A DNA stretch of 43,179 bases, taken from positions 1 to 43,179 of the forward strand of contig NW_024468321.1 of the NCBI RefSeq assembly GCF_002104995.1. Reading direction: 5' to 3'. This document shows positions 1-43,179 of this stretch, piece by piece. Each line of letters begins with the position of its first letter. The first letter of the stretch is position 1. The stretch comes from Linderina pennispora. Its lineage: Eukaryota > Kickxellomycota > Kickxellomycetes > Kickxellales > Kickxellaceae. The notes under the pieces are model-generated. The model saw nothing but the letters and a program-made list of their open reading frames with translations. It did not search any database and was not told the DNA's origin. The translations under genes and the position numbers were made by a program.

Positions 1-624
1 CGATAAAAGCATCACAGTGAACCGACTGTTGACATTCGGGGTCCGGAGTCCCCCTGCGCCACCATAGACAAGGCCGAAACGCATACGTACAAAGGCCCAG
101 ACAGACGACCAGCCTTCCTTCTTCCCTCAGTCATTTTTTGGAGAAGTTATTTTATTCCATATATTCGATACCCACTCATTCCCCAAGTTAACACATCCGA
201 CACGTTCAAATGACCGGTTCGCCGTGATGCTCTTATCGACATGTCAACCCATGCTGACTAGCAGCCGAGCTCGCATCGCGAGCAGAGTATTTCTAGTAAA
301 CTCATAATAGATGAAAAGAAAAGAGAGATACAGCAATTATGATATATGTGTGAATAGAATCAGAGGTAGTGTTCTTGAAAAACGATGAAGACGATAGAGA
401 TGTTGGAGGTATTATGTGGACAAGTGGATGTGGGGAGGTTAAAAACATGGGGCCAGAGAGCGGGTGTTGACTGGGCAAATCAGAACTAAGAGCCAGTTAT
501 CGCTGCGCAATGCAGAACGAGAAAAGAGAAAAGGACCAATGTTCAAGCGCTGAGGTAGAAGGGAGGAAAGAAAACACATTTTCGGTATTGCTGTCCTGCT
601 TAGAAGCTCCCACTGCTTTAAAAT
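1..624. other. Intergenic region downstream of the ammonium transporter
   Basis: No gene is supported here. The only structure I see is a 98-bp repeat copy at 201-298, annotated separately, and A/G-rich sequence at 300-420. The short open frames carry no recognisable domain. Confidence 0.5.
201..298 (+). repeat. 98-bp dispersed repeat, copy 1 (CpG-intact)
   Basis: This segment aligns without gaps over 98 bp to 9218-9315. I count 11 mismatches, all transitions, and 8 of them are C or G here against T or A in the other copy. Seven of those eight fall in CpG dinucleotides in this copy, so this looks like the less deaminated copy. Both copies end at TTCTAGTA and then diverge abruptly. The family is unknown; no protein or tRNA similarity is apparent. 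Confidence 0.8.
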
Positions 625-2079
625 TTAAAGTGCGTTGGACAGCAGTGCCTCTACTTGCTTCTCGGCAACTTCAGAAATCGACGACTTTACGGATTGCTGA
701 TCGGCTGATACCAGGGTGGCTGGGCGAGCGGCAACCACCGCTTTCCATGGTCGACGGTGAGTTGACGCTGTGCGGAGGCAGGTATGAACCAGCAAACTTG
801 TAGGCCATGCTCGCCCATCTCGGCAACATCTGTACCGTGAAGCTCGCTCTCTTCGTCAATACGCAGGTGTAGCGAGGGAATCAGGTTCAGAGTCAGCAGG
901 ATGATGGAGGTAATCACAAATGACCAAGCAGCACCCGAGGTGCTAGCCGCTAGTTGGATGGCAAGCTGCTTCCAGTGGTGGTCAATCCAGCCACCATCGA
1001 TTGTAGGATCCATTGAGCTCGGCGACAGCCTTGCTGGCAAAGATACCAGTCAGAAGGTTTCCAACTCATACCGCCAATGCCGTGAACAGCGAACACATCG
1101 AGGGCATCGTCAAATCCAAACTTCTCCTTGAAGTCAACCGCATAGTGGCAGCAAACACCAGCAACAAGACCAAAAACGAGCGCAGCCCAAGGAGCAACGA
1201 AGCCCGAGGCAGGAGTAATGGCAACCAGACCAGCAATAGCACCAGAGCAGAAAGTGGAAGCTGGAGAACTTTTTGCCGTTGCGGAAATACGCGACCACTG
1301 ACCAGGAAAGGCGCCCATGCACGCAGCAATATGTGTGACGCTCGAAGCCATGCCAGCACGGCCGTTGGCAGCAACCAGCAGAACCACCGTTGAAGCCAAA
1401 CCAACCAAACCACAGCAGCGAGGTACCAAGGATGATGTTGAGGTAGTTGTGCGGCTCAAACTTTTCCGAGCCAAAGCCATGGCGCTTGCCGAGAATGATA
1501 GAGAAGGCTAGGGCACCAAAGCCGGATGCAATATGCACTGGAGTGCCGCCAGCATAGTCCAGCGAGCCCATGGTGAAGAGCCAGCCGTTGGGGCCCACGA
1601 CCAGTACGCAATCGGGTCGTATACAATAGTGGTCCATACAAACGTGAAAACGATTGCTGGGAAGATGCGAATGCGCTCGGCGGCTCCACCGAGGGCCAGC
1701 GCCGGTGTCAGCGCAGCGAACATGCACTGGAAGATGGCATAGACATTAGCAGGGATGGATGGTGCATTCGGATGCGGCCTGTCAGCAACATCAAGCAACA
1801 GTCCGTAAGTCGCGTCACCAATGAACTTGTTGCCGGACTTGTCAGACAGCGCCAGTGAGAAACCGAGCAGTATCCATTGGATGCTGGACCACAGCCATGG
1901 CGATCATACACAGGAAGACCAGGACTGACGGCGTTCTTGCTGCGAGCCATGCCACTGTAGAAGTACCCGACACCAGGTACCATGATGAACACGAGCGCCG
2001 AAGAGACCAGGATCCAGGCCGTGTCGCCAGTGTTGATTTGCGGCGTGTCCGTGTCGAATCGTTTCAGATGCTCAGCCAT
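625..2079 (-). CDS. Ammonium transporter (MEP/AMT family), frame broken by about ten small indels
   Basis: High-affinity ammonium permease of the plasma membrane, about 480 residues, with eleven membrane segments expected for the family. Followed across frames, the protein starts [13 protein letters not shown] and contains [62 protein letters not shown] and [11 protein letters not shown], all typical of AMT/MEP proteins. The C-terminal cytosolic tail runs to LLSNAL and a TAA at 625-627. The frame changes near 1922, 1888, 1593, 1378, 1311, 1250, 1068, 1005, 805 and 740. Most changes are a single base, often in a doubled base or homopolymer, and residues on both sides stay family-like, with no sign of substitution decay. 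Gaps are far too small for introns. I infer consensus errors over a working gene, although a very young pseudogene cannot be excluded. Confidence 0.85.
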
Positions 2080-2739
2080 GGTTGAAAATATCGAATATCT
2101 TGCAGGAGCACAGGACAAGCTTGCAAAGAGATGGTGTTGGAGGTAGTAGAATATAGCCAATATGTGTTCTTAGATGGAAGAAAAAGGAAAGGCTTTTCGT
2201 CTCACAATTGGCGCTGGCGTCGGTGCAGTGCTCCAGACTTGTGTGCGAATATAATAGCGGCACGACGTTTGCAATGCCAAAATTTTGAGGGAGCAGAAGG
2301 AAACCCCTACGAGGCTTGGTGCGTGGTCGTTTGTGGCGACAGTATTATTTTGTGTCTGTATTCAGTAGGTTGGCTGTCAAGGCAAAACAGGACGCCTGAC
2401 GCTTAGCAAGACAGCGAATGTAGAATAACGCGGAAAAGAATAGCAGTAGCGAACAGGGAATATAGAAAATTAATGTGAGGCGCGCGTTGAGGTGCTTTCA
2501 CAATGGTTGGACGCTGGGTCTTGGTGATGTCTGACGTGGAATACAGAAGAACCGGTATTGGCAGGGTGTCAGCGGAATGTGGCATGGGTTTTATATCCGC
2601 ATGGCCCACAACGACCTTCATCCAGTTCCTGCGCTCCGGAAGAGGGGGAGAGACAGCGGATTAAGAGGGAGGGAAGGTTTATGGAGATTTTCCGGGCCAG
2701 AGTCCTATCGGCGAATCAGTGCACATGTGAGGAAAAAGG
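2080..2739. other. Intergenic region upstream of the ammonium transporter
   Basis: I see no convincing gene. The stretch is the 5' region of the minus-strand ammonium transporter. Isolated GATA cores occur, for example near 2592 and 2704, which is where nitrogen-regulating GATA factors would act in fungi, but single GATA cores are expected by chance. Confidence 0.35.
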
Positions 2740-3133
2740 CTACACAGGCTGAGACTGCTTCAGGAAGTAGGCGAAAATCAGGTCTTGTGCAGCAGCGTTG
2801 ACTCGACAAAAGCACACAGCCGTGACAGGTGCAGCCAATGGATGTGCGTGCGGCAGCTCCTTGATGAGGCCTGATATTGGCCCAGCCCCACGCATTCCCG
2901 ATGCGATCGCTATCGATCACTTTGATCCAGTGCTGATCTCCGATTAGCGCCATCGATAAGGGCAAGTGAATAGGGGGAGCACTCATCGGATGAGCCCTTC
3001 AAGCCAGCGAACAATGATGACGAGGCACGATCGCCAGAGATGGCAGCCATAGGCTCTCTGGCGACGCGGAAGCTTCTCTCGGCTCGCGATGCGCATACCC
3101 AGCAACATGGTCGTTATTAGTGGTATAAGACAT
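2740..3133 (-). CDS. Small protein of unknown function, probably one or two frame breaks
   Basis: A minus-strand reading begins MSYTTNNDHVAGYAH at 3133. A later part reads MALIGDQHWIKVIDSDRIGN (2951-2892) and continues in another frame as GLIKELPHAHPLAAPVTAVC to a TAG at 2740-2742. The C-terminal stretch looks protein-like, with balanced composition and no low complexity. The joins near 3000 (a TGA in frame) and near 2875 need a small indel or a short intron. I do not recognise the family. It lies between the ammonium transporter and the PRCC gene, in the error-prone left part of the window. The start was chosen as the ATG following a purine-rich stretch and could differ. Confidence 0.4.
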
Positions 3134-3280
3134 TGTTTTTTTGGGAATAGCAGCAGACACAGGCCGGTTCGCTGAATGCCGGAAGGGGGTTTTTTTTTGC
3201 TCAGGCCTCCACTCACGAACCACCTCACTCTTGTTTTACCCTGCTAAAACAAACACAGCATCTGTATGCACGCGTGAGCG

Positions 3281-3415
3281 CCATGACCTTCAATCAGGCT
3301 CAAAAAATGGACGCATATCTACCCGGATACATCGGAAGGCAAAATCGCAGTCGACCACCCGCTTATCGATTGCGTCGTCCATAACTCGGAGTCCTACAAT
3401 GGCTCAGAGGCGTGC
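3281..3415 (+). CDS. Possible short coding segment of unknown function
   Basis: An ATG at 3281 reads MTFNQAQK, and after a run of six A bases the next frame continues WTHIYPDTSEGKIAVDHPLI and on to NGSEAC with a TAA. One extra A in the homopolymer would join them into a 44-residue peptide. Alternatively the second part is a terminal exon following the acceptor-like TTCAATCAG. I do not recognise it, and nothing in the context supports a function. It lies just beyond the 3' end of the minus-strand PRCC gene and could be a fragment. Confidence 0.2.
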
Positions 3416-3439
3416 TAACATGAAATGCTGTTGAATATA

Positions 3440-4730
3440 CATATGCGGCTCATATCGTCAGGTTTGCAACACTTACCATACCACATCTGGCAGTCCTTTT
3501 TCGCTTGACGGGGCTTCGTTCTGGCAGATTTTCACCTGGATCGCCTTAACCCGAGTCCCCTGCTCCTACGACTGCATGGCAAGGTACGTGGCATTATGCC
3601 TCTGCTTCTGCTCCTTGCTGACCTGGCCAATGTTTGCAGCACCTTTGTGAGGCGCATGTGGGCGAGATGACGCAGCAGCAGCGGTCTGGGCAGTGCGGGC
3701 ATCAAAGTTCTCTGCATCGGCAAGTTGGGCCTGCTAGGAAACATTTCTGGCTGCACCTACGTTAATTCCAAATGCCTCACCCCACCTGAAAGCCCCGCGG
3801 CCAATAAGCACCTCCAGGCCAGCGTCATCGATGGCAAAGGTCAAGGGCTGCTGCTGATCGCTGTCTTCGTTCTCATACTGCATCTCGGGATACAACTCTG
3901 CAGCATCGATGTGTATGCCGATGTAGGTGTCGTAATAAAGGCATTGATTGGGCATGTAACCGTAGTAGTATCCGCTGCTTGCATCATATACGAGCCGAGA
4001 AGTAACATGTTGGCTTTGCAAGGCATCCAGGGCATCGAAATCATGTATACTTTCCGACCTGTCCTACTCCAGACGCATATCGCCGGCATATGTGGCATTG
4101 GATGGGGCTCCGATAGCGTAAAGAATGGACTGACAGAGGGCTTAACAGACTGTGCAGATGAATAGACATCCATTGCTTCAGATTTCTCCACATCAGGTGA
4201 TTTGGCGCGACACCCTGTGGCCTTGTCTGTTCCTGGATTCCCCGATGTACATTTCCCGGATGCTACAGAATACGGGACCAACATAGGCGGAGTTCTTGGG
4301 TGGTCTGCTGGCTGTCTGCGCCAGTATTGTCAGCCTGCTGCTGCTGCTTCGGTATCGTTCGGGAAGCAGTAGTCCTAGGGGCAGGTAAAATACTGGCTAG
4401 ATCCGAAAACTTGCCATGCTTCACATTGGGCATGACCGGCTTGCCTATATGTTTTTCTTTCACTGCCGCCGATGCACCAGGAGCGGGGTTGTGTCCAGGT
4501 ATCAAACCGACATCTATTTTGATTTTGTTGCTGCCACCTTGATGTGACGACACCCTCGGAGGCGGAAAAATCACCGCCAACCTTGTGTCTAAGGCACATG
4601 ATGGCTGCATGGACTGCCTCGACCCTCCTTTCCTCTCATTTGTGGCAGGAGTTCTACACAGCACATCGGATTCTAACTCCGACGATAACTCTGATGACAA
4701 TCCGTATCCAGGTGCTACTGAGAAGTCCAT
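3440..4730 (-). CDS. PRCC-domain nuclear protein, frame broken (last exon boundary uncertain)
   Basis: PRCC proteins are nuclear proteins linked to pre-mRNA splicing. The likely start is the ATG at 4730 (MDFSVAPGYGLSSE), giving the acidic Ser/Glu N terminus of the family. Next come SNKIKIDVGLIPG and DLASILPAPRTT, which match the family's lysine motif and LLPxPK segment. A Tyr-rich stretch reads ASSGYYYGYMPNQCLYYDTY, followed by IDDAGLEVLIGR (the family's FIDDEAxxxLxGR) and QLADAENF. The C terminus has KEQKQRHNATYLAM and, in another frame, ARTKPRQAKKDCQMWYG, resembling the family's KRRHQxTYL...RRxTQxKYG end. A canonical donor GTAAGT follows WYG near 3478, so a tiny last exon is expected downstream. 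The 4260-4060 part is scrambled between frames. In-frame TAGs occur near 4065, 3734 and 3571, and one extra A lies in a homopolymer near 3535. Confidence 0.6.
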
Positions 4731-4802
4731 TGCATCAGATAGATTATTGTAGTAGTGGGTTTGATGCTGTTTGTACAAATGTGTGTTGACACGGCACACC
4801 AT

Positions 4803-5215
4803 CCAAGCGAGTACACCAGTATTATGATCAGCCGTGCGAGAATTGAAGAAGGACTAGCATGGCCGTATTAGTTCCATTGCCCACGACCTTGTCTATATAA
4901 CATAGCTCCTACCCATTTTGTCTAGGCGGTAAATGTCTGCCCAATGGTAGGTCTGTCACATTTGGAGGAACACTTTTGCTCGACTCGTAAAATAGCTGTT
5001 GGAAAAGCATCAGTGCTGAGCTGCTGGGGTAGAGCGATACTCCGGTATTAATTGGATATTTAATGTATATCACTACTAGAACAGGCAGTGTCGAGCGACT
5101 GAGGAAGAAAAAGAAGGCTATTGCTGCGGATGAGGAAATAGTCAAGACTAAGGGTTGGGATGAACAAATATTTGCATCTCACTACCCCCACAGCTAGTAT
5201 TCTAAATTTTACATC
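4803..5215. other. Intergenic region between the PRCC gene and F-box gene 1
   Basis: AT-rich spacer of about 400 bp. A short minus-strand open frame (4909-5145) is Ser/Leu-rich and unlike a real protein. I see no RNA gene or repeat. Confidence 0.45.
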
Positions 5216-6841
5216 TCAACTGTCGGGGACTGCTCCTGAATCTACGAAAATGAACTGTGGCATATCTAGAGCGCCGTCCTTCATTCCACGCCTATTGCGC
5301 CAAATTGCCAATTCAATCATATTGGCAATCATCGCTGGGGCTCTGATCGTCTGCAGTACTGGCATGTGTCTGGTCAATTCAGCAAACCGTCGGAACGGTA
5401 CATCCTCCAGTACACCAAATATACTTGGCACTGAAATGATCTCCAGGGATGGGAAAATTGTAGGTGAATCTAAAGCAAACTCTGGATATTTTGGGTGTTC
5501 GCACCAGGCAACAGACAAGTGGATTAGCATCGGCAAACACAACAACAGCTGAGCAAACTGCTCAGTTGCAATTGGGAAATGTATCTCCAGTCGCTGTAGC
5601 ACAAAAACTTGGTCCTCACTTGGATTGATCGTTCTAAGGCAGGGAAGTGGGATTCGGCGCACCCTCAGATCAAGCATGTGTAAGTTGTAGCACATGGTGA
5701 GCAGCGGTCGCAGATCAACGTCACAGCACCGAGGATCTTCAGGGATGTCTCTCGATGTATCCCCGATAACACGCAGCAGGCGAAGAGCTGGTGTGTCACA
5801 AAGGTAGAAATCGACAGTGGTATCTCTTTGTGGCAGCTCAATTACGAGGTCAAGCAGCTGTGGGTATCGTATCCGTCGCTGGAAGCTTACGCAGAGGTCT
5901 GCATCACTTGCAAGCCGCAAATAAGTTAGACTTGGTAGTTCAAAATGCTCCTGATCGAAATCGTCCGTGTTACCATCGCCATGCAGTAGAACCGAAAGCT
6001 CCAAATCAAGTAACTTCAGGTTTGGAAAAGCGGACATAGTAGTGTCGGCAGAGCTTTGTCTGAACAGAAACAGGATGTCGCGCAAACTAAAGTTTTTCAT
6101 AGTCAGTGAGGTCAGCGACTGCGAAATCGCTTGCGATACAACCCAAGGTCTATTTGCGGTGGATATTGGGATAGACTTGCAGACATACAATGTGCTAAGC
6201 GGCTGGTCTATGTCTGCTAGTTCTGGCGGTATTGTAGCAGTTGATACCAACGTGCGCAGCAGAGGCATACGAGGGACTAGGCTGTACAATGGATGCATAT
6301 CGGATATTGTGTCGGTACCAGTAGCCATATACTCTAACCGCTCGATGCAGCTGAAGTTTTCGATAAGATAGTCACTGAATGTAGTCGTCAAGTCTTGGCT
6401 GCGTGAAATCAGCCAGCTACGATTGCGCTCAAGATACTGCCGGATTACCATCGACCGGATCGCAGGGAAGCTTATCGAGCTTATTTGCTGGTCAATCAAG
6501 AACCTTTGCAATACGACCGAGTCTACCACACACGTCGATGCATCGATAACCAAGTGTTCGATTTGCCTGCGCTGCTCCGACGGTATGCGGTCTAGAGAAT
6601 GAGCGCTCCAGGTAGCAGCCCGGTCAACCCCTGCTCCATACCGCTGAAGGTTACAACACATGATCCGATACAGATAGGGCAAGGTTGCCTGGCGAACACG
6701 TCGACATGTGCTGAGTAGTGGTATAAGCCGCGCATTATGGACTTTTAGGTGCTGTCGTGGCTCAGAAACCACATGCAGAGTGTAAAACTCACAGATAACT
6801 TTGTCCAGAACCAGGTCTGGCAATGAACTCAAACAAACCAT
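5216..6841 (-). CDS. F-box / leucine-rich-repeat-like protein 1
   Basis: Predicted substrate adaptor of an SCF-type ubiquitin ligase, cytosolic or nuclear. I chose the ATG at 6841 (MVCLSSLPDLVLDKVICEFY) because an F-box-like sequence starts there (LPDLVLDKVI, then LLSTCRRVRQATLPYLYR). The longer open frame up to 7021 would run into the neighbouring gene and is Cys/Ser-rich. That start gives 541 residues. After the F-box the protein is Leu-rich with LRR-like spacing (for example LKLLDLELSVLL, LTYLRLASDADL, LHMLDLRVRRIPL). The frame is intact. The stop of the FAD oxidoreductase gene lies 77 bp upstream on the same strand. The substrate cannot be told from the sequence. Confidence 0.7.
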   Translation of the reverse strand: MVCLSSLPDLVLDKVICEFYTLHVVSEPRQHLKVHNARLIPLLSTCRRVRQATLPYLYRIMCCNLQRYGAGVDRAATWSAHSLDRIPSEQRRQIEHLVIDASTCVVDSVVLQRFLIDQQISSISFPAIRSMVIRQYLERNRSWLISRSQDLTTTFSDYLIENFSCIERLEYMATGTDTISDMHPLYSLVPRMPLLRTLVSTATIPPELADIDQPLSTLYVCKSIPISTANRPWVVSQAISQSLTSLTMKNFSLRDILFLFRQSSADTTMSAFPNLKLLDLELSVLLHGDGNTDDFDQEHFELPSLTYLRLASDADLCVSFQRRIRYPQLLDLVIELPQRDTTVDFYLCDTPALRLLRVIGDTSRDIPEDPRCCDVDLRPLLTMCYNLHMLDLRVRRIPLPCLRTINPSEDQVFVLQRLEIHFPIATEQFAQLLLCLPMLIHLSVAWCEHPKYPEFALDSPTIFPSLEIISVPSIFGVLEDVPFRRFAELTRHMPVLQTIRAPAMIANMIELAIWRNRRGMKDGALDMPQFIFVDSGAVPDS

Positions 6842-6917
6842 TATCAGCGTATAATAGTAAACATTCGGCGAACAAAAGAGGCAAGGCACTTTGTTGGCCC
6901 CGGAGCAGCAACCCACT

Positions 6918-8186
6918 TTACTTATTGACAGGATATGTGCCAACGAAGGTGCTGCGAATAGCCTTCCCAAGCTTGATGTCTGGTGCGCATTTGTGGATTG
7001 CTTCATCACTGGGGACCACATGGCCCTTTCCCTGGATGAGCGCGTGCTTTTCGCCTAGAATTAGCTTCATCGACAATTTGGGTGGTCGAGACTCCTCCAA
7101 CTCTGCGGCTATATTCTCGGTGGAGGCTGCAGCAACGAGTCTAGCAATGTTTTTGCCCGCTAGTCTACCGCCAGATGCCGCAGCTCCAGCAAACTTGATC
7201 TGTGCCCGGTTGCAAATGTCACCCACAGCGAAAATGTGGGGGTAATTGGGGTCGTCAAGCTGCAGCGAACTCTTGACACGGATACCATTAGGCGTGAACA
7301 TCGGTTCAGCTGTCGACGATGGCAGTTTGATAAGAGTCTCCTTGGTCTTGGCACCCAGGCAGTTGAACACCAGATCTGCTTTGACCTTCTCACCGCTGCT
7401 AGTCTCAATAACTACATTGCGCTTGACTGAGTTTACTAGCTCAGGGAGGATATCTGAAAACTCAAGTGCCTCACTCGATCCCAGATCATCAACAGGGGTC
7501 TCATTGACTACCCGCTGACTGAACAGAGTATTGACACCCAGCTTGCGCAGAATATCAGCTGCTCCCTGCCGGAACTCATGTAGGAATGGCCCAGGCACAG
7601 GTAGGTCGCGTGAATGTACTAGCGTAATGGTCTTCTCAGGGAAATCCGTCTTTAGATCCGCTGCCAGCTCTGTACCGACTGCTCCTCCACCGACAACTAC
7701 GATGGATTCGGCGCTTTTGATTAAAGCATGGTCGTACTCAAGGTCCCTAATGAATTCGTCCTTGGTGGATGCGCTAACACCGATAGGCGCTTGGCGACTG
7801 ACCCCCATGGCCAAGACCAAATAATCGAATTCGAGCCGTTCCTGAGATCCAGCCAGCTCAACAAAGTGCGGAGTGACTTGAGAGATAATTTCTTTGCGGA
7901 TGATAAACGATGGGTGCTGCAGCCATGGCATCGAAGAGTACGGTGCCCACAGCCTGCGCCCATAGTCCAGTTGACTCAGTCCACGCGTCATACCTAGGTA
8001 ATGCACGAATCCGTCACGCCTGTCAACTAGCGTGATCTGGATGTTTGGGTTGGGTGGTGCCTGTTTGGTACCATCGTAGTCGCTGTTTGTAGCCAACAGA
8101 TGCGTGTATAGCGCTTTGGCGACACCGAGTCCGCCATAATTTCCGCCGGCAATGATAATGCGAATAGGGGTACTGAGAACCGCCAT
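6918..8186 (-). CDS. AIF/FSP1-type FAD-dependent NAD(P)H oxidoreductase
   Basis: Pyridine-nucleotide disulphide-oxidoreductase-fold enzyme (Pyr_redox_2) of the AIFM2/FSP1/AMID group, which moves electrons from NAD(P)H to quinones or other acceptors. I chose the ATG at 8186 (MAVLSTPIRIIIAGGNYGGLG) because the FAD-binding Rossmann motif IIIAGGNYGGLG then starts about ten residues in. A longer start at 8237 adds 17 hydrophobic residues. The protein is 422 residues. A second Rossmann motif, SIVVVGGGAVGTELAADL, binds NAD(P)H. The late FAD motif IFAVGDICN follows, and the C terminus ends FVGTYPVNK. There is no clear targeting sequence in the shorter form. The frame is intact. The substrate is unproven. 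Confidence 0.85.
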   Translation of the reverse strand: MAVLSTPIRIIIAGGNYGGLGVAKALYTHLLATNSDYDGTKQAPPNPNIQITLVDRRDGFVHYLGMTRGLSQLDYGRRLWAPYSSMPWLQHPSFIIRKEIISQVTPHFVELAGSQERLEFDYLVLAMGVSRQAPIGVSASTKDEFIRDLEYDHALIKSAESIVVVGGGAVGTELAADLKTDFPEKTITLVHSRDLPVPGPFLHEFRQGAADILRKLGVNTLFSQRVVNETPVDDLGSSEALEFSDILPELVNSVKRNVVIETSSGEKVKADLVFNCLGAKTKETLIKLPSSTAEPMFTPNGIRVKSSLQLDDPNYPHIFAVGDICNRAQIKFAGAAASGGRLAGKNIARLVAAASTENIAAELEESRPPKLSMKLILGEKHALIQGKGHVVPSDEAIHKCAPDIKLGKAIRSTFVGTYPVNK

Positions 8187-9217
8187 ATCTGTCTGGCTAA
8201 TGTTGAAAAGGCGTGATAGATAGGAATAAGAGAACAAAAGGTGATGAGTGGAACACTTTTGGACAAGAGGTCGAAGAGCTTTAGCATATTTATATGCCGG
8301 TCATCAAGCTTGAAAAATGCCAAGACTTGCTCAATGTTTATGTCCCTGGGTTTGTCGCCACACTCATGCACAGTCTTTACAATTCGGTGAGATGCCTGTC
8401 CAACCCAATCGGATATTCCGTGCAGGAGCAGTATGCATGTTGTAGGCGGCCTCAGAACCCTTCCAATTGGATGCCTGGCTTATCTGTTCATGCACGCTGT
8501 GCATACCGCATTTGATAAGGGCTCCACCCGGTAATTGATGTGGGAACGGTAGAAAGCACTGACTGGCTCTAAAGGAATTGGTGTGGGTCTAAAGCACACG
8601 ATTGGTGGTGTAGGGTAAAAGAAAAACGAGTAGCGAAAGATACCTTACATGTTGTTGTGCGCCCGATGCGGCTGTCCCTGACATCGACATGTCAGCCGAA
8701 TCAGGTGACAGAAATCCAGGCGCCAACGAGAGCCCCGCTACAGCCTACGATATGGAGGTAGAGTCTAGCCTCTGATAAGTCGCACAGATGGCAGTATTAA
8801 AAACTCCCCTGCGCAACTCGTCTATTCCCTTTTCTCTCTTTTCTTCAGTATTAAATATACCTTTAAAACCCCTACACAGTCGACCGACACAACAATGTGA
8901 ATATGTGTGTAACTTTCGTGTAGCGCAGATTCTGAATAAGCTGTCAAGTGATGGTAACTTAATCCAGAAATATGCGAGCGTTGTGAGCGTATCAGCAATA
9001 GAAAGCGACAGAGTCAAGGAATATATATTGATGAAGAAGGCTAAAGAGAAGTAGGAAGGGAGAGGCGAGCGAAAAGGCTTTATACCATCGCTCAGGTGGC
9101 ACAGCCAAAAAGAAGATAGGAAAAGAACAACAGGATGAAAAGCTATGTAGTTCACAGTAACCAGATCTTGAGATTCCAACAATGTCCATGATCGCCATTC
9201 CACCAACAACCATCTGG
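8187..9217. other. Intergenic region without a supported gene
   Basis: About 1 kb between the oxidoreductase start and the second 98-bp repeat copy. Plus-strand frame 8788-9054 ends in a Lys-rich helix-like stretch, but I see no domain and cannot link it to the Pcc1 exon downstream. The minus-strand frame opposite it is not protein-like. Confidence 0.4.
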
Positions 9218-9315
9218 CACATTCAAATGACCGGTTTGCCATGATGCTCCTATTGATGTGTCAACCCATGCTGACTAGCAGCCAAGCCCGCATCATGAGC
9301 AGAGTATTTCTAGTA
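9218..9315 (+). repeat. 98-bp dispersed repeat, copy 2 (CpG-depleted)
   Basis: Gap-free match to 201-298, about 89% identical by my count, with all 11 differences being transitions. At seven former CpG sites this copy reads TpG or CpA, as expected after deamination of methylated cytosine. It ends immediately before the region holding the last exon of the Pcc1 gene. Confidence 0.8.
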
Positions 9316-9397
9316 GTCTAAAGAAATCAAAGCTGATTTAGATAGTATAAACATATTATTACTAGTAGTTAAAACTAGGAGTAGCAAGTCTAGCTGG

Positions 9398-9529
9398 CAG
9401 ATTAAAACTGACGGCAGCAATCTAGTGGTGACATTCAGTGCCGAGACAGCGCGGATTCTGCGTGTCAGCGTCAATGGATTCATGGACTCGCTAATCCTGG
9501 TGACCCGCACCATAGAAGCTTTTTTGTAA
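9398..9529 (+). CDS. PCC1: KEOPS complex subunit Pcc1, last exon only
   Basis: Pcc1 is the small dimerising subunit of KEOPS, which makes the N6-threonylcarbamoyl-adenosine modification of tRNA. The exon reads IKTDGSNLVVTFSAETARIL and continues with RVSVNGFMDSLILVTRTIEA, matching the conserved second half of Pcc1/LAGE3 proteins, including the RLLRxSVNxFLDxLxLVxxTIExF signature. The stop is TAA at 9527-9529. A 3' splice acceptor CTGGCAG precedes 9398, and an in-frame TAG at 9311 shows that the upstream sequence is not simply coding. The family's first half (about 40 residues with FxxxxxAxxxxxxLxVDxE) should lie upstream, but I could not find it. It may be a small exon I missed, or may have been lost where the 98-bp repeat sits. 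Confidence 0.65.
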   Translation, partial: QIKTDGSNLVVTFSAETARILRVSVNGFMDSLILVTRTIEAFL

Positions 9530-9909
9530 GCCAGTTCCTGTAAAAAAAAAAGAATATATTGTCTTCAGAAGCCAGCTGATGGAAATACAGCCATGAAGGG
9601 GTTTGCTGGGAGTAGAGCGCATATACATTTAAGAGCATGCCAGGCCTGACACTCACAACATGAAGTCAAAGCAGCAATAAAGTAATGCACAGCAGCTTTG
9701 CTAGGAATGATCCAGTCACTGGGGACGATATCGCAAGTTCAGATGGTTAGCTTGGGCAAGTACAGTTTGCATCCTACTGGGCCCAAAGCAAACAGGCGAC
9801 AGAGGGGTGATCGGTATGCATGCTTATCAACATATTGCGCTATTAGTAATTATCATGACTATAGCCTGAAATGAGCCAATTTCAGAACTTGTTATTTCAT
9901 TGGTTCGAT

Positions 9910-9980
9910 GGGGCCTTGGCGCAATGGTAGCGCGTTCGCCTCCAGAGCGAAAGGTTGTTGGTTCGACTCCTGCAGGCCCC
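9910..9980 (+). tRNA. tRNA-Trp (anticodon CCA)
   Basis: A full cloverleaf of 71 nt. The acceptor stem GGGGCCT pairs with AGGCCCC, the D arm is GCGC/GCGC, and the anticodon arm is TTCGC-CTCCAGA-GCGAA with anticodon CCA. The T arm is GTTGG-TTCGACT-CCTGC, with one T-T mismatch and one G-T pair. There is no intron, unlike yeast tRNA-Trp. A T run follows the gene (ATTGTTTTTTG), as expected for RNA polymerase III. Confidence 0.93.
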
Positions 9981-9984
9981 ATTG

Positions 9985-10522
9985 TTTTTTGTTGGCCCGG
10001 GTCGCCCCCTTCTTGTCTTTTTAGGACCAACGTGGCCACCACATTTGCACATTGGGTACCGACTGGTTTTTTTTCTCTTTTCTAAACCCCATTTGCGAAG
10101 ATCAATGCATGTCGGGAACATCAGCTAAAAATACATGTTCCTGACAGCCTGCTTACAAAAGACAGCCTGTGGTCCTGCAGGCCCATGATCTAAAAATAAG
10201 ACAGACAGCGTAGTCGTAGAATTGTGTAGCTTGGTTAGTAGCAGTAGCGTGTTGATGCAACGTTTTGACAAACAAACCTGTCTGGTGTGCCGCCATGCAT
10301 GGTCTGAAAATAGCTTTCTCTCACGTATCATCAGAAGCTGCATGATGCCGAGTTGCACTCTTTCTTTTGTGCCAAAGACACATCGGGCTGCTTGCCCAGG
10401 TTTCTTGCAGAAACAGGGCAACGCAGTTGCATATCTTAAAGCAAACAAACCTGCTGGAGCCTAGCGCAATACCGACGCGCTGCTAAAAATAGATAGATTC
10501 GGTGCGTGCTGGTGGAGATGGG
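9985..10522. other. Intergenic region between tRNA-Trp and the CHAP gene
   Basis: No gene is supported. The short open frames lack recognisable domains, and the ones overlapping the tRNA are shadows of it. The right end is the promoter of the secreted CHAP gene. Confidence 0.45.
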
Positions 10523-10529
10523 TATATAA
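10523..10529 (+). promoter_or_regulatory. TATA box of the CHAP gene
   Basis: TATATAA lies 68 bp upstream of the ATG at 10597, followed by an A/C-rich leader (CAACAAAAAACATACACC) just before the start codon, as usual in fungi. Confidence 0.55.
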
Positions 10530-10596
10530 TCCACTGTAGATACCTCCATCGAAAAGGCTCCAGACCACAACAAAAAACATACACCTACACCCGAAA

Positions 10597-11337
10597 ATGA
10601 AGCTCCCCACCATTGCCACGCTCAGCGTTTCCGCTCTCCTCTCATCGTCTCAGCTAGTCTCCGGCTATGCCATCAACGGAGACAGCGTCAACTGCCGCTC
10701 CGGTCCTGGCACCAGCAACAGCGTTGTCCGCACATACAGCCGTGGTGACGACGTCACTCTCTCCTGCCAAACCGAAGGCGAGACAATCAGGGGCGACTCC
10801 CTGTGGGGCAAGACCCAGGACGGCTGCTATGTTGCCGACTATTATGTCCAGACCGGAACCAGTAACTATGTTGTTGGCAAGTGCGATGCGTCCAGTGGTG
10901 ACCCTGGAACCCCTGGTCCCTCTGGCAACACCAACCCTGGGTCGGCAGGTCCAATGGGTGATGACTACCCGTACAACGGCAACTGTGATATTGTCGACAA
11001 GTGGCGGTACTACTCATGCCAGTGTGTCAGTTTTGTTGCCTGGCGCATTAACTCGCGTCTGGGCATCGATTTCCACAACCGCTACAAGGGCAATGCATGG
11101 GGCAATGCCAACCAGTGGGATGACGCAGCACGCGCCTCGGGTGTCACAGTTAATGACACGCCAGCTCCAGGAGCAGTGGGCCAGACTGACCGCGGCAGCA
11201 CATACGGCCACGTCGTGTGGGTCTCCAGCGTCTCGGGAGATATGGTCACCATTGAAGAATACAACTACAAGCGCCACAAGTACGGCACACGCACTGTCCA
11301 CAAGAGTGCATTCAACTATATCCATCTCAAAAACTAA
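10597..11337 (+). CDS. Secreted SH3b-CHAP domain protein (putative peptidoglycan amidase/endopeptidase)
   Basis: A 246-residue secreted protein. Residues 1-23 form a signal peptide (MKLPTIATLSVSALLSSSQL, cleaved after VSG). Residues 24-95 form a bacterial-type SH3 domain (VNCRSGPGTSNSVVRTYSRG). A Gly/Pro/Ser linker (98-118) leads to a CHAP domain (120-246). The catalytic Cys143 is in CQCVSFVAWR, His205 in YGHVVWVSSV, and Glu221 or nearby in IEEYNY is the likely third residue. CHAP enzymes cleave peptide or amide bonds in bacterial cell walls, so a role against bacteria or their debris outside the cell is an inference. Extra cysteines (C33, C57, C77, C96) fit a disulphide-bonded extracellular form. 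The domain pair is typical of bacteria, which raises the possibility of ancient horizontal transfer. No intron. The gene is convergent with the flavodoxin gene. Confidence 0.88.
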   Translation: MKLPTIATLSVSALLSSSQLVSGYAINGDSVNCRSGPGTSNSVVRTYSRGDDVTLSCQTEGETIRGDSLWGKTQDGCYVADYYVQTGTSNYVVGKCDASSGDPGTPGPSGNTNPGSAGPMGDDYPYNGNCDIVDKWRYYSCQCVSFVAWRINSRLGIDFHNRYKGNAWGNANQWDDAARASGVTVNDTPAPGAVGQTDRGSTYGHVVWVSSVSGDMVTIEEYNYKRHKYGTRTVHKSAFNYIHLKN

Positions 11338-11555
11338 AGCAGCTGTTCCATAGCACACCAGTAATACATCTTCAGCAAACATTTGCTTCTAGCGTATATA
11401 TCTCCAATGGCCAGCGCATGTCGTATGGTAGCTACTTTACAGCCATTCCTAGACCTCTATGTTCAGCAAGACGATGATTAGACCGATATTTTTTTCATTT
11501 CATCTATTGTTTTACACATGAGATGGCACACAATAAAAAGCATGTGTTGAATTAG

Positions 11556-12092
11556 TTAAGCCGAGAGGCGGGCAACGACCTTGGCAAACTCCTCGCCCTG
11601 TGTCACAGCCACAGACAGTTCCTTCTCGTTAGGTTGACGGGAGCCATCGCCACCAGCAACAGTTCCAGTGCCCCAGGGCGACCCGCCAACAACCTCCGAG
11701 TTGTCAAACAGATTCTGGTTACGGAATCCAGTAGGCACGTAGATCATGCCATGGTGTGCCAGATTGGGCAGGAAGGAGAATGCGGTTGTCTCCTGCCCAC
11801 CATGCTGTGAGCCTGTAGAGAAGAAAATGCCAGCAGGCTTGCCGTACAGGGCCCCCTTGGCCCACAGGCTGCCAGTGGCATCAAACAGTGCCTTAACCTG
11901 AGCGGGTGCTGCACCAAAGCGGGTTGGGAAGCCAAACAGGAAACCGTCAGCTTCAGTCAGCTTGTCAACAGTGATGACAGGGATATTTGGCTTGGGCGCT
12001 GCATGCATTTTGCCAAGGACTTCATCTGGGAGTGTCTCTGGGAACTGGTAATGCTCGATATCAACCAGACCAGTCTTCTCGAGTCCCTCTTT
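11556..12092 (-). pseudogene. WrbA/Pst2-type flavodoxin (NAD(P)H:quinone oxidoreductase), 3' part, cut by the transposon
   Basis: FMN-binding flavodoxin-like quinone reductase that makes two-electron reductions and protects against oxidative stress, usually at fungal eisosomes or in the cytosol. This part carries EGLEKTGLVDIEHYQFPETL, then DGFLFGFPTRFGAAPAQVKA and FDATGSLW (the WrbA substrate and FMN loop), FFSTGSQHGGQETT and HHGMIYVPTG, and ends in KVVARLSA. The family N terminus is missing here and sits at 16341-16415, beyond the 4,248-bp element. Removing the element and one TTT copy joins codons ...ATT AAA GAG GGA... in frame and gives 202 residues, the normal length. No frame break is seen within either part, so the insertion is recent. 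The allele is presumably null, unless an intact copy exists on another haplotype or the element excises. Confidence 0.92.
12090..12092. repeat. Target-site duplication, left copy (TTT)
   Basis: The TTT before the element is repeated directly after it (16341-16343). A 3-bp duplication fits the PIF/Harbinger group. The exact reading frame of the interrupted gene is restored only when one TTT is kept. Confidence 0.8.
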
Positions 12093-12489
12093 GGAGATCA
12101 GTCAGAATTGGTTAGCTATTTCATAATTATTAATATTTTTATTGTTTTCTTGTTCTGATGCCAAATATGGTGCTTCTACGAAACCCCCTTCGGCATCCTG
12201 AAAAATTTCAGTTGATACACAATTAATATGCTTCTACTGAGATAGAGGCTGTGTCCCAAGAAATCAACTGAAATTTTTCAGGATGCCGAAGGGGGTTTCG
12301 TAGAAGCACCATATTTGGCATCTTTGTTTATTTGTTAATCTAGTTGCTAGAATCTTTTTGGCCACTACTAAACATTCTGTATTTTAAAATATTTATCTAC
12401 TGCTAGTAATTGATTTCTTATTTGTTAATTGGTTATTCTGATAATAGTTATTTAGTTTCTTTAACTATTTATATTTGTGAATGGCCTCC
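12093..12489 (+). repeat. Left terminal direct repeat (397 bp)
   Basis: Read base by base, it matches 15944-16340 without a difference. Its last nine bases (ATGGCCTCC) are the start codon and first codons of the 547-aa ORF, so the repeat supplies promoter and start. An AT-rich TATTTATATT block lies just before the ATG. Confidence 0.93.
12157..12322. repeat. 59-bp perfect inverted repeat with 48-nt loop (left terminal repeat)
   Basis: Arm 12157-12215 (GATGCCAAATATGGTGCTTC...) is the exact reverse complement of 12264-12322 (...ATATTTGGCATC). Within the arms the core GAAACCCCCTTCGGCATCC is the only GC-rich part of the repeat. It could form a cruciform or a long RNA hairpin. The same structure occurs at 16008-16173. 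Confidence 0.95.
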
Positions 12490-14124
12490 TTGGGAGTACA
12501 TCTTAACTCCCTTTTGGGACTTCAGTTGAAGAATAGAGATAATATGCCTGATATATCTGATGCAAGATATACTAGTAATGGCATTGAACAACAAGGATTT
12601 GTTCAGCAATCTGATATCTTTATGGATTCATGTGTTGTTGAGATACCTGAATCATATGCTCTTATAGATCAGATTAACAATATTACTCCATTTGTTAGAT
12701 TGCATAGAGTTTTTGGTGATGGATACAGATTTAAGTATATGAAGTGCATGACAAGTGCAAGAAATGGTAAAGTCTCTGTTTACAAAGTATCTGCTCCAAA
12801 TGTTGCAATAGCTGATCCTGCACTAACTGATATCTTTCTTAGGATGCATCAGGAACATGTATTTCTTCTGAACTATGATATTACAATGGATTGTTTAAAC
12901 ATATCTTCTAGGGCTGTGATTAAGGAATTTCTTCTTGATAATGAAATCAGTAGCAATGATATTCTTGATGATGAAGATAAAGTTGGAGCAAACTGTATTA
13001 GCTGGTTTACTGATGAAGATGAAATAAAAATTAGGAACAAGTTGTATAATAAATTTGTTCAACTTCTAGAAAGTGGTGAGGTTCGTAATCAACTTACTTC
13101 TAAGCTATCAGAGCTAGTGATGCCAACTTCTCAGCAATTTGGTGAAACACTTGTTGCTTGCAGGAATGAAGGATTAATGAGACTTGAGCTTACTGTTCAC
13201 TCTCCTGAGTTGAAAGAAGTAGAATGGAACATAAACTTAATTGCTAGTACACTGGAGTTTCTTAGTGATTGTAGGACATTTGCAACATCTTATGAAAAGC
13301 AATGGATGGCACTAGTTGATCAGATTTATAACAAAAATATGTTATGCATTTACTTCCATAAAGAACATGCTCTTGGTTACTGCCATTGGTTCAATAGGAC
13401 AACTATGAAGAAACAAGGAATAGCTAAAAAGTTGAAAGAGAATGAGGATGTGATGACTGTTGTTTCCAATCTTACATTTAATGGGCACCCAACTGTTCTT
13501 CTAACATATGCTACCAGCAGTGGTCCTGTTGAATCAGAAGTTGTTCTAAGAAGAGATAACACAAACATCACCATTGTTCCAAGTCAGAGGAATTCTTTCT
13601 GGCCTGTTGCTTCAAGAGAAAGACAACAACACACATTTGCTGAAATGGGACTTGTAAACTATCGTGGGATGCATATTGATTGGCTAACTGCTCAACAAGC
13701 AAGAGAGAAAGTTTGTCTCTCAACTCTCTCAAGTATTAGTGAGGATGCTGATGACCTAGGAATAGATGATCTTATTGCTGATATCAGCAACATTGAACTT
13801 GATGATCTAGAACCCATATACATAAGAGAAAATACTGATCTTAGGCCAGCTAGATACAAAGTTGCTTATAACATACTTCATGCTGGAGATGAGTTCCTAG
13901 TTAGTCATTATTTCTTATATACTTTTAGAGGGTTGCCATTCTACTATCTAGATATCTATATGATTCACAATGAAGTAGTTAGCAGTACTCACACTCATAT
14001 CAAAATACAAGCAAGTAGTCCATTTGGTGAATATATTGCTTCTATTATTGGTGAACCAAATCAAGAAGTAGTACTTAAAGTAGCTAGAATTCATAATCGT
14101 ATTATCCATATTGCGAGGATCTAG
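12481..14124 (+). CDS. Transposon ORF1: 547-aa protein of unrecognised family
   Basis: I do not recognise this protein. The ATG at 12481 lies inside the left terminal repeat (MASLGVHLNSLLGLQLKNRD). Visible features are FLLNYDITMDCLNISSRAVI (about residues 135-155), an acidic patch LLDNEISSNDILDDEDK, a segment GLMRLELTVHSPELKEVEWN (about 237-257), WMALVDQIYNKNMLCIYFHK (about 278-298), and an acidic stretch with DADDLGIDDLIADISNIELD (about 420-440). The YDITMD and RLELTVH segments recall rolling-circle replication initiators, but I see no HUH or walking motif, so this is only a hint. No Myb/SANT motif, expected of a PIF/Harbinger partner protein, is evident. There is no signal peptide or membrane segment. 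Codon use is AT-rich, like the transposase. It ends 2 bp before the stop of the converging small ORF. Confidence 0.85.
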   Translation: MASLGVHLNSLLGLQLKNRDNMPDISDARYTSNGIEQQGFVQQSDIFMDSCVVEIPESYALIDQINNITPFVRLHRVFGDGYRFKYMKCMTSARNGKVSVYKVSAPNVAIADPALTDIFLRMHQEHVFLLNYDITMDCLNISSRAVIKEFLLDNEISSNDILDDEDKVGANCISWFTDEDEIKIRNKLYNKFVQLLESGEVRNQLTSKLSELVMPTSQQFGETLVACRNEGLMRLELTVHSPELKEVEWNINLIASTLEFLSDCRTFATSYEKQWMALVDQIYNKNMLCIYFHKEHALGYCHWFNRTTMKKQGIAKKLKENEDVMTVVSNLTFNGHPTVLLTYATSSGPVESEVVLRRDNTNITIVPSQRNSFWPVASRERQQHTFAEMGLVNYRGMHIDWLTAQQAREKVCLSTLSSISEDADDLGIDDLIADISNIELDDLEPIYIRENTDLRPARYKVAYNILHAGDEFLVSHYFLYTFRGLPFYYLDIYMIHNEVVSSTHTHIKIQASSPFGEYIASIIGEPNQEVVLKVARIHNRIIHIARI

Positions 14125-14126
14125 TT

Positions 14127-14381
14127 TTAAAATGGGCAGTTAGCAACCATTACTTCCATATCTGCACAACTGTAGTTGCATACATCAAACACATGCTTAA
14201 TAGTAACACCCTTATCTTCTGAAACACTCTCAATCCATGCTCTGATATATACTGACAATTTCCTGCTCATACTGAAATTCTTAGTTAGTAGTTGTGCAAG
14301 CTTTTCTCTCTCTTGCTCATCAAGGTCAGCAAGTTTTGTAGTGAAGAAAGTGTAGAATGGGCCCATTGTAATAAATGACAA
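14127..14381 (-). CDS. Transposon small ORF, 84 aa, unknown function
   Basis: It fills the gap between ORF1 and the transposase on the opposite strand. Its stop abuts the ORF1 stop, with 2 bp between, and its ATG at 14381 lies 25 bp before the transposase start, so the two could share a divergent promoter. The product begins MSFITMGPFYTFFTTKLADL and continues with DEQEREKLAQLL and an acidic, Cys-containing C terminus (VCNYSCADMEVMVANCPF). A helical, charged small protein is likely; I recognise no family. The tight packing argues that it is real, but an 84-codon frame in AT-rich DNA could also be chance. Confidence 0.5.
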   Translation of the reverse strand: MSFITMGPFYTFFTTKLADLDEQEREKLAQLLTKNFSMSRKLSVYIRAWIESVSEDKGVTIKHVFDVCNYSCADMEVMVANCPF

Positions 14382-14406
14382 CTTTTAAATTTATGAGTGC
14401 CTCACA

Positions 14407-15636
14407 ATGATGAATCATCAATTACAAGAACTCAGAGAAAGGGAGTTTCATAAGCTGTACACAAACAAATGGAAGTTTCTGAATGATGACTGGGTAATTT
14501 TAAAGCCCACAAAATATCACAGAAGTGAAGTTCATGAAGTAAGAGAAATTAAGCATATAAAAGATACACTTCTTAAACATCTAGGGATGATTCCTGTTTT
14601 CTTCTTTCTGAATGTTTTGTTTGGTTGCACTCATTATCCATGTCCTTACAGAAGTGTAGAGAAAGGATTGCTCATCTTGTACCAACTTGTTGAAGGATTG
14701 TCAATCAATGAAATGGAAAGATTCATTCCAAGAAGCAGCTATCAAGCTATTCACAATATGTTCTATATTTCTGAAATGAAAGATTTGAACAAGAAACTAA
14801 CATACTATCTGCAAACAATGTTTTCAACTCCAGAACTACGAGTCTTTGCAGCAAAGATACAGAATCCACAAGGGTTTAAACATGTAACACTAATGTTAGA
14901 TGGCCATGACTCAAGAGCACTACACAATGGAGCATACAAACCAGATCTCTATTCATTCAAATTGAAAAAATCAGGATATCGCACACAAGTATGCATTGAT
15001 GTGAATGGAATGGTTCTACTTGTTTCACCAACTGAAGACTGTAGAGATCACCCAGACTCAAGAATGATTAAGAACATGGGGCTACTGAAGAACATATCAC
15101 CTATTGATTGCATTGTGCTTGATGGTGGCTATCCACAAAGTATTTTGGAAGAGATGACTGAGGAAGAAGAGCAGGATACTTTTGGACTGCACAACTTTTG
15201 TTTACCAGTAAGAAAGCAGAGAGGAACAAGTTTATCAGAAACAGAAGCTGAATATAATTCCCATCTTGGATCATTCCGTTCAATGGTAGAAAATACATTT
15301 GGAGAACTAGGCAATACATTCAAAAGGCTGTCAAACAGGGAGATTGTTAGAGTAAAGAATAGGAATGTTTACAATGTGCAAATGAAGTTATGCTGCTTAC
15401 TCTATAATATGAAGAAGTTACTAGCAAACAGTGATGTACATATTGATCATCATCACTCACTCTGGGTTATGAGTAACTTTGATTACCCTGATACACATGA
15501 TAAGTCAACACAAGTGGAACCAATACATACTTTGCCCCAAAAAGCAGAGTTAGAAGCATCTATTGTTGAAATTCAAAATCGATTCCTTCAATCTAAAATT
15601 GATGATACATATGATTGCTTGGTGCATATTGATTAA
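14407..15636 (+). CDS. DDE transposase (DDE_Tnp_4 / PIF-Harbinger-like), 409 aa
   Basis: RNase H-fold nuclease that would cut and join the element ends. An N-terminal helix-turn-helix-like segment (YRSVEKGLLILYQLVEGLSI, NEMERFIPRSSYQAIHNMF; about 81-120) is followed by the catalytic core. D165 is in VTLMLDGHDSR, D239 in CIVLDGGYP and E295 in RSMVENTFGEL, with the family-typical LKKSGYRTQVCIDVNGMVLL and CRDHPDSRMI between them and NVYNVQMKLCCLLYNMKKLL after the Glu. All three acidic residues are present and the frame is intact over the usual length, so activity is plausible. The last codons overlap the first unit of the 113-bp tandem repeat. The ATG at 14407 is preceded by an AT-rich spacer; a second Met follows directly. 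Confidence 0.9.
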   Translation: MMNHQLQELREREFHKLYTNKWKFLNDDWVILKPTKYHRSEVHEVREIKHIKDTLLKHLGMIPVFFFLNVLFGCTHYPCPYRSVEKGLLILYQLVEGLSINEMERFIPRSSYQAIHNMFYISEMKDLNKKLTYYLQTMFSTPELRVFAAKIQNPQGFKHVTLMLDGHDSRALHNGAYKPDLYSFKLKKSGYRTQVCIDVNGMVLLVSPTEDCRDHPDSRMIKNMGLLKNISPIDCIVLDGGYPQSILEEMTEEEEQDTFGLHNFCLPVRKQRGTSLSETEAEYNSHLGSFRSMVENTFGELGNTFKRLSNREIVRVKNRNVYNVQMKLCCLLYNMKKLLANSDVHIDHHHSLWVMSNFDYPDTHDKSTQVEPIHTLPQKAELEASIVEIQNRFLQSKIDDTYDCLVHID

Positions 15637-15943
15637 TTACAGATGGAGTACTAATGACTTGATGACTTGAATATGATGTTTTAAAATGGCACAGTTTGAA
15701 TCTTTCTAAAAATGATTGTATATATGATTGCTTGGTGCATATCTACTTATTACAGATGGGGTTCTAACAACTTGATGAATTTATTACGATTTTTTAAAAT
15801 GGCATAGTTTGATTCTTTTTAAAATTGATAATATATATGATTACTTGGTATTAGAAAAATAGTTATAAATAGGATGATAATGACTTGATGACTTGAACAT
15901 GATGTTTTAAAATGGAACCTTTTGATTAAGTCTAGTTCTATAA
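15611..15943. repeat. Three imperfect 113-bp tandem repeats in the transposon 3' region
   Basis: Units start at 15611, 15724 and 15837, each with ATGATTGCTTGGTGCATAT or a diverged version, then TGACTTGATGACTTGA and TTTTAAAATGG. The TTTTAAAATGG block is at 15679, 15792 and 15905, and a fourth copy lies at 14125 right after ORF1. The first unit overlaps the last eight codons of the transposase. Arrays like this near an end often serve as transposase binding sites, which is inference here. Confidence 0.8.
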
Positions 15944-16340
15944 GGAGATCAGTCAGAATTGGTTAGCTATTTCATAATTATTAATATTTTTATTGTTTTC
16001 TTGTTCTGATGCCAAATATGGTGCTTCTACGAAACCCCCTTCGGCATCCTGAAAAATTTCAGTTGATACACAATTAATATGCTTCTACTGAGATAGAGGC
16101 TGTGTCCCAAGAAATCAACTGAAATTTTTCAGGATGCCGAAGGGGGTTTCGTAGAAGCACCATATTTGGCATCTTTGTTTATTTGTTAATCTAGTTGCTA
16201 GAATCTTTTTGGCCACTACTAAACATTCTGTATTTTAAAATATTTATCTACTGCTAGTAATTGATTTCTTATTTGTTAATTGGTTATTCTGATAATAGTT
16301 ATTTAGTTTCTTTAACTATTTATATTTGTGAATGGCCTCC
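15944..16340 (+). repeat. Right terminal direct repeat (397 bp)
   Basis: Identical to 12093-12489, including the 59-bp hairpin arms at 16008-16066 and 16115-16173. Here the terminal ATGGCCTCC runs into flavodoxin sequence and reaches a TGA after two more codons. Confidence 0.93.
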
Positions 16341-16415
16341 TTTAATTGACTGCGAAACAGTATGGATATGGCCGTAGGTCGAGTAGGAGATGATGAAAAC
16401 CTTGGGGAGAGCCAT
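16341..16415 (-). pseudogene. WrbA/Pst2-type flavodoxin, 5' part, cut off by the transposon
   Basis: The first 25 codons of the flavodoxin gene, MALPKVFIISYSTYGHIHTV and then SQSIK, hold the first FMN phosphate-binding loop (YSTYGHIHT). TTT at 16341-16343 is the right copy of the target duplication. The rest of the gene is at 11556-12092. Confidence 0.9.
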
Positions 16416-16552
16416 TTTTGTTGTGGTAAGTGATTGTGTATAAAAAAGCTGCAGAAAAGAAGGGGAGAGCAGGTTGATATAGTGATACTGCACGAGTTGT
16501 TTATAGGGGTAAGTTGATGTCGAAAGCCAGACAGCGGGAACAGATGCTGGGC

Positions 16553-16560
16553 TTATATAC
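16553..16560 (-). promoter_or_regulatory. TATA box of the flavodoxin gene
   Basis: TATATAAG on the minus strand lies about 140 bp upstream of the ATG at 16415. The position suits a fungal promoter but is not proven. Confidence 0.4.
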
Positions 16561-17340
16561 TAGGTGCAGCTACAAATTGAATACTAATAGTAGATGCTGT
16601 CTGACTAACAGCTAGTAACTTGTTATAATCGCAGAAGGCAATTTGTCATGATTGGCCAGCTGATAATTTGCCATTAGCAAGCAGTGCTGTGGTATTAAAA
16701 ATCAGGCAGCAGGTGGGTTTAGTCATTGTGCTCCCGGCACTGTTCCCTAAAGCAGTAGTGTTTCCTGTGAGGAGCGGGTCAGCTTCTAAAATAATTCATA
16801 TGGCACCAAGCATGCCTTGGTCAGCTAATTGAGTATTGGAGGTATTGGTAAGGTGCTTTCCTAGCTCGCTGGCTCAGTAGAGTGGGCTCTTAAAAGGTTG
16901 ACCTAGTGATTCTTGGTAGAGCTCATATGGATGCTGCTGCATAATGGTACCAGTAGTTGAGAGTGAATGGGGTATCAGAAAATTAGATTACTTCTCATCT
17001 TTTTCTTTTTCTCATTCTTTCTTTTTTATTCTCGAATTGGTCCAGTCACTGGTCTGGTCACTCTCCTTTTTTTCACTAACTCCCTAATATCTCGTTAAGA
17101 CTAGCTTGGTTTGTCTTTTCTCAATATATTATCCTTTACTTGGGTGCTACAGCCCAACCTAGCTCAATATCTCATAACCTCAGACATGGAGTAGGTAAGT
17201 AGGGTAGGCCTACTAGTTCCAGACCAAGGCACCTATAGATATCTTCAAGAACACCTTGGGTAGGTAATCAAACCTATAGGTATGTAGTGCTTTTTGCTGA
17301 CAAATAGGCATATATGTTTCTCTTCAACTAGTGTAAAGGG
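16561..17340. other. Gene-poor AT-rich DNA
   Basis: I see no gene. The 3' part (from about 17210) contains short stop-free stretches that may be the worn beginning of the relic annotated at 17345-18033. Confidence 0.4.
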
Positions 17341-17344
17341 GTAA

Positions 17345-18033
17345 AAAGTTGATAATTTTTCAACTATGGCACTATATAAAGTGGCTATAAAATGGCCACT
17401 TCAAAAGGGTATCATAGAAACAATGGACTAGAAAGAAAGAAGAAAGAAGAAAGAAGATCTTAGTGGACAGGAGATTAATTGTTATGATACCTATAGAGAA
17501 TTGTAGAAGCAGGTAATAGTAATTGACAATATCTTCTGATCTGGAATAAGGAATATATTGATCACATAATGTTGATAGGGAAACTGGTTTTCAACACCAC
17601 AACCAGCATAGAGTAAACAAAATGGCAGTCAAGAAGAGTAAGGAAGCCAGCTTAGCAAATTCCTAAAGTACTATATTACTAGTGTTTGGTATGAAAACAA
17701 TTGGTCTAGAAAGGAAGCTTAGTTAAGTCTGTTATCCAATATTAGCCCAGAATACTCAGTACTTCTTAAAGCCCATCAGAAACTCTTAGAGGGATCTGAA
17801 AACATGGGAAGTAGACTATGGATAAAAAAACATATCTACAAGTATATGATTAAGCAGTATAAACAGTAGTATAACAGAGCAGCAGTGATTATGCATAGCA
17901 CACTATTGATCAGTAGGAGGTCAGCTGCAATGATACAGTGTGTGGGATACATTCTTATGGCATTCTCACCAACTCTGGTCTATAGTAGATTGTCTACATA
18001 GATGTTCTACTAGGAAGCACTAAACATTGTATA
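17345..18033 (+). pseudogene. Decayed coding relic 1, unknown family
   Basis: A single forward frame stays protein-like over about 230 codons despite roughly a dozen in-frame stops. Recognisable stop-free stretches are NFSTMALYKVAIKWPLQKGI (from about 17354), KYYITSVWYENNWSRKEA (17666-17719), SLLSNISPEYSVLLKAHQKL (17726-17785) with GSRLWIKKHIYKYMIKQYKQ soon after (17810-17869), and YILMAFSPTLVYSRLST (17948-17998). A GAA/AAG simple repeat lies within it (17429-17457). I cannot name the family. The lack of indels with many stops suggests decay by point mutation. The region is far more AT-rich than neighbouring genes. Confidence 0.4.
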
Positions 18034-18093
18034 AAACAAAGATTGGTTGATATGCCAAAAACTCACTTTTCTATACTGAAACATGAATCAGGA

Positions 18094-18135
18094 TTTCAAT
18101 CAACATGTATAGATTTTCAATCAACATGTATAGAT
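18094..18135. repeat. 21-bp tandem duplication
   Basis: TTTCAATCAACATGTATAGA occurs twice with a 21-bp period. Confidence 0.8.
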
Positions 18136-18275
18136 CTGGCCTATTATTGCTATTGTCGCTGATGGAATCAGATGCGCCGAGCTGGCATTTGTACAGATAC
18201 CACATAGAGGGTATTTAGATGATCGCCAAAGTTAAATATTAGTAAGGAATAATTTGCAGCCAATAAGAAATATGC

Positions 18276-18357
18276 GACGCTTTGGCCGAGTGGTTAAGGC
18301 GATGCCCTGCTAAGGCATTGTAGTTTCTACGCGCAGGTTCGAATCCTGCAGGCGTCG
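18276..18357 (+). tRNA. tRNA-Ser (anticodon GCT)
   Basis: An 82-nt class II tRNA. The acceptor stem GACGCTT pairs with AGGCGTC, the D arm is GGCCGAGTGGTTAAGGC, and the anticodon arm is ATGCC-CTGCTAA-GGCAT with anticodon GCT. A long variable arm (TGTAGTTTCTACGC) and the T arm CAGG-TTCGAAT-CCTG follow, then a T-rich stretch. Confidence 0.95.
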
Positions 18358-18682
18358 ATTTTTGCACCAGTTGCTTTTTTGTTTTGTAAGACGGTTTCTG
18401 TGGCGAAGTTCACCTTTAGGCCAAATGCTGGGTGGTTGATGTGGCATTCTGTAGAGTTGTGGTGTGTTTTTATTTAATGGTGGAGAGGAGGCGCCCAGGC
18501 CCTTTCTTTCGCTATCCAACCCTTATCGCTTGTATTTTTGAAAAATTGGCACCACCGCAGGAAGAGACACAGGCAGGGGCATGGGGCACCCCGGGAAGGT
18601 GTCTGTATTTGCGCAGCGGCCAAGAGCACAAGCAAAAAAGAAACCGCACCAACTCGGCATAAAAGGGAGGGGCAAAAATGAC

Positions 18683-18755
18683 TGCCTTCTGCCAGAATCG
18701 AACTGGCGACCTTCTGCTTACTAGGCAGACGCTCTGCCAACTGAGCCAAGAAGGC
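18683..18755 (-). tRNA. tRNA-Thr (anticodon AGT)
   Basis: 73 nt. The acceptor stem GCCTTCT pairs with AGAAGGC, the D arm is GGCTCAGTTGGCAGAGC, and the anticodon arm TCTGC-CTAGTAA-GCAGA has anticodon AGT (reads ACU/ACC). The T arm is GCCAG-TTCGATT-CTGGC. No intron. Confidence 0.93.
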
Positions 18756-18756
18756 A

Positions 18757-19740
18757 TTCCAACTTCTGATTTTCAGAAAATCGGCACGTATCCAATAGAA
18801 TCATTCGCCAAGCTAGATTGATCGGCATTCATACTAGTAATTCCTCGCGGCCTATGCTTATACAGCTCTATTTGAGTATGACTGCCAGTGGGCTATGTGT
18901 AATTCAGAACACATGGGGTGGTTGGTGTTCTAGTTCTGGCGAATCTATTTTTTTTGGCCAACCTATCTACAGTATCTCCCAAATCACTAGGACACTCTTT
19001 GCTATTACACTTATTCAATATTAATTACTAGTGTTGTGCTAATAAGGGGGTGTGGATAAGTTTGGATTTCAAAACTAAAGAAAAAGGGAAAGAGAAAGGA
19101 AAACTAGTAATGCCACACATTAGCCTTTTTGAAGATTCTGTTGCAGTGCGATGTCTGACCTCATCAGTGAAACTGAGGTGGAAAGCTGTGATTGTAGTGG
19201 TCACAAGTCTCTGCTGGATATCTCCATTGGTTCAGTGCGAGAGCTGCTCTCATTGTCGGTTGACTCGATAACTTCTATGGCATCATCATGGCAGTCATTG
19301 TCAACCATGCAACACTAGTACTTATATAAATGCTGAATAGTACATCCTATTATATATTACTTTGCTGAAACTATATATAATGCCTATCAAGTATAGCTAT
19401 AGTGCTTAAATATCCTATATTAGAAGTCAATTTTTTTTTAAAAAAAATTATACTGCTTAAGATGCTTATAAAAGAATAATTAATTAGTTATATAGAAACC
19501 ATATACTAAGATAAAAATATAATTAAAAATCTAGAATATTTAGTAGTGACTATAGTTGATGTATTAACTAGAAGAACTAATAAATAAAAGTTACTAATAG
19601 GATTTTTAGAGAAGTACTATATTTAATAAAAGAATAAAAATATAAGGTAAATTAAATAAGTGGGGGTTATACAGAGATAATTATCTGCCCATTAACTATT
19701 TATGCATGCATAAATAGTTGTTGTGCAGATAACAAACTCT
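18757..19740. other. Gene-poor AT-rich DNA with a palindrome
   Basis: No gene is supported. It includes a T8/A8 block near 19432-19448 and the perfect palindrome annotated at 19694-19719. It is very AT-rich from 19310 to 19660. Confidence 0.45.
19681..19732. repeat. Palindrome (26-bp perfect core) nested in 8-bp outer arms
   Basis: AACTATTTATGCATGCATAAATAGTT at 19694-19719 equals its own reverse complement. TTATCTGC (19681-19688) and GCAGATAA (19725-19732) form a second inverted pair around it. This may be the remains of a small fold-back element or a protein-binding site. Confidence 0.8.
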
Positions 19741-20499
19741 GAATGACCTCCTAGATATATGATATTGGTACCATACTATAGGAGGTCTCTAGATAGTTCA
19801 GTACCACCTCTGATCTTGCTCACCATAAAGTAGAATAGCAGTACTAATAAGCCAATGAATATTAGTTTGTAAGTATTCCTGGCTAGGCTACATTTTGCTC
19901 TAGACAATGGGTTCTACAGTGCTGATTCTGACCAAATTCTATCAACTTTTGTTATTACAGTGGCTACTTTTATGATAATTTATAGTTTTAATAGCAAGAC
20001 TATGGCCACTATAAATTTGGCCATAATGGCCTTTGGTGTTGTGTTCAGGTACTACCCTGAGGACACATGAAATAGCTATAATTATAAGCAGAGCAACCTG
20101 TGATCACTGCTGACCTCGGCTGCCACTGAGTACAACTATCAGCTGGTCAAGGTATAGAGTCCTGTTGGCAAGATTGTCATCACATAGGCCATGGCCAATT
20201 TCCTGGACCAGCTCATTTTGCTGTACAGTATAGCATAATGCAATGTGTACTTGGTTGGTGGTGCATATGCTAGCAGATCAGCCACCTATGCCAAAATCCT
20301 GAGCAACATCATATTGTCTAGCAACCGCTATATGGCTCGCGTTGCCCACCACACAGATGCATCAGAGTCGATAACTGAGTGGTGGTTATGCGATGCTAGC
20401 ACCGTGACTAGCACTCCCAACCATATTTGCTCATTTGAGACCCACATTGCTGCCTCCCGTCATTGTGCCCTAGCATCGGCCATCATATATGGCAGCTGA
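19741..20499 (+). pseudogene. Decayed coding relic 2, unknown family
   Basis: One forward frame of 253 codons is continuous and protein-like, apart from eight in-frame stops (at 19744, 19831, 19870, 20068, 20101, 20155, 20185 and 20236), before a final TGA at 20497-20499. The stretches between stops include ADSDQILSTFVITVATFMII (19921-19980), INLAIMAFGVVFRYYPEDT (20011-20067) and VYLVGGAYASRSATYAKILS (20245-20304), with a further 64 open codons after that. No indel is needed, and every stop could come from CAA, CAG or CGA by one C-to-T change. I cannot name the family; an old mobile or viral gene is possible. The 86-codon open tail alone is unlikely to be a separate gene. Confidence 0.5.
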
Positions 20500-20613
20500 A
20501 CAGCATATCCAGCCATTCTCAGAATAAAATTTTCTTCTTGAAAGTGACTGTTTTAATTAAAGCTGAGACAAGAGAGAAACGGATTGAATAGATAGCAGAA
20601 AGAAAGGGTTAAT

Positions 20614-22119
20614 TTAGGTGTACTCAGCCTTCTCGGAATCGTCGTTGTCTTTGGAGGCGCGGATCTGGTAGCGGCTACCGAGGACACAGTGGAGCCCAAC
20701 CGAATGGACAGCGACAACATCCTCGACCTTGAGCCCCTTGGTCTCAGGCAGGAAGAAGAAGCAGAAGACAAAGGCGGCGATGTTGAAGCCCATGAAGAAG
20801 AAGAAGGTATAGTCGCCCATAGCCTCCTGCATCGGCGAGAAGTAGACACCGATGGCGAAGGTGAACAGGTAATTGACAGCACCGCCAATGGCAGCCATGG
20901 CCGACATGGCGTAGGCCGGGGTCATCTCGGCAGCAGCAGCCCAGGGCAGGGGACCAACACCAAAGTTGAAGAACACGTTGTACAGGAAGACCATGGTGAT
21001 GACAAGGGCATCAATGCCCTTGATGGAGCCAACAGCCATCAGCATCGAGAAGAGAGCCATGGTACCGTGCGACAGCAGCATCAGGGTACGACGGCCGAAG
21101 CGAGCGCCCAACAGCATGCCGACGAACGTGAAAATGGCAGCAACAATCGAAATGACGCACGACAGGATCTGGGCAGTGGTCGGGATCTGCGACGGGTCGT
21201 CCTTGGTGGTGCGGTTGAAGATCTGGGTCGAGTAGAAAATGACAGCATTGATGCCGGACATCTGCTGGAAGAACATGAGCATACAGACAACGATGAACTG
21301 GTGGCGGAGGTTGTCGGGAGTGCGGCCGAGAATGAGATCCATGACATTCACCTTGGGGGCCTCCTCAGCGCGAGCCTGTGCCTTGGCATCGTCGTCAACC
21401 ATGTCCTGAAGCTCCTGCTCGATGTCAGCGCCCTTGCGCAGCTTAATCAGAGCAGCACGGGCCTCCTCGACGCGGCCACGAGAGACGAGCCACTTGGGCG
21501 ACTCGACACAGATGGGGAACAGCAGGGTGGTGGCAACGCCAATAACACCAGTGATACCGAATAGGATGCGCCACAGAGGGGGCTTGGCGAGGCCGAGCGA
21601 GACGGCGTTGGCCAGCAGAATACCCACGTTGGTGGCCAGCTGGAGGGTTCCGCCGAGGATATCGCGAGCCTTGGGAGTGGTGATTTCGCCGACATAGACC
21701 GACAGGGCACCGTTACAGAAGCCAGCAGCGAAACCGACAAACAGACGGCCGACAATCAGCTGGCCCAGAGATGTGGTGGTCGAGAGAAGGACACCGCCGA
21801 CCAGGGCAAGCAGCGGGCCCCAGGTGAGCACGAACTTGCGGCCGTACCGGTCGGAGATAGGGTTACCGGCAATGGTGCCGATCAGAGCGCCGATAGCAAA
21901 GCAGCCGACAGCCACACCCCAGATGGTGGACTCGGTCGGGATACACGAGGGGAAGGGTCCGTTGTAGTGCTTCTCGCCGGTCACACAGTTGGAGATAACG
22001 TCGCCGGGAATGTTGATGACACCAATGTTCCAGCCAAAGTTGACACTGCCCAGGGCAGCCATCATGGCGCAGAAGCACTGGTACTTTGTCACGCTGAGCG
22101 TACGCGAGTCGACAGACAT
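20614..22119 (-). CDS. Hexose transporter, MFS sugar porter family
   Basis: Plasma-membrane glucose/hexose facilitator, 501 residues, twelve predicted membrane helices. The start reads MSVDSRTLSVTKYQCFCAMM, and helix 1 has LGSVNFGWNIGVINIPGDVI, close to the GLUT-type LGSxxFGYNxGVINxP. Sugar-porter signatures are SDRYGRK after helix 2, GRLFVGFAAGF in helix 4, VESPKWL after helix 6, FFQQMSGINAVIFYST in helix 7 and FLPETKG after helix 12. The QQMSGIN and PETKG motifs are those of sugar-binding sites in the family. The C-terminal tail is charged (KDNDDSEKAEYT). Frame intact, no intron, GC-rich codons. The long open frame on the opposite strand is its shadow. Confidence 0.93.
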   Translation of the reverse strand: MSVDSRTLSVTKYQCFCAMMAALGSVNFGWNIGVINIPGDVISNCVTGEKHYNGPFPSCIPTESTIWGVAVGCFAIGALIGTIAGNPISDRYGRKFVLTWGPLLALVGGVLLSTTTSLGQLIVGRLFVGFAAGFCNGALSVYVGEITTPKARDILGGTLQLATNVGILLANAVSLGLAKPPLWRILFGITGVIGVATTLLFPICVESPKWLVSRGRVEEARAALIKLRKGADIEQELQDMVDDDAKAQARAEEAPKVNVMDLILGRTPDNLRHQFIVVCMLMFFQQMSGINAVIFYSTQIFNRTTKDDPSQIPTTAQILSCVISIVAAIFTFVGMLLGARFGRRTLMLLSHGTMALFSMLMAVGSIKGIDALVITMVFLYNVFFNFGVGPLPWAAAAEMTPAYAMSAMAAIGGAVNYLFTFAIGVYFSPMQEAMGDYTFFFFMGFNIAAFVFCFFFLPETKGLKVEDVVAVHSVGLHCVLGSRYQIRASKDNDDSEKAEYT

Positions 22120-22259
22120 GGTTAACAGAGTTTAAATGGTAGCAATAAAGGTATACAAATAGGTAGTCGTAGAGGGAATAGCTGATATTAGTAAGGTGTG
22201 GTCGCTTTTGGCGTTGTAGGATGGAGAATTCAGGTATTTTGCAGCCCATGGCACCGACA

Positions 22260-22266
22260 TTTTATA
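22260..22266 (-). promoter_or_regulatory. TATA box of the hexose transporter
   Basis: TATAAAA on the minus strand, about 140 bp upstream of the ATG at 22119. Confidence 0.45.
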
Positions 22267-23119
22267 GAGTCTGGAGGTGAACCGTGCCAGTCGAAAGGGA
22301 GGAGTGCAAAGTAACCTATGTATGTGCCTTAAGCCTTAACCTGGCACAATCCATGGCAGGGAGAATATGTTCTAGAAGTCAGGCATGTCACACCAGCAGT
22401 AGCGCATATTTTCTACTTGCCAGAGCGTAGTCGGGCGACGCTAGGACTCTGCATGAGCTGCCTGTCCGATTGGATCGAATAATGCCGAGGGGGTTCAGAC
22501 CATCCTCGTGGGAGACTCCGGATTCAGTCCCAAATACCTCTCAAATACATCTAATTGGGTCTGTCGGGTGAGCCCATGATGCGAGGGCGTTGGGGGGAGG
22601 GGGAGACAGCAAGCACACTTTGCATTGCAGACCGAGGGAGGCGAGCAGAGAGTGGAGCCACATTTGCACTAGCGCCTCCATTGGGCTTGCTGATCGTACG
22701 ACCCGGTAGTCTAGGCGATTGACTGACTGAAGACAGCCATGACTGGTCATTTTCAAGACGCTCGTTTGCTCGGAGGTTGGATGAGGGTGGCACGGTCAGC
22801 ACTGGTCATCTGCACATGGGCGCTAGGCACCTTATCCGGAGATGGTCTTTGAGTAACCTGGTGCAGAATATTTTTCAAAGCCAGTGTGGAGGTTTGTGCA
22901 CAATAACGCAACTCGCCGTGTATATTTTCGGATCTTTAGGCGAAAAAAAAGCATACGACCGCTCAGTTAGGCAAATTGCACCAGTCAGCGACAAAAATTG
23001 ACATACACGGGTCCACTGCACACTTGGTGAGGTTTGTGGGCCTCGGCTGATGGAAGAATTTCAAGCCAAATGGGCTATTACTCGAGGGAAGGAATTATAT
23101 TAGTTGTCGAATATAACAC
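22267..23119. other. Intergenic region between hexose transporter and F-box gene 2
   Basis: No gene is supported. A G-rich tract (GTTGGGGGGAGGGGGAG near 22590) could bind zinc-finger regulators of sugar genes, which is speculation. Short open frames here are not protein-like. Confidence 0.4.
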
Positions 23120-24667
23120 CTACTGCGCAGACACTTTAACGGCCAGGGCATTTCGGTCAGCAAGCGCCTGTAGCCCAGCAACATACAGTCTGGGAGTGTA
23201 CAGGCTCAAGAGTGACGGTATCCGGCAGACCACAGACTCGAGCCACGCCTCCACACACGGAATGCGGCGGGGGGAATCGACTGACACTGAACACCTCTGC
23301 AAGCTAGCACTCATCACCCCGCTGTGGCCCGCAGTCACCCGAGAGCTGGCGTTCTGCAAATGCTCGAACTCGAGCTCAAGCAGCCACAGGCTGGGGAGCT
23401 GGGCCAGAATTCTCCCCACAGATGCCAGCGTGACCGACCGGGTGAATAGCGAGAGCCGCTGCAGATGTGGCCAGTTAACTAATGTGGCATCGCTGAAATC
23501 AAAACCCGATAGGTAGGCGGTGCGTGCAGATGACCGGGCCGCCAGCAGCCCTGCACACGACTCCGTATATGCAGCAACTGGCTTCCAGGCATTTCCAGAG
23601 AGAGTGATTGATAGGTGGTGGATATTATGCAGAAGGCGCACATCGATCCCTTGGAAGGTTTCTGCGTGCTCTTGTATCACGAGGTGTGTCAGGGGAGAGC
23701 ATAGGAAGACCAGGTAGGGGCTGGTCGAGTGCTCGTACGCGTTTGTTACCAGAAGCCGCCGCAGCGCCGGAAATGTATGCATGTGGTGGCTTGGTAGGGA
23801 GTCCCTGGGCGGCTGGCGGCTGGTGGCAAATTTCAGAGTCAATGAGCGCAAATCAGGGAATTCCGCGTGGCCCGCGGCTGATAGGGCAAACAGGGGCCAT
23901 GGAAAGCCACCGTCAATGTTGGTTATTCGGAGAGACTGCAATTGCGGGCACATAACAGTCAGTGCGCATGTGTCGCTTGTGATGAATCGTGCATCAATGT
24001 CCATGCTGGTGAGGTATTCTGATGCCACAGGTAGCCCACTGCTGGCTAGGGGTTCAACCGCACATAGTGACTTTAACTGTGGCATAAACCTCCTGTTCAA
24101 AGCGCGTAGTACTGAGCAAAGCCCACTGCTAGTATGGTGGGCATGGGCAAAGTCAATGTTCGTGAGATTCGGCAGAATCTTCGCCAAAACGCCTGCTGTC
24201 TGATCCGCACTCCTTTCACATCCATCGGAAAAACATCCTACCAGTGTGAGCGTCTCGATACTCTGCCACTTGGCAGACACAGCTTGTTCTATTGCACCCA
24301 AAATTGCTCCAGTTCCTGACTTTATGCGCAAATCCTGGGGATTGCCGGCTGTGCTTGTTGAAAAGGTGCTGGTGTTTGTTACTATTTTGTGCCGAGTCTC
24401 ATGATAGCCAAGCATGCTGCATAGGCACGAGACCATGGTCCGGCTGGATGTGCCCTGCATTTCCTGGAATTCTACGATAAGGGTGCGGGTGAGGGATAAA
24501 TCCAGGTGGCGTTTCCACTGGTGGCACACGAGTGCCAGTTCAAAAAGTGTGCGGTGATCAGCTATACCAAATGTAGGGTGCAGGATGCGGTCGCGCACAA
24601 TATCCAGTATTTGCCCTAGTATATAGCCGCCAGCAATGCTGTTTAGGTCAGGTGTGGCACGCTCCAT
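23120..24667 (-). CDS. F-box / leucine-rich-repeat-like protein 2
   Basis: Predicted SCF ubiquitin-ligase adaptor. I chose the ATG at 24667 (MERATPDLNSIAGGYILGQI), which gives 515 residues and starts just before an F-box-like region (ILGQILDIVRDRI ... LFELALVCHQWKRHL). The open frame extends 26 hydrophobic residues upstream to 24745, and a signal-anchored form is less likely. The body has repeated Leu-rich strands (LPNLTNIDFAH, CPQLQSLRITNIDG, FPDLRSLTLKF, FPALRRLLVTN, WPHLQRLSLF). The C terminus is RNALAVKVSAQ. Frame intact. General style resembles F-box protein 1 at 5216-6841, but I see no close sequence match between them. Confidence 0.65.
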   Translation of the reverse strand: MERATPDLNSIAGGYILGQILDIVRDRILHPTFGIADHRTLFELALVCHQWKRHLDLSLTRTLIVEFQEMQGTSSRTMVSCLCSMLGYHETRHKIVTNTSTFSTSTAGNPQDLRIKSGTGAILGAIEQAVSAKWQSIETLTLVGCFSDGCERSADQTAGVLAKILPNLTNIDFAHAHHTSSGLCSVLRALNRRFMPQLKSLCAVEPLASSGLPVASEYLTSMDIDARFITSDTCALTVMCPQLQSLRITNIDGGFPWPLFALSAAGHAEFPDLRSLTLKFATSRQPPRDSLPSHHMHTFPALRRLLVTNAYEHSTSPYLVFLCSPLTHLVIQEHAETFQGIDVRLLHNIHHLSITLSGNAWKPVAAYTESCAGLLAARSSARTAYLSGFDFSDATLVNWPHLQRLSLFTRSVTLASVGRILAQLPSLWLLELEFEHLQNASSRVTAGHSGVMSASLQRCSVSVDSPRRIPCVEAWLESVVCRIPSLLSLYTPRLYVAGLQALADRNALAVKVSAQ

Positions 24668-25078
24668 TAGTAGCGGTATAATACATAGAGCAGTGATGAG
24701 ATTGAAGAACAAGGGAAGGAGGGCAATGGCAAGGGGATGGAGCACAGCGGGATCTAGGTCAAGACCTTGAAAAAGGCGGGATTTGCAGGCAGATATGTAT
24801 TAGAATGTACAGGAGAGAATCGCCATAAGGCAGAGGGATTTCCGCTTTACGTAGCGATTCTAAAAACCTCCAAATTCTGCTTGAAAAACAGACATGAGAA
24901 AAAGGTCTAGTGCATAGAGGAGGAAAAGAAAAAGTCAAAGGGGGCTGGGCCCCTCAACACGCATTTCATACTGTAATGGTGTACTGACTCAGCCATGCAT
25001 AGGGATCCAAGTGGTAGTCAAGCCACAGTGCTATTATCGTGAGTTTTAGCTGCAGAGACAGAAAAAAAGTATACAAAG
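24668..25078. other. Intergenic region between F-box gene 2 and the USP7-like gene
   Basis: About 400 bp; A-rich tracts and no gene seen. Confidence 0.45.
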
Positions 25079-27529
25079 TTACAGCCCCTGGCGTTCGGCC
25101 AGGTGGGCAAAGAAGTCGGGCAAGCGGGCATGGTGGCCAAATGGTACGCCTTGCTCCTCACCGTGGGGCAATTCCGCCTGGAAGCAAATGATATCTCCAG
25201 TGGCCAGCTCTGCCTGGTCGAAGGTCAAATTCACATCCAGCCTTTCAATCATCCTGGGCCTGATTTCTTCAAACACCCACAGCCTGGATTTCTTGGGTAG
25301 TTGCGCCCGGGCGCACAGAATCGGCAGCACAGTCCTAATAGGCAGCTTGGCGTTAACGTAGATGTGGCCAAGCGCAACAAGGCTCGGCATTACAGGGTCG
25401 TAGAATTTCAAGTGCACCATGGTGGTGTTTGGGGGCACCGGGTTTTTGAAGAAATACACGGGGTCGCTGAGCTGTCGCAGCTCGCAGTACAAGTACACGG
25501 AGCTGTAGGCCGACCCCTGGATTTTCATCAAGTCACGCACGGCCGAGATGTTCTGCCAGTCGACCGGAGAATCGCAGCGCAGTGTTTTGTTGACGCGGGT
25601 CGCCATGTGCCAGAACCTGACCTCGGTTGGCAATCGGCCCAATGCCGAACACGCCTGCAGTATAAAGTCGGACGATGAGGCGGTCAAGGAGAACGTCAGC
25701 TCGATCAGCGACGCCGAGGCGCCCGGGATGTTCGGGTGGCTGCAGAGATCAAACCCCGGGTATCTTACTCCTTGCTTGTTGTCGATTATGTAAATGGTCA
25801 GGGTGGGCATGTGGATGGAGCCCTGGGAGAGTATCGAGGCAGCGCGCAGGGTGCGGTGCGGGATTGGCAGAGTCAGGGGCTGGTCGGAGCCGCAGACCTG
25901 CGGGAGCATGCATGTGCGGATGTAGACAAGGGCATATGCATTGTCAAAGCGGCCTGCCTGCTGGTGGTCAAGTGCCCGCGGGTCGGTCAGCTCACTGCTG
26001 ATGTCATTGGTGGTGTCCAGCACAAAGTCTGGAGACACCGGATACACAAGGTCGTCCTCGTAGCAAAGCCACCCGTCAGATATGTCTGAGCGCATCAGGC
26101 AGAAATACCGGCCGCTGAGCATATCGCCGTGGTGCAGCAGGACGCCATGCAGGGTGTACTGCCACGACATGGACTGATCGGCATCGTCGGCCATGAATTC
26201 GGCCATATCCAGCGACTCGGGGTACTGGATCCAGTTCTGGTTCTTGTCCAGCTCGCCTGTGTCCAGATCGTATTCGAAGCGGTTCAGGTGAAGGTGCAGG
26301 ACAGGCGGCAATGACTCGAAGCGGCTGAACCGCACAGCGTCCTGGTAGCCAAATTCGGACGTTCGGTATTTGTTGCTGCCGTCCAGGGTCTCGGGCGCAC
26401 AGTATCGCTCGATGGCCTGCTGCAGTGTCGATACATTGCTGATGTTCAGCGCCAGATCGTAAATGGGCTCGGAGCGCGAGTTCGCGTAGCTGACATTCAG
26501 GCACTCGGTGGTGGTGCGCTCAGTGCCCATAAACAGGCAGTCAATCAGGGATTCGTCGGGTGTGTCTACCATCCGACGGGCCAGGCACTCGCACAGCAAA
26601 CGCATGTAATGCTGGATGGTGGATGTAGCCGGGGTTTCGTCCGACTGGTCGTGAATGGCTGCTACCAAGGCGGCAGCCGAGGGCGGTGAGTCCTGCAATG
26701 CGAGGCTGTGGAAGAGATCCTGCATGGCAGTGCCCACGGCCATCCGGGCAGCGCCGGAGTCGGCAATGCGGGCGATGGCGTGGCGGAACTGCGGAATGTG
26801 GTACAGCGACAGGACCACCGAGTTGAGGTACAGTGAGGCTGGGTCGGCTACCAGGCCAATGTGGCCGGTGTGGAGGTGCGTGGGCTCGCTGACCACCTGG
26901 TCCTCGGGCTCCGGCGACTCCCCGCTGCGATATACACGCACATAGGCGCTGATCCTTGCCCGGCCATTCTGCAATACCGGGCGACTGTACCCGGGCAGAC
27001 GCACACGCAGGTCCTTTCTGGAAATAAAGCGTGTGAAGCCCCAGTCGTCTTCGGGCGCAAACACATGGGAGGTGCTGTTCACCGACATAACCGCGGGCAT
27101 TTTGGAATTAGAGATGGCCAGCGCAAACGATGCATGGACCGGCGGGGCCGTGGAGGTCGGCGTATGGCAGAGGTACAGCGACACCTGGCCTGGGGCGTTG
27201 TTGCCGTGCGGATACACCAGGAGCTTCCACCGCCGGCCGCCCACGTAAAAGGTCGCGCTGGTGTTGCGCTTCAGCAGTGCTTGCCAGCTGTCGATATTCC
27301 AGTGGAATGCCCCGGTGTCGGATATGGCCCGGCCTGCAAGCAGGGGGACGCTGGTGCGGATGAACTCGGCGTCGTCGGCTATGGTTGGGTTGGTGAACTG
27401 CGGTGACTGGTTCTGAATCATGCTGATGCTGTGGTCACCGGTGATGTACTGTGGGGGCTGCGTGGCTGGGTCGGCTTCCGAGTATGGCGGCGGCGGAGAG
27501 CGATTGAATATTACGCGGTCGTCATCCAT
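25079..27529 (-). CDS. USP7-like pseudo-deubiquitinase: MATH + USP + C-terminal ubiquitin-like region, catalytic Cys and His lost
   Basis: 816 residues. A Pro-rich N terminus carries PPPPY (12-16). A MATH/TRAF-like domain follows (about 70-200; FHWNIDSWQALL, WKLLVYPHGN, DDWGFTRFI). The USP fold (about 223-540) matches USP7 well in SEPIYDLALNI, DAVRFSRFESLPPVLHLHLN and RFEYDLDTGEL. The C-terminal part matches the USP7 ubiquitin-like region (VRFWHMATRVNKT; MVHLKFYDPVMPSLVALGHI; LWVFEEIRPRMIERL; GDIICFQAEL). In the Cys box the family's ATCYMNS is ASLYLNS, so the catalytic Cys is Leu233. In the His box the family's GGHY is SGRY, so the catalytic His is Arg474. The acidic EDD (491-493) remains. 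It should therefore bind partners or ubiquitin without cleaving. Active USP7 is about 1,100 residues, so the last ubiquitin-like domains are also absent. The frame is intact, so this is a kept gene and not a pseudogene. Confidence 0.9.
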   Translation of the reverse strand: MDDDRVIFNRSPPPPYSEADPATQPPQYITGDHSISMIQNQSPQFTNPTIADDAEFIRTSVPLLAGRAISDTGAFHWNIDSWQALLKRNTSATFYVGGRRWKLLVYPHGNNAPGQVSLYLCHTPTSTAPPVHASFALAISNSKMPAVMSVNSTSHVFAPEDDWGFTRFISRKDLRVRLPGYSRPVLQNGRARISAYVRVYRSGESPEPEDQVVSEPTHLHTGHIGLVADPASLYLNSVVLSLYHIPQFRHAIARIADSGAARMAVGTAMQDLFHSLALQDSPPSAAALVAAIHDQSDETPATSTIQHYMRLLCECLARRMVDTPDESLIDCLFMGTERTTTECLNVSYANSRSEPIYDLALNISNVSTLQQAIERYCAPETLDGSNKYRTSEFGYQDAVRFSRFESLPPVLHLHLNRFEYDLDTGELDKNQNWIQYPESLDMAEFMADDADQSMSWQYTLHGVLLHHGDMLSGRYFCLMRSDISDGWLCYEDDLVYPVSPDFVLDTTNDISSELTDPRALDHQQAGRFDNAYALVYIRTCMLPQVCGSDQPLTLPIPHRTLRAASILSQGSIHMPTLTIYIIDNKQGVRYPGFDLCSHPNIPGASASLIELTFSLTASSSDFILQACSALGRLPTEVRFWHMATRVNKTLRCDSPVDWQNISAVRDLMKIQGSAYSSVYLYCELRQLSDPVYFFKNPVPPNTTMVHLKFYDPVMPSLVALGHIYVNAKLPIRTVLPILCARAQLPKKSRLWVFEEIRPRMIERLDVNLTFDQAELATGDIICFQAELPHGEEQGVPFGHHARLPDFFAHLAERQGL

Positions 27530-27937
27530 TATTATTAAAGTAGTAAAAAACCATATAGAATTGAAGAGAGAAAAAAAAAGCCAATGCGCTCCTCTCCTTG
27601 AAAGGGACGTGCGGCGAGAGGAAATACATCAGGCAGATCTTGCAGAGGGTCATGCAGGACGGCGATAAACAAGTTGCTGGTGAAAAAAAAAAGTACATCA
27701 CTGTGCATACCGGGGTGTTGTTTTTCACATAGAGGGCGTCTTGGCGCATTGGCGCTGGCTCTTGGCTGTTGGTAGCAGGGATAATGTCAAGCGGCCAATG
27801 TGTAGGGTGCAAATAGCCTGGCAGGCGATCAGACCGCCGCCACCATAAGCATCGCACTGCAGCATAACAAAGTAAGTTCAAACCGATGCAAAGCAGCAAA
27901 GGCGGCTTTATATCCCCCCAGCCACTACATATTCAAA
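27530..27937. promoter_or_regulatory. Divergent promoter region between the USP7-like gene and CAC2
   Basis: A 408-bp spacer between two divergent starts. TTTATAT lies at 27907, about 25 bp before the plus-strand ATG. A/G tracts lie next to the minus-strand start. No gene is seen. Confidence 0.45.
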
Positions 27938-29224
27938 ATGCGCGTGAAGACTGTACAGATAAACTGGCACGACAAGCTGCCGATATTCAGCGTGGACTTT
28001 GACCGCAACTACAAGTGTGAGGCAGGCGGCTGGCGGTTCGCGTCGGGCGGCGGCGACAACAACGTGCGGCTCTGGCGGCTCAAACCACAGCACGAGCGCG
28101 ACGCCGACCCGCATTCGCCGGCAGTGGAGTTCCTTGCCAGCCTGAACCGGCACCAGCGGCCAGTGAACATTGTGCGGTTCTCGCCGGTCAGCAGCACGCT
28201 GGCATCGGCTGGCGACGACGGCGTGATCATGCTGTGGCATCAGGTCGAGGCGGCAAGGCAGAATCTGGTGGAGACCGACGGGTTCGTTGAGCCTGAGACC
28301 TGGCGGCCCGTGCGCATGCTGCGCGGGTCATTGGCGGATATCTGTGACTTGGCGTGGAGTCCGTGCGGGCGCTACATCGCCAGCGCATCGGTCGACAATA
28401 CCGCGCGGATCTGGGATGCGGGCGAGGGCCGGTGCATACAGGTGCTGGCTGACCACACGCATTACGTGCAGGGCGTGGCGTGGGATCCGCTGGGCGAGTT
28501 CATAGTCACGCAGGGCAGCGACCGGTCCATGCGCGTCTACCGCTGGGTGGCCACCGGCGACGTCAAACCCGGCGCCGACGCGGTCAGTCTTGTGGCCACC
28601 CACCAGTCGATGCCTGCCGATAGCAGCGAGCCCAATGCACGTGGCCACCGCCTGTTCCACGACGACAACCTGGCGTCGTTCTTCCGCCGCCCGGCCTTCT
28701 CCCCCGACGGCCGCCTGGTGGCGACTGCTGCAGGCGTGCAGAAGCACCGCCGCAACTGCTGCTACCTGTGGGCCCGCGACCGCCTCCACGCCCCGCCCTG
28801 TGTTGCCCTGGCTGGCCACACAAAGCCCGTGGTGGCCACGCGCTGGGCGCCCTGTGCCTTCCAGGCCGAGAGCGCTGGGTGGCTGGCAAATAATGGCCAG
28901 CGCATGATGCTGGCTGTGGCCAGCCAGGGCGCTGTCGCCATCTACGATACGTCAAGGTGTGCGGCCCTGGCGCTGATGGGCGGCCTGCACTACGCCATGA
29001 TCACAGATCTAGCATGGACCGGCGATGGCTCGCATCTGCTGATCTCCTCTATCGATGGCTTTGCCTCTGTTGTTGCAATCGACCAGCCGTCGCCACCCGT
29101 GCCGGTCCAGTCGCATTACCGTGAGAACACCCTGCCAGCACAGCCTGTTCAGCCGGTCGTGCAGCCGCTGGTTCGCAGCAAGGAGAAGAAGCGCGTTGCC
29201 CCGACCCTGGTCAGCACGCTGTGA
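27938..29224 (+). CDS. CAC2: Chromatin assembly factor 1 subunit p60 (CAF-1B / Cac2), WD40 protein
   Basis: Histone chaperone subunit that helps deposit H3-H4 on newly made DNA in the nucleus. The 428-residue protein starts MRVKTVQINWHDKLPIFSVD, matching the CAF-1 p60 start (MKVxTxEIxWHxKxPVxSxDF). WD repeats include FASGGGDNNVRLWRL, HQRPVNIVRFSPVSSTLASA with DDGVIMLWH, DLAWSPCGRYIASASVDNTA with RIWD, and YVQGVAWDPLGEFIVTQGSD. The C terminus KEKKRVAPTLVSTL fits the B-domain-like Asf1-binding motif (KRRIxPT). It is somewhat shorter than animal p60. Frame intact, GC-rich codons, divergent from the USP7-like gene. Confidence 0.9.
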   Translation: MRVKTVQINWHDKLPIFSVDFDRNYKCEAGGWRFASGGGDNNVRLWRLKPQHERDADPHSPAVEFLASLNRHQRPVNIVRFSPVSSTLASAGDDGVIMLWHQVEAARQNLVETDGFVEPETWRPVRMLRGSLADICDLAWSPCGRYIASASVDNTARIWDAGEGRCIQVLADHTHYVQGVAWDPLGEFIVTQGSDRSMRVYRWVATGDVKPGADAVSLVATHQSMPADSSEPNARGHRLFHDDNLASFFRRPAFSPDGRLVATAAGVQKHRRNCCYLWARDRLHAPPCVALAGHTKPVVATRWAPCAFQAESAGWLANNGQRMMLAVASQGAVAIYDTSRCAALALMGGLHYAMITDLAWTGDGSHLLISSIDGFASVVAIDQPSPPVPVQSHYRENTLPAQPVQPVVQPLVRSKEKKRVAPTLVSTL

Positions 29225-30051
29225 CCGCCCGGTGCAGACGCGCTTAGCGCCAAAGTGCAACCCGCATCTGTTGCCCGCCCGGCTTGCTTGTGCATTGCTG
29301 TGCTGAGCCCGGCCAGCAGAATCTCCCACCCCACCAACAATAGGCTGCTACGCCACCCAGCCGCGACAAAGCAAGGCGGATGCGGGGCCCGCCCAGCAGC
29401 ATGCAATCTCCGGCATGTCGTCGGCAAAAGCCGTGCAGGCATGAAGCGAAAAATAAATGCATGGTGCTGTGCTCCCAAAAACTGATGCCCTGCGAGAAAC
29501 CATGACGGCATTTTAGCCGGGCTACAGGCGCGGTTGGGGCCGGCCCAGCGAGCCGAGCATGACTTTGGCGGTGTACGAGAAAAAAAGAAGCGCAAATGCG
29601 TGTAAATCAGCAGTGCGTTTTTTGGCCCCCACTGGGGCGATTGACCCACTTATGCAGAAAACAAGGCTTGCAAGCACCTGAACTCCGAACCCACATTTCC
29701 CTGTTGTTCACTGCTGCCTCCTCCTTCTTCTCGTTGGCTCAGTGAGGCAGGTCATTTTTGTGAACAGCATCGCCGCTCGTTTTTTCCTGTGTGCCTGTTT
29801 TTCCATTTGCAGGTTTTTCTCTTACAACTGGTTGAACACGATTACTTTTGTTCCTCCCTCTTTTTTGTTCTTTTCGTTTTTTTTTTTGAACCACTTTTTC
29901 TTTATTACTGTCTTTTACACACCCCACCACATTCCTGCTGTGGAGAGATATCCCCCAAGTTTGTGGATTATATGCCAGCCATTCTTGTCTAGCTCCGTTT
30001 TTGCATCTATCGCCAGTCCCGCCTTATTTTCCCTCTATCCCACACTTCCCT
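29225..30051. other. Intergenic region between CAC2 and the GATA factor
   Basis: No gene is seen. The right part is very T-rich (29800-29920) and leads to the start of the GATA factor at 30052. Confidence 0.45.
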
Positions 30052-31591
30052 ATGGGCGATTCCTGTGAGCCAGCTGGCCCATCCACTGCCGACAGACAGA
30101 ATGGCTTGGGCGGCTCACACCGCTCACAGCCGCCACAGCCACCGTTGATAAAACGGAAACAAAACAAGCGAGCTGCCCGCCACTTTGTTGAGGAGCCACT
30201 CTACATGAACTCACAGCATTTCCAACTGGTAGGTTTGTTAGAGAAAAACCGAGATGATTTTTCTCCTGGGTGAGCTGTTGATTCTGGTCTACTTTTCACC
30301 TCCAGTGTGCAACAATATGTCCAGTCATATCTGAACAACACTGTTCCATAGCAGGGGACCCCGCACATCACCCAATCTTGTTCTATTTTGCCTTGCGTAA
30401 CTGCTCGCTTTTTTCTGTTCTATTTTGGTCCTTTTCTGTGGCCTATTCGTGCCCCTCCTTCTCCTCCCTATTTGACGCCCTAGGGTGAGATAGTGTAGTT
30501 GCGCACCACCTTGCAAATCCCCCTTTCCATACATCCTTTTCGCTCCCATGTCTGCACCTTTGCTTTCTTTTGCATTGCCATGATAATGCCACTTTTGCGG
30601 CGACCAGGAGGTGGTGTTACGAAACAAGCGTCTTTTTTGCGTTGTCGATCCCTTGCTGCTACCTCTCCCCCTTCTGCTTTCCATGCTGCTATCAATCGGC
30701 GGTATATTGCACTCACACATGCTATTCACGAATCGCCCAAAGAAGGGACTCCCCAAACATATTGCCTTCATCATGCACGATAATAGTGGGAAGGGGGCAG
30801 TGGAGGGTGGAATGGCTTGTCTTCAGATGGGCAGACATGCTAATCCCTGAGAACAATGTGATGCATCTCCAATGTAGTTGCAGGACAGCACAAGCGAGCT
30901 CCTGCGCGGTCTTTCCAATATGTCTCGATACGCGGACGACGACCCCCTGTACTTTGAGCAGTTGCTGGGAGCTGCAGTGAACATGAAGCACGCGTTTGAC
31001 CTGGGCCGAATGGACGTAATCAACGGGACAATCAAGCCGCGCAACACGTCGCTCTGCCACGAATGCATCACAACCGTATCGTCCGTGTGGCGATCGGGGC
31101 CGGCGGGCCCGCGCACGCTCTGCAATGCCTGCGGCCTGCGCTACTACAAGCAGAACCAGCGCCGGGCGCTGGAGGCGAAGCGCCGCGAGCTGAAGGACCT
31201 TGATGCGGCGTCGTCTTTGGCGGCGCTGGGCAGTCTGGATGTGGCGGTGGTGAAGAAGCTTTTGATGACCGAGTGCGGCGGGCTGGCAGCGAAGGCCGAG
31301 CGCTCAGTGAAGCGCAAGAGCTCCGGGGCGCTGGAGGACGGGGAGCGGGCGGCTGGACGCAGGCGCCAAGGCAGCCTGCAGGCAGTGGAGGACGGGCAGC
31401 GAGGGGAGCGGCAGGTCACGCTGCCGAGCATTGCCAATCTGTGCGCGCCTGCGTTCGGCACGCTGGTGCCGCAGTCCCAGCCCTCGCAGCCCGGCGACAT
31501 GCGCTTGCCGCCCATGTCGTCGTCTTTGCGCAACATCCTCGACGTGCCGGTCTCGTCGACCAGATATATGCCGCACCACGGCAGCCAATAA
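30052..31591 (+). CDS. GATA-type zinc-finger transcription factor, two exons
   Basis: Exon 1 is 30052-30228 (59 codons), exon 2 is 30884-31591, and the intron is 655 bp with donor CTG|GTAGGT and acceptor TTGCAG|GAC, in phase 0, giving 294 residues. The nuclear protein has one GATA finger, C-X2-C-X18-C-X2-C (Cys 117, 120, 139, 142; SLCHEC ... SGPAGPRTLCNACGLRYYK), followed by a basic region (QRRALEAKRREL). GATA fingers bind HGATAR sites and in fungi often control nitrogen, iron or light responses; which applies here is unknown. Exon 1 is Pro/Gln/Lys-rich and contains RHFVEEPLYMNSQHFQL, which resembles the start of the NF-YA/Hap2 core (EEPLYVNAKQYHR). Exon 2 carries PLYFEQLLGAAVNMKHAFDL. The C-terminal part has LPSIANL and LPPMSSSLRNIL motifs. 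Confidence 0.8.
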
Positions 31592-32146
31592 ACCCCAGGG
31601 GGACAGGAGATATTGTAGACATGAATCCCCTATCTACGCTAATATTGCAACCGAGCTAATCCCGCCAGCCGTTCAAAAATAGTTCTTTATTCTTTTCTTT
31701 AACTGGGCAGTGCACCTGTATGTCTTTTGCACACCCCCTTGCCCTCCTTTTTATTCTTGGTTTTGTCGGTATTTTTGTGTACTTTTACAAAATTCCCCTC
31801 TCATCTTGATGGTACTGTTGCCTTTCTTCAAAAATATCCACTGTCAAGGCCAAGCCGTTCCTGCATTCCACAACATTGCAATAGCGCGTCACCCTACACC
31901 ATTCATGCAGAACGCGAATACGCAATAATCTGCATGCCCTCCCCATCTATGCCCATACCACGTTTTTCTGGATATGTGGTGTCCCTCCCCAAAAGATCGT
32001 TTTTTGACTCGGGTGACATAACCATGCACAGCAATAAAACAGTTTAGGGAGGCGGATGATAATATACTTTGTTGTGAAAAAAGCGGTTTCCTATTTCGTG
32101 AATAGCACTTGCCTCCTTTTTTCTTTTTATTCGAATGCTTCCAGGA
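31592..32146. other. Intergenic region between the GATA factor and glycerate kinase
   Basis: No gene is seen in about 550 bp. T-rich tracts are present (31690-31800). Confidence 0.45.
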
Positions 32147-33058
32147 ATGTCGAGTTTGGGCAAGGCTAGCGCCAGGGACCGGGTCAGCAAGTCTGGCGAC
32201 TTCATTATTCGCAAGCTAGCGCAAAAGCGCGCCATCCCCAGCCGCCAGCCGCTGATCGTGGGCATCAACGGGCCGCAAGGCTCAGGCAAAACCACTCTGG
32301 TGCGCGGGCTGGTGGCCTACCTGCAAGCGCGCAAAATCACGACAGTCGGATTCTCGCTCGACGACCTCTACCTGCCATACAAGCAGCAGGAGCAGCTGGC
32401 CTTGCAGCACCGCGACAACCCGCTGCTTAGGTTCCGCGGCCAGGCAGGCACGCATGACCACATGCTGGGGCATCAGACGCTCGAGGGGCTTCTGCGCGGG
32501 CAAGATACGCCGATTCCGCAGTATGACAAGAGCCTGAATGGCGGGTACGGCGACCAGGTGGATCGGAGGCAGTGGGCAGTGGCGAAGCCCGTCGATGTCG
32601 TGCTGTTCGAGGGGTGGAATCTGGGGTTCCGCATGCTGGACAGGATGGAGTTTGCAAGGTTCCTTGGCAATGTGCGCGACTCGGACAGTCCGCTGTTCAA
32701 GCACTCGCGCAGCTTCACCGACGCCAACCTGGCTGAGATTAACGGGAATCTGGAGGCCTACGAGACGTCTTTGTATACGCTGATTGATGCATGGGTGTAT
32801 ATGCGCGTGTCCAATGTCGATGTTGTATATCGGTGGCGCAAGCAGCAGGAGGACGAGCTGGCGGCCTCCGGCAGGAGTTCGCTTTCGGACACGCAGCTGG
32901 AGGACTTTATCTCGAGGTTCATGCCCGGATACGAGATGGCGCTAGACAAGCTCGATAGGCACGGGTTCGTGTCGTCCGGGCTGCTTGGTGCGCCAAATAC
33001 CTTGAGGATGCATCTGGACATCGACCGCAACGTTGTCGCCTTTGACCACAAGCTGTAA
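32147..33058 (+). CDS. D-glycerate 3-kinase (Tda10/GLYK-type P-loop kinase)
   Basis: ATP-dependent kinase that makes 3-phosphoglycerate from D-glycerate, feeding it back to glycolysis; the yeast relative is Tda10. I chose the ATG at 32147 (MSSLGKASARDR), which gives 303 residues; an ATG at 32135 would add four. The P-loop is LIVGINGPQGSGKTTLVRGL, followed by FSLDDLYLPYKQQ (substrate and Mg-binding Asp pair), GQAGTHDHM, FEGWNLGFR (Walker B-like) and VYRWRKQQED. The C terminus has HLDIDRNVVAF. Frame intact, GC-rich codons. Confidence 0.88.
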   Translation: MSSLGKASARDRVSKSGDFIIRKLAQKRAIPSRQPLIVGINGPQGSGKTTLVRGLVAYLQARKITTVGFSLDDLYLPYKQQEQLALQHRDNPLLRFRGQAGTHDHMLGHQTLEGLLRGQDTPIPQYDKSLNGGYGDQVDRRQWAVAKPVDVVLFEGWNLGFRMLDRMEFARFLGNVRDSDSPLFKHSRSFTDANLAEINGNLEAYETSLYTLIDAWVYMRVSNVDVVYRWRKQQEDELAASGRSSLSDTQLEDFISRFMPGYEMALDKLDRHGFVSSGLLGAPNTLRMHLDIDRNVVAFDHKL

Positions 33059-33816
33059 ACCGGCTCGCTCCGTTTCTTTCGCAGCCTGGGATAGTTGTTC
33101 TTTTTTAGACTTTGTTTTGGAATCGCCCCTCCGGGATCACTCGGACTATCCGGTGGCACCGAGGATTCGCAATGTTGCTGCCTCGCTCTATTCACACGCA
33201 TTCGCACATTCCGATTATTGTGCTACCCAGGTTTGATACTGCATCCCTACCTTTCTTGCTGAGAAACAGCAGAAAGCAATATGGCGATTGCGAGCAAGAT
33301 CTGCCTGCGCATCCGCTCATTGGTGTTGAGCGGGAATGCAAACAGCCTCGCGGATGGCTACATGTACATTGAAGGCCGATTTTAGGAACTATGCTGAAGC
33401 ACGCTTCTAGGGCTTCGAGTATTCGCTCTGAGGACTTGCTTCTTGGCATATGCACGGGCAGAGCGGATGCCGACAGCATGTGCAATGAGCAGCAACAGCA
33501 GCAAAACAAAAACAATCTGCCAAAGCGACGAAAAAATGGCTTCTTGGTCGGCTGAGGTGGGACGGATGCTCCAGGCATCTGGGACAATGAGGAGAGCCTG
33601 TGGTGTTCACCAAGCGGCAGCCTACAGATGAGCTGTCCGACGGGCTTGTCGCAGGAGCCGCTGGCCGGGAAAAGTTCTGGCCGCCAGTTCAAGTGCCCAT
33701 AAAATGGATGATTTTCAAATCAAGTAGTAGCGTGAGATTACGTTGTCTCGACTTTGCCACCAGTTTGCCAGCTTTAATTCATTGCTTGATTCTATACACC
33801 CACACTACCCAGCAGC
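33059..33816. other. Intergenic region with possible worn coding fragments
   Basis: On the plus strand, protein-like but interrupted frames occur at about 33280-33710 (MAIASKICLRIRSLVLSGNA from 33281; ADADSMCNEQQQQQNKNNLP; then, after a TGA at about 33553, GGTDAPGIWDNEESLWCSPS). They may be a broken small gene. I recognise nothing. The open frame opposite is Cys/Leu-rich and unlikely to be real. Confidence 0.3.
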
Positions 33817-35595
33817 ATGTCGTCTGTAGACGCCAAGACCAACAACCGACCAGCACAGACCAGCAACAACAAGCGGCGGAAGAAGAAGTCGCGCAGGGAA
33901 AAGATTGCTGAGGCCGAGGCGCGCAGCCAGCGCCTGGCCGCACTGTACACAGCGACAGAACAGAAGGTGCCGAGCAATGTCCAAATCGAGTATATTGCCA
34001 CTGACGAGCCTACGCTCGACAAGCCCGAGCTGGCTGCCTTTGCGGAGGTATTCGAGCATTTCAACGCCAATGCCGCAAAATCCTTTGGTGCTCAAATAGA
34101 CGAGGAAGAAGAGACGCCCAGCGAGAAGGCAGTGTCGGTACAAAAGCACGACAGCATCGAAGAGACCATAGCTGGCGACGAAACCAGTGAGAGCGAGGCC
34201 GAAGAAGACGCTGCAGATCGAAAGGAGTCGCGGCGACAGCGCAAGCGCAATCGCATGTCGGTGGCCGAGCTCAAGCAGGCGGCGGCGCGGCCTGAGGTTG
34301 TTGAATGGACAGACATCAGTGCGCGCGACCCGCATCTGCTGGTGGCATTAAAGGCGCTGCGCAACACGGTTCCCGTGCCCGTGCACTGGGCGCAGAAGAA
34401 AAAGTATCTGCAGTACAAGCGCGGCATGGAGAAGCCGCCGTTCGAGCTGCCAGACTTCATCAAGGCCACAGGGATCATGGAGATGCGCGATGCCGCCAAG
34501 GAAAAGGAGGACGAGAAAACGGCGGGCGCCAGGGCGCGCGAGCGGATTCAGCCGAAAATGCACAAGCTGACACTGGATTACCAGCGTCTCCACGACGCTT
34601 TTTTCAGGTTCCAGACGCCACCCAAGAACATGACTGGGCATGGCGACTTGTTTTACGAAGGGAAGGAGTCAGACACCTCGTATAGTTTTACGCCTGGGAC
34701 GCTGTCAGATGGGCTGAGGCAGGCACTTAATGTGCCGCCGCTGGCACCACCGCCATGGCTGATCAATATGCAGAGGTTTGGTCCGCCGCCGTCCTACCCG
34801 AACCTGGTAATCCCTGGTCTCAATGCGCCAATTCCACAGGGTGCCCAGTGGGGCTACCACCCAGGCGGCTGGGGCAGGCCGCCTGTAGACGAGTTTGGCC
34901 GGCCGCTATACGGTGACGTGTTTGCCGCTGCTACGGGGGAGCCCGCTGTTCCGGTGCCGATGAAAACTGGCCCCAAGAAGCATTGGGGCGATCTGGAGGC
35001 TGGGTCGTCAGATGAAGAAGACAGCGAGAGCGAGGAGGATGAGGAGGATGAGGAGGCAGCCAGCGACGCCGCGGGCCAAGACGAAGAGGTGCCAGAAGAG
35101 GCTGCTAAACCGGAGCCAGTCGCCAGCACTTTGCCGTCTGGTCTCGAGACGCCCAGCGTTGTGCACACTCGCAGACCTGCACCAACTTCAACTAGCGATG
35201 CTGATCGCGATCTCTACACGGTGCTGAACGAACAGGCGGCGCAGCAGATGGGCGGACTGATGGGCTCGCAGTACACGTATGATGTAGGGGCAGCCTTTGA
35301 CCCATCGAAGAAGGCAGCCAAGTCTGGCAGTGGACGTGCTGCGAAGCCCATGGACCGAGGTGTCGATGTCAGCCTGGACGCAGAGGAACTCGATACCCTC
35401 GATCAGCAGAAGCTGCTGGCCAAGTATGAGGCTGCTGGTAGTAGCACTGCTGGCCGAGGCGCCAGTGGCAACAGCAGACATGAGGATCTGCCAGATGCAG
35501 CGTCTGGCCATGCCAAAACTCAGACGCGCAAACGCAAGACGGCTGATGATGGCGGCAGTGCTTCAAAGCGCCGCAATAAAGAGTTCAAGTTCTGA
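33817..35595 (+). CDS. Splicing factor 3B subunit 2 (SF3b145 / Cus1)
   Basis: Component of the U2 snRNP SF3b complex that helps anchor U2 at the branch point. The 592-residue protein has a basic N terminus (NNKRRKKKSRREKIAEAEAR), an acidic middle, and the SF3b145-specific domain (about 150-275; ARPEVVEWTDISARDPHLLV, KRGMEKPPFELPDFIKATGI, LTLDYQRLHDAFFRFQTPPK). The PSP domain follows (about 280-340; PGTLSDGLRQALNVPPLAPP and PSYPNLVIPGLNAPIP), then GYHPGGWGRPPVDEFGRPLY. An acidic Glu/Asp/Ser stretch (397-416) and a basic Lys/Arg end (KRKTADDG ... KRRNKEFKF) complete it. It matches human SF3B2 closely in the core. Frame intact. Confidence 0.93.
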   Translation: MSSVDAKTNNRPAQTSNNKRRKKKSRREKIAEAEARSQRLAALYTATEQKVPSNVQIEYIATDEPTLDKPELAAFAEVFEHFNANAAKSFGAQIDEEEETPSEKAVSVQKHDSIEETIAGDETSESEAEEDAADRKESRRQRKRNRMSVAELKQAAARPEVVEWTDISARDPHLLVALKALRNTVPVPVHWAQKKKYLQYKRGMEKPPFELPDFIKATGIMEMRDAAKEKEDEKTAGARARERIQPKMHKLTLDYQRLHDAFFRFQTPPKNMTGHGDLFYEGKESDTSYSFTPGTLSDGLRQALNVPPLAPPPWLINMQRFGPPPSYPNLVIPGLNAPIPQGAQWGYHPGGWGRPPVDEFGRPLYGDVFAAATGEPAVPVPMKTGPKKHWGDLEAGSSDEEDSESEEDEEDEEAASDAAGQDEEVPEEAAKPEPVASTLPSGLETPSVVHTRRPAPTSTSDADRDLYTVLNEQAAQQMGGLMGSQYTYDVGAAFDPSKKAAKSGSGRAAKPMDRGVDVSLDAEELDTLDQQKLLAKYEAAGSSTAGRGASGNSRHEDLPDAASGHAKTQTRKRKTADDGGSASKRRNKEFKF

Positions 35596-35719
35596 AATCC
35601 ACTGGTTCAATATAACTCACGCCCACGTTGGTAGTCGGTTACCAGCGACGGCAATACGCCAATGCTGCCAGGTAGCGTATTCCGTGTATGGTTTATTTAA
35701 GCTTTTGCTTGTGGAGGGG

Positions 35720-36930
35720 CTACAACTCATCTAGGTCGTCCATGAGCTCGGCAAGCTCGCGCTCCTCATCCTCCGTGAGCATTGTCTCTGCCGCCTTGTT
35801 TGGCTGCTGCCTTAGCGCGGCTAGCTCAGGCGGCACATAGCTCATGCCGCCCTTGAAATCAATCACTTCCTTGATATCCCACACCCGCAAGGTCTCGTCC
35901 AGACTTGACGAGTAGAACAGACGGCCCTGCTGCCGCAAGCACACGACATCGTCGCTGTGTGCGTGGATCTCACGAATGAGCTCCGGTGCTCCGGCGCTCA
36001 CACGCCACACGGAAATGTCGCCGCCACGCGTGCCAGTGATAACCACACCGGCCTGCATAACTGGCAACACCGATGTGACAAATGCCTTGTGCTGCATGGT
36101 TATATCGGGCTTCCGTGTGTCCATATCCCACCCGACCGCAGTCTTGTCCGCCGATGCCGTCCACAGCATGTTTCGGAAACCTTGATGTCAAAAACGTTGG
36201 TTTTGTGATGACCACGCTCGATCTCCCAGATCTCGTTGTCAACTTTGGCTGCCTGGCCTGTGCTGGCATCCCAGGCGCGGATCGATGCGTCTGAGCCCGT
36301 CGAATACAAGACAGATCCTGTGCTATCGAGGGAAATTGCATAGATCTGGCCAGTGTGGTCGCCCTTGATCGTCTTAAGCGGACTGATCTCGACCGGACTC
36401 TCAGCAGCCGCATCGGTGAACAGGGTCTCAGGTAGCTTCCATATCATAACAGATTTGTCTGCCGATCCGGTGTACACCATAGGCAGTGTTGGGTGTGCAG
36501 CCATGCATTTGACAAAGTCAGCATGGCCAGCAAGCACTGCCACGACACGGGTTGGCTGGTCCACGCACCACACTTTAACGGTCTTATCCCACGACGCCGA
36601 CAGCGCAATGCGCGAGCCGTCGACAGTGTATTTTTCGCTGAGTAGTGCCACTGCAGTCACCGGGCCTGTGTGCTTGACCTGCTGTTGTTTCTGGCATTCC
36701 TTGGTCGTCAAGTTGGCTACAGCTGCTTTGTGACTGGCCAACGCAAGCACAGCAGTCTGATCGGCAATAGCAAAGCTGAGAATCCGTCCTGGTGCCTTGA
36801 TAGGGTTGCCGAGCTTCTGCCGAACAGGGTCGCGCTCCTTTGCCTCTTTGGCCTGGATCGCGTCTATTTGCTCGTCCGACAGGAACAAATTCCTATGGTC
36901 GGCTGTGGTGTTGGCGCCGGGGAAACCCAT
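35720..36930 (-). CDS. WD40-repeat protein, one frame break
   Basis: A beta-propeller scaffold protein of about 403 residues. I chose the ATG at 36930 (MGFPGANTTADHRNLFLSDE); the frame upstream looks like leader or intron sequence (CACTAATTTCCAG directly precedes the ATG). WD repeats include RIALSASWDKTVKVWCV, LPMVYTGSADKSVMIWKL, GSVLYSTGSDASIRAWDA, NMLWTASADKTAVGWDMDTR, GVVITGTRGGDISVWRV and GRLFYSSSLDETLRVWDI. An acidic C terminus follows (MLTEDEERELAELMDDLDEL). At about 36172 the frame shifts by one base in an A run (GAAACATG, where one more A would restore KVSEN-MLWTAS). I infer a consensus error. Specific orthology is not clear to me. Confidence 0.75.
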
Positions 36931-37301
36931 CTGGAAATTAGTGTTGTGGTTTTTTAGAAAATGTGTTGGCAGTGGAGAGAGCGAGGAATCATTCATAAGC
37001 ACTCCAAGCTGCCCAGCGCAAATATCAACAACCGTATTCTGAGATCAGCCGTCGGATTTGGGATCACAGGAGATCTAGTGCATTTTTCTTTAGAACATCT
37101 TTTGTAAATGACGTCTATGCTGGCCACCCATGCGCGCTGTCTACTGCCAGCTGTTGCCCCTCTCATCGGAATCCACAGTAATAACAAATAAGGCAGCTAT
37201 GTCGCATATACCTACATCCGTGCACAGATCCTGCATGTCTTTGATACCAAATTCTGCACCTTGCCTACATTCTGCATAACAGCATCCACAGTCTTTTCAA
37301 A

Positions 37302-37610
37302 ATGTCTTTCGGAGGTGGGTTCCCCGGCCTAGGCGGCCAAGGTGGCCAAGGTGGCCAAGGCGGCCAAGGCGGCCAGACCAACAACACACTCCCGTCAATC
37401 CCGAACATCATCTCGGGCCTGATGGGGAACAGCACCGTTACGCCATTCGTGGACTTTGTCGAATGTATCGTCGAGCATGTCAGAGAAGCGCGCGAGGAAG
37501 GGGCAAATATTCCAGATCGAGCGGTCATGCTGATCATCATTCTGACACGCCTTGCAACCCAGATCCCAGGCGTCAGCCAAATGCTTCAACAGTTCATGGG
37601 CAATGGTTGA
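37302..37610 (+). CDS. Small Gly/Gln-rich protein of unknown function
   Basis: 102 residues. The N terminus MSFGGGFPGLGGQGGQGGQG is a low-complexity array encoded by about five 9-bp repeats (GGCCAAGGT/C, 37333-37377). The rest is a compact helical region (STVTPFVDFVECIVEHVREA, REEGANIPDRAVMLIIILTR, then PGVSQMLQQFMGNG) with amphipathic helices. No signal peptide, no known motif. The regular start, stop and composition suggest a real gene, but I do not recognise a family. Confidence 0.55.
   Translation: MSFGGGFPGLGGQGGQGGQGGQGGQTNNTLPSIPNIISGLMGNSTVTPFVDFVECIVEHVREAREEGANIPDRAVMLIIILTRLATQIPGVSQMLQQFMGNG
37333..37377. repeat. 9-bp tandem repeats coding for Gly-Gln-Gly
   Basis: Repeats of GGCCAAGGT or GGCCAAGGC, about five units, in frame with the small protein. 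Unit number may vary between strains. Confidence 0.85.
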
Positions 37611-37754
37611 GGCAGCCTGGTATGTGGGTCGGATATCCACTACTCAGCGGCTCTCGACATTACTCTTCCACAAAACTCGTAAGATAGAAACACATCTGCT
37701 GAATAAACTATATTTAGATATGCAGGGCGTTTGCATCCATATACAGGGATGCTG

Positions 37755-39173
37755 TTACAGAGCGCTGCGCTGACCGATTCTGCGGATGGCCATGATCTGT
37801 TCTGCCCATGCGTATGCACCGACCTCAGTACCCATGCGATCCTCGGCTTCCTCCAGGGAGCATGTATCACGCAACTGAATGAGCCGCTTGATTGCGTGCG
37901 GCAAGAGCACCTCATGGTTAAATCCCACTACAAGGTTGCCAGATTGCACCGTGGTTGCGGGACGGCGTGCTTGCTTCGCTGACTCTGGTATTTTTGTAGG
38001 CATCATCTCAGCCAGATCGCCGAGTGCTGCCTTTGGAGGTGTTTTGAACCATTTGCCCAGCAGTCGGCCGATAAAGTCAAATTCGAGGCCATTCAAATGC
38101 CCCCTGCGTACACGCGACATAAGCTGTCTCTTTTTTACTCTGTCCCCTCCAAAGAAGATACCCAGACGGTCCTCGGTCTTAGAAAGCTCAGCAACATTGT
38201 CCATAGGGCAACTATGCAAGTCGTCCAGGAAGCCCCTGACCTTCTCCAGATCGCTGACAAGGTATCGAAAGTCTTTAGGTCATCCTCAAACTCCTGGTCA
38301 ATGTCTGCACTCTCCAGCTCTGCTTTACATCCACTTGGCTCAGCCTCTGCAGGTATGTCCCCTATAAGCTGAAGCGCGCCTAGATCGCACGTATAGAATC
38401 CTGATTCATACTGTGTAAAGATGCGCCTGCGGTCCACTGTGCCACTGTAGCCATCAAAAAACTCCACTCTAAACCGATGCTCGCCTACTCGCGATGTGAT
38501 GCGTGCTGGATAATACTTACGCAGGTAGTACGCCATCACAAGCTCACCCGGTATCTGCAGTGACTGGAGAGCATCGTCATCAGTACCAGCAGGTTTCTGT
38601 ATACACGGTACATCTGACTTTGCCTTGCCTAACGATACACGCTTGCGCTTGCGGCCTTTTTTGTGCTTGTTCGCCTTATTGAGCTCAGCAGAGTGGGGGG
38701 TTGAAGCATGGGCATTCTGCTGCTGCCTGCTTACGGACTGGCGTTTTCAGCAGCGAGAGGGCGTCCGGGAACTCGCTGTCGCTGGCAGAATCGAGGCTCA
38801 GCGTATCATCGGTTAATGACCCGGCAGTCCGCTTCGCTGATAGTGGTGCGCTTGTCGTTGTTGTTGCACTCTGCGCTTTCCGCAGTAACCTAGAATAAGA
38901 TTAGCAAATAAGCGAGGTACGGGCTTGACTCAAGTGAATTCCGCTAGTGGCTGTGCACTGCGTAAAACGCGTAGGCGTTTGAGTGCAGACTTTGCTGATG
39001 CGTGTACCTCTTGGGGTAGTCATAGGGTTCTGCTCTATGTGCAGGGCTGCTGGCGCTTCTGTGGCAGATAGTAGCTTCTTGTCCATGCTGTCGCCTCCTG
39101 GCCCTGAATTGGCATGGTCCGGCGCTGGTTTATTGTCAGTGGATGTGGAATTGTCATCGTGAACAGCAGCCAT
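37755..39173 (-). CDS. Tudor-like domain protein, frame broken at two or three points
   Basis: The likely start is the ATG at 39173 (MAAVHDDNSTSTDNKPAPDH). A Ser/Thr-rich N-terminal half includes LTDDTLSLDSASDSEFPDAL. A basic stretch HKKGRKRKRVSLGKAK follows, then a Tudor-like barrel (about 38540-38370): YYLRKYYPARITSRVGEHRF, RVEFFDGYSGTVDRRRIFTQ, YESGFYTCDLGAL. The C-terminal part reads LEFDFIGRLLGKWFKTPPKA and later FNHEVLLPHAIKRLIQLRDT and CSLEEAEDRM. Tudor-like domains often read methylated lysine or arginine, so a nuclear or chromatin role is an inference. The frame changes near 38885, where GTACCT...GCTAAT...CTAG could also be a very short intron, near 38710 and near 38215. Residues around the breaks look intact, so consensus errors are likely. 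I cannot assign an orthologue. Confidence 0.55.
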
Positions 39174-39309
39174 TGCGAATGCAAGAAAAAGGCACCAACA
39201 TAAAGCAAAGCGTCCCGTTCTCGCACCTCAGTGACGTATCTGCTTCTGGCTCACCACTGATTTTTATCATGCAAAATGACAAGGACAACTAATTGGCTGA
39301 GTGGCTGAT

Positions 39310-40180
39310 CATCGATTACAGGACCAAGCAGGCTCTGTGCCTGCTGTGCATAGGAAGGCCATTCAGGCGTGCCAAACGATGGCAAAGCATAGAAGATCGA
39401 TCAAGAATGTTGCAGTGGGAGAGGCTGGTGGGCGCCTGCTAGTGGTGGAGAGGGACCATGCCGTAGCGGTCTTGGGTGGACATCACGGATCGTCGGATCC
39501 ACAGTGTCCCCACGATTCCCTGCCGTCCTACCCCCATCTTGATAGAAGCCTGCTGGCATATCACATGCTTGCGACAGGTTCAAATGGTCCTGGTCTGCTC
39601 CTTTTGCAGGGGATAGGCATGGCCACCTACGTTTCAGCAAGCGGGTTTCCCACGAACTGTTGTGCCGGAACATCCGCTGCTGCAGTTTGTAGACCATTTG
39701 CTTATGCGCACTCCGTGTCTGGGAGCGCAGCGATGAAGGAGAAGCAGGCTTGGTCTACAAGAATCTTACCTTGCTAGATGCAGTCTTGAGGCTAAATGAG
39801 CCTTTTTCTCCTAGCAAATCTGAGCACATGGAGGTGGATGGCCAGGTTTCGTCGTAGACTTTGCAGTGGTCCTTGGGTTCGCTGATCATACATGCCACGA
39901 AGAAAATGGGGGATATGAGAGACAAGCAGGGGATCTACAGTGTTTATATGATGGCTCTGGACGGAGGCTGTAACATGTGGATCATTTGCTGGTTTTAGGG
40001 AGTTTGTGAAATTTGTTCATGTATGAAAGGGCAACAAAAAAGGTGTTGGGAGTTGCACTCGGAAGAATTTGCGTAGCTGAGGGGGCATGGCTCTTCAAAT
40101 TCCCGGCTCACATGGGTGATGGCATTGAGACATCCTATTCGAAGACGACACTTGATTTATTGTTCTCTATTCCCGACTAG
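39310..40180 (+). pseudogene. Possible broken gene of unknown function
   Basis: Protein-like stretches appear in changing plus-strand frames: DYRTKQALCLLCIGRPFRRA (near 39316), TFQQAGFPRTVVPEHPLLQF (near 39631), GLVYKNLTLLDAVLRLNEPF (near 39750), KQGIYSVYMMALDGGCNMWI (near 39926), and VALGRICVAEGAWLFKFPAH to GIETSYSKTTLDLLFSIPD and a TAG (near 40055-40179). I cannot identify it. The pattern of switching frames without decay is like the neighbouring subtilase gene, so this may be an intact gene in an error-rich stretch. Confidence 0.3.
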
Positions 40181-40253
40181 CCGGCCAGTCTGAGCTATGA
40201 GGCTGTGCGGCACAAGCACACAATTGCGAACTGCATGTGGAGGGTGGTCCTGG

Positions 40254-40260
40254 TATAAAG
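40254..40260 (+). promoter_or_regulatory. TATA box of the subtilase gene
   Basis: TATAAAG lies about 215 bp upstream of the ATG at 40475, followed by a C/T-rich leader typical of strongly expressed fungal genes. Confidence 0.45.
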
Positions 40261-40474
40261 CAGCTATTGTTTGCAACCATTTCTTCTTTTACCTAACTTC
40301 CTACCACCGCCTCCTCGTACCACCGCCTCCTTCTACTCCCACGACCTCCTAGCGCACACCCAGCCTCTATCTCTTTCGGCTTGCCCTTTTCTCTCCTATA
40401 CCTTGAACCCTCCCACTAGTATCCACCCGGTTTTGATATAGCTCGTCCCTTTCCCCAACTTCGACTTTCCACTC

Positions 40475-43179
40475 ATGAAATTTACCTCAAGCATTCTCTT
40501 GCTGACATTTGTCTGTTTGAGCCAGCCGTCCGCGCATGCCGCGGGCGTAGATATCCAGGCTGCTATCCAGAAGGTAATGCAGTATCCGATGGCGTAAATG
40601 TTAAGGCAGGCTCCTATATTGTCGAGCTCGATGGCACTCCCGGCAACACCAACATCCAGGCAATCACCAACAGTGTCGCTTCCAGCTTTACCTCAACTTT
40701 GCGCCCTCGGCCCCCAAATTCACCATTGGAAAGCACTTCACAGAGCTATTCAATGGCTTTACTTTGCATGCCAACAAGGACTTTGATCCGATCCAGATTG
40801 CCTCAATCCCAGGAGTCAAGCGTGTATGGCCGAACCGTATTCGCAACTGCAGTATCAGGCATCGCCAACAAACATCACATATCCGTACCTGCACCATGCT
40901 ACTGGTGTTGATGCTGTTGTGCAGAACCTCGGGTTCACTGGAAAGGGCGTCAAGATCGGTGTTGTTGACAGCGGCGTCGATTTCAACCATCCCGAACTCG
41001 GCAACTGCTGGAAGACCTTGGCTGCATGTGGCAGTTCGGTGCTGATCTTGTTGGAGATGACTTAACCCGAACGACCCAGTCCCTGTTGTCAAGCCTGGGC
41101 CACACCCAATGGATTGCATGGGCCACGGAACTCACGTTGCTGGCATCATCGCTGGCCAAGGACCTCAAGTGATTGGTGTTGCTCAAGATGCCACCATGGG
41201 CATGTATCGCGTGTTTGGCTGTCCCAAGAATGGCACCGAGCCGACCACATCGGACGAATTCATCATTGCCGGATTGAGGCTGCTTACAAGGAAGGCGCGA
41301 CATTATCTCGCTGTCGCTGGGCGGCGGTGGCTGGCCCGAGGACCCAACATCAGTTGCCTGCTCAAACATGGTCAAGAAGGGTATCATCGTCGTTGTGGCC
41401 AATGGCAATGACGGCGACGCTGGTCTGTTCACTGCTGGATCTCCGGGGCTCGGTCATGGCGTAATCAGCGTTGGATCAGTCGACAATTGGAACATAACGG
41501 GAATGCCATTGATGTGGTATCAGGTGCTGGCACCAAGAAGTTGCTGGCATCGACGCCAGCAAACGGGATTTTCCGTTTGTCTTTGAAAACAATGTGCCAC
41601 TGGTCACCGTCGTCGACTCTGCAAACAGCAAGCTGGGCTGCGCCACGATCAGCCAGGACCTGAAGGGCAAGGTTGCGCTTATCCAGCGTGGCAATTGCAC
41701 GTTCAACGAGAAAGCAGCAAATGCCCAGGCTGCTGGGGCAGCTGGAGTAATCGTCTACAACAACGCACCTGGTATGATGAGTCCATCGGTTACGGACCCC
41801 AGCGTTACTATTCCGGTTGTTATCATTACTCAAGAAGACGGCGCGTATGCTGTCAGTGCCTTGGCCAGCGGGAATGTTACTGTTAAGGCGCCCAAGAGCA
41901 ACGTTGCACAGTACCTGCTACGACCGCGGCGAGATGTCAGATTTCAGCTCGTATGGTCCGTCACCGGAGCTGGATATCGCACCTATTGTTTCCGCTCCTG
42001 GCGGCAACATCTATTCGACATATCCGCTGAAACTTGGCGGCTACATATCAATGTCTGGAACCTCGATGGCCACACCGTACATCTCGGGTACCGCTGCTCT
42101 GTTCAAGCAAGCACATCCGAAATACAGTGTCGACCAACTACGCCAGGCCCTTTCTACTACTGCCAAGCCTCGCAGCGACAAGACCACTGGCAAGAACATC
42201 CACCCGTACTGGAGCGGCAGCGGCCTGGTCAACATCTTTGACGCTATCAATTCGCGTGTTGAGTTTTCGCCGTCAGCGCTTGCGCTCAACAACACCATGA
42301 GTGGGCCGCTCAGCTCTGTGTTTGGCTCAATGATGGGGTACTTCCCTCGCTGGTCTGTACGCAGAGTGTCGATCAAGAATACCGACCCGCACAAGGCGGC
42401 CCGCATCTCCTTCAGCAACTCTGTTGCAGACTCACTCACACCATGGGCGGCTGATGGTACATTCAACCCGAAACCTCGTGTTTGGCCTGCAGCACAACGG
42501 CTCAGACTGGCTGGAGCACTATGCCCCAGGCATATGCACCTGAACTTCACAGTAACAACCTGGTTGGTCCTGGCCAGACACGCAATATTGCTGTTGTAAT
42601 CACTGCCCCGTATGGCCTGAAGGACTCTGAGCGCTGGTTCTACGGTGGATTCCTGAACTTCACCATGTCCTGGGTGACAAGTCCAATGGTGCCTCTTCAT
42701 TTGTTATTCCATATGCTGGGTTTAATGGCAACTATCGCCAGCTTGATGTCTTGCTGACCCATCCGAGGGATTCCCACTGCTAGCCGATGCAAGCGGCAAT
42801 GTAACCACAGCACCTGTCACTGAAAAGACCCCGCAGGTTTTCAACTTCCGTCTTGAGCTTCCATCACGCCTTGTCTCAATCACGCTGCAAGATTCAAAGA
42901 AGAAGACGATGGGGTATCTTCCAGGCGGCTACCTTGAGTACGTCTCGCGCAACCTGCAGACCCCAGAAACCTTCATGTACTCGGCTGTGGTCAACGGCAC
43001 AGTATTCAAGGATACGCTGATGACACAGCGGGTGAAGGTCCCTGCTGGCCAGTACCAGATCAACCTGAATGCACTTCGTCCGCTCGGAAACCCCAAGAAC
43101 CCCAAGGACTACCAGGCTTGGACATTCACCTGCGATCTCCATTTGCGTAAGCTGTATTTTACATGGCAATAAACAAGCA
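40475..43179 (+). CDS. Secreted subtilisin-like serine protease (S8, with PA insert), many frame breaks, 3' end uncertain
   Basis: Extracellular protease of the S8 family. The signal peptide is MKFTSSILLLTFVCLSQPSA (start 40475). The I9-like propeptide contains AGSYIVELDGTPGN. The catalytic Asp is in KIGVVDSGVDFNHPELG (codon 40967-40969), His in MDCMGHGTHVAGIIA (41124-41126) and Ser in SMSGTSMATPYISGTAALF (42063-42065). A PA domain sits between His and Ser (LGCATISQDLKGKVALIQRG with NCTFNEKAANAQAAGAAGVI), and a long C-terminal region (RVEFSPSALALNNTMSG onward) follows the protease domain. At least ten one- or two-base indels shift the frame, such as a missing A at about 41064, a missing G at about 41300 and an extra T at about 43120. 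All are in short runs, with family-like sequence on both sides, so I infer consensus errors. The true stop may lie beyond the window. Such proteases serve nutrition or attack on other organisms. Confidence 0.85.

Follow-up and report, generated by a model that had tools for sequence, protein, structure and literature searches.

A composite-like IS5/PHIS-type DNA transposon with long terminal direct repeats in the fungus Linderina pennispora

The element, its genes and its insertion site

The window, a 43,179-nucleotide stretch of the Linderina pennispora genome (assembly GCF_002104995.1, contig NW_024468321.1, positions 1 to 43,179 of the forward strand), contains a 4,248-bp element (12093-16340) that ends on both sides in a 397-bp direct repeat and is flanked by a duplicated TTT. 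The left and right long terminal direct repeats (LTDRs; 12093-12489 and 15944-16340, both on the plus strand and both of the form GGAG...CTCC) are identical at 397/397 positions, as a sequence-only reading of this DNA had claimed, and their match extends by two further bases (TT) rightward and by none leftward. The outer junctions join CTCTTT to GGAG on the left and CTCC to TTTAATT on the right. The two TTT copies (12090-12092 and 16341-16343) correspond to a single TTT in an empty site on another contig (C1, locus L091), which is 99.1-99.9% identical to the flanks and does not carry the element. The insertion interrupts a gene for a WrbA-type NAD(P)H:quinone oxidoreductase on the minus strand, whose 3' part lies at 11559-12089 (profile positions 24-197 of 197) and whose 5' end lies at 16341-16415 (profile positions 2-20 or 2-22, a match that is weak alone, E 0.009 and 0.044).

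Each LTDR contains a perfect 60-bp inverted repeat with a 46-bp loop between its arms, and the fold of the LTDR DNA has a z-score of -15.8. On the plus strand, arm, loop and opposite arm lie at 12157-12216, 12217-12262 and 12263-12322 in the left LTDR and at 16008-16067, 16068-16113 and 16114-16173 in the right one, the two loops having the same orientation. Because each LTDR contains this inner inverted repeat, the full element also has long inverted repeats: 12157-12216 and 16114-16173 are perfect inverted partners that lie 64 and 167 bp inward of the element ends. The claim that only GGAG/CTCC is inverted was therefore mistaken. With GG..CC ends and an inner inverted repeat of its own, each LTDR is MITE-like.

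Three open reading frames of at least 80 amino acids lie in the element. ORF1 (547 aa, 12481-14124, plus strand) starts inside the left LTDR, its ATG falling within the final 9 bp. It matched no model of Pfam or NCBIfam, domain searches found no recombinase or nuclease domain in it, and its predicted structure model (pLDDT 38) is too poor for a fold to be read. A putative 84-aa frame without a significant match (14127-14381, minus strand) separates it from a 409-aa transposase (14407-15636, plus strand), which matches DDE_Tnp_4 with an E-value of 6.3e-14, above Pfam's cut-off. The transposase also matched the DDE_Tnp_1 model and, weakly and below the curated cut-offs, NCBIfam models of the IS5 type. 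Transposases 39-61% identical to it occur in Coemansia and Mucoromycota. Its structure model has a predicted RNase-H/DDE fold, and D165, D239 and E295 are its likely catalytic residues as judged from the sequence; with the triad assigned in this way, no C/DxxH motif lies between D239 and E295. No His-Me finger nuclease (Pfam) was found in any of the three frames, nor any match to a reverse transcriptase or other retroelement domain. A 113-bp tandem repeat of three copies (100, 83 and 74%; 15592-15930, plus strand) precedes the right LTDR. The architecture is composite-like, in that two MITE-like units enclose a DDE_Tnp_4 (IS5/PHIS-type) transposase gene and an orphan ORF. The intact DDE transposase and the lack of reverse transcriptase noted earlier are confirmed, whereas the proposed hybrid of a DNA transposon and an LTR retrotransposon gives way to a composite-like plan, as in KolobokP (PMC9587614).

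Families, target duplications and rearranged copies

The genome carries at least three families of LTDR elements (A, B and C) of the same anatomy, with LTDRs of 396-461 bp, together with solo LTDRs between 3-bp duplications, LTDR-sharing dimers (C157:160540-170048, C133 and C1:3296763) and nested insertions. The 397-bp repeat gave at least 96 matches, partial and hairpin-strand matches counted, and the transposase gave 105, partial ones counted. As 40 of 169 candidates were scored in the repeat search and 40 of 177 in a further search, copy counts are lower bounds, and the copies examined (20 long and 60 short stretches) over-represent sequences close to the window. The same junctions between the LTDRs and the internal region (INT) recur at 21 left and 22 right ends of the A family. 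Of 105 intact repeats from families A, B and C, 103 have GG..CC termini and the other two GG..CT. ORF1 takes its start codon from the LTDR in both the A and C families, and ORF1 itself is only 51% identical between them.

Matching 3-bp duplications flank 14 of the 20 full LTDR pairs scored, and 6 lack a match. In this scoring, a one-C trimming at C157:147814 was overridden by hand and C158 was added manually; the 20 exclude dimers, heavily broken copies and those in which one end is truncated or has no loop (C165, C201). The duplications of intact A solos match in 19/24 cases (two share flanks, leaving 18 sites), compared with 91/552 among mismatched flank pairings. Both full elements and solo LTDRs thus lie between 3-bp duplications, and full copies whose duplication is TTT or another 3-bp sequence share the boundaries that had been proposed for the window element; the recent movement and unusual end architecture suggested from the window are both supported. 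In a list of 27 A-family duplications, compiled by hand and checked against the copy data, TNA is found in 0/27, so that TWA does not occur, while ANT is the commonest class (11/27, against 16/27 non-ANT).

Palindromic units made of two left or two right LTDR parts also occur. The L-L units are 294-295 bp long and the R-R units 499-500 bp, sizes that add up to 2 x 397, and their make-up is what an exchange between the arms of two separate LTDRs would produce. Fourteen palindromes were examined, two of which (C188 and C157:124577) have no clean limits. As candidates for transposed units they were rejected, since matched duplications were found in 0/9 of the A or A/B type. With its ends placed as in the other C repeats, one C-type R-R unit (C135:4350-4911) is bordered by TAT on each side; its flanks come from different sequences and 91/552 random pairings match, so that this may be chance.

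Between the A and B families the LTDR is best conserved in its hairpin region, with 95% identity compared with 59% and 80% in the outer parts. Between A and C, length differences deprive the whole hairpin region of this advantage (46%, compared with 48% and 52% in the outer parts). Judged by eye, good alignment of the A and C hairpins is limited to a core of about 38 bp.

Loop orientation and the likeness of the two LTDRs

Full-length perfect arms are present in 39/68 A (60-61 bp), 9/13 B (44-45 bp) and 18/24 C LTDRs (54 bp), so that 29 of the 68 A LTDRs no longer have them. Inversion of the loop is found in all three families, and the two orientations number 40 and 28 among the 68 A LTDRs, a count that covers intact repeats. 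We placed loop orientation on a tree of 65 A LTDRs built with the inverted segment excluded and three divergent rows dropped. On this weakly resolved tree, in which 19/35 inner branches are open, orientation changes 16 times, 6 of the changes being forced by well-supported branches; 323 of 500 shuffled orientations need as few changes. Thirteen LTDRs that are identical in their outer parts divide 7 to 6 in loop state, showing that flipping is fast relative to substitution.

Within single insertions, the two loops agree in 13 of 14 pairs with matched duplications (permutation p 0.005, the 14 pairs being non-independent). A C-family element, C1:2993462-2997601, has matched TAT duplications and unlike loops, which indicates that a loop can still flip once the element has inserted. 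Each of the 4 unlike pairs among the 20 scored has its right loop oriented as in the window and its left loop the opposite way, a pattern also seen in the truncated copy C165 and in the C157 dimer. The agreement of loops within pairs suggests that one LTDR was the source from which both were copied or homogenised around transposition, but it could alternatively come from recent descent from a few master copies.

The A subfamilies (the window's group, the C35/C157/C2/C147 group and C6) differ at 11-21 of 397 sites, and in each of 9 elements compared the subfamily-specific differences are common to both LTDRs, so the LTDRs evolve in concert. Differences between an element's own LTDRs number 0 in seven of these elements, 1 in one and 8 in one (C6); in the C157 dimer, two LTDRs are separated by 11 differences. 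The two LTDRs of one element resemble each other no more closely than do LTDRs taken from different elements of one young subfamily (0-4 differences), so identity of sequence by itself does not prove copying at each transposition; the case for such copying rests on the loop marker.

Mechanism, relatives and significance

We argue that the element is a presumably autonomous, recently mobile, composite-like IS5/PHIS (DDE_Tnp_4) DNA transposon. The transposase, with ORF1 as a possible partner, would cut at GG/CC, the subterminal arms serving as putative binding sites, and insertion would occur with a 3-bp stagger. Its substrates would be the whole unit and probably also the LTDR alone, as a MITE. 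Recombination between arms could invert the loop when it takes place within one LTDR and create palindromes when it takes place between LTDRs, while exchange between whole LTDRs could give rise to solos and dimers. Both LTDRs of a new copy would be homogenised from one LTDR around transposition, most simply through a DNA circle carrying one LTDR or through frequent exchange between LTDRs, and the element would therefore stay LTR-like without RNA. We give anatomy, mobility and this mechanism, taken together as the best explanation, a probability of about 0.75. A stronger version, in which the element follows a DNA-only analogue of the LTR cycle, is tentative and, in our judgement, rather doubtful: for each new copy, the transposase would cut a single-LTDR intermediate, such as a circle, at opposite ends of its one LTDR, which would thereby come to lie on both sides of the insertion, the hairpin being the working site and loop flipping a by-product. 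If this were true, loop orientation would be a natural tracer of the single-LTDR process, and a second superfamily, in a fungus, would share such a way of life.

It is conceivable, although we regard it as the lesser possibility, that the element is a plain cut-and-paste composite, in which two MITEs came to flank the genes by chance, the resulting unit is mobilised in its entirety, LTDR likeness reflects recent shared ancestry in a few masters and occasional gene conversion, and inversions are random and rare. Bacterial composite transposons with direct flanking units are described in PMC9587614, LTDRs of one young subfamily are equally alike between and within elements, and C6 and the C-family element on C1 have differing LTDRs within one insertion. 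However, flipping as fast as that seen among the 13 LTDRs predicts that unlike pairs should be common, and just 1 of 14 was observed. That loop inversion is an activity encoded by the element, in which ORF1 or the transposase would work on the hairpin much as happens in hairpin-ended replication, is unlikely. The full-length perfect arms retained in many LTDRs and the inversions in every family would fit such an activity, but general recombination of close inverted repeats accounts for the inversions and for the L-L and R-R units, ORF1 yielded no recombinase or nuclease domain, and the loss of perfect arms in 29 A LTDRs speaks against it.

An LTR retrotransposon, or a non-autonomous one with a captured transposase gene, is very improbable. 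It would explain the long identical direct repeats, the solo repeats and an ORF1 start codon inside the repeat, but not the lack of retroelement domains, the GG..CC rather than TG..CA termini, or the fact that three families share the transposase gene and the inner hairpin. Equally improbable is an assembly artefact, or two nested repeat insertions around an unrelated transposase gene. Nested copies are indeed abundant in this genome; on the other hand, the A-family junctions are shared, the ORF1 start codon lies within the LTDR in two families, and an exact empty site exists. A chance or assembly duplication is excluded because the repeat is multi-copy, the transposase has its 105 matches and near-identical flanks without the element are found on C1.

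The closest precedent is KolobokP, of another superfamily (Kolobok), which occurs in 7 animal phyla, has a His-Me nuclease in most families and is described as unlike any other DNA transposon (PMC9587614; Kojima and Bao 2022). Among the full-text literature matches listed, it was the sole DDE element whose ends are long direct repeats; a prior description, for example in a subscription paper or a Repbase report, is possible. Like the Linderina element, KolobokP has an LTDR-INT-LTDR plan, solo LTDRs with duplications, LTDR-sharing multimers, LTDRs with their own short terminal inverted repeats and a DDD/E transposase; autonomous oyster copies are 4,022-4,748 bp long, and the LTDRs measure about 450 or 660 bp (PMC9587614). 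The Linderina element differs in its IS5/PHIS-type transposase, its orphan ORF1, its fungal host and its LTDRs of 396-461 bp. Neither the His-Me nuclease nor the C/DxxH motif located between the second D and the last E of Kolobok transposases (PMC9587614) was found in it, and it has a perfect inner hairpin with a two-orientation loop; the passages of PMC9587614 consulted describe no loop of this kind in KolobokP.

The label PIF/Harbinger, which the sequence-only reading had applied, holds for the DDE_Tnp_4 transposase and the 3-bp duplication but fails on the TWA target. Members of that superfamily, about 4.1 kb long on average, also have a second ORF and duplicate TWA (PMC4482050), whereas the Linderina A family has TNA in 0/27, and PIF/Harbinger proper is ruled out on this ground. 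Their second ORF is of the Myb/SANT type, which was not recognised in ORF1, whose structure model is too poor to reveal its fold. The Linderina element differs from them in its long terminal direct repeats. The Pangu group and bacterial IS5 elements resemble it in having GG at their ends and an IS5-like transposase, to which the matches here are weak. Pangu elements further share a second ORF without known motif and AG or GG ends, but their ANT duplication is not strict in the A family, and the portion of their description consulted gives TIRs of 11-40 bp and mentions no direct repeats. With LTR retrotransposons the element shares long identical direct terminal repeats and solos; it differs from them in its DNA transposase and in lacking reverse transcriptase and TG..CA ends.

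What is new here is a hairpin loop that occurs in both orientations across the repeat tree and yet mostly agrees within insertions. Structure-based annotation could mistake such elements for LTR retrotransposons. The KolobokP plan in a second superfamily shows that DNA transposons can acquire long terminal direct repeats and retain them, and the two-orientation loop is a built-in marker that makes the question raised by KolobokP, of how the repeats stay alike and the composite is maintained, directly testable.

The element and its insertion site

The element at 12093-16340 (4,248 bp) is bounded by two 397-bp repeats (12093-12489 and 15944-16340), identical in pairwise comparison, which enclose ORF1 (547 aa) and a transposase ORF of 409 aa. 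Domain search of the element's ORFs matched the 409-aa ORF to DDE_Tnp_4 and found no retroelement domain. The borders read CTCTTT/GGAG...CTCC/TTTAATT, and the G+C content is 0.34, against 0.52 in the remainder of the window (contig C194 of the 26.17-Mb assembly). A 113-bp tandem repeat in three decaying copies (15592-15930) overlaps the transposase stop and reaches the right repeat; other copies of the same family, A, have internal repeats at the equivalent position. The start codon of ORF1 in family A lies within the last bases of the repeat, and likewise in family C when the C repeat end is read together with P0075.

Protein search of the genome showed that the gene neighbouring the element has a 100% identical copy on contig C1. 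The corresponding C1 stretch, L091, aligns with both flanks of the element in the window, with 99.1% identity on the left (2,035 columns) and 99.9% on the right (1,501 columns); it lacks the element and has a single TTT at the site. Therefore, the element was inserted with a 3-bp duplication. It interrupts the coding sequence of a gene for an NAD(P)H:quinone oxidoreductase of WrbA type, which profile search places on the minus strand at 11559-12089 and 16341-16415. Profile positions 2-20/22 and 24/25-197/199 fall on opposite sides of the element, the short half being weak alone, and the reading frame is open across the junction when the flanks are joined without the element. The host gene has 14 further genome matches, some of them pieces, and the uninterrupted match at C1:2810585-2811115 is 100% identical to it. 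Beyond the element, 16350-22000 matches C1:2807503-2810575 and C1:2845797-2851496, inverted stretches about 40 kb apart, at 100% and 92-96%. These surroundings reflect a rearranged duplication or a haplotype, C194 being either an allele of C1 or a duplicated, rearranged segment of it.

Element families, solo repeats and target duplications

Counting partial matches, the genome has at least 105 matches to the transposase and at least 79 to ORF1. According to their identity to the window's transposase, the full-length ones fall into three groups: A (96-100%), B (86-87%) and C (74-76%). All three families have similarly built direct repeats, of 397 bp (arms 60 bp) in A, 396 bp (44 bp) in B and 460-461 bp (54 bp) in C. 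Pattern searches of the genome placed the A/B right end at 137 places (≤1 mismatch) and the A left end at 92 (≤3 mismatches), with no place for the reversed-pattern controls. Intact repeats parsed within the retrieved stretches numbered 68 for A, 13 for B and 24 for C; of the A repeats, 24 are solos that adjoin no internal region, 21 are left repeats, 22 are right repeats and one is a middle repeat.

Among the 24 solos of family A, 19 have identical 3-bp flanks, two of these lying in the same flanking sequence, compared with 91 of 552 mismatched pairings; none of the 24 matched over 4 bp. Solos with matching flanks numbered 3/5 in C and 0/1 in B. Among the full pairs scored, 14 of 20 also lie between matched 3-bp duplications (one override, one pair added by hand). 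The A duplications, from nine pairs and 18 solo sites, fit WNW in 26 of 27 (ANT 11, ANA 8, TNT 7, other 1), and those of B and C (n=8) are AAT, TAT, CCT, TCT, ATA, ACT, AGA and TGT; TNA occurs in none of the 27 or the eight. Joining the flanks of a nested insertion on C146 with one duplication recreates the host element exactly; three further nested sites gave no letter-for-letter agreement with the reference, each being one base off by eye. Dimers sharing a repeat are found at C157:160540-170048 (A), C133:5514-13322 and C1:3296763 onward (both C). Each repeat, with its two ends, acts as a MITE-like unit, and the complete element acts as a composite transposon.

Loop orientation and the likeness of paired repeats

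Every reference repeat has a perfect inverted repeat inside it, and the window repeat folds far better than shuffled sequence (z -15.8). The loop between the arms occurs in both orientations (40 vs 28 in A, 10 vs 3 in B, 14 vs 10 in C). In the C178 element, with inverted loops and a matched AGT duplication, both repeats equal those of the window once un-inverted. A weakly resolved tree of 65 A repeats, based on their outer parts, has 16 orientation changes, six forced by well-supported branches; 323 of 500 shuffles of the orientation labels need as few, and 13 A repeats with identical outer parts are split 7 vs 6. Orientation therefore changes fast relative to sequence.

Both loops nevertheless agree in 13 of 14 insertions with matched duplications (permutation p 0.005, the pairs not being fully independent); in the exception, C1:2993462-2997601, the repeats differ at one site besides the flip. 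Pairs without matched duplications agree in 3/6, and we read these six, short of proof, as recombinants between copies. In all of the unlike pairs (4/20; C1:2993462-2997601, C1:3002854-3007101, C135:134291-138538 and C212:200955-205603) it is the left loop that is inverted compared with the window, the right loop keeping the window's orientation.

In nine A elements, subfamily differences at 11-21 sites are common to both repeats of each element, and the two repeats within an element are identical in seven cases and differ at 1 and 8 sites in the remaining two; the repeats therefore evolve in concert. Because repeats from different elements of one young subfamily are as alike as those within an element (0-4 differences), sequence alone cannot show that copying takes place at transposition. 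Loop orientation, as a marker, points to copying at transposition or to very frequent exchange between an element's two repeats. One route to alike repeats would be a circle holding a single repeat; the KolobokP authors consider circles and unequal exchange for KolobokP elements (PMC9587614).

Palindromes derived from the repeats include four left-left units of A type (294-295 bp; L061, L062, L064, L058) and two right-right units of 500 bp (L040, L048), plus one of 499 bp adjoining an internal region, all without matched duplications. The left-left and right-right sizes sum to two repeats; if arms belonging to two repeats exchange, these two forms are what the event is expected to yield reciprocally. 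A TAT duplication may flank one right-right unit of C type. Palindromes L067 (C188:8846-9140) and L074 (C165:40030-40321) have an A-type left end opposite a B-type one, which is exchange between families. In the window, a 90-bp palindrome (19662-19751) consists of two inverted C-family left ends, a foldback remnant at which no matched flanks were seen.

Relatives and classification

Protein search returned 72 relatives of the transposase. The nearest named ones are from Linderina, followed by Coemansia (identity 56% over 66% of the query and 61% over 58%) and Mucoromycota (39-50%); many unnamed relatives have a chromodomain (9 of the 26 aligned members). A single search for ORF1 found relatives in Linderina only (3 proteins). 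A fungal-type DDE_Tnp_4 transposase is also encoded on contigs L089 and L090, which belong to two MAGs with the title uncultured Bacilli; in one case the protein's tail resembles a chromodomain by eye. These contigs are likely contamination of bacterial bins. The predicted transposase structure (pLDDT 87) places the conserved residues D165, D239 and E295 in a strand, directly behind a strand and in a helix, respectively. We assign these residues as a putative triad, whose placement is close to the published PHIS arrangement (PMC4482050).

Membership of PIF/Harbinger and of Pangu was rejected on strict target duplication, and that of Kolobok on the transposase. The Linderina element equals KolobokP in architecture but differs in superfamily, host kingdom, accessory ORF and two-way hairpin loop. 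Searches of the open-access literature found no description of a comparable element outside Kolobok, and we file the Linderina element as a new composite-like lineage within the IS5/PHIS transposases.
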